Part shown: in pieces, positions 1-64,000 of the stretch
Layout: each line of letters starts with the position of its first letter
Position numbering within the stretch: position 1 is the stretch's first letter
Assembly (NCBI GenBank): GCA_028712475.1
Contig: JAQTQB010000001.1
Location: 584,180 to 648,179, forward strand
Reading direction: 5' to 3'
DNA: 64,000 bases
Source of the DNA: Verrucomicrobiales bacterium
GTDB taxonomy: Bacteria > Verrucomicrobiota > Verrucomicrobiia > Limisphaerales > UBA11358
Program-made: the position numbers and the translations under genes
Notes under the pieces: generated by a model
Seen by the model: the letters and a program-made list of their open reading frames with translations, nothing else
Told to the model about the DNA's origin: nothing
Databases searched by the model: none

Positions 1-2167
1 TCGCGCCGTTGACGACGTTCCCATCATTGATGTAGATCGCACCGCTGCCGGCGACCGTGAAGGCGCCGAACGGATTAAGGTTCAGTGAGCACATCATCCA
101 GTTCGGCACACCGGCGGTGTTGTTGAGCGCGTTGGGGCCGGCGGCAGCATTGGTGGCAAAACCAGCGCCGAAGTAGGCGATCTGCCAGGAATCGGGCAGG
201 CCGTCGTTGTTGTCATCGCCGGTGAGGTCGCCGATGGAAGCCTTGAGGACGCCCACAGCGTAAGGCGCGTTGTGAACGCCCTTGCTGCCTTCGACATTAA
301 CGAACTGCCAGTTCCATGCGGCATTCAGGAACTTGGTCGGCCAGTTGGTCTTGGTGGAGACGGAGGTCTTGACCAGGCCGTCGGCAACATAGTTGGAGGC
401 ATTCGCCTGATAGGTCGAGTTCGGCAGGAGCGTGGACAGTTTGTCGAGCAGGTGCTGGACTTCGGTCTGGACGCCTTCGATGATGCCGTCGCCATTGTAA
501 TCCTTCCGGGCGAAGTTGAATTCTTCAATCGGACCATGGCACTTGACGCAGACGTCAACCAGATCCGCCGTGTTCGTGACACCGGCGTTCACGACCTTGT
601 AGGTCATGCTGTAAGTGTGGCCGCCCGCCTGGCCATACGCAGGATTCGTGCTGGCCACGGGTTGCATATGGCAGCCGACGCAGACATCCGGGATGACGGC
701 GCTGTGCGAGCCGCTGGGAATGACCTTGCCGTAGGTGATGGCGTTCACGCCCTCAACCATGTCGCCCGCCGTGCTGTCATGCACGCCGAAGCTGGAACCA
801 TTAGCCCAGGTGGGTTTGCTCTGCTGATAATTCAGGATGTTGTTGGTCGCGGAACCGTTGCGGCTGTGATGGCAGTTCATGCAGAGCGCGCCGAGTCCCA
901 CGTTGGTGACGGTGGTTCCTTCCGGGAGGGTGTAACTGTTGGCGGCGCGCAATTGATGCGGGTTGGAAGCGTCGTGCGGATCGTGGCACGCCGCGCAGGT
1001 GATGGCTTCATAAACCACGTTGGTGACGTAGCCGCTGGCGTTGTTGGTGCTGACGGAATTCGCGATGAAATCCCGGAAGCCCGGCGCGGTGTGGCAGCGG
1101 ACGCAGTTGATCCGGCTCGTGCTGCCGGAAGGAGTGCGCGTGGGGTGGGCGTGCAGCGAATTGTTCCATTCGGACACCTTGATGCCCCATTGTTCCTGGG
1201 GATTGCTGTCGTGGCATTGGGCGCAATTGCCGGCCACGTAACTGACGGCGATGGCGTTGGGGTTGCCCACAGTGCCTTGCGAGAAAAAATGCTGGCTGCC
1301 CGGACCGTGACAGTTTTCACATTGGATGTTCGCGAGGTTTTGCACTGCGGATGGCATGGCGTCCCAATTGCCGTTGGTCAGCACGTTTGGAAAATTCCAT
1401 CCATAGAGGAGGGCAATATCATCAAAACCATTGTTGTTGGCCACGGCATTGGTGTCGTAGCCCAGCGTCGAGGCCGGGAGGTAACTTTTGCTGAAGTAGC
1501 TGCTTTCCAAACCGTCAATGGAGCGCTTGAAGAACGCGGCGTGCAGCGTGTTGGAGTAATCGTGGTAAACATCGGGCACGGTCACCCCGTTGATGGTCGT
1601 TCCGCCGCTGTGACAGGAACTGCAGGTCTGGAGGCCAAGATAGGTCGCCGCCGTGATTGTGGCCGAAAGATTGGTCGAGCCGCTGCCCACCGTGGTGATG
1701 GTGGCGTTCACGGTGTATGGCCCGACGGCATCCGGTCGGAAGAACGTGCGGCCCGCCAATTGGAACACCGCAGCGCCAGAGTTGTTATAGCGATCCGCCA
1801 CCTTGTAAAGCGGCACATTGGTGCCGAGCGGTCCGTCCGACAACGTGGCCGCCGATCCAGCCGGCTTGTTGCTGGCAACCAGCGACCAGGTGACTCCGAC
1901 GATGTTGGATGGCGCGATCGCCGCATTGACCATGGCATCAATATAGACCGGCTCGCCGAGGCCGACGGTTCTGATGCCGGCGGAGATCTGGGCGTTCGAG
2001 CCGGTCAGGCCGTAGGTCGTGATTTCCGTGGGCGTCAGCGGCCGCAGGGTGAGCGAGCCGTTCAACGCGGGAGCCGCCGCCCGGACTGCGGACAGGCTTC
2101 CCAGTAATGTCAAACCCGCCGCCGCAAAGCAGGCTGACATTTTCCAATATGGATTTAGTTTTTTCAT
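1..2167 (-). CDS. secreted octahaem c-type cytochrome (C-terminus beyond window)
   Basis: The frame is open from an ATG at 2167 to the left edge, about 722 residues, with no stop, so the C-terminus is missing. The N-terminus (MKKLNPYWKMSACF...) has a charged start, a hydrophobic stretch and an AxA-type cleavage region near residue 30. Eight CXXCH haem sites are visible: CSSCH (about residue 182), CENCH (282), CAQCH (316), CVRCH (355), CAACH (391), CMNCH (429), CVGCH (495) and CVKCH (540). Residues 30-180 look like an immunoglobulin-type domain. After the haem part, Asp/Asn-rich loops (DYNGDGIIEG, GDDNNDGLPDSWQ) resemble calcium-binding repeats of secreted proteins. It is last in the minus-strand cytochrome run, 51 nt after hemA. 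Probably a periplasmic or surface electron carrier; its partner is unknown. Confidence 0.85.
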   Translation of the reverse strand, partial: MKKLNPYWKMSACFAAAGLTLLGSLSAVRAAAPALNGSLTLRPLTPTEITTYGLTGSNAQISAGIRTVGLGEPVYIDAMVNAAIAPSNIVGVTWSLVASNKPAGSAATLSDGPLGTNVPLYKVADRYNNSGAAVFQLAGRTFFRPDAVGPYTVNATITTVGSGSTNLSATITAATYLGLQTCSSCHSGGTTINGVTVPDVYHDYSNTLHAAFFKRSIDGLESSYFSKSYLPASTLGYDTNAVANNNGFDDIALLYGWNFPNVLTNGNWDAMPSAVQNLANIQCENCHGPGSQHFFSQGTVGNPNAIAVSYVAGNCAQCHDSNPQEQWGIKVSEWNNSLHAHPTRTPSGSTSRINCVRCHTAPGFRDFIANSVSTNNASGYVTNVVYEAITCAACHDPHDASNPHQLRAANSYTLPEGTTVTNVGLGALCMNCHHSRNGSATNNILNYQQSKPTWANGSSFGVHDSTAGDMVEGVNAITYGKVIPSGSHSAVIPDVCVGCHMQPVASTNPAYGQAGGHTYSMTYKVVNAGVTNTADLVDVCVKCHGPIEEFNFARKDYNGDGIIEGVQTEVQHLLDKLSTLLPNSTYQANASNYVADGLVKTSVSTKTNWPTKFLNAAWNWQFVNVEGSKGVHNAPYAVGVLKASIGDLTGDDNNDGLPDSWQIAYFGAGFATNAAAGPNALNNTAGVPNWMMCSLNLNPFGAFTVAGSGAIYINDGNVVNGA

Positions 2168-2218
2168 AATCGTTATGTTTTTGCTAGTTCACCGTCTGTT
2201 GTTAATGCCCGATGCCCG

Positions 2219-3298
2219 TCATGCCGTTGCGCCGCCCAATGCCCAGCCAGGCGCGGTCTCAACCGCTTCTTCCCTGGCCGGCTTCGCCAGCGGCGAGGTA
2301 AATTTCTCAATCAATTTTGCCGAGTGTTCCGCGATGATCTGATGGCACAGGACGAGTTCCGATTCGCGATTTTTCGTGTTCTCGCGGACGACCGCTTCCA
2401 GGTCGTCAATGTCGTAAAGAAAAACATTCGGGAGCTCCGCCACCGCCGGGTCAATGTCCCGCGGCACCGCGATATCCACCAGCACCAGCGGACGGTTTCC
2501 GCGTGCGGGCAGAATCTTCGCCACATCCTCGCGGCGCAAAACAATGTCCGGGCTGCCGGTCGAGCTGACCAGAATATCCGCCCCGGTCATCGCCACGGCT
2601 GAATCTTCCAGCCGCACTGCGCGCCCGCCAAATTCCACCGCCAGCTTTTCCGCGCGCTCCACCGAGCGGTTGGCCACCAGCACCGTCTTCGCGCCGCGCT
2701 TGGCCAGATGCTTCACGCAGGCTTCGCCCATCTTGCCTGCGCCCAGAATCATCACGGTCTTCTGCGACAGGTCGCGGTCAAAAATCTTCTCCGCCAGTTC
2801 CACCGCCACGCTGCCGGCCGAAGTTGCGCCGCGGCCGATGGCCGTTTCCGTGCGGATTTTTTTCACGACCCGGCACGCGGCCTGAAAAAGCTGGTTCATT
2901 TTTTTGCCGGTCAGGCCCGCCGCCTTCGCCGTTTCATACGCGCTTTTCACCTGGCCGGTGATTTCCGTCTCGCCAATCACCATCGAGTCCAGCCCGCTTG
3001 CCACGGAAAACAGATGCTGCGCCGCCTCCGCGCCTTCCTTGACATAGAGATACGGCGTGAAATCAAGGTCGGTGTTCGTCAATTCCTGAAACAGCCGGTG
3101 GACCGTCCCGTGAATCCACGGCGACACGCCGTAAATCTCCACCCGGTTGCAGGTTGAGAGCAGGACGACCTCGGAAAGATTGCCGCGCAGCTTGAGGCGG
3201 CAGCCGCAGCATTGCAGCCGCGCGCGGGACACCGCCAGCTTCTCGCGCAATTCCACGGGCGTGGTCTTGTAACTCAATCCTGCGACGAAGATTTTCAT
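2219..3298 (-). CDS. hemA: glutamyl-tRNA reductase, short form
   Basis: Reduces glutamyl-tRNA(Glu) to glutamate-1-semialdehyde with NADPH, the first committed step of C5 haem synthesis, in the cytoplasm. The N-terminus MKIFVAGLSYKTTPVELRE is typical of the family. The catalytic cysteine is in LSTCNRVEIYG (about residue 50), followed by SGLDSMVIGETEI and the Rossmann motif ILGAGKMGE near 185. At 359 residues it is roughly 60 shorter than usual HemA, and the C-terminal dimerisation region is largely replaced by a short Ala/Glu tail. It lies between a cytochrome b fusion gene and an octahaem cytochrome gene, consistent with supplying haem to this operon. Whether it is the only hemA of the genome cannot be seen here. 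Confidence 0.93.
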   Translation of the reverse strand: MKIFVAGLSYKTTPVELREKLAVSRARLQCCGCRLKLRGNLSEVVLLSTCNRVEIYGVSPWIHGTVHRLFQELTNTDLDFTPYLYVKEGAEAAQHLFSVASGLDSMVIGETEITGQVKSAYETAKAAGLTGKKMNQLFQAACRVVKKIRTETAIGRGATSAGSVAVELAEKIFDRDLSQKTVMILGAGKMGEACVKHLAKRGAKTVLVANRSVERAEKLAVEFGGRAVRLEDSAVAMTGADILVSSTGSPDIVLRREDVAKILPARGNRPLVLVDIAVPRDIDPAVAELPNVFLYDIDDLEAVVRENTKNRESELVLCHQIIAEHSAKLIEKFTSPLAKPAREEAVETAPGWALGGATA

Positions 3299-3439
3299 TT
3301 TTTCTGTTGTCCGCTTTTAGAGTCTGGACAAGAAACTAAACCAGCGTGGAAAACCTGCTTACCATTCTTTGCCAATTACCACGCAATCCTTGCGTTCATT
3401 ATATTTCATACTTTGATTTACAATAAGCACCAGTTCCGC

Positions 3440-5146
3440 TTACGGCGAGTCGTTGTCGTTTTGCGCCGGATCAACCGTGCCCTTTTCCAGCGGGTGTTCG
3501 TGCGCCTGCAGTTCCTCGGAAATCCGCCCGTCCAGGCACGCCGTGTTCAGCGGATAAACGTCCGGGTCGAACATGACGTGATAGAAATGCCACACCACGA
3601 TCGCCAGGCAGGCGAGCACGGCCTCGTAATAATGGATCGTCGTCGCCACCACCACGACCCAGCGCGGCAGAAATTGCGTCACATCAATCTTCAACCAGAT
3701 GACCAGCCCCGTCGCGCCCATGAGAAACGTCCCCCAGACGACCGCCCAATATTCCATCTTCTCGGCATAGCCAAAGCGGCCGATCTTTGGCTTTTCCGGC
3801 GAGAACCCGGTGAGATATCGCACCGCCTGCATCACGTCGGCCAGATCTTTTTTCACTGGAAACAGATCCGCAAGCAGCCGCCTGCCGTCACGCGTGGCCA
3901 GCAGATATATCAAGTGATACAATCCGACAAGCAGCAGCAAAATTCCCGCGATGCGATGCACCCAGCGCCGGAACGGCTCGCTGGAGCCGAGAATTTTTGC
4001 CAGGAACGAATCCGGGAATTTCAGTGCAAATCCCGTCAGCGCCAGCACGATGAAACTCGCCGCCAGCACGAAATGCTGCCACCGTTGCGACGCCGTCATC
4101 CGCACCACCGGCCGCACCGAGGAGCGCAGCCGCGCGGCCATTTTCTTGAGGAAAAGCGTCGCATTGTGCGCGAACATGGCGCCGACCGTGACAAAAATCA
4201 GGACGAGATAAATCCGCCGCACCCAGTGGTTCAAGCGGCTGCCGAAATCCGCCCCGTCCGCCAGGCCGTCCGGCTCCACATGGATTTTGCCCAGCGAAAA
4301 TTTTGTGCTCGCGCCGGGATGACATTTCCCGCACGTCGCCGCCAGATTGGCTTTGCTGATGGTTGAATTCGTGTCCGACGACGGCAGGATTTTGTGGAAG
4401 CCGTGGCAGCTCGCGCAGTTTGCCGCGACCGTGGAGCCGTATTGCCCGGCAAGGCCGTGGTAACTTTCAAAAAAAGTCTTCACGCGGTCGGCGGGCAGGT
4501 TGTATTTCGTGTTCAGCCGCTCCGACGCGTGGCAGCGGCTGCAGACATCCCCGGAAATCGCCATCGCGGAACTGCTCTTGAGCGAGCGGATCTGATGTTC
4601 GTAATGACAGCCCGTGCAGGTCGGCGCGTCGTGCGAACCGGCGGCCACCGTCTGGCCGTGAATGCTCGCCGCCCAATCGCGCGCCTCCTGGTCGTGGCAC
4701 GCGCCGCACGTCTGCGCCTGCCGCGAAAAATATATCGGCGATGTCGGCGAGTTGCCGGAAACCATCTCATGCGAATCGTGGCAATCCTGGCACGTCGCCG
4801 CGTCATCGTGCCCCGCCTTGAGCGCGAGGCCGTGGACGCTGGCGTTGAAGCTTTCCGTCTGGCGCGTGTGACAGGCCTTGCAGTCCACCAGCGCCACCGG
4901 CTGGTTGTCGTTGGGATGTTTGGCGGAAATGTCCGCGTGGCAGTTGATGCAGGAATTCGTCGCGTGGGCGGATGCCGCGAGCTTCGCCTTGTCCACGAAC
5001 AGCGAAACCGCCCTGCCCGCCGAATTGGTTTTGAAAAGCGTGTTGTCGCCGTGGCAATCCAGACAATCGCCGTCCTTCAAACCTGCGAAGGCCGGAACTG
5101 CCATGAGCAGCAGCGCCGCAAACCACGGGTGGAAACCGCGTTTCAT
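3440..5146 (-). CDS. nine-haem cytochrome c fused to a membrane cytochrome b domain (CbcL-like)
   Basis: The start chosen is MKRGFHPWFAALLLMAVPAFAG, which gives a clean signal peptide and has GGAGGG just upstream; the frame extends 17 codons further without a good signal. The periplasmic part carries nine CXXCH sites (CLDCH, CINCH, CKACH, CQDCH, CGACH, CTGCH, CSRCH, CASCH, CGKCH). The C-terminal half has about five hydrophobic segments with spaced histidines (WVHRIAG, GLYHLIYLL, VVWHFYHVM), as in dihaem cytochrome b subunits of formate dehydrogenases and hydrogenases. This order matches the CbcL-type quinol:cytochrome oxidoreductases of metal reducers. The likely role is quinol oxidation with electrons passed to periplasmic haems. 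It is paralogous in layout to the next upstream gene. Confidence 0.85.
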   Translation of the reverse strand: MKRGFHPWFAALLLMAVPAFAGLKDGDCLDCHGDNTLFKTNSAGRAVSLFVDKAKLAASAHATNSCINCHADISAKHPNDNQPVALVDCKACHTRQTESFNASVHGLALKAGHDDAATCQDCHDSHEMVSGNSPTSPIYFSRQAQTCGACHDQEARDWAASIHGQTVAAGSHDAPTCTGCHYEHQIRSLKSSSAMAISGDVCSRCHASERLNTKYNLPADRVKTFFESYHGLAGQYGSTVAANCASCHGFHKILPSSDTNSTISKANLAATCGKCHPGASTKFSLGKIHVEPDGLADGADFGSRLNHWVRRIYLVLIFVTVGAMFAHNATLFLKKMAARLRSSVRPVVRMTASQRWQHFVLAASFIVLALTGFALKFPDSFLAKILGSSEPFRRWVHRIAGILLLLVGLYHLIYLLATRDGRRLLADLFPVKKDLADVMQAVRYLTGFSPEKPKIGRFGYAEKMEYWAVVWGTFLMGATGLVIWLKIDVTQFLPRWVVVVATTIHYYEAVLACLAIVVWHFYHVMFDPDVYPLNTACLDGRISEELQAHEHPLEKGTVDPAQNDNDSP

Positions 5147-5321
5147 ACCCTCCAAGTTCGATGATTGGGTGGAGGAAAACTCCACCGGTCTTGCCAACTA
5201 CTCACCCGTTTTTGAATCGGCTGACCGCGTTCGCGGCGGCCAGCTACGTCACGGGTTGTTCACCAGACGCGGGAAACGCCAAAGCGCGGAGGCAGTTTTT
5301 ATTTGGCAGCACCTTGCATTT

Positions 5322-7472
5322 TCAATGCACCAGCCGTGAGACCATGGCGTAAATGATGAGCGCCAGCAGCACGAGGCCGATGATGAAGGCGATGTAGCCG
5401 AATGATTTGGCGATGTTCTTCCACTGGAACCATTCGTCCTTCACGCGGTAATCATCCAGCTTGCCGGTCGCCACCAGGCGGTCATACCAGCGCTTGCGTT
5501 CGTGCAGCATCTCCGTCTTGGAGACGCGACCGGAGAAAATGACGGTGTCCATCGGGAATTTTTCGATGCGGAAATGCGTGTTGAAAAAGTGGATGGAAAA
5601 GATGAATCCCGCCGCGAGCAGCGCCTCGTCCGAGTGCAGGATGAGCGCGATGTTGATGACCCAACCGGGCATGAAGCGCGTGAAAAATTCCGGGAACCAC
5701 ATGACGAGCCCCGACGCGCCGATGATGGCCACGCCCCAGAACACGGCGAAGTAATCGAACTTCTCCCAATACGTCCAGCGGTCGAAATGCGGTTTCGGGC
5801 CTTTGCCGAAAAACCATTTGTTGTGCGCCACGAAATCGCGCCAGTCCTGCATCGTCGGCACCATCGAATCGGGCCCGAAGACGACCGCGTAGAAGCGCTG
5901 CATCTCCATTTTGCCGGTCTCCGGATTGCGCAATTTGCCCCGGCCTTTCCACGACTTGCCGGCCAGCGACGTCAGGTGCAGCGTGAAATACAGGAACGTG
6001 ATGAGCGCGCCGAAGCGGTGCAGCATCCGCGCGGTTTCCGGCCCGCCGATGAAGGCGAACAGCACTTTCGCCCAGTCGGTGTAATAAAACTTCAGCGGCA
6101 TGCCGGTGATGACCAGCAGCAGAAAACTCGTCACGACCAGGAAGTGCAGGAACCGCTCGAACGGCACGAACCGTGTGAACCATTCATCGCCGTTCTGGAC
6201 CGAGAATTTCGCCTCGCGAAATGTTTTAGTGTCGTGCAGATACAGATAAATGGCGCGCACGCCCCAGGCGATCGTGTGGATGCCAAAGAAACTAAACGTG
6301 CCGATGAGCAGCGCGGTCATCGCGAGGAAGACGACGTGCAGCATCGGGTAATTTTTTGCGTCCAGCGGATTGGCATGAGGCCGGTATTCGGTGAACTTCG
6401 CCGTCGCGCCCGGATGACACTTCTGGCAGGTCACAAGAATGTTCGTCTGGGACAGATGGGAGGCCGGGTTGGCGGCAGGCAGCACGTCGTGGAAGCCGTG
6501 GCAGTCATAGCACGCGGCGACTTCCGGCGCGGAATTCGGTTTGCCGAGCAGCATCGCCTTGCCGTGATAGGTCTCGCTGTAATGTTCCAGCCGGTCCTCG
6601 TGGCACTTGCCGCAGCGCTCGTCGCTGATGGTCTTGAAATTATTGCCCGTGGGATTTTCAATTTGGTGCGCGCTGTGGCAGTCAATGCAAACGGGTCCGC
6701 GCTTGTCGCCGACCGCGAGCAACTGGCCGTGAACGCTCTTATTGTAAGTCTCCTCGATGCCGACGTGGCACTTGCCGCAGGTCTTGGCGACGTTCGCGTG
6801 GTTGATGGGCGAATCGCGGTCCACCGAACGCTTGATGCCGTGCGCGCCGTGGCAGTCATTGCACGATGGCGCGACGATCAAGCCCATCTTCAGCAACGCA
6901 TTCCCGTGGATGCTGTCCATGTATTGCGAGGCCGCGTCAGGAACCTGGATCTGGTATTCCTTCGAGAGCTTCGTGTTGCTGTGGCACTTTGCGCAGGTCA
7001 GCGGCAGATTTAGTTTATAAGTTGATGAAGCGGGATTCTTCGCCGGCAAAATTTCGTGCCCGCCGTGGCAGTCCCAACAATTGGCCGCGCCGGACGCGCC
7101 CATCTTGTGGCTCATTCCGTGGATGCTGCCCGCGTAATCCCTGCCTTCTTTTTCGTGACAGCTTGCGCAGTTCGGCGGCGAAACATTTTTGTCGTGGACC
7201 AGTTCCTTGATGCCGTCGTGACAGTCAACGCAGTCCAGTTCGCTGTGGACGGATTTCTTAAAGCCATTGGCGGGGAAAACCGCAAGCGCCACCTTTTCGC
7301 CATTCACGACGCGCGTATTCTTCGGGTCGCTATGGCAATCCAGGCAGTCCGCGTTGGAAAATTTTTCAACCGTGTTCGTTGCCGCCCATGCCGTCGAGAC
7401 TGCAAAACAGAATGCCGCCAGCACAACAAGCGGGGGAAACTTAAATGTGTCTTGCCGGCGGCAGAAGTTCAT
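5322..7472 (-). CDS. eleven-haem cytochrome c fused to a membrane cytochrome b domain (CbcL-like)
   Basis: The start is set at MNFCRRQDTFKFPPLVVLA, which begins a signal peptide ending near AWAAT. The frame runs 112 codons further upstream, but that stretch is antisense-like, overlaps the previous gene and lacks a signal. Eleven CXXCH sites follow (CLDCH, CVDCH, CASCH, CWDCH, CAKCH, CNDCH, CGKCH, CIDCH, CGKCH, CYDCH, CQKCH), then a cytochrome b-type membrane part with several histidines (FERFLHFL, MLHRFGAL, YFTLHLTS, ILHSDEALL, FSIHFFNTHF) and a final C-terminal helix. Layout parallels the nine-haem neighbour, so this is a second quinone-linked electron exit in the same operon. The terminal acceptor is not evident from the window. 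Confidence 0.85.
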   Translation of the reverse strand: MNFCRRQDTFKFPPLVVLAAFCFAVSTAWAATNTVEKFSNADCLDCHSDPKNTRVVNGEKVALAVFPANGFKKSVHSELDCVDCHDGIKELVHDKNVSPPNCASCHEKEGRDYAGSIHGMSHKMGASGAANCWDCHGGHEILPAKNPASSTYKLNLPLTCAKCHSNTKLSKEYQIQVPDAASQYMDSIHGNALLKMGLIVAPSCNDCHGAHGIKRSVDRDSPINHANVAKTCGKCHVGIEETYNKSVHGQLLAVGDKRGPVCIDCHSAHQIENPTGNNFKTISDERCGKCHEDRLEHYSETYHGKAMLLGKPNSAPEVAACYDCHGFHDVLPAANPASHLSQTNILVTCQKCHPGATAKFTEYRPHANPLDAKNYPMLHVVFLAMTALLIGTFSFFGIHTIAWGVRAIYLYLHDTKTFREAKFSVQNGDEWFTRFVPFERFLHFLVVTSFLLLVITGMPLKFYYTDWAKVLFAFIGGPETARMLHRFGALITFLYFTLHLTSLAGKSWKGRGKLRNPETGKMEMQRFYAVVFGPDSMVPTMQDWRDFVAHNKWFFGKGPKPHFDRWTYWEKFDYFAVFWGVAIIGASGLVMWFPEFFTRFMPGWVINIALILHSDEALLAAGFIFSIHFFNTHFRIEKFPMDTVIFSGRVSKTEMLHERKRWYDRLVATGKLDDYRVKDEWFQWKNIAKSFGYIAFIIGLVLLALIIYAMVSRLVH

Positions 7473-7606
7473 ACGCCAGCAAAATCGGTGGAACCGGGAG
7501 AATCCGCTCACCGAATGTTGCGCATTGCTTGGCGTTTTTTGACTGGCAAGCAAATGGAGCGCAGAGCATTGCTCCGCGTTCCTTTCCAAAGCGCTAAAAA
7601 CAACGG

Positions 7607-9085
7607 CTACGGCCCGCCGTTGTGGCAGTCGTTGCAGACAGGATTGTCGTCCAGATCGCCGCCGGGGTGGATGAATTTTTGTCCGGCGGGAGCAAGCTTG
7701 TTCAGTTCGTCGCCGGCGCCCTGCGCGAGGATGGTGTGGCAGGTATTGCAGTCGTTTGCCTTGATGGTCGTCTTGCGATCCTCGGTCTTGTGCTGGCCGT
7801 CGTGACAACGGTAACAGCCAGGCCAGATCATGTGGCCGACGTTGTCCGGGTAGCTTGCCCAGCTCGCCTTCATCTCCGGGAAAAAGTTTTCCGAATAAAT
7901 CTGCTGCATCACGGGAATGGCGGCCTGCACGCGCGTGTCGCCCGGATATTTCTCTGTGAGCAGGGCCGCGATGCGGTTGGTGGCTTCGGTTTCGGTCTGA
8001 TATTTCTGAGTCAGGACGAACAGGGCATTGGTTTTAATCCACGGGATGCCGGGGTCAATCCGCTTTAGGGACATCGCCTGGTTCACGGCTTTTTCCGGCG
8101 AAAGATAGCGATGCGACGGACGGTTGTGACAGTCCATGCAATCCATCGTGCGCAGTTCCATCCGGGACACATCATTCGTAAAATTTTTCGTCTTGAACAC
8201 GGTGACCTTGCCCGAGGCGTCCTTCACACGCACCCAGGGAATTTTCTGGCGCGCGTCGTCGGTCGCGACGTATTCGACGTCGTTGCCGGGCAAATTGTGC
8301 CAGTGGATGCCGCCAACCGGGCCGCGCGTGGGATCGCTGCCGCCGATTTTCAGGAGCAGGCGGATGGAATAGGGCGAGTTGGAGGCGTCGCTCTGGAAAT
8401 AATTAAAAGTGCGGTCCAAGTTGCCCACGAAGGACTGCGGCCAGTGACATTCTTCGCAGGTATCGCGTGCAGGACGCAGGTTCTTGATCGGCGTGCCGAT
8501 GGGCGTCGGATATTTGTGGAACGCCACGGAATAGAGCTGATACGAACCGGAGATCTTCGATTTCACGAACCACGAAACGCCCTTGCCGACGTGACATTCC
8601 ACGCAGGCCACCCGCGCGTGCGGACCGTGGTCGTGCGTCGTGAGTTCGGGCTTCATCACCTTGTGGCATGTCTCGCCGCAGAACGTGACCGATTCAGTGA
8701 AGTTAAACGCGTTGTAGGAACCAACGGCCGAGAGAAGCAGGAAAATGACACTGCCGGAAAGGAACGCCGCCATCACGCGCCGGTCACGCGGACGGCTCAA
8801 ATCAATCTTCAGCGAGGTCGGCCCGCTTCCATGCGCGCGGCGACGGCGCTCCCACCACAAGCCCCCAAAAATCAGCACGAGGCCGAAGATCAGAAAGGCC
8901 GGCACCAGCATGTAGGTCAGCAGGCTGACATACGGGTTGGAAAATTTGGCGACCGCATCCAGGGTGAACAAAAACAAAAAGGAGAACAGCGCGCCGATGG
9001 CCACCACGGCGCCAACCAGACTGGTCCAGTTGCGGAACAGGGAAAGCCGGGTTTTGTCTTTGGCCGGCGTGTTTTCGGAATTCAT
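7607..9085 (-). CDS. seven-haem membrane-anchored cytochrome c, NapC/NirT-like
   Basis: The 492-residue protein starts with about 60 residues forming two hydrophobic helices (LVGAVVAIGALFSFLFLF and YMLVPAFLIFGLVLIFG), a basic cytoplasmic loop (WWERRRRAHG) and a third helix near residue 110. Seven CXXCH sites follow: CGETCH, CVECH, CEECH, CMDCH, CYRCH, CNTCH and CNDCH. The first two haems after the anchor resemble the NapC/NirT family that takes electrons from menaquinol; the extra C-terminal haems make it longer than NapC. It lies 140 nt after the monohaem cytochrome gene and 134 nt before the eleven-haem fusion. A role passing electrons between the quinone pool and periplasmic carriers is inferred. 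Confidence 0.8.
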   Translation of the reverse strand: MNSENTPAKDKTRLSLFRNWTSLVGAVVAIGALFSFLFLFTLDAVAKFSNPYVSLLTYMLVPAFLIFGLVLIFGGLWWERRRRAHGSGPTSLKIDLSRPRDRRVMAAFLSGSVIFLLLSAVGSYNAFNFTESVTFCGETCHKVMKPELTTHDHGPHARVACVECHVGKGVSWFVKSKISGSYQLYSVAFHKYPTPIGTPIKNLRPARDTCEECHWPQSFVGNLDRTFNYFQSDASNSPYSIRLLLKIGGSDPTRGPVGGIHWHNLPGNDVEYVATDDARQKIPWVRVKDASGKVTVFKTKNFTNDVSRMELRTMDCMDCHNRPSHRYLSPEKAVNQAMSLKRIDPGIPWIKTNALFVLTQKYQTETEATNRIAALLTEKYPGDTRVQAAIPVMQQIYSENFFPEMKASWASYPDNVGHMIWPGCYRCHDGQHKTEDRKTTIKANDCNTCHTILAQGAGDELNKLAPAGQKFIHPGGDLDDNPVCNDCHNGGP

Positions 9086-9225
9086 GGCGATGGCGGAGAG
9101 CGGGCTGGTTGGAGTTGGCGGATCTTAAATTAAAAAGATGGCCGCTGGCCGGCTGGGGATTCCACCGGTTCACGTTTTTTGTTCTCCGACCGGTGAATGC
9201 ACCCGGCTAGCAGCCGAAGAGCGGA

Positions 9226-9555
9226 TTATTTTTTCAAGGTGCGGACGTAGGCCACGAGCGCTTTGATTTCGTCGTCGGACAGCGTGTCGAACGGTTTCAT
9301 CAGCGTCTTGTCATCGGCGGATTTCAGCCCTTCCTTGAGCGCTTTGAACGCGGCGTCATCCTTGATTTCGGCCTGCACCTTGGCGTCGGTCATATCTTTA
9401 CAGCCAAGTTTCGCGCCCATCTTGGTGTCGCCTTTGCCCTCCGCGCCGTGGCACTTGACGCATAGCGTGTCCCAGTTTTCCTTGGCCTCGGCACCCTTGG
9501 TCGTAAGGGTGGCCGCCAGGCCAAACATCGCTGCCAGCAGAAGTATTTTTTTCAT
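9226..9555 (-). CDS. small periplasmic monohaem cytochrome c (class I), copy 1
   Basis: A 109-residue protein with signal peptide (MKKILLLAAMFGLAATL, cleavage after about residue 23) and one haem site, LCVKCHGAEGKG, followed by a typical class I C-terminus (DDEIKALVAYVRTLKK). A Met in TLMKPFDTLS is the probable sixth ligand. It is a close paralogue of the gene at 12399-12728: both share the MK.ILLLA.MFGLAA leader and GAKLG spacing. The two copies bracket the ferredoxin/NrfD/tetrahaem genes. Probably a soluble electron shuttle to or from the membrane complex. The 252 nt between this gene and nrfD show no gene I can support. Confidence 0.88.
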   Translation of the reverse strand: MKKILLLAAMFGLAATLTTKGAEAKENWDTLCVKCHGAEGKGDTKMGAKLGCKDMTDAKVQAEIKDDAAFKALKEGLKSADDKTLMKPFDTLSDDEIKALVAYVRTLKK

Positions 9556-9807
9556 ATGCTTGTTTCTGTTTAGTTAACTAACCAACTCTGGTCATTCCCA
9601 TCGTCGGGAACCTTGAAACTTTCGCGAAATTCCGTTCTTCATTCAAGCGCGTTCCGACGAAATGATTTCGCCAAAATTTTCCAACGACAAATCCTGACGC
9701 AGACATTCTCATTCCGCCTCGCCGCCCTGTCCTTTCCAATCTTGCTGAAGGCTTGTCATTTCTTGACATGGCACCCATTCCAAAATGCCAGCCGGTTCCC
9801 GCCAAGC

Positions 9808-11043
9808 CTAGGCTTTGGAGCTTTTTTCCAGCACATGTTCACAGGGTTGCAACCGTTCGGACAAAAACAATTTCACGAGCACCGTCAGAATGATGAACGG
9901 CAGGCACATGATGACGGCGCTGATGAGCCATCCTTCCTGTCCGGCGAATTCCATCTTGTAGCTCATCACGCCGCGAAAGCTCTTGGAGAAAAACTGCCCG
10001 CCCATGACGACATTCCAACGCATCATCAGCACGCCCAGCAAAATCATCGCGCCGCTGCAAAAAATCATGACCCGCCGGGTCGCCTCCGGCACGCGCCGGG
10101 GCAGAACCTGGAGCAATCCCAGCAGCAGCAACGGCACCAGCGTGCCGACGCCAACCTGTCCGATATTAAGCGTATAAAACAGCTTCTCGTGAATCATGGT
10201 CTGCAGCACCGCAAATCCTTCCTCTGCCGCGTAACCGCGATGGAGCACATCCAGTCCTTCCACGACGGCATCCATCACCAGCGCGTAGAAAAGAAACATC
10301 GCCATGGCGTCCAGGCAGCGCATGTCCAGTGGCCTGCGGCGGATCCAGTTCAGAACGATGTAATTGAAGACGCACAGCGCGATGCCCGAAACGATGGCCG
10401 ACAAAATAAACATGATCGGCATCAGCACATTGCCCCACCAGGGATTGGCCTTGATGGAACCGAAAATGAAACCGACATAGCCGTGCAACAGAAACGCCGA
10501 CGGAATACCGACAATCGAAAGGATCCACTCCATCTTCATGTCCAGCCGCACGCTTTTCTCGGACACATCCGTCACACCCAGAGTCAGCACCCGGTAGAGG
10601 AACCCCTTGAACCCGGCCGTCGTTTTTGACCACTTCACAAAGTCCTGCCGGTAATCAAACCACAATTCCAACAGCAGGACCGCCATCAAATACCACGCAT
10701 AGACGAAGCCGAAGATCGCCATCGGTGACGTCATGTGCGGCGTCATCATGATTTCGTAACACCGCTCCGGATGCCCCAGATGGCACAACAGCGGCAAGGT
10801 GGCGCACAGCAAAAACGCCAGCGCCGTCAACATCGAGAGCCGATACACCGGCGCCAGCGCCTTGACATCGAATACGCGCACGAGCGAGGCCATGATGAAG
10901 GCTCCCGCCACCAGGCCCGTGATGTAGGGATAAACGACAATCAACGTGCTCCAGACCGGATGAAAGTTCGCTTCGTTCGGATACACATAGCCCTGAAACT
11001 GCGGCAATGCCTCGACCACGCTGTTGGTGACCTCGTTCATCAT
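9808..11043 (-). CDS. nrfD: NrfD/PsrC-type quinol-interacting membrane subunit
   Basis: A 411-residue polytopic protein with about eight to ten hydrophobic helices, no haem motif, and the family pattern of an early helix (VYPYITGLVAGAFIMASL) followed by LCHLGHPERCYEIM and MTSPMAIFGFVYAWYL. NrfD/PsrC subunits exchange electrons between the quinone pool and a four-cluster ferredoxin. The ferredoxin gene lies directly upstream: its TGA is separated from this ATG by a single base, so translation is likely coupled. No molybdopterin catalytic subunit is present nearby, so this pair probably feeds or drains the cytochromes encoded around it, as in alternative complex III-like or Cbc-type quinol complexes. 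Confidence 0.87.
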   Translation of the reverse strand: MMNEVTNSVVEALPQFQGYVYPNEANFHPVWSTLIVVYPYITGLVAGAFIMASLVRVFDVKALAPVYRLSMLTALAFLLCATLPLLCHLGHPERCYEIMMTPHMTSPMAIFGFVYAWYLMAVLLLELWFDYRQDFVKWSKTTAGFKGFLYRVLTLGVTDVSEKSVRLDMKMEWILSIVGIPSAFLLHGYVGFIFGSIKANPWWGNVLMPIMFILSAIVSGIALCVFNYIVLNWIRRRPLDMRCLDAMAMFLFYALVMDAVVEGLDVLHRGYAAEEGFAVLQTMIHEKLFYTLNIGQVGVGTLVPLLLLGLLQVLPRRVPEATRRVMIFCSGAMILLGVLMMRWNVVMGGQFFSKSFRGVMSYKMEFAGQEGWLISAVIMCLPFIILTVLVKLFLSERLQPCEHVLEKSSKA

Positions 11044-11044
11044 A

Positions 11045-11854
11045 TCATCTGACCTCCTTGTCCAGGCCGGCGTAAAGCACGCGGGGTTCGGTGCCCAGGT
11101 GTGGCTTCAGCACCTGCACCCGGTTCTTTTCGTAAAATTTCTGAAGCGGATCGTCCGCCGCCAGATTTTTGAGATCGCCAAAAATCCGCGCTTCCGCCGG
11201 ACAAACCTCGACACACGCCGGCTTCAGTCCGCGCGAGATTCGATGATAACAAAGCGTGCACTTCTCCGCTGTCTTCGTGGCAGGATTCAGAAACCGCGCG
11301 CCATACGGACAGGCCTGAATGCAGAAGGCGCAGCCGATGCAGTAATTCGGGTCAATCAGCACCGCGCCATCCGGCGCGGTAAACGTCGCGCCAACCGGAC
11401 AGACCTGGATGCATGGCGGATTCTCGCACAAGTTGCACAGCTTCGGGACGAAGAACGCGTGCTCAATCTTGTCTTTCGGTAAAGTCGGTTCAGGAAAACC
11501 ATGCATGCCACCGTTGGGCGAATCCACAATCGCCTCGCCACGGGTCAGATCCGAGCCCGGTTTCGGCTTGGGAATGATGTAACGCTCGATCCAGGTGCGA
11601 TAGTAGGGACCTTCCGGAACGCCATTCTCTTTTTTGCAGGCTTCCGCACACAGTCCGCAACCGATGCACTTGCTGGCGTCGATGCACATCAGCCATTTGT
11701 GCTTGGTCGGGTCATAACCTTTGGGAGCGGTGGTGGAAACAAACACCGTCTGCACCGCGGCTTTGGCCGCGCGCGCGAAGGAAACCGTGAGCAGCCCGGC
11801 CATCGCAGCCCCCATGCGCAACAAGGAACTCCGCCGATTAATGGTATGATTCAT
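11045..11854 (-). CDS. Tat-exported ferredoxin with four [4Fe-4S] clusters, NrfC/HybA-like
   Basis: The start is at 11854, where ATGA overlaps the stop of the tetrahaem gene by 4 nt. It begins MNHTINRRSSLLRMG, a twin-arginine signal, then a hydrophobic stretch. An in-frame ATG 14 codons upstream also exists. Four cysteine groups are seen: CIGCGLCAEACK, CNLCENPPCIQVCP, CIGCAFCIQACP and CTLC...CVEVCP, the pattern for four cubane clusters in subunits that wire NrfD-type membrane proteins to catalytic or haem partners. The protein would act on the periplasmic side. Its gene is sandwiched between a tetrahaem cytochrome gene and nrfD with overlapping or abutting ends, so the three probably form one complex. 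Confidence 0.9.
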   Translation of the reverse strand: MNHTINRRSSLLRMGAAMAGLLTVSFARAAKAAVQTVFVSTTAPKGYDPTKHKWLMCIDASKCIGCGLCAEACKKENGVPEGPYYRTWIERYIIPKPKPGSDLTRGEAIVDSPNGGMHGFPEPTLPKDKIEHAFFVPKLCNLCENPPCIQVCPVGATFTAPDGAVLIDPNYCIGCAFCIQACPYGARFLNPATKTAEKCTLCYHRISRGLKPACVEVCPAEARIFGDLKNLAADDPLQKFYEKNRVQVLKPHLGTEPRVLYAGLDKEVR

Positions 11855-12303
11855 GGCGATTGAGTGGGTTGATGCGGCAGGTGGCATTCCGTGCATTTCG
11901 GCCCGTAATGATCTTTAACGACAATTTGTTTGAGCCAGGCTGGCCGCGCCAGATTCGCTTCGTGGCAGCGGATGCAATGACTGCCGGTTGCCTTCACCGG
12001 CAGGATGTCCGGGTTGTCGCAGTGCTCCCGGCTCACACCGTGGCAGCCCTCGCAGGAAAGTGTCTTGTGCGCATCCTTTGCCAGCTTATGCAGAATGTCG
12101 GAGTGACATTCGTCGCACGCCTGCTTGCCGGCAAAGACGGGATCCCGTGCCGCAATCAATTTCAGAGCATCGCCGCGATACCAGCCGTATTCACCAAACG
12201 ACGGCGGCACAAGAAACGACCGCGCGACCAGATAGGAACCGACGATGGCCATGGCCACCAGAATCAGGCGGAGAATTTGTGGCGGTAATTTAAAGCGATG
12301 CAT
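11851..12303 (-). CDS. membrane-anchored tetrahaem cytochrome c
   Basis: A 150-residue protein with one N-terminal hydrophobic anchor (LRLILVAMAIVGSYLVA) and four CXXCH sites: CDECH, CEGCH, CIRCH and CTECH. Its size and anchor resemble small NapC/NrfH-like or cytochrome c3-like carriers. Its TGA overlaps the ferredoxin ATG by 4 nt, and it precedes ferredoxin and nrfD in the transcript. The likely job is to carry electrons between the ferredoxin/NrfD module and the soluble cytochromes at either end of the operon. Confidence 0.83.
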   Translation of the reverse strand: MHRFKLPPQILRLILVAMAIVGSYLVARSFLVPPSFGEYGWYRGDALKLIAARDPVFAGKQACDECHSDILHKLAKDAHKTLSCEGCHGVSREHCDNPDILPVKATGSHCIRCHEANLARPAWLKQIVVKDHYGPKCTECHLPHQPTQSP

Positions 12304-12398
12304 AATGTCCGACTTTATTTTTACGCTTCCGATGAGCGCGCGGGCCGCCTTTTCAATTTGCCGGTCCGGCCAGCCCCGCCTGCAAACCCTGCCAATGC

Positions 12399-12728
12399 CT
12401 ACTTCTGAAAAGCGCGGACGTAGGCGACCAGCGCCTTTACTTCATCACCCGACAACGTGTCGAAAGCCTTCATAAGCGTCTTGTCATCCTTGTCTTTCTT
12501 GCCCTCTTTGATGGTCTTAAACGCTTCTTCATCCTTGAAACCGGCTTGCACCTTGGCGTCGGTGAAATCTTTCGCGCCCAGTTTCGCGCCGATCTTGGTG
12601 TCGCTCTTGCCATCCGCGCCGTGGCATTTGGCGCAAAGCGTGTTCCAATTTTCATTGGCCTCGGCGCCCTTGGCCGAAAGGGCGGCCGCCAGACCGAACA
12701 TCACCGCCAGCAGAAGTATATTTTTCAT
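12399..12728 (-). CDS. small periplasmic monohaem cytochrome c (class I), copy 2
   Basis: The start is placed at the methionine of MKNILLLAVMFGLAAALSA, which gives a signal peptide; the frame runs 35 codons further upstream without a signal. It has one haem site (LCAKCHGADGKSD) and a class I tail (GDEVKALVAYVRAFQK). It is a paralogue of the cytochrome at 9226-9555. As the first gene of the minus-strand run it is 94 nt from the tetrahaem gene. The 293 nt between it and the divergent lipoprotein gene must hold promoters for both directions; I could not identify -35/-10 boxes with confidence. Confidence 0.87.
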   Translation of the reverse strand: MKNILLLAVMFGLAAALSAKGAEANENWNTLCAKCHGADGKSDTKIGAKLGAKDFTDAKVQAGFKDEEAFKTIKEGKKDKDDKTLMKAFDTLSGDEVKALVAYVRAFQK

Positions 12729-13021
12729 GGTTATTTTGGTTTGTTTGATTGCGTGATTCTTTTGCGGGATTCTGATGAAGCTTCGGCCAGTCCCCAAGTT
12801 CGAGCCAACCATCTGCTGTCCGATGCTTGACAAATCTTGCCGGGAGCAACCAAGGCCGCGAGGCGGCGAAGCGGACTCAAACGCGGACCGGACGGCCGGA
12901 GGTGAAACAAATCATCGGGTATGATGTCATTTCTTGTCGCATCCGTGGCAAAAATTGGTCTGCTAAAGCCAAAGAAAGTTTTGTCGGCGACTGTTTTTTC
13001 CGTTATTTAACATCCACGAAC

Positions 13022-14185
13022 ATGAAGTCATTCATCCATCTCACACTCTGGCCGGCCACCGTCGGAACCTTTTTGATTCTTGCCGCCGCCGGTTGCGGGC
13101 GCGACAGCGTCAAAGTTTATAACGTGGACGCCAGCGACGCCGCCACTCCGGCTCCGCCGCCAATCGCCACGACCGGCGCGATGCCAACGGCCATGCCGGA
13201 CGGAATGCTCGCGCCGGATAACAGCGGCCAGCCATCGTTGCAATATGCTTTGCCCGCCGGCTGGGAGAAAAAAGCCCCGTCGCAGATGCGCGTGGCGAGT
13301 TTTGGAATTTCCGAGAACGGCAGGCAGGCTGACGTCAGCGTGATTCCGCTCGCCGGCACCGCCGGCACCGATCCCGCGAACGTCAATCGTTGGCGCGGAC
13401 AGGTCGGCCTGGAGGCCTTGTCAGAGACTGAACTTGCGAAGCTCGCCGAAAAAATCACGGTCGGCGAGTCGCCCGCAGAACTGTATGATCTGGCCGGAAC
13501 CGCGCCGGGCAGCGGCGATGCCGGACGGATCATCGGCGTGATATTGCATCGCGAAGACACGGCGTGGTTTTTCAAAATGACCGGTGATGCCGGCGTGGTG
13601 GAAGCGCAGAAGCCAGCGTTCATCGCCTTTTTGAAATCGATTTCCTTCGGCGCACCCGCTGCGGCTCCAGCCGCGATGGATATGAGCCAGTTGCCGCCGT
13701 CCCATCCGCCGGTCGGTGGAATGAACCCCGGCATGCCTGCCGCCAGCGTCCCCGCCGGAGATAAACCGACCTGGACCGTTCCCGCCGGCTGGCAGGAAGG
13801 CCAGCTTGCGCAGTTTCTGATCGCGAAATATGTCATAACCGGCGCAAATGGCGCGACGGCGGCGGTGAATGTCAGTTCGCTTGCCGGTGATGGCGGCGGT
13901 CTGTTGCCAAACGTGAACCGCTGGCGCACGCAGCTCGGCCTCGCGCCGATTGCCGAAGCGGATCTGGCGAATCTGCCAACCATTGATGCTTCCGGCGGCA
14001 AGGCGACATTGATTGAATTCACCGGCACGAGCGCGGGCAAGCCGGCACAACTGGTCGGCGTGGTGCTGCCTTTGGGCGGCCAGACATGGTTTTACAAACT
14101 CATGGGCGACGCGAACGTTGTGGCACAGCAAAAAGAAGCGCTGGTGAGCTTCGTGCAGTCGGCTCAATATCCCCATGCTCATTAA
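13022..14185 (+). CDS. lipoprotein with two tandem copies of an unassigned domain, upstream of resB
   Basis: The start is chosen at MKSFIHLTLWPATVG, giving a lipoprotein signal with lipobox AAAGC near residue 22; longer in-frame starts lack this. After a Pro/Ala-rich linker come two related blocks of about 130 residues, each with a PAGW opening, a V/DVS strand, a NRWR.Q.GL helix start and a W(F/Y)(F/Y)K.(M/L)GDA...VV element (first about residues 80-210, second about 255-385). I do not recognise the domain. Its stop overlaps the resB start by 11 nt, so it is almost surely co-translated with the cytochrome c maturation genes. An envelope role linked to that pathway is inferred from position only. 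Confidence 0.75.
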   Translation: MKSFIHLTLWPATVGTFLILAAAGCGRDSVKVYNVDASDAATPAPPPIATTGAMPTAMPDGMLAPDNSGQPSLQYALPAGWEKKAPSQMRVASFGISENGRQADVSVIPLAGTAGTDPANVNRWRGQVGLEALSETELAKLAEKITVGESPAELYDLAGTAPGSGDAGRIIGVILHREDTAWFFKMTGDAGVVEAQKPAFIAFLKSISFGAPAAAPAAMDMSQLPPSHPPVGGMNPGMPAASVPAGDKPTWTVPAGWQEGQLAQFLIAKYVITGANGATAAVNVSSLAGDGGGLLPNVNRWRTQLGLAPIAEADLANLPTIDASGGKATLIEFTGTSAGKPAQLVGVVLPLGGQTWFYKLMGDANVVAQQKEALVSFVQSAQYPHAH

Positions 14186-15419
14186 TAAAATCGTCCGGTT
14201 CTTCACGTCGCTCAAGCTCACCGCCACGCTGCTGGCGTTCTCGGTGGTGCTGGTGTTTGTGGGCACGCTCGCGCAGGCGGATGAAGGGCTCTATGGCGCG
14301 CAATCGCATTATTTCAAGCAATGGCTCGTGATCGGCGCGCACGTCTTCGGTCATAAAATCCCGCTGATCCTGCCTGGCGGTTATCTCATCGGCACGCTGC
14401 TGCTGGTGAACCTGGTCGTGGCGCACATCTACCGTTTCGAGTTCACGGTTAAGAAACTCGGCATCCAGCTCGCCCACGCTGGCGTCATCCTGCTGCTCGT
14501 CGGCCAGCTTGCGACCGACATGCTCGCGCGCGAACTGCAGATGCACTTTGCCGAGGGCGAGACGCGGAATTATTCCGACAGCGCCACGGAGTTTGAACTG
14601 ATTTTCCTTTCGGGCAACGAAGTCACCGCCATCCCGGCAAAAATGCTCAAGTCGGGCAAGGAATTGAAGATTGAAAATCTGCCCTTCAGCATTCTCGTGA
14701 AGACCAACTGGCATAACTCCGATCTGAATTTTCGCGCGCCGATGATGCAGAACGCCCCGCCGCTGACGCCGAACGGCATCGCAAAGAACTTTGATTTCAA
14801 AAAGGCGGAGGATGTGAAGACGATGGATCAGCGCAACATCCCGACGGTGCTGCTGGAATTCGCCACGCCGTCCGGCTCGCTGGGCACCTGGGTCGCCAGC
14901 GACTGGGCGGGCGACGCCTCGCTCGTGGAGGCGGTCCGCAACAGCTACGCGCAAATGGGCACGGACATGGCGCAAAAAATCGCCGGGCAGCTGGTCGCGC
15001 CCCAGACCATTGAGGCGGGTGGAAAGAAATTCACCTTCACGCTGCGGCCGGCGCGTGCTTATAATCCGTTTTCGCTGACGCTGCTCAAGGCGACACACAC
15101 GGTTTATCCGGGCACGGACATCCCCAAGGATTTTCGCAGCCGCGTGCTGCTGGACAATGCCAGGACCGGTGAGAAGCGCGAGGTGGAGATTTCCATGAAC
15201 CATCCGCTGCGCTACGGCGGCTACACTTATTACCAATACCAGATGGACGCCGGTCAGACCGCGCAGATGGCTGGCCGCACGCCGACCTCGGTGCTGCAAG
15301 TCGTCCGCAACCCCGGCTGGTTGACGCCTTACATCGGGTGCGCGATGGTGGGCACGGGGCTGGTGATCCAGTTCATGTATCACCTGTTCGGCTTTGTTTC
15401 CAAAAGAAAGACCAAATGA
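14175..15419 (+). CDS. resB: cytochrome c biogenesis protein ResB
   Basis: A System II cytochrome c maturation component: with CcsA it delivers haem across the membrane and attaches it to CXXCH apocytochromes. The 414-residue protein has the typical N-terminus (FTSLKLTATLLAFSVVLVFVGTL), two further helices (residues about 60-120), a large periplasmic domain, the NHPLRYGGYTYYQYQ motif near residue 345, and a final helix (GCAMVGTGLVIQFMYHLF). Its TGA overlaps the next ATG (ATGA, 15416-15419), so ResB and CcsA are coupled. It lies back-to-back with an operon encoding more than 40 haem sites. Confidence 0.93.
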   Translation: MLINKIVRFFTSLKLTATLLAFSVVLVFVGTLAQADEGLYGAQSHYFKQWLVIGAHVFGHKIPLILPGGYLIGTLLLVNLVVAHIYRFEFTVKKLGIQLAHAGVILLLVGQLATDMLARELQMHFAEGETRNYSDSATEFELIFLSGNEVTAIPAKMLKSGKELKIENLPFSILVKTNWHNSDLNFRAPMMQNAPPLTPNGIAKNFDFKKAEDVKTMDQRNIPTVLLEFATPSGSLGTWVASDWAGDASLVEAVRNSYAQMGTDMAQKIAGQLVAPQTIEAGGKKFTFTLRPARAYNPFSLTLLKATHTVYPGTDIPKDFRSRVLLDNARTGEKREVEISMNHPLRYGGYTYYQYQMDAGQTAQMAGRTPTSVLQVVRNPGWLTPYIGCAMVGTGLVIQFMYHLFGFVSKRKTK

Positions 15420-17293
15420 AAAAGTGGATCCCCGTTATTTTGATGTTCGTGATGGCGCTGTGGTTCTTCGGCAAATTGCAAACGCCCAAGGACAAGGATT
15501 TCGCGTTCAGCGAATTCGCCCGCCTGCCGCTCACCGCCAACGGCCGCATCGTGCCGATGGATTCGCTCGCGCGGAATTCGCTGCTGGAGATCCGCGAGAA
15601 ACAAACGCTCAACACCGAGCCATGGAAAGGGTGGAACGCGAAGCCGAAAATCATTTCCGCCACCGAGTGGCTGGCGAATGTGATGATGAACCCCGCCGTG
15701 GCCGACGAATGGCCGGTGTTCCGCATGGACAACCCGGATTTGATCTCGCTGCTGAAACTGCCGGAGAAGGACGCGGCGAAACATTCGGACGGCAAACATT
15801 ATTCCTGGAACCAGATCCAGCCGTCGCTCGAAATTTTTGACAAGGAAAACCAGCGCGTTCAAAAGGTCGAGCCGGCGAGCCGCACCGCCTACGAAAATGC
15901 CATTGTCAAGACGCAGCGGCGGCTGATGCATTACGTGCAGTTGAAGAACGCCGTGCAGCCCGCCGACGCCCAGGACTGGCCGGCGGAACTCGCCGCGTAT
16001 GAAAAACTCATCCCCGCCGGCGTCGCCGCCATCCAGGCGCAGCAGGCGAACCAGAAATTCGACCAGGCCATTTTGGCCGAATTCATTGGTTACATTCAGA
16101 AGTTCCAGTTCATGGCCAGTCTGGAGCCGCCGCTGATACTCCCGCCGGACGGCACGCCCGAATGGCGTCGCATGGGCGACGCGCTGCTCGACGCCCCGCG
16201 TCCGAACAGTGTCCCGATTGACAATGCCGTCCGCGACTACGCGAAAATGGCCGGCGCGCTCGCCGCCGGCCAGCCGGAGGAGTTCAATGCCGCGCTGAAA
16301 GATTACCGTTCGCTGCTGGCGCCGGAGCAGTCAAAGGCGCTGGCAAAGGCGGGCGCGGAATGTTTCTTCAACCAGATGGAGCCGTTCTACAACGCGATGG
16401 TGATTTACGTTCTGGCCGGCCTGCTCGCGTGTTTTTCGTGGTTTAATTTGTCCGAGACGCTGCGGCGCTGCTCTGTGTGGCTTATCGGACTGGCGTTTGT
16501 GATCCACACGACCGGGCTGGTTTACCGCATGGTGCTGGAAGGCCGGCCGCCGGTGACGAATCTTTATTCCTCCGCCATCTTCATCGGCTGGGGCGCGGTG
16601 CTGCTGGGCTTGATCCTGGAAAAATTTCACAAGAACGGCATCGGCGCGGTCGTATCGGCGGGCATCGGCTTCATCACGCTCATCATCGCCCATCACCTCG
16701 CGCTGGAAGGAGACACGATGGAGATGATGCGCGCGGTGCTGGACACGAATTTCTGGCTGGCCACGCACGTCGTGGCCGTGACGGTCGGTTACGCGAGCAC
16801 GTTTGTGGCGGGATTCCTTGCGCTGATTTACATCCTGCGCGGTGTGTTCACCAAAACTTTGGATGAGGCCACGGGCAAGTCTCTGGCACGGATGATCTAC
16901 GGCATCGTCTGTTTCGCCACGCTGTTCAGCTTCGTGGGCACGGTGCTCGGCGGCATCTGGGCGGATCAATCCTGGGGCCGCTTCTGGGGCTGGGATCCGA
17001 AGGAAAACGGCGCGCTCATCATCGTGCTGTGGAACGCGCTCATCCTGCATCTGCGCTGGGGCGGCATGATCCGCGAACGCGGCCTCGTGAACTGCGCCAT
17101 CTTCGGCAACGTCGTCACGGCGTGGTCATGGTTCGGCGTGAACATGCTGGGCATCGGCCTGCACAGCTACGGGTTCACGGATGCGGCGTTCAAATGGCTG
17201 GTGCTGTTCGTGGTGAGCCAGCTTGCCTTCATCGCGCTTGGGCTGCTCCCGGCGAAATGGTGGAAAAGTTTCAGCCGTCCGGCGCGCGCCTGA
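15416..17293 (+). CDS. ccsA: cytochrome c biogenesis protein CcsA/ResC with long N-terminal extension
   Basis: The start used is MKKWIPVILMFVMALWFFG, whose ATG overlaps the resB stop by 4 nt. The C-terminal 300 residues are a classical CcsA/CcmC-type haem handling domain: about eight helices, the tryptophan-rich WGRFWGWDPKENGAL motif (WWD type) and flanking histidines (HTTGL, HLRWGG). The preceding 330 residues contain one N-terminal helix and a largely soluble, charged region, probably periplasmic, as in longer CcsA-like proteins of PVC and Bacteroidetes bacteria. It completes a System II synthetase with ResB. Confidence 0.92.
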   Translation: MKKWIPVILMFVMALWFFGKLQTPKDKDFAFSEFARLPLTANGRIVPMDSLARNSLLEIREKQTLNTEPWKGWNAKPKIISATEWLANVMMNPAVADEWPVFRMDNPDLISLLKLPEKDAAKHSDGKHYSWNQIQPSLEIFDKENQRVQKVEPASRTAYENAIVKTQRRLMHYVQLKNAVQPADAQDWPAELAAYEKLIPAGVAAIQAQQANQKFDQAILAEFIGYIQKFQFMASLEPPLILPPDGTPEWRRMGDALLDAPRPNSVPIDNAVRDYAKMAGALAAGQPEEFNAALKDYRSLLAPEQSKALAKAGAECFFNQMEPFYNAMVIYVLAGLLACFSWFNLSETLRRCSVWLIGLAFVIHTTGLVYRMVLEGRPPVTNLYSSAIFIGWGAVLLGLILEKFHKNGIGAVVSAGIGFITLIIAHHLALEGDTMEMMRAVLDTNFWLATHVVAVTVGYASTFVAGFLALIYILRGVFTKTLDEATGKSLARMIYGIVCFATLFSFVGTVLGGIWADQSWGRFWGWDPKENGALIIVLWNALILHLRWGGMIRERGLVNCAIFGNVVTAWSWFGVNMLGIGLHSYGFTDAAFKWLVLFVVSQLAFIALGLLPAKWWKSFSRPARA

Positions 17294-17415
17294 AAACCAG
17301 GAAATCGCATTGCGATTCGCGCGGGCAAAACAATCACAGGTGAAGATGAGACGAACTCAAACTTGACTGTGGCTTCCTGCTTTTGTTTTCTCCAGGCTTC
17401 GGCTAAAAATGACGC

Positions 17416-19014
17416 ATGTATTCGCCGACGCTTGATGAATTTTTGAAGCTGGCCGCGCAGGGAAATCTGATTCCCGTCACGCGCCGGCTGCTTGCGGACA
17501 TTGAAACGCCGCTCTCCGCCTATCGCAAAATCCGGGGCCAGGGCGAATCCTTCCTCTTTGAATCCGTCGAGGGCGGCGAACATCTGGGCCGCTACTCGTT
17601 CGTCGGCTGCAATCCGCGCGCGGTCATCAAGCAGACCGCCAACCGAGTGGAAGTCATCGAAAACGGCAAAGTCGTGGAAACGTTTTTGGTTGGAGCGCCG
17701 GTCTCCGACCCGGCCCGGCCAGCGGCTTCCAGTTCCCAACACGCCGGGTCGGAGACCGGCGCCCCGGCAACCGTCCGCGACGGCCTCGAAGTCGTCGAGC
17801 GCGTCATGAAGCAATATCGCGCGGTCGCCCTGCCCGGCCTGCCGCGTTTCACCGGCGGCGCGGTTGGCTTCATCGGCTATGAATTCATCCACGACGTCGA
17901 ACCGGTCGTGCCGCGTCCGTCGCACGATGAGATCAAGACGCCCGTGATGTATTTTCTCGTGGCCGACCAGCTTTTGATTTTTGACCGAGTGGCGCAGACG
18001 ATCACCGTTCTGGTCAATGCGATTCTCGACGACGCGACCTCGCCGCAAGACGCCTACGAAAATGCCACGAGCGAGATTGACCGCATCATCTCCCTGCTCG
18101 AACAGCCGAGCGAACATCAGCCCGCGACGGTGCCGTCGGAAATTCCGCCGGTCGTATTTGAATCGAACATCTCGCAAGAGAAGTTTTCCGCGAACGTGCT
18201 CAAAGCCAAACAATACATAACGGCGGGCGACATCATCCAGGTGGTCGGCTCACAGAGATTTTCCGCGCCGGTCAAGGCCTCGGCCATTGATATTTATCGC
18301 GCGGTGCGTTCGGTCAATCCGTCGCCATATCTGTTCCTGCTGGAGCTGGAAGGCTTTTCACTCGTCGGCGCGTCGCCGGAAATCCATGTGCGCTGCGAGG
18401 AGAACCAGATTGAGATCCGCCCCATCGCCGGCACGCGGCGGCGCGGCAAGAACGAGGCCGAGGACGCCGCGCTGGAAAAAGAACTGCTCGCCGACCCGAA
18501 GGAGCGCGCCGAGCACGTCATGCTCGTGGACCTCGCGCGCAACGACATCGGGCGCGTCTGCGATTTCGGCAGCGTGCAGGTGAAAGAACTGATGACCGTC
18601 GAGCGTTACAGCCACGTCATGCACATCGTGACGCGCGTGGAGGGGAAACTGTCTGCCGGCAAGACGACCTACGACCTCATGCGCGCGACGTTCCCCGCCG
18701 GCACCGTGAGCGGCGCGCCGAAAATCCGCGCGATGCAGATCATCTCCGAACTTGAGCAGACCGCGCGCGGGCCGTATGCGGGCTGCGTCGGTTATTTTTC
18801 CTTCAACGGCAACCTCGACACATGCATCACCATCCGCACCGCGCTCATCAAGGACGGCAAAGCCTACGTCCAGGCCGGCGGCGGCTGGGTGAATGATTCG
18901 ACGCCCGAGGCGGAATTTCAGGAGACGGTCAACAAATCCATGGCCATGCGCAAAGCCGTGGCGCTGGCGGAAAGTTTTGGACGCGGAATTGTTGGAATTG
19001 CTCCGTCAGCTTGA
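17416..19014 (+). CDS. trpE: anthranilate synthase component I
   Basis: Converts chorismate plus ammonia or glutamine-derived nitrogen to anthranilate, the first step of tryptophan synthesis. Family marks: [19 protein letters not shown] near residue 35 (tryptophan-binding region), [26 protein letters not shown] and [17 protein letters not shown]. It is 532 residues, with no trpG directly adjacent. Around residues 93-116 an Ala/Pro/Ser-rich insertion is encoded by a palindromic repeat (17695-17762), kept in frame. The insertion lies in the poorly conserved N-terminal domain, after KVVETF, so function may be intact. The 122 nt upstream, after ccsA, hold no gene. Confidence 0.95.
17695..17762. 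repeat. palindromic repeat inserted in frame in trpE
   Basis: A perfect 20-nt inverted repeat: the left arm 17695-17714 (gcgccggtctccgacccggc) is the exact reverse complement of 17743-17762, with a 28-nt loop. The stem is too long to be chance in coding DNA and encodes a low-complexity peptide ([14 protein letters not shown] then [11 protein letters not shown]) absent from typical TrpE. It resembles a mobile palindromic element of the kind known to insert within genes without breaking the frame. Confidence 0.85.
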
Positions 19015-19030
19015 CGCGCCTTGATTCAGT

Positions 19031-19048
19031 GATGTGCATTCGCACATC
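19031..19048. terminator. possible hairpin between convergent trpE and cytochrome gene
   Basis: A 7-bp inverted repeat, gatgtgc / gcacatc with loop attc, lies 16 nt after the trpE stop and before the end of the convergent cytochrome gene. No T-run follows closely, so it is at best a weak or bidirectional terminator. Confidence 0.3.
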
Positions 19049-19071
19049 GTTCAAGCCTCCTCAAATAAAAT

Positions 19072-21543
19072 TTACCACGGCCGGCGGACACGGAAGAATT
19101 TCTGGCCGGTGGTTGCAGGCACGGTGACTGTGAGAGTATCCAGGTTCAACTCCACCGAGTTGGTCACCGCGACCCAATTGGCGTTCGGCCCAAGCGAGCC
19201 GGCTTCCTCCAGAAGCGTGTCGGCAAAGGTATCGGGCCACAGGAGGGTGAGCGCACCGCCAGCTTGAGTGACGTTCAAACGCATCGAATCAACGACCATG
19301 ATTATGCCGGCGTCAGCCGCGCTCTTGCCAGACACGGTGGCCGTCACCGTCCAGAGGTAGAAACCGGGGGATTGATATGCATGCGCCGGGAACTGGTTTG
19401 TGCTGTGAGGCGTTCCATCGTCAAAATCCCAGTCAAAGGACACCGGCGCGGTTGAGTTCGAAACTGTGGGAACAACCGCGAACGAAACCGGCCAGACCGC
19501 CGGATAAGACGGCGGCACATATCCAACGGCGGTTATGGATACCGGGCCTTGTGCCACCGCCACGGTGCCGGTGGCGAGATTGGAATTCTTCGAACCGTCC
19601 CACGCGGCGTAAGTGAACGTGTCGCTGCCAACGAACCCGGCATTCGGGAAATAGGTCAGCACTTTGTTGCTGGCGCCGAGCGATCCGTTCACCGGCTGTG
19701 AAATGATCCGCAGCGTCGCGCTGGCCGGAGTGACGGTGACGGTTAGATTTACTGGAGCACTGTTCAGCGTGCTGCCGGAAACAACATTAACCGTCGGGGT
19801 CGCGCTGGTGTTGAGGTTGTTGTTGGCCGGGCCATTGTGACAGTTGTAACAACCAATCATTGCGCCGCGATATAAATTGAGCGTCACGCTGCCTGCATCA
19901 AAACTCGCCGTCAACGTTCGTGTTCCTTGTGCGCGCGACAGCACCGTGCCGCGGAAATCCAGGCCGTGACATGCCTGACACGCCGCCACGCCACCGGGCA
20001 TTGAACCGATGTAATCATGATGGCCGGAGACCCAGTCATGGCCAACCGGGTGCATTCCGTGCGGGCCACTGGCGGCGGTGGTGCTGTTCACCGGCATCGT
20101 GGTGTGGCAGGAAGTGCATTCCACCATCACGCCCGCATGGCCCTGGATGCTGATGTTCCGCATGTTGTCGTTGGCGTGCGTGCTTGGAAATTCGGCGTGC
20201 GTCGAGCCGTGGCAGGCGGAACATTGCAAACCACCGTGCCCGGCGGAAAAACGATACAGCGAAATGCCGTCCGCCGGAATGTTCGGCTGCGTGGAGAATG
20301 TCTGGTTCACCGCCACGCGCACCGTGCCGCTGGTGTCGGTGAAGACCGAGTCATAGCGAATCTGGCCGTTGTTGGTCGTCGCCGTGCCGGTGTGGCAGCT
20401 GGCGCAATTCGGCTCCATGAACCAGCCCACGCGAACGGCCGAACCAACCGTGCTCATGTTGCCGTGGCAGCTCTGGCACTGCATGGACATGGAGCCGTCC
20501 GCCGCAATCGCGCCGCCCATCGCGCCGCGCAGACATTTTGTGGCGGAACCCGGATGACAACGGTAGCACGCCGAGCGATTCGCCGAACTGTCGAGTGTGA
20601 CGCCGGAAACCGGATCCATGACGTGGGCGTGAAACGAATGCACCGAGGTGGTCAGTTGAGGAATCGTGCCGTAGCTTGGCGTGCCGAGCGCCTCCGAGGC
20701 ATGACACGCGGCGCACAAAACCGGCTTGTTATCCGCGACCACGCCGCGGTAAAGCCCTTGCGGATTGAAGCCGCGCGCGGCAAGTGCCGCCGTGTAAAGC
20801 GCCGCGTGCTGTGCAAAGTTTTTTTCATCATGCAGGCGCAAAATGTTCAAGCGAAAATCACGTTCGGGAAATCCGTTCCAAACCCAGCCCGCCGCCGGTT
20901 GTGCGGCGGCTTGCGTGCCGGAAGCGTGACACGCACGGCAATCCATTTCATCCGAGACCGGCAGCACGATGTCATTCGTGGCGATTGGTTGATTTGCAGC
21001 GTTGCGTGCGATGAGCCGCATCAGCGGATACGGATTTTTGTTATGCGCGTCGTCGTAGGGTGAAATGGGAATGCCCTCTGCTCGGAACCAGTTGACTGGC
21101 GTGGCGACGCCGGCTGCGGGATGATTGGTCGTCTCAAACAACATGCTTTGCGGCGGGTTGCCAATGCCGGGCATGTTCCACCCGGCGAGTCCGCCTTCCG
21201 GCGATAGCGCCGCGCCATAAAGCGCCGTGGCATAGGTGTAGTAATTGCCCTTGCCCATCGCGGTGGAATTGAATGATCCACTGGCATCGGCCACGGCCTG
21301 ATACGTCACCGTAAAGCCCGCGCCGTTCGTCACCAGTTTATTGCTGACGATGAGCTGGGACTCTATGGTGTTGTAGGGAGGCAGAATGGAAAACACCGAA
21401 TAATCGCTGTCCATGCAGTGCATGCCCAGATTGTTCCAACCAAGGATTTGAGCGCTGGCTCCACGGCTGACTTGAGGGGCGAGCCATATCAAGGCACCGG
21501 CCAATGCTGCATGGCAAACAAATCGAACGTGCTGTGCATTCAT
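19072..21543 (-). CDS. secreted nine-haem cytochrome c with C-terminal Ig/PKD-like domains
   Basis: An 823-residue protein with signal peptide (MNAQHVRFVCHAALAGALIW..., cleavage near residue 29). The N-terminal 170 residues (QILGWNNLGMHCMDSDYSVF) form a conserved domain of unknown role. Nine CXXCH sites follow between about residues 200 and 590 (CRACH, CAACH, CYRCH, CQSCH, CASCH, CSACH, CTSCH, CQACH, CYNCH). Then come a cadherin/Big-like domain (SQPVNGSLGASNKVLTYFP, FVGSDTFTYAAWDG) and a PKD domain (FDWDFDDGTPHSTNQFPAHA). It is not in the main cytochrome operon but is convergent with trpE. The domain mix suggests an outer-surface or secreted electron-transfer protein. A terminal oxidoreductase role is possible but not shown. 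Confidence 0.85.
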   Translation of the reverse strand: MNAQHVRFVCHAALAGALIWLAPQVSRGASAQILGWNNLGMHCMDSDYSVFSILPPYNTIESQLIVSNKLVTNGAGFTVTYQAVADASGSFNSTAMGKGNYYTYATALYGAALSPEGGLAGWNMPGIGNPPQSMLFETTNHPAAGVATPVNWFRAEGIPISPYDDAHNKNPYPLMRLIARNAANQPIATNDIVLPVSDEMDCRACHASGTQAAAQPAAGWVWNGFPERDFRLNILRLHDEKNFAQHAALYTAALAARGFNPQGLYRGVVADNKPVLCAACHASEALGTPSYGTIPQLTTSVHSFHAHVMDPVSGVTLDSSANRSACYRCHPGSATKCLRGAMGGAIAADGSMSMQCQSCHGNMSTVGSAVRVGWFMEPNCASCHTGTATTNNGQIRYDSVFTDTSGTVRVAVNQTFSTQPNIPADGISLYRFSAGHGGLQCSACHGSTHAEFPSTHANDNMRNISIQGHAGVMVECTSCHTTMPVNSTTAASGPHGMHPVGHDWVSGHHDYIGSMPGGVAACQACHGLDFRGTVLSRAQGTRTLTASFDAGSVTLNLYRGAMIGCYNCHNGPANNNLNTSATPTVNVVSGSTLNSAPVNLTVTVTPASATLRIISQPVNGSLGASNKVLTYFPNAGFVGSDTFTYAAWDGSKNSNLATGTVAVAQGPVSITAVGYVPPSYPAVWPVSFAVVPTVSNSTAPVSFDWDFDDGTPHSTNQFPAHAYQSPGFYLWTVTATVSGKSAADAGIIMVVDSMRLNVTQAGGALTLLWPDTFADTLLEEAGSLGPNANWVAVTNSVELNLDTLTVTVPATTGQKFFRVRRPW

Positions 21544-21644
21544 AATGCCTGGTTTTTCTTCCCTACCATTCTAAACCGACGTGGAAGTCCGGCAATCCAC
21601 ACTTTTTGTAGAATGCACCGCAAGATACGTTTGACGGGGGGGCG

Positions 21645-22019
21645 TCAGTTGCCGCCGGTTTGACCAGCAATTTTCCGGGCGCGGGCGAGTGATCCGAGAT
21701 TAAAGACATTCGGATAACCCATGTTTTTCAATTTGCTTTTCGCCAGGCCACTGCGCATTCCGCTCTGGCAGTGCAGCAGCAGCACCTGGTTCTTGTCCTT
21801 CACACGATCCGGCAGGATGGTTTCGATCACGTCCAACGGAATGTTGATCGCGACCGGTAAATGCCCGGAACTGAATTCACCGGGACTGCGCACGTCAATC
21901 ACCAGCGCGCCGCTCTTCAAATGAGCCACCGCCGCCTGGGGCGAAATCTGTCCTGCTTGTTTCAACATAAAAATGATCACGACAATGGCCGCAACAATTA
22001 ACAAAAAATTCAAAGTCAT
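21645..22019 (-). CDS. membrane-anchored rhodanese-like sulfurtransferase
   Basis: A 124-residue protein: an N-terminal hydrophobic helix ([19 protein letters not shown]) followed by a rhodanese domain with the substrate-binding [20 protein letters not shown] strand and the active-site loop [10 protein letters not shown] (Cys about residue 84). Rhodaneses move sulfane sulfur through a cysteine persulfide. Its ATG overlaps the stop of the RND permease by 4 nt, making it the last gene of the minus-strand operon headed by the DUF2892 gene. With that protein and a two-cysteine ArsR regulator, the setting suggests handling of reactive sulfur or thiol stress. Confidence 0.88.
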
Positions 22020-25000
22020 GTTTCAACGGGTTGGGATTTCTTCTTTGCTTTGGGTTCGTTCGCCATGAAATACAGCAGCGGCACCAGCACCGGCGCGGTG
22101 AACATGGAAATCAGGCTGCCCGCCATCAGCGCAATCGCCAGGCCTTGAAAAATTGGGTCGGCCAAAATCACTGTCGCGCCCGCCACCACCGCCAAGGCCG
22201 TGAGCATGATGGGCCGGAACCGCACCATGCCCGCTTCCACCACCGCGTTGGCCAGTGGATGACCTTCCGCCAGCCGCAGTTCGATGAAGTCCACGAGAAT
22301 GATTGAATTGCGCACCACGATGCCCGCGCCCGCCATGAAGCCGATCATCGAAGTGGCCGTGAAAAACGCGTGCAAAATTCCGTGCGCCGGCAGGACGCCG
22401 ATCAGCGAGAACGGAATCACAATCATCACGATCAACGGCGTGAGGAACGACTTGAACCAGCCGACCATCAAAATATAAATCAGCACCAGCACCGCGCCGA
22501 AGGCCAGGCCTAAATCACGGAACACTTCGATGGTGATGTGCCACTCGCCATCCCATTTCATCGAAGGCTGCTGGTCGGTGAAGGGCATGGCGGCGTTGTA
22601 AATTTTCAGCGGTGAGCCATTGCCGCCAAATTGCTTCGTGTCGAGTTTCTCCAGCGCCTGATTCATTTTCAAGATGGCATAAACCGGGCTTTCCACCACG
22701 CCGGCGACGTCGCCGATGACGTAGGTGACGGGCATGAGATTCTTGTGATAGATGCTCTTGTCCGTGATGGTGTGCTTGACCGTGACCAGTTCGCGCAATG
22801 GCACGAGCGGGGAAGGGCTTCCGGAGGACAACGGTTCGGGCAGGGCATTGGCATCACCGGAACGGACGCGCAGTGCGAGCAATTCCTCCGGGTTGCTGCG
22901 GCTGGCGAGCGGCAATTGCAGGACGATGTTCACGTCTTCCTTCTCACGCGGAACGTGCAGCAAATCCACCGACTCGCCACCCACGGCAATTTTGAGCGTC
23001 TGCGAAATCGTCTCGGCGCTGATGCCGTGCAACGCGGCCTTTTCCTTGTCTATCACGAACTCCACCTTCGGCTGGTCGGCTTCGATATACCAGTCCGTGT
23101 CCACCACGCCGGGCGTGTTGTGGAAGATATCAATCACCTTCTGCGCCAGCGCGAGGCGGTCTCTCTCGGTCGGACCATAGATTTCAGCGACCAGCGTCTG
23201 CAACACCGGCGGTCCGGGCGGCACTTCGGCCACGGCCACGCGCGCGCTAAATTTTGCCGCGATCTCCGCTACGCGCGGACGCACGCGTTTGGCAATGTCG
23301 TGACTCTGCGCCTTGCGTTCACTTTTCGGCACCAGGTTGATCTGCAAATCGGCCACACTCGCGCCGTGCCGCATGAAGTAATGGCGCACGAGACCGTTGA
23401 AATTGAACGGCGACGCGACGCCCGCATAAATCTCGTAATCCGTCACCTCCGGTTCCGTGCGGACGGCATCGGCGATTTCACGCGCGCACTGTGCGGTGCG
23501 TTCGAGCGAGCTGCCTTCCGGCATGTTCAGGATGATCTGGAATTCGCTCTTGTTGTCGAACGGCAGCATTTTCACCTTCACCCAGCCGATGCCAACCAGC
23601 GCCATTGAGACGAGCAGCAGTCCGGCAATTGCTGCGAGAAACATGTAACGCCTTTTGGCGCTGGCGATGAGCGGCAGCATCAAACCGCGATACATCCGGC
23701 CAAAAAAAATTTCACTGGCCGCCTCGTGATCCTGCGTGTGGTCGTTGGCTGAATGAATTTTCCTCCGCCATTGCAAAATGCGGATGGCTGCCCAAGGTGT
23801 GACGATGAAGGAAATCGCCAGCGAGAAAAACATCGCCGCGCTCGCGCCAATCGGAATCGGCCGCATGTAAGGCCCCATCAATCCGCCGACGAACGCCATC
23901 GGCAGCACGGCGGCAATCACCGCGAACGTCGCCAGAATGGTGGGATTGCCGACCTCGCTCACCGCTTCGATGGCGGTAACGGTGCGGCTGCGGCCCTTGC
24001 TTTCCGGCAAATGAAAATGCCGGACAATGTTTTCCACCACGACAATCGCGTCGTCCACGAGGATGCCGATGGAAAAAATCAGCGCGAAGAGCGTGATGCG
24101 GTTCAGGGTGAAGCCGTAGAGGTAAAAGACGAGAAGCGTCAAAGCGAGCGTCGCCGGAATAGCCAGCAGCACGATGAGCGATTCGCGCCAGCCGAGCACC
24201 AGCAGGATGAGGAACGACACGCTCACCACGGCGAGCAGCATGTGCCAGAGCAGTTCGTTGGATTTGTCCTCCGCCGTCAAGCCATAGTTGCGCGTGACCG
24301 TCACCTGCACATTGGACGGGATGAGATGGCCCTTGAGCGTGTCAATTTTCTTGAGCACCTCGTTGGCCACCGTGATGGCGTTCGCCCCGGGCCGCTTGGC
24401 GATGCTCAACGTGACGGCGGGTTCATCGGCTGCGATGTCTTTCGCGGCACCCTCTCCGAAGAACACATACTGGCCCGGCTCTTCCGAGCCGTCCTCGATA
24501 GCCGCCACATCGCGCAGATAAACTGGCTTGCCCGAATACACGCCCACGACCACGTTGCCCACGTCCTGCGCCGTTTGTAAAAACGCTCCGGTTTCCACGA
24601 TGACGGCGTGGTTGTCGCTGGTGAGATTGCCGGCGGAATACTGCCGGTTCGCCTGTTGCAACATCGGCACCAGGCCGGCGGGCGAAAGATTGCGGGCCGC
24701 GAGCTTCACCGGATCAAGCAGCACCCGCATCTGCCGTTGCGCGCCACCGATGACGGTGGTTTCGGCCACCTGCGGCACCTGTTTCACTGCGTCATCCACC
24801 TGGGCCACCAGCCGTCGCAGCGCGAGATGATCATAGTGCGCGCTGTGAAATGTCAGCGCCAGAATCGGCACATCGTCAATCGTCCGCGCCTTGATAAGCG
24901 GCGTGGAAACACCGTGCGGAATTCTATCGAAGTTCTGCTGCAGCTTCTGGTTCAGCTTCACCAGGCTGCTTTCCATGTTTTCGCCAACCTTGAACCGCAC

Positions 25001-25321
25001 GATGGCCAGGGACTGGCCTTCGCTGGAGGTGGAGTAGATGTATTCGACGCCGGGAATTTCCCAGAGCAGCTTTTCCATCGGCCGAGTGACGCGTTCCTCA
25101 ACCTCTTTCGCGCCGGATCCGGGCATGGAAACCATGACGTCAATCATCGGCACCTTGATCTGCGGCTCCTCCTCGCGCGGCAGCATCACCACGGCAAACA
25201 CACCAAGCAGCAGCGACGCAATGACGATGAGCAGCGTCAGCTTGGAATCAATGAACGTCTGCGCGATGCGCCCCGCGATGCCGGGGTGCGCGCCCGACAA
25301 ATTGTTCTGGCTGGCTTTCAC
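22016..25321 (-). CDS. RND efflux transporter, inner-membrane permease
   Basis: A 1101-residue AcrB-superfamily permease: about 12 helices in two repeats, each followed by a large periplasmic loop. Marks include [11 protein letters not shown] at the N-terminus, [20 protein letters not shown], and [17 protein letters not shown] in TM4 with the paired aspartates of the proton relay; a matching helix with [12 protein letters not shown] occurs in the second half. It overlaps both neighbours by 4 nt (adaptor and rhodanese), indicating coupling. No outer-membrane TolC-type partner is adjacent. The substrate is unknown; the regulator and rhodanese context points to thiol, sulfur or metal stress rather than antibiotics, but that is inference. 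Confidence 0.93.
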
Positions 25322-26367
25322 GGTTTGACAGCCACTGGCTGCCCGTCCACCAAAGCAGACACGTCTTCGGTCACAACTTGTTCGCCGGAATTCAAACCGG
25401 AAACCACCTCAACTTCGTCACCAATGTGACTTCCGGTTTTGACGAGGCGCAATTGCGCGTGACTGCCGGCAACGACAAAAATTAATTCCAACTGTCCGCG
25501 CTGAATCACGGCGGAAGCGGGGACACGGATCGCGCTCACTTCACCGACGGGAACCGAGACGCGCCCGAACTGTCCGGATCGCAAAGCCGTCGCGCCCGGC
25601 AAATCCAGTTTCACCAGATACGTCCGGCTGTTCGGATCGGCGGCGGGCGACATTTCGGCGACCATTCCCCCGATTTCATTGGCAACGGTCGTGATGCGCA
25701 CGGCAAGTTGGTCGCCCAATTTCACGTTGCCAATGAGCGCTTCCGGCACATCGGCTTCGAAGCGCAGCGTGTCGGGATTTTCCATTTGCAGCAGTGCTTT
25801 TCCCGGCGCGGCAAGGTCGCCCACGTCGGCGAGTTTGCGCGTAATGACACCGTCGAACGGCGCGACGATGTCCGTGTAACCGAGCATGGTCTTCGCCTCG
25901 GCCTCGGCGGCGGCGGCCATTTGAAAGCGGGACTGCGCATTGTCAAACTCCGCAGCAGAAAGAATTTTTTGTTCCAGCAATGCCTTGGCCCGTTTCAAAT
26001 CGTTTTCAGCCTGCTGCCGGGCGGCGGCGGCCTGGTCGAAGCGCGATTGGATCTCGTGGGCGTTGAGCTGGACAAGCCGTTCACCGGCTTTGACCGTCTG
26101 GCCGGGCACGGCGAACATCTGCTCGATGCGCCCGCTGATTTTCGACTCGATGGCCGCGCTCAACTTCGGACGCACGGTGCCGACGACATCCTCGGTGGCC
26201 GCGCGCGATTTGCGCTCGACGGTCTGGACGTGGACGGTGGCGGACGGGAGTTCCGCCTGGGTTTGTTCTGGCGCTTTGTGGCAGCCAGAGAGAAGCGGAG
26301 CAGCCGCTGCGACGATTAAAATCAGTAGGCGTTTCATGGCGTGGTGAAACTGTGTCACGGACGTCAT
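25318..26367 (-). CDS. RND efflux periplasmic adaptor (membrane fusion protein)
   Basis: A 349-residue HlyD/AcrA-type adaptor: [20 protein letters not shown] (first lipoyl half), a coiled coil (about residues 105-145, Ala/Gln/Glu-rich), the second lipoyl half with [19 protein letters not shown], then beta-barrel and membrane-proximal domains. Two starts are possible: ATG 26367, which overlaps the upstream stop as ATGA like the other junctions of this operon, or ATG 26337 ([19 protein letters not shown]), which gives a neat lipoprotein signal with lipobox LLSGC. I list the coupled start. It links the RND permease to an outer-membrane channel not encoded here. Confidence 0.9.
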
Positions 26368-26588
26368 GAGTCGCCGGGCTTTTTTTCATCGCCGCAGCAC
26401 GAGCCGCCGACACCCATCTTCTTCAGGATCATTTCCAGCGGACAGAAGTTCGTGAACGATGATTGCAGCAGGTTGAAGCCGACAAACGCGGTGAACCAGA
26501 GCCAGTATGGGCTGTGATAATGCGCCAGCACCAGGCTGACGAGGATGAACGCGCCGGCGAACCGGCGGATGAGCATGTGCATTTTCAT
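26364..26588 (-). CDS. DUF2892 (YgaP-like) small membrane protein
   Basis: A 74-residue protein with two hydrophobic helices (FAGAFILVSLVLAHY and WLWFTAFVGFNLLQSSF) followed by TNFCPLEMILKKMG and a cysteine pair (GGSCCGDEKK). This is the DUF2892 family, often found fused or next to rhodanese domains as in YgaP. It opens the operon adaptor-permease-rhodanese and is divergent from the ArsR regulator, with 66 nt between starts. The function is not established; association with sulfur or thiol detoxification operons is known for the family. Confidence 0.82.
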   Translation of the reverse strand: MKMHMLIRRFAGAFILVSLVLAHYHSPYWLWFTAFVGFNLLQSSFTNFCPLEMILKKMGVGGSCCGDEKKPGDS

Positions 26589-26636
26589 GGGCTTTAAGGA
26601 TTTTGGTTGAGATGCATGAACTATCGTGACATAATC

Positions 26637-26656
26637 ATATGACCATACGGTTATAT
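26637..26656. promoter_or_regulatory. candidate ArsR-family operator
   Basis: An imperfect inverted repeat, atatgacc-atac-ggttatat (one mismatched pair of eight), sits in the 66-nt divergent region and covers the first bases of the arsR-type gene (ATG at 26655). The AT-rich dyad stands out in GC-rich surroundings and fits the size of ArsR/SmtB operators. Binding there would repress both directions. The site is predicted, not proven. Confidence 0.6.
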
Positions 26657-26963
26657 GTCAAACAAGAAAACCAGGCAACCACTGGGCGATGCAGAGCTGG
26701 CGGATGTCGCCCGCCACTTCAAGCTGCTGGGCGAACCCATGCGGTTAAAGATTTTGCAGGTTGTGTGCCGTGAGGCGCAGACTGTGGGCGACATTGTGTC
26801 CGCCACCGGCGCCAGCCAGGCCAATGTTTCCAAGCATCTGGCGCTGCTGGCGGCCGCCGGCATGCTGACGCGGGAAAAGGATGGCCAGAATGTTTATTAC
26901 GGCTTGAAAGACCGGTTGACGGTGAAGCTGTGCGAACTGGTGCGGACGCAGCTCAATAATTAA
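26655..26963 (+). CDS. ArsR/SmtB-family regulator with two cysteines (BigR/SqrR-like?)
   Basis: A 102-residue winged-helix repressor: FKLLGEPMRLKILQVV then TVGDIVSATGASQANVSKHL (recognition helix) and REKDGQNVYYGLKD (wing). Only two cysteines are present, Cys38 in the second helix and Cys93 in the last helix. Metal motifs such as CVCD are absent. In BigR/SqrR/YgaV persulfide sensors two cysteines sit in these same helices, so persulfide or oxidant sensing is a reasonable inference, supported by the rhodanese and DUF2892 genes it faces. Its start codon lies inside the candidate operator, so autoregulation is likely. Confidence 0.88.
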   Translation: MSNKKTRQPLGDAELADVARHFKLLGEPMRLKILQVVCREAQTVGDIVSATGASQANVSKHLALLAAAGMLTREKDGQNVYYGLKDRLTVKLCELVRTQLNN

Positions 26964-26965
26964 TC

Positions 26966-27124
26966 ATGGGCCGGCAACCGGAAATTCTCCCCGCCGAAAA
27001 ATCGCAGTGCGATGAGTGCGGAAATTTTGGCGCGCTGGAGATCGGCGACCGCAGGCTCTGCACGGATTGCGTGACACTGGCGGGCAGCGCCTGTGCGGGT
27101 TCGACGGCTGACGACGGCGGTTGA
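26966..27124 (+). CDS. small zinc-ribbon-like protein, two CxxC pairs
   Basis: A 52-codon frame begins 2 nt after the regulator stop. It encodes MGRQPEILPAEKSQCDECG and later LCTDCVTLAGSAC; the spaced CDEC and CTDC pairs suggest a zinc ribbon or rubredoxin-like knuckle. The close spacing suggests co-transcription with the ArsR-type regulator. Nothing more can be said about function; it may bind metal or act as a thiol target. It could be a non-coding open frame, but the paired cysteines and position favour a gene. Confidence 0.6.
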   Translation: MGRQPEILPAEKSQCDECGNFGALEIGDRRLCTDCVTLAGSACAGSTADDGG

Positions 27125-27183
27125 ATAAGTTTCATTTGCGGTAGCCTCGGCTTTTGTTAGGTTAGGTTCAGATTAGGAATTTT

Positions 27184-28452
27184 ATGCGGCACTGGCGTTT
27201 CATCGCGGTGGTCGGATTCTTCTTCAGCGTGGCGGCCAACGCCGCGCAAGTGGGGATGATTAAAATTGAGGGCGCCATCGGCCCGGCCACGGCCAGCTAC
27301 ATTTCCCGCGCGATTGATGCCGCCGCCGGGCAGCATGACGAATGCCTCGTCATCCAATTGAACACGCCGGGAGGTCTGCTTACTTCAACCGAGGAAATCA
27401 AACAGGCGTTCTATGCTTCACGCGTGCCCATCGTGGTTTTTGTCTCACCCTCCGGTGCAGCAGCGACCAGCGCCGGGACATTCATCACTTTGGCGGCGGA
27501 CATCGCGGCCATGGCTCCCCATACCCGGATCGGCGCAGCGCATCCGGTCGGCCCGTCCGGCGAAGGCGACACCAACAGCGTCATGTGGACAAAAGCAGAA
27601 AACGACACGGCTTCTGACATTAAAAGCATCGCCGAGAAACGCGGGCGTAACGCCGAATGGGCCGTATCCGCAGTGCGTCAAAGCGCCTCCATCACTTCGG
27701 AGGAAGCCCTGACGTTGAATGTCATTGACCTGATAGCCGACGACGTGCCGGATTTGCTCAATCAACTGGACGGGCGCGAAGTCGGCGGGAAAACCCTCAA
27801 AACGGCGGACGCGAAGGTCGTGGAGATCCCGAGGATCGCGAGTGAAAAAGTTTTTCAACGGCTCTGGCGGCCCGAAGTGATGATGCTCCTGATGCTCATC
27901 GCGATCTACGGCATCATCGGCGAAATGAGCAGCCCTGGCGCGATTTTGCCCGGCGTAGTGGGCGCGATTGCGCTGCTCCTCGTGCTTTACATGTCGGCGA
28001 TTTTGCCGGTGAACCTGACCGGCATGGCGCTCATCGGGCTGGCGGTCGCGCTGTTCATCATTGACGTTTTCGCGCCGACGCATGGCATTCTGACGGCGGG
28101 CGGCGTCGTGTCGTTTTTCCTCGGCTTGCTGATGCTGTTCAACCGCGCCGGGCCGGGCTTTGGCCTGTCGCTGCGCTGGATCATTCCGGCGACGGTCATC
28201 ACGGTGCTGTTTTTTATCTTTGTCGTCGGCAAAGGCATCCGCGCGCAGTTCAAACCCGTCCGCGCCGGTGCTGAAACCATGGTCGGTCGGACGGTGACCT
28301 CGCTTTCGCGCATTGACTCGCAGGGCGGCAGGGTGTTTATCGAAGGCGAAAATTGGAACGCCGTGAGCCAGACGCCGGTGGAAGCCGGGCAGCCGGTGGA
28401 AGTCATCGGCATGGACGGACTGACTTTGAAAGTGAAACCCAAAACCAACTAA
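27184..28452 (+). CDS. NfeD-family membrane serine protease (ClpP class)
   Basis: A 422-residue protein with signal peptide (MRHWRFIAVVGFFFSVAANA), a ClpP-like protease domain with the nucleophile serine in GAAATSAGTFITLAAD (about residue 96) and a downstream lysine in the SDIKSIAEKRG region, then four to five helices (residues 240-350) and a C-terminal OB-fold (GRTVTSLSRIDSQGGRVF). This is the long NfeD form. The neighbouring gene 12 nt downstream encodes stomatin, its usual partner; in archaeal homologues the protease cuts the stomatin C-terminus. A role in membrane quality control is inferred from the family. Confidence 0.92.
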   Translation: MRHWRFIAVVGFFFSVAANAAQVGMIKIEGAIGPATASYISRAIDAAAGQHDECLVIQLNTPGGLLTSTEEIKQAFYASRVPIVVFVSPSGAAATSAGTFITLAADIAAMAPHTRIGAAHPVGPSGEGDTNSVMWTKAENDTASDIKSIAEKRGRNAEWAVSAVRQSASITSEEALTLNVIDLIADDVPDLLNQLDGREVGGKTLKTADAKVVEIPRIASEKVFQRLWRPEVMMLLMLIAIYGIIGEMSSPGAILPGVVGAIALLLVLYMSAILPVNLTGMALIGLAVALFIIDVFAPTHGILTAGGVVSFFLGLLMLFNRAGPGFGLSLRWIIPATVITVLFFIFVVGKGIRAQFKPVRAGAETMVGRTVTSLSRIDSQGGRVFIEGENWNAVSQTPVEAGQPVEVIGMDGLTLKVKPKTN

Positions 28453-28464
28453 CGGAGAAAAATT

Positions 28465-29247
28465 ATGAACGAACTCATCAGCTTGCTTGTGAACCTGGTC
28501 AGCAAGGTCGGCCCGGTCGTGGTCGTGGTCATCGTGCTGGCGATTTTCATCCTGCCACAGTCCATCCGCATTCTTCGCGAATACGAGCGCGGCGTGATTT
28601 TCCGGCTCGGCAAATTGCAGGGAGCGAAAGGGCCGGGGCTGATTTTCCTCATTCCCGTCGTGGACAAGATGGTGAAGATGGATCTGCGTGTCGTGACCAT
28701 TGACGTGCCCAGGCAGGAGATCATGACCAAGGACAACGTGCCCGCCACGGTGGACGCCGTGATTTATTTCCGCGTCGTGGATCCGAACTCGGCGGTGGTG
28801 AAGGTGGAAAATTTCTGGAAAGCGACCTCGCTCATCGCGCAGACGACCTTGCGCAGCGTGCTGGGACAGTCGCCGTTGGACGACCTGCTGGCGCAGCGCG
28901 ACGTGATCAACCAGAAGCTGCAGGAGATCATTGACAAGCAGACCGAGCCGTGGGGCATCAAGGTCACCGCCGTGGAGGTGAAGGACGTGGCGTTGCCGGA
29001 CAGCATGAAGCGCGCGATGGCCAAGCAGGCCGAGGCCGAACGCGAACGCCGCGCGAAGGTCGTGAACGCGGAAGGCGAATTTCAGGCCGCCGAGAAAATG
29101 GTGCAGGCCGCCGCGCTGATCGCGAAGGAACCGATCGCCCTGCAACTGCGCTATCTCCAGACCATGCGCGAAATGGCGAGCGAACACAACACGACCACGT
29201 TTCTGCCGCTGCCGATTGATTTGTTCAGCGCGTTTTTGAAGAAGTAA
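28465..29247 (+). CDS. SPFH/Band 7 stomatin-like protein (slipin)
   Basis: A 260-residue protein: one N-terminal helix (VVVVIVLAIFILPQSIRI) then an SPFH domain with the typical EYERGVIFRLGKLQGAKGPG, VDKMVKMDLR and VPARQE-like (VPRQEIMTKDNV) elements, and a C-terminal coiled coil (AMAKQAEAERERRAKVVNAE). Slipins form oligomeric membrane microdomains. It directly follows the NfeD gene with a GGAG site before the ATG, the conserved NfeD-stomatin pair. Confidence 0.94.
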   Translation: MNELISLLVNLVSKVGPVVVVVIVLAIFILPQSIRILREYERGVIFRLGKLQGAKGPGLIFLIPVVDKMVKMDLRVVTIDVPRQEIMTKDNVPATVDAVIYFRVVDPNSAVVKVENFWKATSLIAQTTLRSVLGQSPLDDLLAQRDVINQKLQEIIDKQTEPWGIKVTAVEVKDVALPDSMKRAMAKQAEAERERRAKVVNAEGEFQAAEKMVQAAALIAKEPIALQLRYLQTMREMASEHNTTTFLPLPIDLFSAFLKK

Positions 29248-29311
29248 ACGTCCCGGCGCGTCCGCCGATTTTTCTCCCGATGCCGGCGGATGGAGCTTAA
29301 CCTGTGGCCGC

Positions 29312-30178
29312 ATGGCAATCATCGGCAAACGCAATCTGCTCTCCGTCGTCCGGGAATCGAGTCCCGGCCTGTATCTCGACGGCGGCGAGCTGGGCGAAAT
29401 TCTTCTGCCTGGCCGTTACATCCCCGCGAACCTTGCGCAGAAGGACAAGATTGACGTGTTCGTCTATCGCGATTCGGAAGATCGCCTCGTGGCCACCACC
29501 GAAACCCCGAACGCCATGGTCGGCGAGTTCGGCTACATGAAAGTCATCAACGTGCATCCGCAGGTCGGCGCGTTTCTGGACTGGGGCTTGCAGAAGGATC
29601 TTCTGGTGCCGTTTCGTGAACAGGAATTTCCCCTGCGCGTCGGTGATTGGGCGATTGTCTATGTTGCGCTGGATGTGAAGACGAATCGCATCCTCGCCAG
29701 CACGCGGCTGAACCGGCACCTCAACCGTGAACCCGCCGCATATCGCGATGGCCAGCCGGTGAACCTGCTTATCACCGGCAAAACGCCGCTCGGCTACAAT
29801 GCCATCGTGGACAACGCGCATCGTGGGCTGCTTTATAAAAGCCAGCTTGCGGCGGCCTTGAAGACCGGACAGAAATTGAAAGGTTTCGTCCGCACCGTGG
29901 GGCCCGGCGGCAAGATTGATTTGAGCCTCGACGCTTCCGGTTACAAACGCGTCGCGCCGCTGACGAACCTGATCGTCGAAGCCCTGCAAGCCGCCGGCGG
30001 CAAGCTCGCCTTCGACGATGACAGCTCGCCCGCCGCCATCCGGGAAACTTTTGGCGTGAGCAAGAAAGCGTTCAAGCAGGCGCTAGGGAAGCTTTACAAA
30101 AGCCGTCGCATCGCCTTTCTTAAACCCGGAATTCAACTGCTGGAAAATTCATCCTGGGTGCCAGGAACCAAACCATGA
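29312..30178 (+). CDS. cvfB: S1-type RNA-binding protein CvfB
   Basis: A 288-residue protein of the CvfB/YitL family: several S1-like beta-barrel modules (GGELGEILLPGRYIP; KVINVHPQVGAFLDWGLQKD; GFVRTVGPGGKIDLSLD) and a C-terminal winged helix (FGVSKKAFKQALGKLYKSRR) with the basic end IAFLKPGIQLL. Binds RNA; it affects virulence factor expression in Staphylococcus, and the biochemical role elsewhere is unclear. Its TGA overlaps an ATG (30175) that is the start of a degenerate copy of rnr, indicating that cvfB and rnr were once directly coupled before a TA pair inserted between them. Confidence 0.88.
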   Translation: MAIIGKRNLLSVVRESSPGLYLDGGELGEILLPGRYIPANLAQKDKIDVFVYRDSEDRLVATTETPNAMVGEFGYMKVINVHPQVGAFLDWGLQKDLLVPFREQEFPLRVGDWAIVYVALDVKTNRILASTRLNRHLNREPAAYRDGQPVNLLITGKTPLGYNAIVDNAHRGLLYKSQLAAALKTGQKLKGFVRTVGPGGKIDLSLDASGYKRVAPLTNLIVEALQAAGGKLAFDDDSSPAAIRETFGVSKKAFKQALGKLYKSRRIAFLKPGIQLLENSSWVPGTKP

Positions 30179-30233
30179 ACGAACAAATCCTCCGGCTGCT
30201 GGAGCAAAGGATTACGTCCCATTGAGCGCGGAG
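30171..30233 (+). repeat. degenerate duplicate of the rnr 5' end
   Basis: These 63 nt match 30959-31022, the start of rnr, at all but a few positions: one 1-nt deletion that shifts the frame, and about three substitutions. After about ten matched codons this copy goes out of frame and the similarity ends. It marks one flank of the inserted TA pair at 30287-30921; the intact copy is at the other flank. Confidence 0.88.
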
Positions 30234-30286
30234 CAGCCAAATTGGAATGATTGACCGTTTCCGCAACCAGGCGTAAGGTTTCAGCC

Positions 30287-30511
30287 ATGAGCACGGTGGA
30301 TTTGATTTACGAAAAAGCCAAAACGCTCCCGGGTAAATTGCAGTCGGAGGCCCTGGGCTTTGTGGAATACCTTGGCCGCCGCCGCACCGCCCAGGCCGAG
30401 GCGGGCGAGTGGCAGCGGCTGGCGCGCACCACGCAAGCCCTGCCCGCCGCCCAGCGCCTCACGGATGCGGATATCGCCGCTGAAATCGCCGCCTACCGCG
30501 CTGGCAAATGA
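30287..30511 (+). CDS. DUF2281-like antitoxin of a PIN toxin pair
   Basis: A 74-residue protein beginning MSTVDLIYEKAKTLPGKLQ, with ALGFVEYLGRRR in the first half, a pattern seen in DUF2281/VapB-like antitoxins; the tail is acidic and helical (TDADIAAEIAAYRAGK). A frame start 12 codons upstream exists, but this ATG fits the family. Its stop overlaps the start of the PIN-domain gene by 4 nt. It would neutralise the toxin and probably autoregulate the pair. Confidence 0.78.
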   Translation: MSTVDLIYEKAKTLPGKLQSEALGFVEYLGRRRTAQAEAGEWQRLARTTQALPAAQRLTDADIAAEIAAYRAGK

Positions 30512-30921
30512 GGGTGGTCATTGACACGAACGTCGTGGTTTCGGCCATTCTCCGCGACCGGCTTCCCGAAAAGATTTTATTGTTCGTCCTCGGTCATCCT
30601 GACTTTGAATGGGTGGCTTCCGGGGAAATTCTGGCGGAATATCGCGAGGTGCTGCGCCGCCCCAAGTTCGCGTTGCCGGATCCGGTCTTGTCCGAATGGG
30701 ACGAACGCTTCCGCTCGGCCGTCGCGGAATGGCCGGTGGAAATTTCAGTTTCATTTCCGCGCGATGTGAAGGATGCCAAGTTTCTGGCCTGCGCGCTGGC
30801 GGCAGAGGCGGATTTTTTCATCACCGGCGACCATGATTTCACCGAAGCGCGAAAGCTTGAACACACAAAAATTATTTCGGTGAACCAATTTAATGAACTC
30901 GTCTGCCAGCCTTTAAGTTGA
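30508..30921 (+). CDS. PIN-domain toxin (putative ribonuclease)
   Basis: A 137-residue PIN domain of the COG1569 type: MRVVIDTNVVVSAILRD (first catalytic Asp), EILAEYREVLRRPKF (Glu), DAKFLACALAAEADFFITGD (two further acidic residues, Asp) ending in the usual SVNQFNEL. Such proteins cut RNA with Mg2+ and are inhibited by the upstream partner. Start overlaps the antitoxin stop (ATGA). The pair sits between a degenerate and an intact copy of the rnr start, so it is an insertion. Confidence 0.87.
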   Translation: MRVVIDTNVVVSAILRDRLPEKILLFVLGHPDFEWVASGEILAEYREVLRRPKFALPDPVLSEWDERFRSAVAEWPVEISVSFPRDVKDAKFLACALAAEADFFITGDHDFTEARKLEHTKIISVNQFNELVCQPLS

Positions 30922-30962
30922 CGAAAGCAAAGTCCGCTTAACGGCCTGGCAAGCTTAAAACC

Positions 30963-33338
30963 ATGAACGAACAAATCCTCCGGCTGCTGGAGCAAAAAGA
31001 TTATGTCCCGTTGAGCGCGGAGAATCTGCGCCGTCATCTGCGCGTGCCGCCCGACCGCGAGCCGGAGTTTGAGCGCACGCTGCGCAAGCTGGAGCGCGAA
31101 GGTCAGATTGTGCAGATCAAGGCCAGCCGTTATGTCCGCACGAGCGATGCGGATTTGATTCCCGGCCGCATCCGCATGAACCGCGCGGGCAAAGGTTTCC
31201 TCCAGCCGGATGACACGGGCCTGAAAGAAATCGCCATTCCTGAAAGCGCCACCGGCACGGCGTTGCACGAAGACCGCGTGCTGGTGCGCCGCGATGTGCG
31301 CCGGAAAAATTTCCGCGATGGCGACCAGGAGACCGGCACGGTCGTCCGCATCCTCGAACGCAAGCGCACCCAGATCGTCGGCACACTGGCGCAGGGCCGC
31401 AACTCGCTCTACGTCATTCCCGACGACCCGCGGATGCCGCATGACATTTATGTGCCGCCGGCGCGCGACGTGGGCCGTCCCGGACGCGTCGGCGACAAAG
31501 TAGTGGTCGAACTGCGCGAATGGGAATCGCGCCACACCAGTCCCGAAGGTGAAATCGTGGAAGTCCTCGGCGCGCCCGATGCGGAAGGCGTGGACATGCT
31601 GTCCGTTCTGCGCCAATACGATCTGCCGCTGCATTTTCCCAAGGCCGTGCTGCACGAGGCGCACGCCATCGGCACGACGGTTCACCCCCACGACTTGGCG
31701 GACCGCTTGGATTGCCGCGCGCATAACGTCGTCACGATTGATCCCGATGACGCGAAAGATTTTGACGATGCGATCTGTCTGGAGCGTGTCTCGCCGGAGC
31801 AATGGCGGCTGTGGGTTCACATCGCCGACGTGTCGCATTACGTCAAGCCCGGCACCGCGCTCGACGAGGAAGCGCAGAAGCGCGGCAATTCCACCTACCT
31901 CGTGGACCGCGTCATCCCGATGCTGCCGGAAGCGTTGAGCAACGAACTCTGCTCGCTGAAACCAAACGTGGACCGCCTGACCAAATGCGTGGAGTTTCTC
32001 GTGGCGCACGACGGACGCGTGTTGAGCACGAAATTTCATTCCGCCGTCATCCATTCGCAACGCCGCTTCGCCTACAAACAAGTGCTGGAGATTTTGCAGC
32101 GCGCGCCCACGGACGACCCGATTGAGCAGATGTTGCATCGCGCGCATGATCTGGCGCAAAAGATCCGCCGCCACCGGTTCAAGAACGGTTCGCTTGACCT
32201 TGATTTTCCGGAAACCAAAATCCGGCTGGACGAGCAGGGGAAAATTCTGCGCATCGAGAAAAACGAGAATGACGTGTCGCACCAGTTGATCGAGGAATAC
32301 ATGCTGCTCGCCAACGAAGCCGTCGCGACGCGCCTGATGCACCTCCGCACGCCCGCGATCTACCGCATTCACGAAGAGCCGGACGCCCGCCGCCTGCAGG
32401 AATACCGGCAGGACGTGTTAAGTCATAATGTTCCGTGCGGCAACTTGAGCCAGCCCGCCGAGGTGCAAAAGCTGCTGAACAAACTCGGCACGCTGCCCAT
32501 CGGCCAGGCGTTGAAGATTGGATTTTTGAAATCGCTCATGCGGGCGCGTTACGCGGTCGAGCCGCTTGGGCATTACGGATTGGCCAAGAAAAAATACACG
32601 CACTTCACCTCGCCCATCCGCCGCTACGCCGACCTCGTGGTGCATCGCGCGCTGTTCGATAAAAGCGCGCCAAAACTCGGTGCGCTAAAACCGGTCGCCG
32701 AACACATTTCAGTCACTGAACGCAATTCCGCCGACGCCGAGCGCGACAGCAAGGACGTGAAGTTGTTCGCGTTTCTGAAGGCGCAACTGGAATCCGGCGA
32801 ACCGCAAAAATATCCCGCGCTTGTGACCGACGTGCGGAACTTCGGTTTTTTCGTGGATGTGCCCGGCCTGGCGATGAGCGGCCTCGTGCCGTTGTCCACG
32901 ATTCAGGACGACTTTTATGTCTTCGACGAATCGCGGAGCAATCTGGTTGGCCGTCGCACGCGCCGTATAATCAGGCTTGGCGACAAACTAACCGTGCAGG
33001 TGGCCAAGGTGGACAGCTTCAAGAAGCAGGTGGATTTCTGCCTCGCCGTCGAGGAAGGCAAATCCGCTTCACCGCGTCCGCAGCAACATCAACAGCACCC
33101 GAAACGTCCGCAATCATCACGGCGGGATTCAAAACGTCCGGCGTCCTCGCGTCCGGGAAGTTCGCGGCGGCAGGATTCGCGTCCGGGCAAATCACAGAAT
33201 GTGCGCAAGTCAGACGAGCGTCCGCAAAACCCCAAGCCGGCGATGTTTCAAACTTCCGGCTCAAAGTTTTCCACCGCACAACGCCCGCTGATCAAATCCA
33301 GCGGCGCGGGCCGTTTCTCCAGGCGCCGCCGCCGTTGA
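30963..33338 (+). CDS. rnr: ribonuclease R
   Basis: A 3'-5' exoribonuclease that degrades structured RNA. The 791-residue protein has an N-terminal helix-turn-helix (MNEQILRLLEQKDYVPLS), cold-shock domains, an RNB catalytic domain with the acidic cluster IDPDDAKDFDDAICLE (about residue 260), HFTSPIRRYADLVVHR, and an S1 domain (VTDVRNFGFFVDVPG). The last 80 residues are a Gln/Pro/Ser/Arg-rich basic tail, likely disordered RNA-binding. Its first 64 nt exist in degenerate form just after cvfB, showing that this gene was separated from cvfB by a TA insertion and kept its start. Confidence 0.95.
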   Translation: MNEQILRLLEQKDYVPLSAENLRRHLRVPPDREPEFERTLRKLEREGQIVQIKASRYVRTSDADLIPGRIRMNRAGKGFLQPDDTGLKEIAIPESATGTALHEDRVLVRRDVRRKNFRDGDQETGTVVRILERKRTQIVGTLAQGRNSLYVIPDDPRMPHDIYVPPARDVGRPGRVGDKVVVELREWESRHTSPEGEIVEVLGAPDAEGVDMLSVLRQYDLPLHFPKAVLHEAHAIGTTVHPHDLADRLDCRAHNVVTIDPDDAKDFDDAICLERVSPEQWRLWVHIADVSHYVKPGTALDEEAQKRGNSTYLVDRVIPMLPEALSNELCSLKPNVDRLTKCVEFLVAHDGRVLSTKFHSAVIHSQRRFAYKQVLEILQRAPTDDPIEQMLHRAHDLAQKIRRHRFKNGSLDLDFPETKIRLDEQGKILRIEKNENDVSHQLIEEYMLLANEAVATRLMHLRTPAIYRIHEEPDARRLQEYRQDVLSHNVPCGNLSQPAEVQKLLNKLGTLPIGQALKIGFLKSLMRARYAVEPLGHYGLAKKKYTHFTSPIRRYADLVVHRALFDKSAPKLGALKPVAEHISVTERNSADAERDSKDVKLFAFLKAQLESGEPQKYPALVTDVRNFGFFVDVPGLAMSGLVPLSTIQDDFYVFDESRSNLVGRRTRRIIRLGDKLTVQVAKVDSFKKQVDFCLAVEEGKSASPRPQQHQQHPKRPQSSRRDSKRPASSRPGSSRRQDSRPGKSQNVRKSDERPQNPKPAMFQTSGSKFSTAQRPLIKSSGAGRFSRRRRR

Positions 33339-33379
33339 TGCGGATTGCCGTTGCGCCGCGCAGCCGCTAGGATGTTTTC

Positions 33380-34234
33380 ATGTCCGAAAGTTACCGGCAA
33401 TTGCTCGACGCGACCATCCAGCACGTCGAAGGCCTGAAAGCGCGCGGCGTGCGGCACCTCGCCGTCGCGCCGGAAACGCTCCGTGCGCTGGCCGCACCGG
33501 CAGCGCGAAACACCGCACCGCCGCCAGAATCTCGCAGCCACCTCACGTCGGCTGCCACAAATACCGACTCGCCGCCGGTTCAATCCGCAATCCGCAATCC
33601 GCAATCCGCAATTGAAAAAGCCGCCGCGTTTGCAGAATTGCAAAAACGCGCGCTGGCCTGCGTGAAATGCCCGCACCTCGCGTCGTCGCGCAAGAGCGTC
33701 GTGTTCGGCGTGGGCAGCATTGACGCGCAGCTCATGTTCGTCGGCGAAGCGCCGGGCGCGGATGAGGACGAACAGGGCGAACCGTTCGTCGGCGCCGCCG
33801 GACAATTGCTCACGAAAATCATCCAGGCCACCGGGCTTTCGCGCGCGGACGTTTACATCGCGAACATTTTGAAATGCCGGCCCGACACGCCCGGCCAGTC
33901 CGCCGGCAACCGCAAGCCCACGACGGATGAAATGCAGACGTGCATTCCGTATCTGCACGAGCAGATTGATCTGATCCGGCCCAAAGTCATCGTCGCCCTC
34001 GGCGCGACGGCGGTGGAGGGCTTGCTTGGCAAGACCGTCGGCATCACCAGGCTGCGCGGCAACTGGCGGGAGTATCGCGGCACGCCGCTCATGCCGACGT
34101 ATCATCCGGCGTATCTGTTGCGCAACCAGTCCCTGGCCACGAAACGCGAAGTCTGGGAAGACATGCTGGCCGTGATGGAAAAACTCGGCATGCCCATCAG
34201 CGAGAAGCAGCGGAATTTCTTTTTGAAGGGGTGA
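33380..34234 (+). CDS. uracil-DNA glycosylase, iron-sulfur (family 4/5-like)
   Basis: Removes uracil from DNA. After about 80 poorly conserved residues the core has ALACVKCPHLASSRK (first cluster cysteines), VGEAPGADEDEQGEPFVGAA (motif A, GEAPG.DED), ILKCRPD...TCIPYL (remaining cysteines) and MPTYHPAYLLRN (motif B). The Glu-Ala-Pro-Gly form fits UdgA/UDG4. Residues 68-78 (SAIRNPQSAI) are encoded by tandem caatccg repeats, an in-frame insertion in the N-terminal linker. It lies 41 nt after rnr. Confidence 0.92.
   Translation: MSESYRQLLDATIQHVEGLKARGVRHLAVAPETLRALAAPAARNTAPPPESRSHLTSAATNTDSPPVQSAIRNPQSAIEKAAAFAELQKRALACVKCPHLASSRKSVVFGVGSIDAQLMFVGEAPGADEDEQGEPFVGAAGQLLTKIIQATGLSRADVYIANILKCRPDTPGQSAGNRKPTTDEMQTCIPYLHEQIDLIRPKVIVALGATAVEGLLGKTVGITRLRGNWREYRGTPLMPTYHPAYLLRNQSLATKREVWEDMLAVMEKLGMPISEKQRNFFLKG
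33536..33613. repeat. repeat element in frame in the glycosylase gene
   Basis: Two parts: an arm agccacctcacgtcggctgc (33536-33555), similar to the right arms of the elements at 43848-43971 and 63249-63341, followed by tandem units of the 8-nt type tccgcaa/caatccgc from 33581 to 33613. The opposite arm is not clear here, so the copy may be truncated or in a different order. The translated repeat SAIRNPQSAI recurs in the eboF-like gene. Confidence 0.7.
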
Positions 34235-34319
34235 GCCATGCTCCACCTGCGAAAGTCAGCCAGGCCGGAAAAGCTTTTCGGAATCGTTGCGGACGGCTAA
34301 TCTCCGCCCGCATTTGCCC

Positions 34320-34964
34320 ATGAGCCTTGTAAAATCCAAACAACGCGTCGCCGACCACGGGGAGGTCTTCACACCTGCGTGGATGGTCGAGGCGATGCTC
34401 GATCTGGTGAAGGGCGAGACCGAGCGCATTGACTCGCGCTTTCTGGAGCCAGCGTGTGGGAACGGGAATTTCCTCGTGCAGGTTCTGCGGCGCAAGCTCG
34501 CCGCCGTGGAACTCAAATATGGGCAGTCCGATTTCGAGCGACGCCACTACGCTCTGCTCGCGTTGATGTGCGTTTACGGCATCGAACTGTTGCCGGACAA
34601 CATTGCCGATTGCCGCGCGAACCTGCTGGAAATCTTCGCTGCGTATCTAAACCTCGATCCGTCCGATGATTTCTATCGCGCCGCCGTCTGCGTGCTTTCG
34701 CTCAACCTCGTCCACGGCGACGCCCTGACGCTGCGTGCCCAGGGCAACCTACCGATCACTTTCGCCGAGTGGGGTTATCTGGGCAAAGGCCGATTTCAGC
34801 GGCGGGACTTCCGCTACGATAGCCTCACCCAATCATCGGCCTACAGTGCCGAGGGGTCGCTCTTCGCCCACCTTGGCAAGCACGAGATATTCACGCCGGC
34901 TAAAACCTACCCGCCGATGACGGTGGGTGAACTGGCAGCGCTCGCACCGGAGGTCATTGGATGA
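34320..34964 (+). CDS. N6-adenine methylase-like protein lacking the NPPY motif
   Basis: A 214-residue protein: VADHGEVFTPAWMVEAMLDL then the SAM-binding motif I EPACGNGNFLVQVLRRKL (about residue 40), YGIELLPDNIADCRANLL (motif II region). The catalytic NPPY/F tetrapeptide expected near 130-150 is missing; the chain instead reads NLPITFAEWGYLGKGRF. It may be a non-catalytic partner of the larger methylase that starts within its stop (4-nt overlap, 34961-34964), which also opens with an EVFTP motif. It opens the restriction-modification island. A decayed duplicate is the alternative. Confidence 0.8.
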   Translation: MSLVKSKQRVADHGEVFTPAWMVEAMLDLVKGETERIDSRFLEPACGNGNFLVQVLRRKLAAVELKYGQSDFERRHYALLALMCVYGIELLPDNIADCRANLLEIFAAYLNLDPSDDFYRAAVCVLSLNLVHGDALTLRAQGNLPITFAEWGYLGKGRFQRRDFRYDSLTQSSAYSAEGSLFAHLGKHEIFTPAKTYPPMTVGELAALAPEVIG

Positions 34965-36520
34965 GCGACAAAGCCAGCTTTGCCCTGCGCGGACGCAACC
35001 CGGACGTGTTGACGTGCATCGCGAACCTCTCCAACGACGAGGTGTTCACGCCGCCGGAGTTCGCCAACCGGATGCTGGACACATTGGCCGAGGCGTGGGC
35101 CGCCAACCACGGCGGCGCGAACCTCTGGGCCGACAAGACGGTGAAATTCCTCGACCCCTGCACGAAATCCGGCGTGTTCCTGCGCGAGATCACCAGCCGT
35201 CTTGTGAAGGGCCTGGAAAAAGAGATTCCTGACTTGGAGAAGCGCGTGGATCACATCCTGACCAAGCAGGTGTTCGGCATCGGCATCACGCAAATCACCA
35301 GCCTGCTCGCGCGGCGCAGTGTGTATTGCTCCAAGCACGCCACGGGTGAGCACTCCATCGCCAAATCCTTCACCGGCGACGATGGCAACATCTGGTTCAA
35401 GCGCCTCAAACACACTTGGGATGGCGACAAGTGCAAGTATTGCGGCGCGGGCAAATCCGTTTTCGACCGGGCGGCGGGACTGGAAACCCACGCCTACGCG
35501 TTCATTCACACCGACAACATCAAGACTCGGCTCGCCGAGATTTTTGGAGGCAATATGCAATTCGACGTAATCATCGGAAATCCACCGTATCAACTTAATG
35601 ACGGCGGTGGCGACGGCTCAAGCGCCACACCGCTCTATCACCAGTTCATTGAGCAAGCGATGCAACTCGAACCAAGGTTCTTGTCGATGGTCGTGCCGTC
35701 GAAGTGGTTTTCGGGAGGCAAAGGATTGGACGAGTTTCGCGCTAAAATGCTTTCCGACCAACGTATCAGGTATTTGGTTGACTATCCGAACTCAAGAGAA
35801 GCATTCCAAGGTGTTGATGTTGCTGGCGGCGTTATGTATTTCCTTTGGGATCGGGACAACCATGGCACTTGCATGGTGGAGACTCGCGCCAATGGTCAGA
35901 GCGTGGTAGCTGAGAGATCCTTGAATGAGCATGAGGTTTTCGTTCGCGATAATCGTGTGCTCGGCATCGTAAAGAAAGTGAAAGCACTGGGTGATGAGGA
36001 TTTCTCAAATCTCGTCTCTGCCAGAAGGCCGTTCGGAATTGATTCGGCAGATGAAGGAAACAAGACGGGCGAGCTTTATTTGTATACGAGCGGTGGCGAC
36101 TGCCGGATTGATCGGAAAGATGTCATTAAAGGGACAGAACTCATCAGTAAATGGAAGGTCCTACTTTCAAAAACATCGAGCGAACATGCGGGGCAACCCG
36201 ATAAGTCAGGTCGGAAGCGTGTGCTGTCTCGAATTGAGGTGATGCCGCCAAATTCAGTTGCTACGGAGTCGTATTTAATTGTCGGGCCGTTCAAATCAAA
36301 ACAGGAGGCAGAGAATGCAGCAGAGTATCTGCGCACGCGATTCACGCGATTCCTTGTTTCTGCCATTCTGCTGACCCAAAACATCACTCGCGGGTCATTC
36401 CTCTTTGTCCCTGCCCAAGACTTCTCAAAGTCGTGGACCGATAAGACGCTCTACAAAAAGTATCTTCTGACACCTGAAGAGATTGAGTTCATTGAGTCCA
36501 CCATTCGTCCGATGGAATGA
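34961..36520 (+). CDS. Eco57I-like DNA N6-adenine methylase
   Basis: A 519-residue protein: SNDEVFTPPEFANRMLD, motif I-like FLDPCTKSGVFLREI (residue about 65), a CKYCGAG knuckle, and the catalytic motif DVIIGNPPYQLND (about residue 200), then MVVPSKWFSGG and a C-terminal region that may carry target recognition (VLSKTSSEHAGQPDK to the end). It is followed by a small gene and a nuclease-helicase, forming a plausible restriction-modification set. Base composition falls from about 35.6 kb on (more A/T than neighbours), consistent with acquisition by transfer. Confidence 0.88.
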   Translation: MSDKASFALRGRNPDVLTCIANLSNDEVFTPPEFANRMLDTLAEAWAANHGGANLWADKTVKFLDPCTKSGVFLREITSRLVKGLEKEIPDLEKRVDHILTKQVFGIGITQITSLLARRSVYCSKHATGEHSIAKSFTGDDGNIWFKRLKHTWDGDKCKYCGAGKSVFDRAAGLETHAYAFIHTDNIKTRLAEIFGGNMQFDVIIGNPPYQLNDGGGDGSSATPLYHQFIEQAMQLEPRFLSMVVPSKWFSGGKGLDEFRAKMLSDQRIRYLVDYPNSREAFQGVDVAGGVMYFLWDRDNHGTCMVETRANGQSVVAERSLNEHEVFVRDNRVLGIVKKVKALGDEDFSNLVSARRPFGIDSADEGNKTGELYLYTSGGDCRIDRKDVIKGTELISKWKVLLSKTSSEHAGQPDKSGRKRVLSRIEVMPPNSVATESYLIVGPFKSKQEAENAAEYLRTRFTRFLVSAILLTQNITRGSFLFVPAQDFSKSWTDKTLYKKYLLTPEEIEFIESTIRPME

Positions 36521-36563
36521 CCGAATTTAACAAACATCAACATACAACAGAAACGGAGAAAAT

Positions 36564-36938
36564 ATGTATCGAAGAACATTTGGCACAAAGGATCAGGTTC
36601 GTTTTGAGACTGCGGCGGATTACTACGAATTTCTGGGTTATCTCGCCAAGGACGACGGAACGACGCAGCTAGTGTGGGAACATAATGATGAACAAGGAGC
36701 GTGGGCGCAAGAAGGCCGAATCCATTTCAATACGCCGCAGCCTGTAGCGCTACGTGCCAGGCTAAATCACACAGCCGGCGTTGGGAGTATCGTTTCGCGG
36801 GTCAATTGCAACGATTTTATTGAGCATATCGCCCAGCATCATCATTTTGTATCTAATGGTCCTCAGAATGAACCAATAATAAGGGCATCAATTCCAGCGG
36901 CGCACTTAGATGATTTTAACAGAGGTCTCGCGCTTTAG
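36564..36938 (+). CDS. small protein of unknown function in the R-M island
   Basis: A 124-residue protein, start MYRRTFGTKDQVRFETAAD, with GGAG 8 nt before the ATG. No recognised motif; aromatic/acidic N-terminal half (DYYEFLGYLAKDDG) and an HHH run in IEHIAQHHHFVSNG. Placed between the methylase and the helicase-nuclease, 43 nt and 24 nt away, so probably part of the same operon. Its lower GC matches the neighbouring methylase 3' end. It may be a specificity or control protein, but nothing in the sequence proves this. Confidence 0.65.
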   Translation: MYRRTFGTKDQVRFETAADYYEFLGYLAKDDGTTQLVWEHNDEQGAWAQEGRIHFNTPQPVALRARLNHTAGVGSIVSRVNCNDFIEHIAQHHHFVSNGPQNEPIIRASIPAAHLDDFNRGLAL

Positions 36939-36962
36939 AGTTGTTATTGAGATTACCGAACG

Positions 36963-39500
<2,538 letters not shown>

Positions 39501-39556
39501 ACGGTCCTGCTCAAAACAGATTTACCGCCGACCGTCTGATGTGTTAAGTTCCGCCC

Positions 39557-39775
39557 ATGAAGTCGAACGATCTCATCACAGTGGATGCGGACATCCTTGG
39601 CGGCACGCCGGTGTTCAAAGGCACGCGCGTGCCGGTGAAGTCGCTGTTTGACTATCTCGAAAACAACTACACGCTCGACGAATTCCTCGAATGTTTTCCG
39701 TCGGTGACGCGCGAACTGGCCTGCTGCGTCCTGGAAAGTTCTGAATCGGCGCTGCTCACGCCCGTTGCGGCATGA
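39557..39775 (+). CDS. DUF433 antitoxin
   Basis: A 72-residue DUF433 protein with the family core ILGGTPVFKGTRVPVKSLFD and YTLDEFLECFPSVTREL, a small helix-turn-helix fold. Such genes pair with DUF5615 PIN-like toxins; here the stop overlaps the partner start (39772) by 4 nt. Located 56 nt after the restriction helicase, so it may be carried by the same island. Confidence 0.88.
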   Translation: MKSNDLITVDADILGGTPVFKGTRVPVKSLFDYLENNYTLDEFLECFPSVTRELACCVLESSESALLTPVAA

Positions 39776-40092
39776 AAATTCTGCTGGACGAATGCGTCCC
39801 CTGGCCGATGCACAAATTTCTGGCCGGCCATGAATGTTCAACCGCCCAGCAACGCGGCTGGGGCGGAATCAAAAACGGTGACTTGCTCCGGCAGGCAGAA
39901 GGCGAATTTGACCTGTTCGTCACGTCGGACCAAAACATCCGCTACCAGCAAAATCTCGCGGGCCGGCAGATTGCCATTCTCGAACTTTCCACCAACGATT
40001 ATCGCCGCATCAAGGCGGCGGCGGGATTGATTCAATCTGCCGTTGCGGCAATTCAACCGCGCGAATTTCGTCGGTTGGAAATTCCAATTTAA
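39772..40092 (+). CDS. DUF5615 PIN-like toxin
   Basis: A 106-residue protein with the DUF5615 pattern: MKILLDECVPWPMHKFLAG (Asp, Glu), AQQRGWGGIKNGDLLRQA and DLFVTSDQNIRYQQNL (catalytic Asp and Asn-containing motif), ending in the usual LSTNDYRRI. Related to PIN ribonucleases. Forms a TA pair with the DUF433 gene. Confidence 0.87.
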   Translation: MKILLDECVPWPMHKFLAGHECSTAQQRGWGGIKNGDLLRQAEGEFDLFVTSDQNIRYQQNLAGRQIAILELSTNDYRRIKAAAGLIQSAVAAIQPREFRRLEIPI

Positions 40093-40096
40093 TTTT

Positions 40097-40729
40097 ATGC
40101 ATCAAATCATCCAGAGGTTGAACGAATGGTATTCGCACGCGCTGCAATCGGGCGGGTATCCGCTCGTCGCGTTCATGATGGCGGTGGAGAGTTCCATCTT
40201 TCCGCTGCCGAGCGAAATCGTGATCCCGCCGGCGGCACATCTGGCTTACACACATCAAATTGGCTTGTCGCTCTGGGGCATCGTGCTGGCCGGCACCATT
40301 GGTTCGTGGATTGGCGCAACGGCGATGTATTGGGCGTCGCGGATCGCCGGGCGTCCGTTGCTGTTGCGCTACGGCAAATACGTTTTCATCTCCGCCGAAA
40401 AGATCGAAGGCGCGGAACGCTGGGCGGCGCATTACGGCGCGATGGGCATTTTCATCTCGCGCCTGCTGCCGGTGGTGCGGCATCTCATCGGCATTCCGGC
40501 GGGCATCGTGCGGATGAATTATCTCAAGTTTTCCGTCTTTACGCTGCTCGGCTCGGCAATCTGGTGTTCGGTATTGTGCTGGCTGGGCATCAAGGCCGGG
40601 CAGGATGAATCGTTGATGAAGGGCGAGTATCATCGCATCACGCTCTGGCTCGCGGGTGCGATGCTGGTGCTGGGAGGGCTGTATTATTTCTTCGTCCACC
40701 GGCACATGAAGCGGAAGCCGGACGCCTGA
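40097..40729 (+). CDS. DedA-family membrane protein
   Basis: A 210-residue DedA/SNARE-associated protein: ESSIFPLPSEIVIPPAAHL, GATAMYWASRIAGRPLL, FISRLLPVVRHLIGIPAGIVRMNY with the conserved arginine and the G...R motifs, and several helices. DedA proteins support membrane proton gradient and lipid carrier recycling (undecaprenyl phosphate or phosphatidylethanolamine flipping). The start at MHQIIQRLNEWY is 4 nt after the toxin stop; an in-frame upstream ATG would overlap the toxin gene. Confidence 0.9.
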   Translation: MHQIIQRLNEWYSHALQSGGYPLVAFMMAVESSIFPLPSEIVIPPAAHLAYTHQIGLSLWGIVLAGTIGSWIGATAMYWASRIAGRPLLLRYGKYVFISAEKIEGAERWAAHYGAMGIFISRLLPVVRHLIGIPAGIVRMNYLKFSVFTLLGSAIWCSVLCWLGIKAGQDESLMKGEYHRITLWLAGAMLVLGGLYYFFVHRHMKRKPDA

Positions 40730-40856
40730 ATAATAAATTGCCTCCTTTCCGTCCACCATTGTCTTGATTTGCCATCACCCTCCGCAAAATTGTCTGAAAA
40801 TTTTCTTGTTATGCTTCAACGGCTTATGGCACGTTGCGTGCTTTTTAGGGGACATT

Positions 40857-41774
40857 ATGCTCGCAAGCGCAAAAACTTATTTTATATCAACTGCTGGCAA
40901 AGCCGGAAGCGGATTCATCCGGGGGCTGGTTTTACTTGTTTTGGGCGCATGGTTTTTGTGCGTGACGCCGGCGGTGTTTGGCCAGACGGATCCCAATTCG
41001 CCCACGACGCTATGGGTGCCGATTCTTTACGGGAATAATAATTTTCCGGATCCGTCGGCTGATCAGCAGACCGGAAGCCCAGAGTCGGACATTGTGGGCA
41101 ACTTGAGCCAGCCTTCCTTGTATATGCAATACGCGAATGGCTGGCTGGGTTTTCGATTCCGCATCGGAGCGGACAAAAATCCGCCGGGATTCAACGGGGC
41201 GGCGTTCGTCGGTCTGGATGCAAACTTGAACGGCTCATTGGATTTATTTATTGGCGTCAATAATTCAGGCAGCGCCAACCAGGTCGGCATCTGGTATGCG
41301 GGTGCAGGGCTGAACACTTCGCCCAACACCACAACGATTGTCACCCCGGCACAGACCAGCGACAGCGAAACAGCCCTCAACTACGGCTTTGCGCCGGTGA
41401 CAGCAGTCAACGATCCGGGGGCGTTGTCTTTCGATCTCAATGGTGACGGGAAAACAGATCAGTTTTTGACTTTTTTTGTTCCGTTTTCCGCCATCATATC
41501 CCCCCTTGCAGTTCAGGGCATTGTTTTCTCCCTTAACAGCCCCATGCAGATGGTTGCCGCCACCGCCACGCAGGCCAACAGTTTGAACCAGGATCTGAAC
41601 GGCGTGAACGGCGGCATCAATTCCAGTTTGTCATGGCAGCAACTCGGCGCAACCAGCCAGACTTACCTGCCCACCGGCATCACCCCGGTTCCCGAACCTT
41701 CGGCGCTGGCGCTCCTCGGGGTCGCCGGGAGTTTGTCTCTGCTCGTTTTTGCCAGACAAAAAAGACGGGCGTAA
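40857..41774 (+). CDS. PEP-CTERM sorted extracellular protein
   Basis: A 305-residue protein. Start MLASAKTYFISTAGKAGS, preceded by AGGGGA; signal peptide ends near VFGQT. The body is Asn/Gly/Ser/Thr-rich and beta-like, without recognisable enzyme motifs, and contains DLNGDGKTD, a possible calcium loop. The C-terminus is a textbook PEP-CTERM sorting signal: PVPEPSALALLGVAG, a hydrophobic run, then RQKRRA. Such proteins are handled by exosortase and are usually linked to exopolysaccharide secretion. The 127 nt upstream have no gene. Confidence 0.85.
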   Translation: MLASAKTYFISTAGKAGSGFIRGLVLLVLGAWFLCVTPAVFGQTDPNSPTTLWVPILYGNNNFPDPSADQQTGSPESDIVGNLSQPSLYMQYANGWLGFRFRIGADKNPPGFNGAAFVGLDANLNGSLDLFIGVNNSGSANQVGIWYAGAGLNTSPNTTTIVTPAQTSDSETALNYGFAPVTAVNDPGALSFDLNGDGKTDQFLTFFVPFSAIISPLAVQGIVFSLNSPMQMVAATATQANSLNQDLNGVNGGINSSLSWQQLGATSQTYLPTGITPVPEPSALALLGVAGSLSLLVFARQKRRA

Positions 41775-41867
41775 ATTTGGCTTTCGCAACTTTTCCCTCC
41801 GGCAAGCCGGTTGAGGCCGTTTGAAAATTCCTTTGCGCGTTTGCGCCTTTGCGTGGAAATTCTCCGC

Positions 41868-43364
41868 GTGCCTGTCACCGAAGCCATACGCAAAAAGTTG
41901 AGCGCCGTCCCGCACAAGCCGGGCGTGTATCTGCACAAGGACCGTTTCGGCACGGTCATCTACGTCGGCAAGGCGCTCGATCTGCGGAAGCGCGTCAGCC
42001 AGTATTTTCAATCCAGCCGGCGCATGGGCTGGGATTTGAAATTCAACGCGCTTGTCGAGGCCATCCACGATTTTGATGTCCATGTCGTCAAGAGCGAACC
42101 CGAGGCGCTGATGCTCGAAAGCAAGCTCGTCAAAGAATTCAAACCGCGTTTCAATATCAGCCTGCGCGATGACAAGCGTTTCCTGATGCTCAAGGTCAAC
42201 TTGAATGACCCAATCCCGAATTTCACCTTTACGCGTCTGAAAAAAGACGACGGGGCGCGCTACTTCGGGCCGTTCGTGAATTCCGTCGGGCTGCGCAACA
42301 CCGTCGCGCTCGCGCGGAAACAATTCAACCTGCGCGGCTGCCGCGTGTTCACGCCGGGTGCGGCCGATTACAAGCATTGCCTTTACGCGCATCTGAAATA
42401 CTGCACCGCGCCGTGCGTCGGCAACGTCACGCGCGAACAATATCTGGAACAGGTCAGGGCCGCGTGCAATTTCCTCGAAGGCCAGTGCCGCGAGATGCAG
42501 GGCCAGCTCGAAGCGGAGATGCAGAAGGCCGCCGCCGCGCACGAATTCGAGAAGGCCGCCGACCTGCGCGACCTCATCCGCGACCTCAAAGACACCTGGA
42601 AAAAAACAGAAAAGTTCGCCCGCGTGCCTTACAAACTGCCGCTGTCCATCAATCCTGAAAAAGATCTGTTGGAACTGGCGAAGATTCTTAATCTGCCCGC
42701 GCCGCCGCAGCGGATTGAAGGCTTCGACATCTCGAACATCAGCGGCACGTTCGCCGTGGCGTCGCTGGTGAGTTTCAAAAATGGCCGGCCCGACCGCGCA
42801 AATTATCGGCGGTTCAAAATCAAGACCGTCGAGGGTCAGGACGATTTTGCCGGCATGGCCGAAGTGGTTGGCCGACGTTACTCAAGGCTGAAGCGCGAAG
42901 CCAAGCCGCTGCCGGATTTGATTTTGATTGATGGCGGCAAAGGCCAGCTCGGCATGGCCTGCGCGGAACTTGAGAAGCTTGGTCTCGAAAATATTCCCGT
43001 CATCGGGCTGGCCAAGGAGTTTGAGGAGATTTATCTGCCCGGCAAAAGCGAACCGCTCCGGCTCGGCCTCGCCAATCCGGCGGTGAAACTGCTCCAGCGT
43101 TTGCGCGACGAATGTCATCGTGTGGCGAACAGCTACAACGCGCAGTTGCGGCTCAAGAAAATCTCCGAGAGCGTGCTGGATGAATTCCCCGGCATCGGCG
43201 AACGGCGCAAAAAGGCGTTGTTGGAAAAATTCGGCTCCGTGCAGCGGCTGAAAATGGCCACGCTGGAACAGCTCGCGGAAGTTTCCGGCTTCGGCGGCAA
43301 GGCGGCGGAGGAGTTGAAAAGATTTCTGGAAGCGCGGGGGACAACCCCGAATGCACACCAATAA
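41868..43364 (+). CDS. uvrC: excinuclease ABC subunit C, short form
   Basis: Makes the dual incisions in nucleotide excision repair with UvrA and UvrB. From a GTG start (VPVTEAIRKKL) it has 498 residues: GIY-YIG nuclease domain (KPGVYLHKDRFGTVIYVGKA), a cysteine cluster of type RGC...CTAPC, UVR motif (EFEKAADLRDLIRDL), the C-terminal RNase H-like nuclease (GFDISNISGTFAVASLVSF; LPDLILIDGGKGQL) and helix-hairpin-helices (FPGIGERRKKALLEKFG). It is about 100 residues shorter than E. coli UvrC, in the linker rather than the catalytic parts. An upstream ATG at 41811 is possible but gives an atypical N-terminus. Confidence 0.94.
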   Translation: MPVTEAIRKKLSAVPHKPGVYLHKDRFGTVIYVGKALDLRKRVSQYFQSSRRMGWDLKFNALVEAIHDFDVHVVKSEPEALMLESKLVKEFKPRFNISLRDDKRFLMLKVNLNDPIPNFTFTRLKKDDGARYFGPFVNSVGLRNTVALARKQFNLRGCRVFTPGAADYKHCLYAHLKYCTAPCVGNVTREQYLEQVRAACNFLEGQCREMQGQLEAEMQKAAAAHEFEKAADLRDLIRDLKDTWKKTEKFARVPYKLPLSINPEKDLLELAKILNLPAPPQRIEGFDISNISGTFAVASLVSFKNGRPDRANYRRFKIKTVEGQDDFAGMAEVVGRRYSRLKREAKPLPDLILIDGGKGQLGMACAELEKLGLENIPVIGLAKEFEEIYLPGKSEPLRLGLANPAVKLLQRLRDECHRVANSYNAQLRLKKISESVLDEFPGIGERRKKALLEKFGSVQRLKMATLEQLAEVSGFGGKAAEELKRFLEARGTTPNAHQ

Positions 43365-43433
43365 CCACGGATCTTTTTGCCGGGAGACTTCATTCGTGTT
43401 GATTCGCATCCATTCGTGGTCAAGAATCCGCCC

Positions 43434-43838
43434 ATGAACATTCAAGTGGCGGTGCTTTGCGACGCGGCGACCGAGGACAACGGCAAGTTGAACCTGCTCG
43501 GTTCCTTCGACACGATCTACGCGCCGCAACTGCCCGCCGTGCATCCGCAGTGCGCCGTCGCGTTGCGCCTCACGTTCATGTCCGGCGACGAGGGTGCGCG
43601 CCAGCTCAAGTTGAACTTTGTCAATGCCGACGGGCGTGCCATCATGCCGCCCATCGAAATCCCGGTGGCGGTCACGCTGCCGGACGACGTGCATTTTCTC
43701 ACGCGCAATTTCATCGTGAACATCCAGCAGTTGAAGTTTGCCGAGGCGGGCTTGTATTCCGTGGATGTCCGGCTCGACGACAAATCGCAGGCGGGCATTC
43801 CGCTCTCGGTCAAGCTGGTCGAGCGGCCGGTGGCGTGA
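43434..43838 (+). CDS. conserved hypothetical protein, DUF6941-like
   Basis: A 134-residue protein starting MNIQVAVLCDAATEDNGKLN; followed by LLGSFDTIYAPQLPAVHP and a beta-rich body. This resembles small proteins annotated as DUF6941 in diverse bacteria, whose function is unknown. An upstream ATG (43377) adds 19 residues but overlaps nothing conserved. It is a single gene between uvrC and a repeat element before purC. Confidence 0.65.
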   Translation: MNIQVAVLCDAATEDNGKLNLLGSFDTIYAPQLPAVHPQCAVALRLTFMSGDEGARQLKLNFVNADGRAIMPPIEIPVAVTLPDDVHFLTRNFIVNIQQLKFAEAGLYSVDVRLDDKSQAGIPLSVKLVERPVA

Positions 43839-43847
43839 GAATTCTGC

Positions 43848-43971
43848 GTAGGAGCCGAGGTGACGAGGCTCTGACTAATTTACGATTTACGAGCCGCCTC
43901 CGATCCGCAAATGCCGCGTAAATCGCATATCTTAAATCGAAAACAATGAGCCTCCTCACGTCAGCTCCTAC
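43848..43971. repeat. inverted-repeat element between hypothetical gene and purC
   Basis: 24-nt imperfect arms: left 43848-43871 begins gtaggagccgaggtgacgag; right 43948-43971 begins gagcctcctcacgtcagctc, its near reverse complement. The interior contains tttacgatttacga and gatccgcaaatgccgcg. The same arm sequences flank the in-frame insertion in the eboF-like gene (63249-63341). It lies upstream of the purC ATG at 44018 and could influence its expression or translation. Confidence 0.8.
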
Positions 43972-44017
43972 TTTGGGCTTTGAACTTCGCGCCCCGGCCA
44001 TTATTTTCCCGCCCGCC

Positions 44018-44905
44018 ATGAACGAACCCATTTTACAGCTCGACCTGCCCGGCATTACCAAAGTCCGCTCCGGCAAGGTCCGCGAAGTCTATGACCTTGG
44101 CGACGCCTTCCTGCTCGTCGCCAGCGACCGCATCTCCGCCTTCGACGTCATCATGCCCAACGGCATTCCGCGCAAGGGCGAGGTGCTCACGCAGATCTCG
44201 CATTTCTGGTTCGAGAAATTTGCCTCAATCGTGCCGAACCACCTGCTCGCCAAGGCGGATGATCCGCTGCCGAAAAATTTGCAGCCGTTCGCTGCCCAGC
44301 TAGCACGCCGCTCGATGATCGTGAAAAAGGCCAAACCGCTCGCCATCGAGTGCATCGTGCGCGGTTATCTTTCAGGCAGCGGCTGGAAGGAATACAAAAA
44401 ATCCCAGACCGTCTGCGGCATCCAACTGTCCGCCGGCCTGACCGAATCCGCCGAACTGCCCGAACCGATTTTCACGCCGTCCACCAAGGCCGAGGCCGGC
44501 CACGACGAGAACATTTCCTTTGCGGAGGCATGCAAGATTGTCGGCACCGACCTCGCCACCCAGGCGCGCGACTTGAGCCTGATGATCTACAAGGCCGGAC
44601 GCGATTACGCCCGCCAGCGCGGCATCATCATAGCCGACACGAAATTCGAGTTTGGATTGTTCGAGGGCAAACTCATCCTCATTGATGAAGTGCTCACGCC
44701 CGATTCCTCGCGCTTCTGGCCCGCCGACCAATACGCGCCCGGTCGCGGCCAGCCAAGCTTCGACAAGCAATTCGTCCGCGATTACCTCGAAACGCTGACG
44801 TGGGATAAAACCCCGCCCGGCCCGGTGTTGCCCGCCGACGTCGTCGCCAAAACCAGCGCGAAGTATCTGGAAGCGTATGAGAAGCTGACGGGCAGAAAAC
44901 TGTGA
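44018..44905 (+). CDS. purC: SAICAR synthetase (phosphoribosylaminoimidazole-succinocarboxamide synthase)
   Basis: Joins CAIR and aspartate with ATP in purine synthesis. The 295-residue yeast/long-type protein has SGKVREVYDLGDAFLLVASD, DRISAFDVIMPNGIP, IECIVRGYLSGSGWKEY, SFAEACKIVG and LIDEVLTPDSSRFW. The start at MNEPILQLDLPG is preferred to an ATG at 43946 inside the repeat element. The last 61 nt of the gene recur at 45428-45488 (54 of 61 identical), and its TGA overlaps the GTG start of the next small gene by 4 nt. Confidence 0.94.
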   Translation: MNEPILQLDLPGITKVRSGKVREVYDLGDAFLLVASDRISAFDVIMPNGIPRKGEVLTQISHFWFEKFASIVPNHLLAKADDPLPKNLQPFAAQLARRSMIVKKAKPLAIECIVRGYLSGSGWKEYKKSQTVCGIQLSAGLTESAELPEPIFTPSTKAEAGHDENISFAEACKIVGTDLATQARDLSLMIYKAGRDYARQRGIIIADTKFEFGLFEGKLILIDEVLTPDSSRFWPADQYAPGRGQPSFDKQFVRDYLETLTWDKTPPGPVLPADVVAKTSAKYLEAYEKLTGRKL

Positions 44906-45204
44906 CCGAAATCACCAAATCCAAAAACGGCGTATTCATCCGGCTCACGGACGAACGCTGGTCGCACATCAGCGAGGAACACGCCGAGCTGGCGGGTTTG
45001 AAGTTGGACGTGCTGGAAACCGTGGCCGAGCCGGAACGGATTCTGGCTGGCGGCGCGGGCGAACTCCTCGCGCTCAAAAAACAAACCGATGGCAAAATTC
45101 TCGTGGCCGTGTATCGTGAGGAGGCTGGCGACGGCTTTGTCGTCACCGCGTTTCTGACGCGGCGCGAAGCCGCGCTCAACCGGAGAAAGCAATTATGGCC
45201 GTAG
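44902..45204 (+). CDS. small protein of a TA-like pair (BECR/DUF4258-like)
   Basis: A 100-residue protein starting at GTG 44902 inside the purC stop. It contains IRLTDERWSHISEEHAELAG, AEPERILAGGAGELLALKK and DGFVVTAFLTRREAALNRR, a conserved pattern of small proteins found beside DUF2283 genes. The short alpha/beta fold with His and Arg residues resembles RelE/BECR-type RNases, so a toxin role is plausible but unproven. Its stop overlaps the partner start by 10 nt. Confidence 0.72.
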   Translation: MTEITKSKNGVFIRLTDERWSHISEEHAELAGLKLDVLETVAEPERILAGGAGELLALKKQTDGKILVAVYREEAGDGFVVTAFLTRREAALNRRKQLWP

Positions 45205-45422
45205 CCGAAATCAACGAATATGTGAAGATGCTGGCCACCGTGAAAGGCACGCCGCATCGCTACCTCTGGTCGTCCTACGATGCCGAGGCCGATGTGCTTT
45301 ACATCAACTTCAAAAAGCCCAGTCACGCCACTGATTCGGAAATGACCGACGACGACATCCTCGTCCGCTACGAAGGCGAGGAAGTGGTCGGTCTGACCGT
45401 GCTGCACGCCAGCAAACGCTGA
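45195..45422 (+). CDS. DUF2283 protein, probable partner of the upstream gene
   Basis: A 75-residue protein with the DUF2283 signature SYDAEADVLYINFKKP, then DDDILVRYEGEEVVGLTVL. DUF2283 proteins are common as the second gene of two-gene TA-like modules. The pair occupies exactly the space between the two copies of the purC 3' end (44845-44905 and 45428-45488). Confidence 0.78.
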   Translation: MAVAEINEYVKMLATVKGTPHRYLWSSYDAEADVLYINFKKPSHATDSEMTDDDILVRYEGEEVVGLTVLHASKR

Positions 45423-45427
45423 ACGCC

Positions 45428-45488
45428 CGCCAAAACCAGCGCGAAGTATTTGGAAGCGTATGAAAAGTTGACTGGCAAAAAACTTTAA
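45428..45488 (+). repeat. duplicate of the purC 3' end
   Basis: 61 nt match 44845-44905 with seven substitutions and no indel. It still reads as the last PurC codons (KTSAKYLEAYEKLTGKKL) and ends TAA instead of TGA. It has no start of its own, so it is a vestige or the original tail displaced by insertion of the 44902-45422 gene pair. Confidence 0.92.
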
Positions 45489-45501
45489 CTCTGCGCGTCA
45501 T

Positions 45502-46236
45502 ATGAAAGGACTACTCGTTCGCGTTGGCGCTGATCAAAGTGAAGGAGGTGGTCACTGGAATGGATTGGTGAACAGCCGAACCGGAGAATTTGTTTATGTT
45601 CCAATTCCCGAAACCGGCACGATTTTTCCGCAGTTTGAAAAGCCTTATTCATTGGTGAAACCGGCACTTGAACGATTCGGTTTTTCACTGCCTGGTTATT
45701 TGGCTGGGAACAAAATGCACCTTGATCCAGATTTTTCTCATTTGAGTTATGGCGATCAAGGCCAGCGGGCTGCACAAATTTCGACAAAATTGGGAGAGGG
45801 TGACTTACTGGTTTTCTATGCGGGCTTGCGTGACGTTCATCCGCAACCGCGATTGATTTACGCCATCATTGGATTTTACGTTGTTGATCGAATTGAAAAA
45901 GCGTCGTCAGTTTCACCGATGCTACACGATGCAAACGCGCACACTCGCCGAATTTTGTCACCAAGCTCGACGGACATTGTGATTCGAGCGAAGCCGGCGA
46001 TTTCGGGACGCCTTGAGAGATGTTTACCGATTGGTTCGTTTCGCAAACCGGCAGGACAACCACAAAAAAATCCCTCTTACCGTGTTGAGAGCAGTCTGTT
46101 GGAAAATTGGGGCGGATTGAGCATGGCTGACGGTTTTTTGCAGCGCAGTGCTCGCCTGCCTGAATTCAACGACGCGAATCGTTTCTATGATTGGTTTTCG
46201 GGACAACGAGTGCCGCTTCTCCAAACCAACAACTGA
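45502..46236 (+). CDS. nucleotide-modification-associated (Nmad3-like) protein
   Basis: A 244-residue protein whose N-terminus MKGLLVRVGADQSEGG then GEFVYVPIPETG resembles the Nmad3 pattern (R.G.D.S.GG ... IPIP), a domain predicted to act in DNA base hypermodification systems. Other marks: FSHLSYGDQGQRA and LGEGDLLVFYAGLRD. It is followed 6 nt later by an Nmad2-like gene, which supports the call. Lower GC than purC suggests transfer. No modifying enzyme (such as a TET/JBP or glycosyltransferase) is visible next to it. Confidence 0.6.
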   Translation: MKGLLVRVGADQSEGGGHWNGLVNSRTGEFVYVPIPETGTIFPQFEKPYSLVKPALERFGFSLPGYLAGNKMHLDPDFSHLSYGDQGQRAAQISTKLGEGDLLVFYAGLRDVHPQPRLIYAIIGFYVVDRIEKASSVSPMLHDANAHTRRILSPSSTDIVIRAKPAISGRLERCLPIGSFRKPAGQPQKNPSYRVESSLLENWGGLSMADGFLQRSARLPEFNDANRFYDWFSGQRVPLLQTNN

Positions 46237-46242
46237 CAAAAT

Positions 46243-46843
46243 ATGAAGCCAAAAATCTTCGTTTACAAAATGGTCGCCGACAACGGGGGGGGCGCCATGT
46301 GTTTGGCACGGTTTGTTGAGCCTAGCGATTTGCAAGCCGAAGATTCGCAAAAGCGCTGACGAAGGAGATTTTATTTTGGGTTTTGGTGGCAGAAGCCGAT
46401 TCCCCAAAGAACCTTTGATTTACATAGCGAAGGTTACAGCAAAGCCCAAAGTTGGCGAATACTACAAACTGCCAAAGTATGAGAATCGGCCAGATTGTAT
46501 TTATCACGGTGTTGACGGCGAGGTTCGACTGAAAACCAATGCTCATTTTCACAACAAATCCGATGAGCGAAAAACGGACGTTGGTTGGCACTTTGAAAAC
46601 GCATATGTCTTGTTGAGCAATGATTTTCGCTATTTTGGATCAGAAGCAACGGCTGAATACAAAAAGCAATTTCGTCTGATTAAAGATTTAGTCGAAAAAC
46701 TCAATCGAGGCGCACGAGTCAATCATCCGCCAGAAAGATATAATGAGCTTTTAGATTTGGTGAGTCAAACTTGGCGCAACAATTCCGAAAAGCAAATTGG
46801 CAAACCGACCCATTTGGACAAAAGCTTGGTTTGTAACAAATAA
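46243..46843 (+). pseudogene. Nmad2-like gene with frameshift at a G8 tract (possibly phase-variable)
   Basis: The gene starts MKPKIFVYKMVADNGG at 46243 but after the run of eight G (46285-46292) the frame leads to a TGA at 46357-46359. With seven G (or one less mod 3) the reading becomes GAPCVWHGLLSLAICKPKI, the conserved Nmad2 core, and continues to 46843 (DFILGFGGRSRFPKEPLIYI; HFENAYVLLSNDFRYFG). So it is either a decayed or phase-OFF allele, or a sequencing error in the homopolymer. Nmad2 is predicted to be part of DNA base modification systems. Confidence 0.7.
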
Positions 46844-47031
46844 TTGTTTTGGCCTGTGCAAACACTCGTCGAAGATTTTCTGCAATACCTGCGCCATGAG
46901 CGCGGGCAGTCGGACAACACGGCGTAGCGTTTGTTTGCCGAAGACGCTGTCGAATGATGAAATAAAAACTGCTTGCGCCGGAGTTGCCGGAGACCAGGGA
47001 AAAGTTGCGGGCTTGATGCAGGCGGCCTTGT

Positions 47032-48018
47032 TCACCGGAACGTTGCCGTGGCAGTCGCGGGCGCAGCCGCCCGGACTGTTTCGTTGAGCGTGAGCGGGCC
47101 GAAACGCAGGATGACTTGCGCGAAACCTTTGTGACCGACGCCCAGCCGCAATCCCTCCCGCGCTTCCCGGCGGCGCACCGGATCGAAGAACGCCCACGCC
47201 AGGCCCAGTGCCTGCGCCTGCAAAACCGTCCGGGCCATTGTCTGTCCCGCCTCCAGCCAGCCGTGCTTGTCGTCCGTCTTGGTTTTCACAACGGCCAAGG
47301 TCGCCGCTGGAACTGACGGTTCGCGAACCGGCTCAACGCCCGCATTCCAGGAATCCATGTTTCGCCCGCCGGCGGCAAAAAGCGGCAGCGGCCAGCTTGA
47401 AGCGTGTCCTCCCGCCGCAGCGCCCGCTGGCCGGACGCGCGAACGGTCAAAGCTTATCCAACCGTGATTGCCCAAAAGCGTGATCTTCAACACCTGTTGC
47501 CGGCTCGTTTCGCTTTGGACGAAGTCCAGCCAGCCGCGTTCTCCCGCCGCCGCGTGGCTCAATGCCGAGAGCATTGTTTCGGTGACCGGTGTGCCGCCGA
47601 GGGGCGAACCGGTTGCGCGGCTGCCGGTCATCGCCTCGAAAAGAAGTTTTTCCTGCGCGTCCCGTTCGCGGCAAAAGCCGAAGTGAACCCTCGCCACCAG
47701 CGCGGGTTGACCAAGGTCTGGAAACAAGACCACCCGGCCCAGGCAGCCGAAATGTTTCAGCGCCAGTTTCAGATATTGCAGCGCAGACCCGCAACCGATC
47801 ATGAACTCACGCCGGTCCGGGTCGGCCTCCTCCCGCGCCGGACTGTTCTTGGCCAGCAGCTCGAGATGCGTGTCCGCCAGCCGGAAATACCAGGGCTGCC
47901 AGCCGCTTTCGGTGGGGGCCAGCGCCGCATACTTCAGGGCGAACATCAGTTTCTGGCGTGGCGAATCGTTCGCCGGAAACCCGGCCTCGGAGATGTTCCA
48001 CATGCTGCTTGCGCTCAT
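47032..48018 (-). CDS. nitroreductase/Acg-type flavin oxidoreductase
   Basis: The start is set at MSASSMWNISEAGFPANDSP. The 328-residue protein shows KLMFALKYAALAPTESGWQPW near the N-terminus and GLAWAFFDPVRRREAREGLR and GHKGFAQVILRFG near the end, patterns of two-domain nitroreductase-fold proteins (Acg-like), with SHAAAGERGWLDFVQS between. Such proteins bind FMN, though Acg itself covers its flavin site. It is a lone minus-strand gene; the frame extends about 65 codons upstream with no supporting pattern. Substrate unknown. The 188 nt to its left hold no gene. Confidence 0.68.
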   Translation of the reverse strand: MSASSMWNISEAGFPANDSPRQKLMFALKYAALAPTESGWQPWYFRLADTHLELLAKNSPAREEADPDRREFMIGCGSALQYLKLALKHFGCLGRVVLFPDLGQPALVARVHFGFCRERDAQEKLLFEAMTGSRATGSPLGGTPVTETMLSALSHAAAGERGWLDFVQSETSRQQVLKITLLGNHGWISFDRSRVRPAGAAAGGHASSWPLPLFAAGGRNMDSWNAGVEPVREPSVPAATLAVVKTKTDDKHGWLEAGQTMARTVLQAQALGLAWAFFDPVRRREAREGLRLGVGHKGFAQVILRFGPLTLNETVRAAAPATATATFR

Positions 48019-48351
48019 AGGATGCAGTGGAACAAAGCATGGCTTTTGCCATGCGTGAAAATGCTGGGAAATCCGACTGCGCCGGACGAAATTCCTGTTC
48101 CAATTTGAACAACGTGCGCAGAACTGAACGAGACGGCGGATGGTGGCCGTGCGCAAGAACCGGAATCTGTCGAGGCGGGTGAGTCCACCCGTTGGGATTC
48201 GCGGGCGGAGCATTCCGAAAACGGGTGAAGGCGGAAAACCCTTCGCCTTGGGTCGAGTGTGTTTGCAATCAATCTAAATAACACACCCCGTTTTTATCCG
48301 TTCTTTGAATAATTCCAGCCAGCGTTCGTCAGGCTTATGGCAACGGGATTC

Positions 48352-49158
48352 ATGAAGACAATAAATTTTCTAAAAGTGCTGACGGTCGTGGTTCTCCCGC
48401 TGTTCCTTTCCGGCTGCGTTATCCTGCCCGATGAACAGGAATCGCGTGGCGTCAAGTTGAGCGATGCCATGCAAGTGTCCGCAAACGGCGACCGGCATGA
48501 TGTGGGCGGCCGCAGTTCCCAGGATTATTTTGCCAGCACCAGCGAAACGACCACCGCTTCGGCTGCGGTCAGCAGCGGTTCCGGCGGCGTCATGGATGCA
48601 ACTGTGTCCTACGACAAGGCGGAATACGACTGGCAAATGCTCGCCGACGTCAGCTATTCGCTGCCCATCAACAGCCAGTTTGAAAGCCTCACCCATTTCA
48701 CCCTCACGCCAGTTGCCATTGAGGACGAGCACAATTGCTTCGGCCTCTACCTCGGTGGCGCCGATGTGCAGCTCAAGTCCGGCAGCCTGGCCGGCCGGGC
48801 CACGGATCGCACATGGATGCTCGAATCCGGGCTGACGTATCGCTACTACTTCAATCACTCCCGCACGGCTTTGAGTCCCTACATCACCGCCAGCGCCGGA
48901 TTCACCTGGTTCAACTGGTCCTACCGCAGCCCGGTCATCTCCGATGGCGAAACCTTCCATTCAGACTCCCTCTATGGCGCCGAAGGCACCCTCGCCATCG
49001 GCATCTCCACCCGCCGCGACTATCGCGTGAGCGCCTTCGCCGAAGCGGGCATCGGTGGCACCGTGTTCGCCCCCGTCACGGTGAATGGCTTCGACAACGA
49101 TGTGTTCCACGACTTTGGTTTCGTTTCCTTCAAAGCCGGAATTGCTGTGAAGTTTTGA
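48352..49158 (+). CDS. lipoprotein with predicted outer-membrane beta-barrel
   Basis: A 268-residue protein starting MKTINFLKVLTVVVLPLFLS followed by GC, a lipobox near residue 21. The rest has Ser/Thr-rich linker (about 50-85) and alternating amphipathic strands (TWMLESGLTYRYYFNH, LSPYITASAGFTWFNWSY) ending in AVKF, a terminal aromatic residue as in outer-membrane beta-barrels. An in-frame ATG lies 5 codons upstream. No specific function is recognised. Confidence 0.7.
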   Translation: MKTINFLKVLTVVVLPLFLSGCVILPDEQESRGVKLSDAMQVSANGDRHDVGGRSSQDYFASTSETTTASAAVSSGSGGVMDATVSYDKAEYDWQMLADVSYSLPINSQFESLTHFTLTPVAIEDEHNCFGLYLGGADVQLKSGSLAGRATDRTWMLESGLTYRYYFNHSRTALSPYITASAGFTWFNWSYRSPVISDGETFHSDSLYGAEGTLAIGISTRRDYRVSAFAEAGIGGTVFAPVTVNGFDNDVFHDFGFVSFKAGIAVKF

Positions 49159-49270
49159 TGGCGTTGCCGGCATTTGGGCGTCTTGTAAACTCAAACGGAG
49201 TGTGGCCGTGTGCCAGCAACAGGGTAGGGCGGACCAGATGATCCGCCACCCCGGCGGCGCAGCAGCCCGG

Positions 49271-49350
49271 CTCGAACTCGCGCGGGCTTCGCGCGTAATG
49301 TCGTTCTTGAGTTCGTCGAGCAGGCAGCCGACGGCGAGGTTGGCAAACTT
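49271..49350 (-). pseudogene. carB fragment A
   Basis: Reads on the minus strand as [18 protein letters not shown], matching residues about 335-355 of the CarB encoded at 52444-53949 ([18 protein letters not shown]). The match corresponds to about 52881-52955 of the intact gene and stops on both sides. The 49159-49396 interval also carries a gtagggcgg... repeat piece at 49226-49260. Nothing else is seen in it. Confidence 0.8.
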
Positions 49351-49396
49351 AATTCCACCGTTGACATTGTGGACTAACTGGACTAATACTTCTGCA

Positions 49397-49630
49397 ATGA
49401 AAACTGTGAATGTGCATGAAGCGAAAACCAATTTTTCGAGCCTGCTGAGCAAACTGGAAACGGACAGCGAAACCATCGTCATCTGTCGCAACGGCGAGCC
49501 GGTCGCCGACCTTGTCCCGCACAAACGGATGAGCCGGATCAAGCCGCATCCGATCCTGGGTAAAATGAAAATCAAATACGACCCGACCGAACCCGCCACC
49601 GAAGCCGAGTGGCCGCGGAGGTTTCGGTGA
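49397..49630 (+). CDS. Phd/YefM-type antitoxin
   Basis: A 77-residue protein with the Phd/YefM N-terminus MKTVNVHEAKTNFSSLLSKL and VICRNGEPVADLVPHK, followed by an Arg/Pro/Lys-rich toxin-binding tail. The ATG at 49397 is chosen since upstream codons come from the carB fragment. Its TGA overlaps the partner GTG start by 4 nt. Confidence 0.9.
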   Translation: MKTVNVHEAKTNFSSLLSKLETDSETIVICRNGEPVADLVPHKRMSRIKPHPILGKMKIKYDPTEPATEAEWPRRFR

Positions 49631-50004
49631 TTCTAGACACCTGTGCCCTGCTCTGGCTTGCCAGCGGCAACAGAAAATTAAGCCGCGCCGCGCTCAAGGA
49701 AATCAACGCCGCCCCGGCGGTTTATGTCTCTGCCATCAGCGGATTTGAAATCAGCCTCAAAATTTCCGCAGGCAGGCTGGAACTTTCTCATCCCGTCGAA
49801 ACGTGGTTTGAACAAGTCATCGAACACCACGGGCTGACCATTCTTCCCCTCGAACTGGATGTCTGCATCGCGGCGGCGAAATTGCCTGCCGTTCATGACG
49901 ACCCTTTCGACCGCTTCATCATTGCCGCCGCCAAACTTCACGGCCTGACCGTGGTGACGCGCGACGAACAGTTCGAGAAATACGGCGTGACAGTGATTTA
50001 CTGA
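49627..50004 (+). CDS. PIN-domain toxin (VapC family)
   Basis: A 125-residue PIN domain: start GTG 49627 gives VILDTCALLWLASGN (first Asp), SAISGFEISLKISAG (Glu), and DDPFDRFIIAAAKLHGLTVV then TRDEQFEKYG (acidic residues). This is the short COG3744 type, usual partner of Phd/YefM antitoxins. A longer ATG start (49609) would overlap the antitoxin in another frame. Directly flanked by carB fragments A and B. Confidence 0.9.
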   Translation: MILDTCALLWLASGNRKLSRAALKEINAAPAVYVSAISGFEISLKISAGRLELSHPVETWFEQVIEHHGLTILPLELDVCIAAAKLPAVHDDPFDRFIIAAAKLHGLTVVTRDEQFEKYGVTVIY

Positions 50005-50011
50005 ATTTGCT

Positions 50012-50392
50012 GTCCCGATGCGCCACGGTTTGCCGTCGCCGCCCAGGCCGCTGCGGCTGGTGGCGCGAGGTAGGGCGCGTCACTCCGTGCGCGCCGCCGG
50101 ATAGAGTGAGCACGTTGGTGGCAACAGCGGCGTGCAGAGGACTGCTCGCCCTACCAACGCGAGCGCAGGCATTTTTGCAGGCTTTCCTTGAACGTGCGGC
50201 CGATGGCCATCGCTTCGCCGACGCTTTTCATCTGCGTGGTGAGCGTGGGGTCGGCTTGCGGAATGGTGGCCGTGCGCAAGCACCTCGAAGGCAAAGCGCG
50301 GAATTTTGGTGACGACGTAATCAATGCTCGGCTCGCAAAGCGGGATCGTTCTTGAGTTTGTCGAGCAGGTAGCCGACGGCGAGTTTAGCGAC
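50012..50392 (-). pseudogene. carB fragment B, interrupted by a repeat
   Basis: Matches about 52661-52945 of the intact carB. Parts readable on the minus strand include [17 protein letters not shown]. The copy is broken by an inverted-repeat insertion (50069-50155), and by substitutions and frame changes, so it cannot make CarB. Together with fragment A it shows repeated duplication of the same carB segment (about codons 335-430). No other gene is visible in the 500 nt between 50005 and 50506, which also carries REP palindromes. Confidence 0.85.
50069..50155. repeat. inverted-repeat insertion within carB fragment B
   Basis: Ends ggtagggcg (50069-50077) and cgccctacc (50147-50155) are perfect reverse complements, with a GC-rich interior (cgcgtcactccgtgcgcgcc). 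Flanking sequence on either side is contiguous carB-like DNA, so the element inserted into the carB copy. A related gtagggcggacc piece lies at 49226. Confidence 0.72.
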
Positions 50393-50398
50393 AGGAGC

Positions 50399-50493
50399 GC
50401 GGCGTTCACGCCGCTTCACCGTCCGTAAAAACAGAACGCTCGAAATCTTCCAGAGTCTCATTACCATCGGGCATTGAAGCGGCATAAATGCCG
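50399..50493. repeat. two REP-like palindromes upstream of the transposase
   Basis: First: gcggcgttcacgccgc at 50399-50414 followed by ttca. Second: ttgaagcggcataaatgccg at 50474-50493. Both share the form GAAGCGGC-loop-GCCGC in one or other orientation. They belong to the same family as the copies at 51217-51419. Confidence 0.8.
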
Positions 50494-50506
50494 CACTCCT
50501 TGCGCA

Positions 50507-51211
50507 ATGGAATCGCCGAAATCAATTCGCCGCACGCCGCCGAAGAATCTCGGCTTGCTCGAACTCATCCGCGCAAAACGCGAATGGGATTGGAAACCAT
50601 CCGTTGCCGAATTGAAGAAAGGTTTTCGCGGCTGGCATCAACGCGGATTTCTGCCGCACTTCGACGCGCCGGGGGTGACGCAGTTTATTACATTTCAACT
50701 TCACGATTCTTTCCCTGTCACGCGGCGCGCGGAGTTTGAGGCGATTTTGAAAGAGCCGGATGATTCTGTGAAACGTCGGAAGCTCGAAGCGTGGCTGGAT
50801 CGCGGTCATGGCGAGTGCTGGCTTCGACGCCGGGATGTGGCTGAACTCGTCGAGAAGATTTTGCTCGAAGCCGATGGGTATGATTATCGGATGCAAGCTT
50901 GGGTCGTCATGCCGAATCATGTTCATCTGGTCGTGGACGTTTGGGACGTGCCGTTGGTGAAACTGATCAATGGTTGGAAAGGCAAGTCATCGCGTCTGGC
51001 GAATGTGCTACTGCGTCGCAGCGGGAAATTCTGGCAGGAGGATTACTACGACACGGTCATCCGCGACGAAGCGCACTTGAAGCGGGCCATCCGCTACACC
51101 GAGCAGAATCCTGTGAAAGCATTTCTGGCAAAAGCCGCCCGCGAATGGCCGTGGCGTAGCGCCCGTCATCGCGATGAATACGAACGCCTGCCGTGGCAGC
51201 GCAGCGAATAG
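50507..51211 (+). CDS. REP-associated tyrosine transposase (RAYT, Y1 family)
   Basis: A 234-residue protein with Y1/IS200-like signature: FITFQLHDSFP, AWVVMPNHVHLVVDVW (HUH histidine pair HVH), VKLINGWKGKSS, FWQEDYYDTVIRDEAH with the catalytic tyrosine region and AIRYTEQNPVKA. It starts at ATG 50507 (MESPKSIRRTPP); an upstream TTG at 50474 lies inside a REP palindrome. RAYTs are single-copy domesticated transposases that act on REP sequences. Here inverted REP copies sit immediately before and 5 nt after the gene. Confidence 0.92.
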   Translation: MESPKSIRRTPPKNLGLLELIRAKREWDWKPSVAELKKGFRGWHQRGFLPHFDAPGVTQFITFQLHDSFPVTRRAEFEAILKEPDDSVKRRKLEAWLDRGHGECWLRRRDVAELVEKILLEADGYDYRMQAWVVMPNHVHLVVDVWDVPLVKLINGWKGKSSRLANVLLRRSGKFWQEDYYDTVIRDEAHLKRAIRYTEQNPVKAFLAKAAREWPWRSARHRDEYERLPWQRSE

Positions 51212-51216
51212 GCGCA

Positions 51217-51419
51217 CGGCATTTATGCCGCTTCAAGGTGCGAAGTTCGGAAGACTCTCGAAATATCGGACGCGCTAAGTTGACGAACGGTGAAGCGCCG
51301 TGAACGGCGCGCTCGGCAGGAGCGCGACCTTCAGGTCGCTTCAGCGTGCGGATTGGCGAGGGCGTTGGAAAATTTCTGCGCGTGCTGGCATGCGTGAGGT
51401 GAAGCGGCGTGAACGCCGC
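51217..51419. repeat. cluster of four REP-like palindromes downstream of the transposase
   Basis: 51217-51236 (cggcatttatgccgcttcaa) is the exact reverse complement of the 50474-50493 copy. Further copies: 51291-51310 (tgaagcgccgtgaacggcgc), 51324-51339 (gcgaccttcaggtcgc, then ttca) and 51400-51419 (tgaagcggcgtgaacgccgc). All keep a short stem, AT-rich loop and an adjacent tgaa/ttca tag. The 230 nt up to the HNH gene hold no coding frame. Confidence 0.82.
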
Positions 51420-51441
51420 GCCCCGGGCGCGAATTCGCGAT

Positions 51442-52431
51442 TCAGGACGCAGCCAATTGTTTCGCGCCTTGAAAGATTTGTTTGCGATGATGTTCCAGGA
51501 ATGGGCGGTGGTCTTCCGTCAAACCGCTAATCTTGCCCGACAAGTTCAAGCCAACTTGCAGTAGTCTTTCTCTGTATGCCTCATAAACCAAAATTGTGCC
51601 GGCGTCCGCGAAGGAAATGTATCCAAGGTCAAATGCGCGGTGATAAAGCAATGACAGTGCTATCCCATTATCGGGATTGATGCGGTCAAAGTTTGACGCA
51701 ATTTGCCACGGCTTAATGTGTGCAGCCGTCACCAAGATGTCCGCTCCGGTAGCTGCACAGCGACCTTGCCAACGTTCGAGAACCAGTCGGCGAAAGCGGT
51801 GTTGTCCAAGTCGAACCGAGATTTCTGAACGCTTGCTTGTCGCGTCGAGGCGGGCTTCTTGGATGATTGCCAGCAACGGGCTTTCGCTGCCTTTCTCAAT
51901 GCTTTCACGCAACTCTGCTATGATGTCGTCGTATTCTCCAACCAAGCTCTGGATGTCTTGGTGATCCTCATCTGATTGCGCAACAGCCTCGAATTCCAAT
52001 GTGGCATCGCGTCGAGCCTGAACTGCCATCATCAAAGCACGAGCATCCCCATGCTTTACGATTGAATAGGCAGCGGTTCGCGGCTTCTTGCTTCCATGTG
52101 TCGGATGCGGGCACGTCATCTGCCAACTGCGGTGGATAGTTCCGCTTGGTAATCTTGTCTCCGCGTAATTGACGCCCATGATCCCAGTCCGATTGTTCTT
52201 CTGAAGTTGCCGCCTCAAAATTGGCCGTGAAGGCCAAAGGTGTGGATTCTTCTCAAAGAAATTATTTCGATACTCGCGCGCTTCTTGCAATGAAACGTCT
52301 GAATGCCGCCCGGCATCGGCAAAGCTCTTGGTGTGGTAATCTGGTGTGCGTTCGCCGACTCTAAACTGCCAAGCATTTTCAGTCCGATAGAGATATTGAA
52401 TGTCGAGCTGCTCTTTTTCGGCTGAGGTCAT
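51442..52431 (-). CDS. HNH endonuclease with AP2-like DNA-binding domain
   Basis: A 329-residue protein. Residues about 78-135 (NRTGIMGVNYAETRLPSGTI to ARALMMAVQARR) resemble an AP2 domain, a DNA-binding fold found in homing endonucleases. The C-terminal part has an HNH_2-type motif: GRCAATGADILVTAAHIKPW, NPDNGIALSLLYHRAFDLG with His-Asn-His order. Together these suggest a mobile or restriction endonuclease. It begins 12 nt after the stop of carB in the same direction, exactly where the second half of CarB would be expected. Base composition is less GC-rich than carB. Confidence 0.82.
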   Translation of the reverse strand: MTSAEKEQLDIQYLYRTENAWQFRVGERTPDYHTKSFADAGRHSDVSLQEAREYRNNFFEKNPHLWPSRPILRRQLQKNNRTGIMGVNYAETRLPSGTIHRSWQMTCPHPTHGSKKPRTAAYSIVKHGDARALMMAVQARRDATLEFEAVAQSDEDHQDIQSLVGEYDDIIAELRESIEKGSESPLLAIIQEARLDATSKRSEISVRLGQHRFRRLVLERWQGRCAATGADILVTAAHIKPWQIASNFDRINPDNGIALSLLYHRAFDLGYISFADAGTILVYEAYRERLLQVGLNLSGKISGLTEDHRPFLEHHRKQIFQGAKQLAAS

Positions 52432-52443
52432 TGTTGAGCAAGT

Positions 52444-53949
52444 TCAATTCTTCGCCCCCGCCAGCTCTTCTTCAAAATCCACAATCTCTTTGATCTGCAC
52501 CAAGAACCAGCGGTCAATCTTCGTGAGGTTGAAAATCTCTTCGACGGTGAAACCGGCGCGCAGGGCGTGGCGGATGAAGAAAATGCGTTCGGCGTTGGGC
52601 ACGCTCAGTTTGCGGCTGATGACGTCGCGGGGAAGGATGTCGCGGTCGCCATAGACCTCCGTGCCGATGCGCCACGGTTTGCCGTCGCCGCCCAGGCCGC
52701 TGCGGCCGATCTCCAGCGAGCGCAAACATTTCTGCAGGCTCTCCTTGAACGTGCGGCCAATGGCCATCGCTTCGCCCACGCTTTTCATCTGCGTGGTGAG
52801 CGTGGGATCGGCCTGGGGAAATTTTTCAAACGCGAACCGGGGGATTTTTGTCACGACGTAATCAATGCTCGGCTCGAAGCTCGCGGGGGTTTCGCGGGTG
52901 ATGTCGTTCTTGAGTTCGTCGAGCAGGTAGCCCACGGCGAGTTTGGCGGCAATCTTCGCGATGGGAAAGCCAGTGGCCTTGCTTGCGAGGGCGGAGCTGC
53001 GGCTGACGCGCGGGTTCATCTCGATGATGACCATGCGGCCATTTTCCGGGCTGACGCCGAATTGGATATTGGAGCCGCCCGTTTCCACGCCGACGGCGCG
53101 GATGACGGCGAAGCTCTGGTCGCGCATGATCTGAAATTCCTTGTCGGTCAATGTCTGGATGGGCGCGACGGTGATGCTGTCGCCGGTGTGGACGCCCATG
53201 GGGTCGAAGTTCTCGATGGAGCAGATGATGACGCAGTTGTCGGCCTTGTCGCGCATGACTTCCATCTCGTATTCCTTCCAGCCGAGCAGCGATTCTTCGA
53301 TGAGGATTTCGTTCACGGGCGAAAGCTCGATGCCGTTCTTGGCGATGGCTTCAAACTCTTCCTGATTGTAACCGATGCCGCCGCCCGTGCCGCCAAGGGT
53401 GAACGCCGGGCGGATGATGAGCGGGAAACGGCCGATCTTCTTCGCGACGTCGCAGGCTTCGTCCATGTTGTGCGCGACGCCGGAGATGGGAACGTCGAGG
53501 CCGATCTGGAGCATCAATTCCTTGAACGCGAAACGGTCTTCGCCTTTGTGGATGGCCGCTGGCTTCGCGCCGATCATCTCCACGTCGTGGCGTTCGAGCG
53601 CGCCGTTTTTGTGGAGGGCCATCGCGGTGTTCAAAGCCGTCTGGCCGCCGAGCGTGGGAAGCAAAACGAGTTTGCCCTTCGCGCCGAGGCGTTTCATTTC
53701 GTCCTTCTCACGCACGATGATTTTCTCCACGCATTCGGGCGTGATGGGTTCGATGTAGGTGCGGTCGGCGAACTCCGGGTCGGTCATGATGGTGGCCGGG
53801 TTGGAGTTGATGAGGACGACGCGGTAGCCTTCCTCCTTGAGGGCTTTGCAGGCTTGCGTGCCGGAGTAATCGAACTCGCACGCCTGGCCGATGATGATCG
53901 GGCCGGCGCCGATGATGAGGACGGAATGAATGTCGGTGCGTTTGGGCAT
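52444..53949 (-). CDS. carB: carbamoyl phosphate synthase large chain, N-terminal half only
   Basis: Start [17 protein letters not shown], 501 residues. It holds the complete first ATP-grasp (carboxyphosphate) domain: GACEFDYSG-type [60 protein letters not shown] and [18 protein letters not shown], then part of the oligomerisation domain ([20 protein letters not shown]), and stops at EELAGAKN. Usual CarB is about 1070 residues, so the carbamate kinase half and allosteric domain are missing here. It could be a split CarB with carB2 elsewhere, or a gene truncated by the neighbouring insertions. Three partial copies of its middle lie downstream. Confidence 0.93.
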
Positions 53950-54025
53950 AATCGAAACGGCAAGATGAAACACGAATCAGATGCGGAACGAAAGAAAATT
54001 GCGGTGCCACCTACTTTTACAAAAC

Positions 54026-54877
54026 TTATTTCAAATGTGTCACTTTGAATGTGTATGCCAAGCCATAAAGATTTTCCTTTTCGTAGTCAAAATTAGCGGG
54101 AGATTTGGTAAGTTTTTCAGCTCCAAAATCCATGTAGTCATCTACAACCCGCACCTTTTCCACCAATTTTGCAAGTTGGCCACAAAAATCGCTTGGAAGG
54201 TCAATTTCACTTGCTTGCTTTAGATAGCTCTTTGCTTCGGCAAGAGGTAAGCGATTTTCTACTATCGTGCTGTCATAAATATGACGTGTATTTTTTAGGC
54301 TAAAAATCTTTTGTTCAAGTTCAGAAAAAAACGCTTTGAACCCTCTCCAAAACAACTCAACTTTTTCTTTTTGAGCGGCTTTCTTCTTTTCTTCCTGCTG
54401 CGCGGCGTTTTCATCTCTGCCCATGTCTGCAATTTCATCAGGCGCTGCTTCATCGGTGCTGCTGCCGCGTCGGATATAAACTGTATTGCTTTTTAAGCGC
54501 CCGAAATTTTTCGTGAGAAAAATTGGGCGTTGCTGCGCTTTATCAATTTGAATGACGGTGAGATTTACTCCTTCGTGCTGTCGCACTTCAATTCGGAATG
54601 ATATTGGACGATTTGTTTTAGAATTTACGAACTGTTGCAGGTCAGAATCACGAAGAGTAATTTCAGCACCGCATAAATGTTTCATTCTTCCGTGTTCTTC
54701 CTCAACGCCAATCAAAATATATCCATCGGAATCTTTCCACGCATTGCCGAATGCGAGAATATCTTTGAGCAGTTCACTTTTCTCTTCATCGCTCGAAAAT
54801 GGATATTGTTTGCTTTTGAAGTCGAGCGTTTCACTTTCGCTTCGATGCAAAAGCGCAGTTAAATCAATTACATTCAC
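54026..54877 (-). CDS. AlbA_2/Schlafen-type DNA-binding protein
   Basis: A 283-residue protein: [46 protein letters not shown]-type AlbA_2 core, and [14 protein letters not shown]. The C-terminal half is Lys/Glu-rich and helical ([19 protein letters not shown]). The family occurs in regulators and in anti-phage proteins. Markedly A/T-richer than ruvB and carB on either side, so likely acquired. Its ATG overlaps the stop of ruvB by 4 nt, so it is co-translated with ruvB despite its foreign composition. Confidence 0.85.
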
Positions 54878-55905
54878 AGTGACAGTCCGGGCTGGTTTCC
54901 AGAGGATTTTTTCAAGCCGAGTTTCTTGTAACTCAATTCCGTCGCGACGCGGCCTTGCGAGGTGCGGTTGAGGTAGCCTTCCATGATGAGATACGGCTCA
55001 TACACTTCCTCGATCGTGTCCGGTTCCTCGCCCACGGCGACGGCGAGCGAATTCACGCCGACCGGCCCGCCGCCGAATTTCGTGATGACGGCTTCGAGGA
55101 TGCGCTTGTCCATTTCGTCGAGACCGTTTTCGTCAATCTCCAGCATCGCCAGCGCCTTGTCGGCGACGGCGGCGGTGATGCGTCCGTCGTGACGCACTTG
55201 CGCGTAATCGCGGACGCGACGCAATAAATTATTTACGATGCGCGGCGTGCCACGGCTGCGCCGGGCGATTTCATGCGCGCCGGACGGGTCAACTTCCACG
55301 TTGAGCAGATTCGCCGAACGGATGACGATTTTATCCAGGTCGGCCACGCAATAATAATCCAGCCGTTCGCGCATGCCGAAGCGCGTGAGCAACGGCGCGG
55401 TGAGCAGGCCGCTGCGCGTCGTCGCGCCGATGAGCGTGAAGCGCGGGAGATTCAGCCTGACGCTGCGCGCGTTCGGGCCTTGGTCAATGATGATGTCCAG
55501 TTTGAAATCCTCCATCGCGGGATAGAGATATTCCTCGATGGTTTTTTGCAGGCGATGGATTTCATCAATGAACAGCACGTCACCTTCTTCAAGATTCGTG
55601 AGCAGGCCGGCGAGGTCGCTGGCTTTTTCAATCGTCGGGCCGCTGGTGGCTTTGACATTCGCGCCCATCGCCTTCGCCAAAATATTTGCGATGGTGGTTT
55701 TGCCGAGGCCGGGCGGGCCGGACAGCAGGATGTGATCAAGTGATTCGCCGCGTTGCCTGGCGGCGGTGACGGCGATTTCCAGACGCTCCTTCACTTTCGG
55801 CTGGCCGGTGAAATCGGAAAAGAGCGACGGGCGCAGCGTCATTTCAAGCGCGACGTCGGGTTTGTTCAAAGTGGAAACGGTATGTTCGGCCATCGCGTCC
55901 AGCAT
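54874..55905 (-). CDS. ruvB: Holliday junction branch migration helicase RuvB
   Basis: AAA+ motor that, with RuvA, drives branch migration of Holliday junctions. Marks: [19 protein letters not shown], Walker [10 protein letters not shown], Walker B FIDEIH, sensor 1 [11 protein letters not shown], arginine finger [11 protein letters not shown] and the winged-helix end ([34 protein letters not shown]). Start [12 protein letters not shown] at 55905 (or MAEHTVST at 55893); longer frames are not conserved. About 340 residues, normal for the family. A degenerate copy of its first 45 codons occurs at 58680-58816 between the two hppA genes. Confidence 0.96.
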
Positions 55906-56067
55906 GGGAAATGCGGTGTGCAGCGACAAGGTCAAATGCGCCGCGTCAAGGCAGGCGATGGAACCGGTGGCGCGACAGTTCAATTTTGGAGGACTCTTTG
56001 CCAATAAACAGTCAGCAAAGACGATTAAGCATGCTTAAGGTAAGCTCGTAAAATTTGTAAAACTTTT

Positions 56068-58662
56068 ATGAATATAAATAAAATCTCTTCGTGGTCACTG
56101 GCCTGGTTGTTCACCGCCGGCTTTGTCACGAGCGCGTCTGCCAGCGAGGCGAGCATTAAAATCCCCGACCTTACGCAGGTGACCTTCACCGGACTGGGCG
56201 GCATGAGCGGCGTGATGTTGCTGTATCTGGGCCTGGTGATGTGCCTGTTCGGGGCGGCCTTCGGGCTGGTGCAATACCGGCAGACCAAGGCGTTGCCGGT
56301 GCATCAAAGCATGGCTGACGTGTCGCACACCATCTGGGAAACCTGCAAGACCTACCTGTGGCAGCAGGGCAAATTTCTGCTCATCCTCTGGCTGCTGATC
56401 GCGGCGTGCATGGTGTATTACTTTATCGGCCTGCCGTGGCATGATCCGGAAAATCAGTTGAGCCATGGCGCGCTGTTGCGCAACGGCGGCGTCATCCTGC
56501 TGGCGTCGGTGCTGGGGATTCTGGGTTCTTACGGCGTGGCGTGGTTCGGCATCCGCATCAACACGGTGGCCAACTCGCGCACGGCGTTTTCGGCGTTGAA
56601 GGGCAGGCCGCTGCGAACGCTGTTGATCCCGCTTAAATCCGGCATGAGCGTCGGGCTGCTGCTGGTGTCGGTGGAATTGTTCTTCATGATCTGCATCCTT
56701 ACGTTTCTGCCGCGCGAACTGGTCGGGCCGTGCTTCATCGGCTTCGCCATCGGTGAATCGCTGGGGGCGACGGTGCTGCGCATCTGCGGCGGCATTTTCA
56801 CCAAGATCGCCGACATCGGCTCCGACCTGATGAAAATCGTCTTCAAGCTGCCGGAAGATGATCCGAAGAATCCCGGCGTGATCGCCGACTGCACCGGGGA
56901 CAACGCGGGTGACAGCGTCGGGCCGACGGCGGACGGTTTTGAAACCTACGGCGTCACCGGCGTGGCGCTGATCTCATTTCTGGCCCTGGCCCTGACCGAC
57001 AACGCGCCGGTCTGCGCCACGTTGATCATCTGGCTGTTCGTCATGCGGGCGCTGATGGTGGCGACGTCGCTGGCCTCCTATTTCCTGACCACCATCTTCA
57101 ACAACCTCAAATTCGACCATTTGAAGGACTTTGATTTTGAAGCGCCGCTGACGCATCTCGTCTGGATCACCTCGGGGCTGTCCATTGCGGTCACGTTTGT
57201 CGCGAGCCATTTGTTGCTGGTCGGCCAGCCCGGCATTCATTCCGACCTGTGGTGGGTGCTGTCCTGCATCATCAGTTGCGGCACGGTGGCGGGCGCGTTG
57301 ATCCCGGAATTCACCAAAATTTTCACCAGCACGAAATCCATGCACGTCAAGGAAGTGACCAACTGCTCCCGGCACGGCGGCGCATCGCTGAATATCTTGT
57401 CCGGCATGGTGGCTGGCAACATGTCGGCCTTCTGGATGGGGCTGGTCATCCTGATGCTGATGTTCGTCTCCTATCACTTCTCCCATAATGCGGCGCTGCT
57501 GGCGATCATGCCGGAAAAATTCACGTTCGCCGCGCCCATCTTCGCCTTTGGCTTGGTGGCGTTCGGTTTCCTCGGCATGGGCCCGGTGACCATTGCGGTG
57601 GACAGCTACGGGCCGGTGACGGACAACGCGCAGTCGGTCTATGAATTGAGCCAGATTGAAGGCCGCGCCGGGATCCGGGACGAAATAAAGAAAAAATTTG
57701 GGTTCAAGCCGGATTTTGAAAACGCCAAGCATCTGCTCGAAAAAGCGGACGGCGCAGGCAACACCTTCAAAGCCACCGCCAAACCGGTGCTCATCGGCAC
57801 CGCCGTCGTCGGCGCGACAACGATGGTCTTCGGAATCATCATGCTGCTGGAAAATAAATTCGGCAATGTGGTCAACCATTTGAGCCTCGTGCAGCCCGAA
57901 ATCATCCTCGGCCTGCTGGCCGGCGGCGCGGTGATTTACTGGTTCACCGGCGCTTCCACCCAGGCGGTCGTGACCGGAGCGTATCGTGCCGTGGTTTACA
58001 TCAAGGAAAACATGCAGCTCGACGCCACCACCGCCTCCGAAAAAGACAGCAAGGAAGTCGTCCGCATCTGCACCGTCTATGCGCAAAAAGGCATGTGGAA
58101 CATCTTCATCGTCATCTTCTGCCTCGCGCTGGCGCTGGCGTTTTTTGATCCCTATTTCTTCATCGGCTACCTGATCGGCATCGCCTTCTTCGGTTTGTAT
58201 CAGGCCATCTTCATGGCCAACGCCGGCGGGGCGTGGGACAACGCGAAGAAAATCGTGGAAGTGGACATGCGGCAGAAAGGCACCGACCTCCACGCCGCCA
58301 CCGTCATCGGCGACACCGTGGGCGACCCGTTCAAGGACACCTCGTCCGTGGCGCTGAACCCGGTGATCAAATTCACCACCCTGTTCGGCCTGCTTGCCGT
58401 CGAAATCGCGGTGACAATGACCAGCCAGCCGTTGAAAACCGGCATCGGACTGTTCTTTGCCGTCATCGCGCTGACCTTTATTTATCGCTCGTTCTATTGC
58501 ATGCGCATTCCCGAAGAAAAAGTCATTCCGCTGCTGCTTGGAGATGACGAAGAGCCGCCGACAGCCAAAAATCTCTTTCCGGCGACGGAAAGGCCATTTC
58601 CCAGTCTGGCCGGTTCGGAGACATTCGTCACGGATGCGAGCACGCTAAAAACCGGGGCATAA
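56068..58662 (+). CDS. hppA: membrane-bound pyrophosphatase (proton or sodium pump), copy 1
   Basis: Couples pyrophosphate hydrolysis to ion transport across the inner membrane. The 864-residue protein has a signal-like N-terminus (LFTAGFVTSASA), about 16 helices and the substrate loop motifs DDPKNPGVIADCTGDN / AGDSVGPTADGFETYG, SSRHGGASLN-type region (NCSRHGGASLNIL) and DTVGDPFKDTSSVALNP. The GNT(T/F) site reads GNTFKATAKP, with Lys where K+-dependent enzymes have Ala, pointing to the K+-independent class. Divergent from ruvB with 162 nt between. A C-terminal extension of about 45 residues (DDEEPPTAKNLFPATERPF) is absent from copy 2. Confidence 0.94.
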   Translation: MNINKISSWSLAWLFTAGFVTSASASEASIKIPDLTQVTFTGLGGMSGVMLLYLGLVMCLFGAAFGLVQYRQTKALPVHQSMADVSHTIWETCKTYLWQQGKFLLILWLLIAACMVYYFIGLPWHDPENQLSHGALLRNGGVILLASVLGILGSYGVAWFGIRINTVANSRTAFSALKGRPLRTLLIPLKSGMSVGLLLVSVELFFMICILTFLPRELVGPCFIGFAIGESLGATVLRICGGIFTKIADIGSDLMKIVFKLPEDDPKNPGVIADCTGDNAGDSVGPTADGFETYGVTGVALISFLALALTDNAPVCATLIIWLFVMRALMVATSLASYFLTTIFNNLKFDHLKDFDFEAPLTHLVWITSGLSIAVTFVASHLLLVGQPGIHSDLWWVLSCIISCGTVAGALIPEFTKIFTSTKSMHVKEVTNCSRHGGASLNILSGMVAGNMSAFWMGLVILMLMFVSYHFSHNAALLAIMPEKFTFAAPIFAFGLVAFGFLGMGPVTIAVDSYGPVTDNAQSVYELSQIEGRAGIRDEIKKKFGFKPDFENAKHLLEKADGAGNTFKATAKPVLIGTAVVGATTMVFGIIMLLENKFGNVVNHLSLVQPEIILGLLAGGAVIYWFTGASTQAVVTGAYRAVVYIKENMQLDATTASEKDSKEVVRICTVYAQKGMWNIFIVIFCLALALAFFDPYFFIGYLIGIAFFGLYQAIFMANAGGAWDNAKKIVEVDMRQKGTDLHAATVIGDTVGDPFKDTSSVALNPVIKFTTLFGLLAVEIAVTMTSQPLKTGIGLFFAVIALTFIYRSFYCMRIPEEKVIPLLLGDDEEPPTAKNLFPATERPFPSLAGSETFVTDASTLKTGA

Positions 58663-58679
58663 TAAATATCCAGCACCGT

Positions 58680-58816
58680 GCTTTCCAAACGCCCCTTCAC
58701 TTTTGGCTGGCTGGTGAGATCGGAAGAGAGGAGCGGCTGCTGCAGCATCATTTCCAGCGCGGCGACAGGTTTGTTCACAGTGGAAACGGCATTTTTTTGC
58801 CAGTGCCGCCAGGCAT
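58680..58816 (-). pseudogene. ruvB 5' remnant between the two hppA genes
   Basis: On the minus strand it reads STVNKPVAALEMMLQQPLLS and then DLTSQPKVKGRLES, clearly matching the RuvB N-terminus ([33 protein letters not shown]). The rest of ruvB is absent. It marks the endpoint of a duplication that copied the divergent ruvB-hppA region. Confidence 0.9.
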
Positions 58817-58864
58817 GAAAAACCACTGGATAATCAGAGTTCATCCCCCTAGGCTTCCGGCCTT

Positions 58865-61327
<2,463 letters not shown>

Positions 61328-61365
61328 AACTCGAAACTCTCGCGTCGAGATTCCACATTGCTGTC

Positions 61366-62580
61366 ATGTCCGTGATTCAGCGTTCCATTCAAGCCGGCTG
61401 GGATCTCCGCGTCTTTTTCACCGAGGACGTGTTCGCCGCCGGCAACCTGACCCTGCGCAACGTGCTTGCCGATGCCGCATCGCGGAAAGTCCTTGTTGTC
61501 ATTGACGAATCGCTAGCGCAGGCGCAGCCGGACATCTCTCGCCAGATTGAAACTTATTTCTCCGCGCACGCTGACGGTTTCCAACTGGTCTGTTCACCGG
61601 TGAACATCACCGGTGGTGAGCGCGCCAAAAATTCCTACGCGCCCGTCGCCGAGATCCATTCACTGATTGACCGGCATCACATTGACCGGCACTCGTATCT
61701 CATCGCCGTGGGCGGCGGCGCGTTGCTGGACGTGGCTGGTCTGGCGGCGGCCACGGCGCATCGGGGCGTGCGGCACGTCCGCATTCCGAGCACGACGCTG
61801 GCCCAGGCCGATTCCGGCGTGGGCGTGAAGAACGGTATCAACGCCTTCGGCAAAAAGAATTTCATCGGCACGTTCGCCCCGCCGTTCGCCGTCATTAACG
61901 ATTTCAACCTGCTCGCCACCCTGGAGCCGCGCGACAAACGCGCCGGTTATGTCGAGGCCGTGAAAGTCGCCTGCATCCGCGACGCAAAGTTCTTCGACGA
62001 GATTGAGCGTGACGCGGACAATCTCGTCGCGTTTGAACCGTCAGCGATGAAGCGGTTGATTTTTCACTGCGCCGAACTGCATCTCGACCACATCGCCGGC
62101 GGCGGCGATCCGTTCGAGACCGGTTCCGCGCGTCCGCTGGACTTCGGACATTGGGCGGCGCACAAGCTGGAGCAGCTTTCTGGTTTTCAAATCCGTCACG
62201 GCGAGGCTGTCGCCATCGGCATCACGCTGGATGTAGTTTATTCGCGCCAGATTGGTTTGCTCGACGCCAAATCTGCCGGGCGGATTTTGAAGTTGTTGGA
62301 GCAGCTTGGTTTTGACCTGTTCGCCAACGAGCTGTTGAACCTCGGTTCGGACGGCAATCTGCAATTGCTCGGCGGCCTGAATGAATTCCGCGAACACCTC
62401 GGCGGCGAACTGACCATCACGTTGCTGTGTGAAATTGGGCGCGGCGCGGAAGTCCACGAAATGAACCTGCCGAAGGTCATTGAGGCGATTCACGAGTTGT
62501 GCGAACGATTCAAAGGCCATTGTAGCGTCGAGCCTATGGCTCGCGCCGGTTCGGCCACAGGCCGAATGCTACATCCATGA
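61366..62580 (+). CDS. eboD: 3-dehydroquinate synthase-like protein, EboD type
   Basis: A 404-residue AroB-fold protein: VLVVIDESLAQAQPDI, GGERAKNSYAPVAEIHSLI, IAVGGGALLDVAGLAAATAHRG-like NAD-binding glycine region, STTLAQADSGVGVKNGINAF, and metal ligands in EAVKVACIRDAKFF and HWAAHKLEQLSGFQIRHGEA (His). It is more like the EboD branch of sugar-phosphate cyclases than shikimate AroB, and it is followed by an eboF-like gene. The ATG at 61366 is used; the frame continues upstream into hppA copy 2. The last 15 or so residues are encoded by a palindromic repeat (62521-62573). TGA overlaps the next ATG. Confidence 0.8.
   Translation: MSVIQRSIQAGWDLRVFFTEDVFAAGNLTLRNVLADAASRKVLVVIDESLAQAQPDISRQIETYFSAHADGFQLVCSPVNITGGERAKNSYAPVAEIHSLIDRHHIDRHSYLIAVGGGALLDVAGLAAATAHRGVRHVRIPSTTLAQADSGVGVKNGINAFGKKNFIGTFAPPFAVINDFNLLATLEPRDKRAGYVEAVKVACIRDAKFFDEIERDADNLVAFEPSAMKRLIFHCAELHLDHIAGGGDPFETGSARPLDFGHWAAHKLEQLSGFQIRHGEAVAIGITLDVVYSRQIGLLDAKSAGRILKLLEQLGFDLFANELLNLGSDGNLQLLGGLNEFREHLGGELTITLLCEIGRGAEVHEMNLPKVIEAIHELCERFKGHCSVEPMARAGSATGRMLHP
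62521..62573. repeat. two-hairpin palindromic element at the eboD 3' end
   Basis: Outer ends tgtagc (62521-62526) and gctaca (62568-62573) are reverse complements; inside are two short hairpins, gagcc-tat-ggctc (62530-62542) and cggcc-aca-ggccg (62552-62564). It provides the final codons of the eboD-like gene and ends 3 nt before the ATG of the next gene. A different family from the other elements of the window. Confidence 0.8.
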
Positions 62581-64000
62581 TTGGCATGAACCGGCTCGCC
62601 GTCATCAACGTCGTCGGCCTCACCGAAGTGCTCGTCGGCGAACACGCGCCGCGCATCGCGGAATTCCGCAAGCGCGGCGCGCTGGCGCACATCGCGCCGG
62701 CATTTCCCGCCGTCACCTGCACCGCACAATCGAATTATCTGACGGGCAAGCCGCCGTCAGAACACGGCATCGTCGGCAACGGCTGGTTCAACCGCGAACT
62801 CGCCGAAGTGCAGTTCTGGAAGCAGTCCAACCACATCGTTCACGGCCAGAAAATCTGGGACGCACTGCGGGATCAACCGGGTCTTGTCACTCGTCACTTG
62901 TCACTCATCACTTCTTCAAACTGTTTCTGGTGGTTCAACATGTATTCGAGCGTGGATTACGCGATCACGCCGCGCCCGCTGTATCCCGCCGATGGCCGGA
63001 AATTTTTCGACATCCATTCGTGGCCGTATTCCGTCCGTGAAGAAATCAAACGTGATCTCGGCGAATTTCCGTTCTTCAGTTTTTGGGGGCCGGCGGCGGG
63101 CGTGGATTCGCCGCAAGGCAGGGCCGATGCCGCTTCGCGCTGGATCGCAGAATCGGCAAAGTGGATTGAAAACAAATATGCGCCGATGCTGAACCTGATT
63201 TACCTGCCGCATCTCGATTACAACTTGCAGCGTCACGGACCGTTTGTAGTAGGAGACGAGGTGACGAGCCTCGCTTCAGCAATCCGCAATCCGCAATCCA
63301 CAATCCGCAATCGAAATGAGCCTCCTCACGTCGGCTCCTGCAAAATCAATCCCGCCATCCAACGTGATCTGAACGAAATTGACGCCATCGTCGGCGACTT
63401 GATTGATTATTTTGCCAGGCGCGGCGTGCAGGTGGTTTTGCTTTCCGAATACGGCATCACCAACGTGGACACGCCGGTGCATCTCAACCGGATCTTCCGC
63501 GAGCAAGGCTGGCTGACGGTAAAGGACGAACTCGGCCTGGAGATTCTCGACGCGGGCGCGAGCCGTGTTTTCGCCGTGGCAGATCATCAGGTCGCGCACA
63601 TTTATCTGAACGATCGTTCGCTGGAAAAATCTGTGCGCGAACTTTTGGCAAAGACTCCCGGCGTCGGGGAAGTTTTGGGCAACGCAGAAAAAGCCGCCGC
63701 CGGCATCGCGCATCCACGCGCGGGCGATTTGATCGCCGTCGCCACGGAGAACGCGTGGTTCACGTATTATTACTGGCTCGACGACGCGCGCGCCCCGGAC
63801 TTTGCGCGGACGGTGGACATCCACCGCAAGCCGGGCTACGACCCGGTGGAATTGTTTCTCGACCTGAAAATTCCGCTGGTGAAATTGAAGATCGCATGGC
63901 GGCTGCTGCAAAAGAAACTCGGCCTGCGGATGTTGATGGATGTGATTCCGCTCGATGCTTCGCTGGTGAAAGGCTCGCACGGCCGGCGACCGGCGGACAC
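62577..64000 (+). CDS. eboF: nucleotide pyrophosphatase/phosphodiesterase-like protein, EboF type (C-terminus beyond window)
   Basis: An alkaline-phosphatase-superfamily protein, open to the right edge (about 474 residues visible). It starts MIGMNRLAVINVVGLTEVL; FPAVTCTAQSNYLTGKPPSE holds the nucleophile Thr/Ser and the metal-site pattern, then HGIVGNGWFNRELAEVQFW, FWWFNMYSSVDYAITPRPLY, LPHLDYNLQRHGP (metal ligands) and LLSEYGITNVDTPVHLNR. Two low-complexity segments interrupt this core in frame: VTRHLSLITSS (62887-62919) and one from 63249 to 63341. ATG overlaps the eboD stop by 4 nt; a second ATG three codons on (62586) is possible. Ebo genes are linked to export or processing of secondary metabolites in cyanobacteria; the substrate here is unknown. 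Confidence 0.82.
   Translation, partial: MIGMNRLAVINVVGLTEVLVGEHAPRIAEFRKRGALAHIAPAFPAVTCTAQSNYLTGKPPSEHGIVGNGWFNRELAEVQFWKQSNHIVHGQKIWDALRDQPGLVTRHLSLITSSNCFWWFNMYSSVDYAITPRPLYPADGRKFFDIHSWPYSVREEIKRDLGEFPFFSFWGPAAGVDSPQGRADAASRWIAESAKWIENKYAPMLNLIYLPHLDYNLQRHGPFVVGDEVTSLASAIRNPQSTIRNRNEPPHVGSCKINPAIQRDLNEIDAIVGDLIDYFARRGVQVVLLSEYGITNVDTPVHLNRIFREQGWLTVKDELGLEILDAGASRVFAVADHQVAHIYLNDRSLEKSVRELLAKTPGVGEVLGNAEKAAAGIAHPRAGDLIAVATENAWFTYYYWLDDARAPDFARTVDIHRKPGYDPVELFLDLKIPLVKLKIAWRLLQKKLGLRMLMDVIPLDASLVKGSHGRRPAD
63249..63341. repeat. inverted-repeat element in frame in the eboF-like gene
   Basis: Exactly 93 nt (31 codons). The left arm begins gtaggagacgaggtgacgag (63249) and the right arm ends ctcctcacgtcggctcctgc (63341), imperfect reverse complements. 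The core is tandem aatccgc units (63280-63312). Arms match those of the 43848-43971 element. The encoded peptide (ASAIRNPQSTIRNRNEPP) splits a conserved part of the enzyme right after LQRHGP. Confidence 0.88.

Follow-up and report, generated by a model that had tools for sequence, protein, structure and literature searches.

Genes at the purC locus

The stretch of DNA analysed here (the window; 64,000 nt, positions 584,180-648,179 of contig JAQTQB010000001.1 in the Verrucomicrobiales bacterium assembly GCA_028712475.1, this genome being G000 below) contains a purC gene whose 3' end occurs twice (Table 1). The last 61 nt of purC recur behind a pair of small genes with 54 of 61 positions identical and without any indel, and the direct-repeat search returned them as a 62-nt repeat of 89% identity, likewise indel-free (44845-44906 and 45428-45489), so that the recurrence claimed in the initial annotation was borne out by the repeat search as well as by realignment. 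In the following, the end attached to the body of the host gene is termed copy F and the displaced end copy O. As had also been proposed, either copy is usable as the C-terminus of PurC, each ending in a stop codon behind the residues AKTSAKYLEAYEKLTGRKL and ...GKKL. No further site with at least 42 of 61 matches to the purC end was present on either strand of the whole 698,202-nt contig.

Table 1. Features of the purC and rnr loci in window coordinates, and further bracketed genes from the scan of the contig (positions preceded by C9 are contig positions)
Feature	Position	Strand	Basis or remark
S1/CvfB-like gene upstream of rnr (presumed name)	29312..30178	+	stop overlaps rnr-start copy
Copy O of rnr start, one base short, out of frame	30170..30233	+	repeat search
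VapB/DUF2281-like antitoxin gene	30287..30511	+	DUF2281 E 9.6e-5, TA_VapB E 3.6e-4, both below cut-off
PIN-domain toxin gene	30508..30921	+	PIN_3 E 2.4e-18; TIGR00305 E 1.3e-16
Copy F, start of whole rnr gene	30958..31022	+	repeat search
rnr (RNase R-like, presumed name), host gene	30963..33338	+	N-terminal part matched in 41/49 genomes
purC (SAICAR synthetase), whole host gene	44018..44905	+	Pfam SAICAR_synt E 1.8e-77
Copy F, purC 3' end on gene body	44845..44905	+	54/61 vs copy O
Toxin-like gene, 100 aa, BrnT/RelE-like model	44902..45204	+	weak PBECR2 match; PDB fold match
DUF2283 gene, 75 aa, presumed antitoxin	45195..45422	+	Pfam E 3.9e-13
Copy O, displaced second purC 3' end, stop intact	45428..45488	+	direct-repeat search
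Y1 transposase	C9 23560		bracketed by gene end
Unstab_antitox + ParE	C9 299538		bracketed by gene end
DUF433 + DUF5615	C9 301587		bracketed by gene end
RibD_C	C9 404495		non-TA cargo, bracketed
APS-kinase-like gene	C9 415439		36-nt repeat around gene
HicBA + DUF4160 module	C9 669655		three copies around module
VapB-like + PIN (rnr)			bracketed by gene end in the C9 scan

With respect to family membership, the pair had been described as DUF4258-like and DUF2283, of which the second assignment is clear by profile while the first found no profile support. The 100-aa gene, whose GTG start overlaps the TGA stop of purC, has only a sub-threshold match to PBECR2 (E 0.012) and no NCBIfam match; a model of its product, built from an alignment of 16 sequences (pLDDT 94), has a BrnT toxin as its top PDB match (Foldseek E 0.031, prob 1.00, TM 0.48/0.59), with zero PDB matches at E <= 0.001. 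This weak fold match is suggestive of a BrnT-like protein and not proof of one. The two genes are therefore treated as a toxin-antitoxin (TA)-like pair with a putative toxin activity.

Directly past copy O lies a gene with an Nmad3 domain (45502-46236, Pfam E 5.5e-21), followed by two short frames that overlap each other (46243-46359 and 46313-46843) and resemble a single gene with a frameshift. Elsewhere in the window (55769-60741), long direct repeats stand in tandem, 71-85% identical and spaced about 2.7-2.9 kb apart, and probably represent duplicated genes.

The purC site in relatives

A PurC match was found in 55 of the 59 genomes searched. Downstream of purC, 30 loci were examined, three of them with less than 400 nt of sequence, and a second purC end was found 0.5-0.7 kb downstream in five (G000, G012, G035, G009 and G021); a strict purC-end pattern, which matched in 28 of 49 genus members, occurred more than once in the same five genomes. 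G000, G012 and G035 carry the same toxin-like/DUF2283 pair and all three have the repeat, the latter two being members of the same genus as G000 (Limisphaerales). The site holds other cargo in G009 (a DUF4258-like/DUF2283 pair) and in G021 (a HigBA-like pair), and in G035 the cassettes stand in tandem, a second cassette being followed by a third, slightly damaged purC end. The DNA past copy O at purC had no matches in relatives at the copy border, and a relative of the purC toxin in G263 (80%) had no adjoining purC within 1.9 kb of sequence.

A second case at rnr and a scan of the contig

The initial annotation had paired purC with a gene-end duplicate at rnr. The duplicate exists, but it comprises the start of rnr, which overlaps the stop of the gene upstream, and not a 3' end; the upstream gene we take to be S1/CvfB-like and rnr to encode an RNase R-like protein. 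An empty site, in which the upstream stop overlaps the rnr start by ATGA (gap -4), is seen in eight relatives, that is, in 8 of the 12 loci with the upstream gene found among 30 loci examined. In G000, 784 nt are inserted between the two genes; in G009 this cassette (92%) has lost an internal part and lies immediately behind the ATGA, where copy O was looked for and not found, and G068 has a cassette remnant. Copy F is as close as copy O or closer to all 29 relatives listed, in a comparison that ran 6 nt past copy O and had four rows without alignment.

Terminal inverted repeats were not found in the two window cassettes, in agreement with the initial proposal, local scores of 8 and 6 lying within the shuffled range, and none of the ORFs inserted at purC and rnr is a transposase gene. 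An unbiased scan for all direct repeats above score that lie 250-3000 nt apart on the 698,202-nt contig gave 49 groups, which were sorted by eye. The purC cassette was recovered among the gene-end brackets, together with the other cases in Table 1 apart from the APS-kinase-like gene, which lies within a 36-nt repeat, and most of the remaining groups resemble paralogues in tandem, repeat proteins or non-coding repeats. Two of the pairs are nearly identical (C9 23560/24340 and 669655/670917, 98%). Since the bracketed inserts also include a Y1 transposase gene and a RibD_C gene, bracketing is not exclusive to TA modules. Restriction-modification genes were not found among the cargo proteins profiled in a subset of the cassettes (TA families, Y1 transposase, RibD_C), and in the cassettes that were read no ORF was noticed that would encode an integrase.

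Three further observations concern the layout of such regions. A 225-nt repeat, 99% identical and 1.2 kb apart, lies at C9 342739-344191 (L188) without clear small-gene cargo. In the moxR-DUF58-like area (C9 299538-302391, L185-L187), two bracketed TA cassettes run antisense to their hosts with a 354-aa gene between them. The 5' end of an lpxB-like gene is duplicated before Y1 (RAYT-like) genes in three genomes (G000 at C18 ~54350-55460, L456; L276; L278).

Frequency of gene-end duplicates at TA loci

Direct repeats spanning the gene, within at most 1.5 kb on each side, were present at 21 of 60 sampled DUF2283 and HicA loci, so that the shared outcome inferred initially from two unrelated gene pairs, a host gene left whole, holds far beyond these two cases. 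They comprise 12 of 30 DUF2283 loci (30 of 36 matches sampled, with the purC locus of G000 among the 12) and 9 of 30 HicA loci (from a longer list); 39 of the 60 had no spanning repeat at the threshold used. Spanning repeats also occur at 9 of 26 loci with a relative of the purC toxin from the order. Duplicates are not equally common around non-TA genes, the possibility named in advance as refuting the proposal: none was found at 30 acetyltransferase (GNAT) loci (p = 9.8e-5, Fisher's exact test), and random positions on the own contig gave 19 of 600, some of them true cases (p = 1.4e-13).

Of the 21 repeat-bearing loci 19 were dissected, and by eye the repeats were gene ends in 17 (9 of 11 for DUF2283, 8 of 8 for HicA), the exceptions being L145, with a palindromic, terminator-like repeat, and L150. 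The lengths of 36 hand-collected repeats range from 40 to 134 nt with a median of 76 nt, a list outside which stand L145, L150, L243, L254, C9 404495 and C9 415439 (34-84 nt). The hosts of bracketed cassettes include purC, purQ, thrC, a moxR-like gene, an lpxB-like gene and rnr; the names purQ, thrC, moxR, lpxB, rnr, CvfB and DUF58 are those which we presume from reading the sequences and not profile matches.

Within G000 itself, four of the seven HicA loci are bracketed, one of them weakly (81% over 72 nt). Phylum-wide, 7 of 29 HicA loci had repeats, mostly short or intergenic, with a clear gene end judged only at L413. Y1 transposase loci had spanning repeats in 15 of 30 cases, many of them palindromic, a known feature of RAYTs, and lpxB-like and epimerase-like gene ends also occur there. 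A trans-acting Y1/RAYT transposase was rejected as the mover of the cassettes because many of the repeats at Y1 loci are palindromic and not gene ends; these genes are regarded as another cargo.

Divergence between the two copies

Codon differences were counted in the host frame for 33 copy pairs and came to 134 synonymous and 79 non-synonymous ones, as compared to an expectation of 170 +/- 6.5 non-synonymous differences under random placement (minimum 146 in 2000 simulations), and third positions hold 153 of the 251 nucleotide differences. The non-synonymous share is thus 37%, whereas about two thirds were estimated for the case that copy O drifted freely and the gene changed silently. The 33 pairs include two with Y1 transposase cargo (L278 and C9 23560), and L218 was read in the wrong frame, which works against the conclusion of a synonymous excess. 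Excluded from the count were L145, L150, L161, L231, L240 and C9 404495 (host frame unclear), L243 and L254, L235 (= G000 purQ), the third copy of the purC end in G035, the first of the additional purQ copies in G025, and all Y1 loci other than the two named. Therefore the ends diverged mostly while coding, either because one of them is the end of another lineage or because copy O was refreshed by recombination, and plain target-site duplication followed by drift is ruled out as the whole story. Copies identical at insertion are not what is found overall, given this synonymous excess and the foreign copy F at purQ of G026 (see below), with the two 98% pairs as cases that may fit.

A foreign gene end and layered cassettes at purQ

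The end of purQ is duplicated in 8 of 33 genomes (G000, G005, G017, G025 (twice), G026, G027, G035 and G061), with DUF4160 + DUF2442 as cargo in four, a HigBA-like pair in two, and HicBA with remnants in two. The end of thrC is duplicated in 3 of 30 loci and in G064, and at the empty thrC site of G061, G004 and G006 a conserved next gene directly follows thrC.

At purQ of G026, copy O is followed by the HicBA unit that stands directly after purQ in G061 (95.2%), G000 (94.0%), G009 (90.6%) and G069 (81.5%). Its copy O ends in VAQAA and TAA like the purQ of G009, whereas its own copy F ends, unlike G009, in VAAAA and TGA. Judged by these tails and neighbours, the end on the gene is the foreign one and the displaced end the native one, with the newcomer between them, which implies that one end came from the allele of another lineage. 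G026 is the only genome in which copy O is closer than copy F to most near relatives; in G005 and G027 it is mostly copy F. The suspicion that the second copy might derive from a different purC paralogue was thus right in part, namely in the mostly synonymous divergence and in the foreign purQ end of G026.

Behind the HicBA unit beside purQ stand the remains of older cassettes. In G061 these are the 3' part of DUF4160, most of which the unit has replaced, and in G000 and G009 a HigA remnant, HigB and the start of HigA having been replaced. A one-base gap at the left junction of copy O is common to the O copies of five DUF4160/DUF2442 carriers including G061 and occurs in none of 11 F ends, being less informative in G035, where it sits at the joint itself; the rest of O in these carriers has lineage-specific states. 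For the HigBA type, the O copies of G000, G017 and G025 share a different starting point. From the shared junctions together with the lineage-specific states it seems that each cassette type goes back to one founding joint with later exchanges. In third-position identity the cassettes at purC and purQ resemble core genes and do not stand clearly apart from them. These values fit horizontal and vertical descent alike, and fast recent horizontal transfer of the two cassettes was accordingly discarded as an explanation.

A probable recombination route of entry and its alternatives

Taken together, the data speak for homologous recombination within the gene end, in preference to a transposition-like copying of the target. 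The common insertion mechanism without terminal inverted repeats that had been proposed initially is supported in part, namely as to the recurrent layout and the lack of such repeats in the window cassettes. Probably, a TA-like cassette settles at the end of a core gene by homologous recombination with an illegitimate joint, or by a single crossover of a circle. The donor DNA would be a TA module joined to a host-gene end, here that of purC. On one side, homologous recombination inside the resident gene end would provide the gene with a foreign working end, and on the other side the donor would be joined illegitimately to the resident locus. A joint inside the resident gene end would leave a displaced copy O of about 40-135 nt beyond the module, a joint inside an older cassette would truncate the latter, and a joint past the older parts would leave no visible duplicate. 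Alternatively, a circle of gene end and TA module entering by single crossover would give the same F-TA-O layout. Copy O might then serve as a second homology arm, with which the cassette could move into this gene in further species, irrespective of the sequence downstream. That the purC case is like that of purQ in G026 is inferred, as are the entry route of the DNA, its circular or linear form and the role of O as an arm.

In line with a one-sided homologous anchor, although indirectly, the same HicBA unit joins purQ seamlessly with different neighbours on its right, and G026 combines a foreign copy F with a native copy O. Against the recombination reading, these units all stop at the HicB stop, which is neater than random joints. 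Ku-based end joining was rejected for the illegitimate joint; Ku was found in 1 of 49 genomes, and with Ku nearly absent the joint would have to be made without a known end-joining enzyme.

Long and variable duplicates at many unrelated genes, the lack of terminal inverted repeats in the cassettes at purC and rnr, the existence of empty sites and the near identity of the 98% pairs could also be expected of a true insertion in which 40-135 nt of target DNA are duplicated in some transposition-like or break-repair process and the copies, identical at first, drift apart, a pattern that has been named for restriction-modification genes. Such target duplication is nevertheless rather unlikely, given that the divergence is mostly synonymous, that copy F at purQ of G026 is foreign and that older cassettes have lost the part facing the gene. 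Old vertical insertions, with F-TA-O inherited from an ancestor of the genus, O converted from F and the cassette lost from most lineages by F x O recombination, would agree with the core-like third-position identity, with junctions common to several species and with the lineage-specific synonymous states which O shares with its own F in G005 and G035. This too is improbable, as the TA family found at a given gene end changes from species to species, the differences between O and F are as large as those between species, and the end in G026 has been replaced.

Integrases that regenerate the 3' end of a gene are a standard pattern, and tandem arrays would likewise be compatible with a recombinase that acts in trans on core-gene ends as attachment sites while the element carries the replacement end. 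Site-specific integration of this kind is very unlikely, though, since no integrase was noticed in the cassettes read, many unrelated targets comprise gene starts and gene ends alike, and the length of O varies with the type of cassette. Finally, most of the assemblies are split into many contigs and the relatives that have names come from metagenome binning, but an assembly artefact can hardly explain one and the same pair with its repeat in three genomes and different pairs elsewhere, or their presence on a contig of 698 kb.

Relation to known systems

Insertion of restriction-modification genes with long target duplication was reportedly described by Nobusato et al. in 2000 and Furuta et al. 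in 2010, and homology-facilitated illegitimate recombination by de Vries and Wackernagel and by Prudhomme, both in 2002. Integron gene cassettes are small, rich in TA modules, arranged in tandem and each followed by a repeat, as are the cassettes found here, in which, by contrast, it is the local host gene whose end forms the repeat, and no integrase was noticed in the cassettes read.

Long target duplications around restriction-modification genes are a described kind of insertion, in which a selfish and apparently self-mobile module is flanked by long and variable target repeats of about 100 bp (PMC1643837, PMC3874152, PMC2749054, PMC4978471). The present loci share with it the long variable direct target repeats and the single-copy empty sites (rnr, thrC). 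They differ in the TA-like cargo, the Limisphaerales host, repeats made of gene ends, mostly synonymous divergence, arrays and, in one case, one end that is demonstrably foreign; they are set apart here because the copies, the 98% pairs aside, do not look as if they had been identical at the outset and the cargo is another.

Closer to the preferred recombination reading are E. coli recombinants with duplications of the lacZ end of 109-950 bp, explained by circularised DNA and a single crossover (PMC3240628). Those products likewise combine a homologous anchor with an illegitimate joint, but the gene-end duplications there are experimental and arise in laboratory constructs, whereas here they would be a recurrent natural outcome involving TA modules and many genes. 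For effector-immunity modules of the Vibrio cholerae T6SS, sequential displacement by the same recombination model has been proposed, newcomers entering beside a conserved part and pushing older, truncated modules downstream (Kirchberger et al. 2017, PMC5361080). No T6SS is involved at the loci described here, the displaced part includes the end of the host gene, and there are many host genes.

Titles and abstract openings of the open-licence literature gave no report of TA modules with gene-end duplicates. The kind of insertion is already known from restriction-modification genes, while TA cargo on such a scale, the arrays and the shared junctions look new.

Implications for the spread of TA modules

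How chromosomal TA modules without a transposase enter new genomes and are kept there is an unsettled question, and their fixation has been called "not yet understood" (PMC2654758). Among the DUF2283 and HicA loci sampled, between about a quarter and a third retain a scar of entry, and in a favourable case this scar tells the foreign from the native gene end, so that the route becomes testable by comparison. The findings suggest that a copy of the gene end lets TA pairs settle without breaking the host gene, a route of spread that needs no transposase, and TA, restriction-modification and T6SS effector modules would be linked under one recombination-based way of moving. More tentatively, and with some doubt on our part, TA modules might be self-arming recombination cassettes, which carry the captured end of a gene along as their arm of homology, while recombination of F with O frees a circle of TA module and gene end that could enter this core gene again, in any relative, through one crossover. 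If this were true, they would move without an enzyme of their own, core genes would serve as species-independent docking sites, and arrays resembling those of integrons would result.

Follow-up and report, generated by a model that had tools for sequence, protein, structure and literature searches.

An otherwise intact Nmad2 gene is frameshifted at a run of eight G in the assembly of a Verrucomicrobiales bacterium

Homopolymers are the commonest site of miscounts in sequencing and assembly, and defence genes can profit from on/off switching. A cut-off of seven G or C flags candidate phase-variable runs in Campylobacter (PMC6321876), and a survey of frame transitions named indels or sequencing errors as the main source of singleton frameshifts (PMC3711429). 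A nucleotide modification associated domain is among the predicted, so far untested, defence domains (PMC13092281); our literature search returned nothing beyond this prediction on what Nmad2 or Nmad3 does, and nothing on phase variation in metagenomes. Here, we describe an Nmad2 gene (PF18753) found in a 64-kb stretch of a contig from a Verrucomicrobiales bacterium (the window). Like the poly-G/C phase-variable genes of Campylobacter and Neisseria, this gene carries eight G near its 5' end and is out of register. Unlike those systems, it is a single gene, its run is absent from homologues, no variants in its length were observed and it does not belong to a set of such genes.

The run is a perfect homopolymer, the sole G8 or C8 in the window, and lies after codon 14 of the Nmad2 gene (Table 1), in agreement with the earlier note, which had placed a frame break near codon 15. 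The frame that starts at ATG 46243 reads MKPKIFVYKMVADN over its first 14 codons, then enters the G run; from there on its residues are foreign to the family, and a premature TGA ends it. Relative to this frame, the conserved Nmad2 sequence (GGAPCVWHGLLSLAICKPKIR...) is shifted by one base, and the neighboring frame that carries the core comprises 198 open codons, G run included. In the closest homologue found (L012, from a Deltaproteobacteria MAG, 56% identical), YKLVADGGGAPCVWRGLLSLAICKPKIRK is uninterrupted in one frame, so the register of the window Nmad2 changes inside the G run. The homologues are continuous across the N-terminal strand and the D-x-G-x-A-P motif, whereas the window gene does not read through them in one frame. 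As the frame is broken at the run in the assembly, what we report is a frameshifted Nmad2 gene and not a working member of the family.

Table 1. Features of the Nmad2 locus and its surroundings (positions within the window)
Feature	Position	Strand	Basis
Resident purC 3' end, first repeat copy	44845..44906	+	sequence comparison
Neighboring two-gene cassette (100-aa ORF and DUF2283 protein) between the purC-end copies	44902..45422	+	ORFs, Pfam, comparison
Second purC 3'-end copy, 89% identical, upstream border of the Nmad cassette	45428..45489	+	sequence comparison
Intact Nmad3 (PF18754), conserved partner of Nmad2	45502..46236	+	Pfam E 5.5e-21; alignment
Truncated frame, Nmad2 start codon to premature TGA (46357-46359), 38 codons	46243..46359	+	sequence, translation
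G8 homopolymer, site of the broken Nmad2 frame	46285..46292	+	sequence
Remaining Nmad2 (PF18753) in the neighboring frame; 176-aa ORF listed from internal TTG	46313..46843	+	ORF list, Pfam profile, alignment
xerC-like tyrosine recombinase 5' fragment, downstream border of the Nmad cassette	46857..46926	+	sequence comparison

The neighboring frame matched PF18753 (E 1.5e-23, profile positions 13-197), with 74.9 bits for the ORF downstream of the run and 84.3 bits in the genome search, both above the curated cut-off of 26.1 bits, which bears out the Nmad2-like identity proposed from the letters alone. The rest of the gene had also been described as intact. Alignment to relatives revealed a single frame break and no second lesion, and 41 of the 42 columns invariant across the other members compared are retained, the sole change being K to R. 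Prolonged decay is therefore not indicated. Besides the frameshift, the window copy differs from the family by a C-terminal tail ∼8 residues shorter than that of its closest relatives, where the structure model has very low confidence. An alignment-based scan for Nmad2 recovered 15 genome loci and zero viral loci. Single-sequence scans found no close relative in genome or viral contigs, a phage search gave no match and a plasmid search gave one weak match.

Dinucleotide shuffles of the window led us to expect ∼2.3 G8/C8 runs, so the run alone is unremarkable under that model. By the standard of its own genome, the run is rare: G/C runs of at least eight number 3 in the 698-kb contig and 9 distinct ones in the 3.4-Mb genome. 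That so rare a run coincides exactly with the only break in the frame suggests slippage, in the cell or during sequencing, as the cause. None of the other runs among the genome's nine was seen to break an identifiable gene: the runs of eight in two clear genes (L140 and L147) keep the frame, a run of 13 falls at the very end of a histidine kinase gene, and the remaining ones are intergenic or lie in frames of uncertain status. Across 24 homologous loci (∼20 distinct), the G run at the Gly-Gly-Ala motif measures 2-5 and every gene is in frame; the G8 is thus private to the window copy, in which the conserved Gly-Gly-Ala codons form an unbroken G run unlike that of any relative found. In the long ORFs of the contig, GGG accounts for 13% of Gly codons and runs of at least seven occur at 1 of 272 Gly-Gly-Ala/Gly sites. 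A long run at such a site is accordingly unusual, although chance could produce one over a whole genome.

We favor, at somewhat short of an even chance, the view that Nmad2 was recently acquired and suffered one slippage indel within a G run that had formed by chance. This explanation is preferred because the break falls exactly inside the window's only G8, because the gene bears no other lesion, because its homologues are in frame with shorter runs and because long G/C runs are rare in the genome and respect the frame in clear genes. The Gly-Gly-Ala codons of the acquired Nmad2 would have happened to form the unbroken run, and replication slippage within it would have put the downstream Nmad2 one base out of register. 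Translation would then end after 38 codons, leaving Nmad3 unaffected and parting the first strand and the GGAPC motif from the remaining Nmad2 protein. We infer that the indel is a real and recent mutation that arose outside any evolved switch. Mutation of the G8 run in either direction would be expected, but there is no sign that it was selected for switching.

An almost undecayed gene is also predicted by a sequence error or by a switch, which weakens the case for a slippage mutation. Nmad2 could be intact in the cell and the homopolymer miscounted by one in the sequence or assembly, a possibility that we take seriously but consider less probable than a mutation. Singleton frameshifts are often errors (PMC3711429), and the small number of contigs in the genome (only 29) may mean that long reads were used. 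The other eight-long G/C runs in clear genes, which read in frame, speak against a miscount, as does the absence of homopolymer frameshifts from ∼80 kb of coding sequence of the same contig that we compared with relatives. In addition, the A/T run spectrum is similar to that of the relatives. Together, the A/T spectrum and the ∼80-kb comparison mildly disfavor systematic homopolymer error, and the latter also adds to the case for a slippage mutation. The frameshift candidates that emerged from this comparison were rejected as homopolymer errors, as they lie at sites without long runs and resemble gene boundaries or diverged repeats. On contig C9 of G000, runs of five to six G/C occur at about half the frequency found in the sampled relatives, runs of seven are much rarer, and runs of at least seven are scarcer too. 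The latter scarcity could hint at uneven base calling and, to that extent, weakens the slippage mutation. In a single assembled sequence, a mutation would be indistinguishable from an error or from a mixed population.

The earlier note had read the run as possible phase variation. In that case, slipped-strand mispairing at the G8 would toggle Nmad2, which would be made by only part of the population. Defence genes can gain from such switching, and the run is close to the 5' end of a gene with no other lesion, inside a reading frame that differs with the length of the homopolymer. Furthermore, the G8 exceeds the Campylobacter cut-off of seven G/C (PMC6321876), and a nucleotide modification associated domain is predicted to serve in defence (PMC13092281). 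However, a repeat tract kept in homologues, as at phase-variable loci, was not seen, zero of the homologues at the 24 loci having a long run, and the genome lacks a set of out-of-frame G/C runs in genes. The run also encodes the conserved Gly-Gly-Ala, so codon drift may have produced it, and singleton frameshifts are mostly put down to indels or errors (PMC3711429). The phase-variation reading is thus unsupported, and we consider an evolved switch unlikely. Elsewhere in the genome, the final codons of the histidine kinase gene contain the 13-long G/C run (L134, G000:C15:21323-21335), ∼40 bases upstream of the next gene, which encodes a response regulator; its length makes this run a stronger candidate for variation than the one in Nmad2.

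The frameshift cuts off the first strand of Nmad2 together with its conserved D-x-G-x-A-P motif, and what lies downstream is therefore unlikely to function alone. Nmad2 might be expressed despite the shift if transcription slipped or ribosomes changed frame on the G run, or if translation began at the internal TTG at 46313; the open downstream frame, which includes the run, and the presence of that TTG speak for this. We consider it very improbable, since no relative uses such a signal and since a start at the TTG, which has no clear ribosome-binding site before it, would drop both the first strand and the D-x-G-x-A-P motif. We therefore rank a one-off slippage mutation first, followed by a sequence error, an evolved switch and expression despite the shift; this ranking and the confidence attached to each explanation are judgements rather than computed probabilities.

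The gene had been grouped with DNA-modification genes, a label that we now doubt, as the predicted fold is nearer to readers of modified bases. A structure model of the L012 homologue (pLDDT 81) matched mainly PUA-like domains of the EVE, YTH, and ASCH types, including THYN1 bound to 5-methylcytosine DNA. Foldseek returned THYN1 with an E of 0.013 and a prob of 0.77 (the best E being only ∼0.01). VIA-align gave Z scores up to 7.9, where values below 8 may reflect a common arrangement, and sequence identity was only 5-12% in the rows shown. Nearly all leading matches come from one superfamily, with modest scores that settle nothing alone. Nmad2 thus looks, weakly, like a modified-base reader of the PUA/EVE/YTH fold rather than a modifying enzyme, and its likeliest role may be reading modified bases, perhaps in defence. 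The structure model of Nmad3 (pLDDT 64) was too poor for interpretation. A fuller scenario, in which a mobile Nmad3-Nmad2 pair with Nmad2 as the reader is switched by the G8 and forms an active, possibly defensive module in part of the population, appears to us slightly less likely still than the evolved switch by itself.

Nmad3 lies immediately 5' of Nmad2 in the window, and both exceed their Pfam model cut-offs well. The same order, with Nmad3 directly followed by Nmad2 after an overlap or gap of a few bases, recurs in relatives (L003/L008, L007/L013, L009, and L012); Nmad3-Nmad2 is a conserved pair. Within the genus, the genes are rare: 3 of 49 genomes have Nmad2 and 2 of 49 have Nmad3, and the frameshifted Nmad2 gene is absent from the other genomes of this set. 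PADLOC gave no match to known defence families, NCBIfam gave nothing relevant and PHROGs gave a single match, of Nmad3 to a family of unknown function. At another locus (L025, G003:C62), a second Nmad3 follows a gene for a HerA-like ATPase, a family assigned by eye, and precedes a different small protein with no Nmad2; judging from this locus, Nmad3 may change partners.

The Nmad stretch has a G+C content of 44-50%, versus ∼58% for the contig, and the pair is probably a foreign, A+T-rich cassette. It lies between the second copy of the purC 3' end and a fragment from the start of a xerC-like recombinase gene. In G035, purC and the xerC-like gene are adjacent, apparently as an empty site, and other members of the genus hold differing cargo between them, including the DUF2283 cassette, a NERD nuclease, a GIY-YIG/DUF4357 protein, a DNA alkylation repair enzyme, and a Cro/C1-type HTH protein. 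Extra copies of the purC end or the xerC start occur in G007, G015, G017, G046, and G047. The region between purC and the xerC-like gene is a genus-wide insertion hotspot, in which repeated fragments of the purC 3' end and the xerC 5' start flank the cargo cassettes; these may plausibly have entered by recombining at the purC and xerC ends that they share with it. It spans 44845-46926 in the window and is also seen at L040, L044, L109, and L120-L123, with border fragments sometimes in tandem. The same contig carries a second copy of the recombinase start, plus further matching sequence, at 207807. In the neighboring cassette, the gene for the 100-aa protein, which has no Pfam match, overlaps the DUF2283 gene. 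This cassette recurs after purC in G015 and G046 and resembles a toxin-antitoxin pair in layout.

Should the run switch, phase variation would extend to an Nmad module and beyond the pathogens that have supplied most studies of such runs; if it does not, this is an ordinary frameshift. That Nmad2 may read modified bases instead of modifying them may matter more than the frameshift. The purC-xerC hotspot, which carries nuclease, repair, and toxin-antitoxin-like genes, is arguably more interesting than the frameshift as well.
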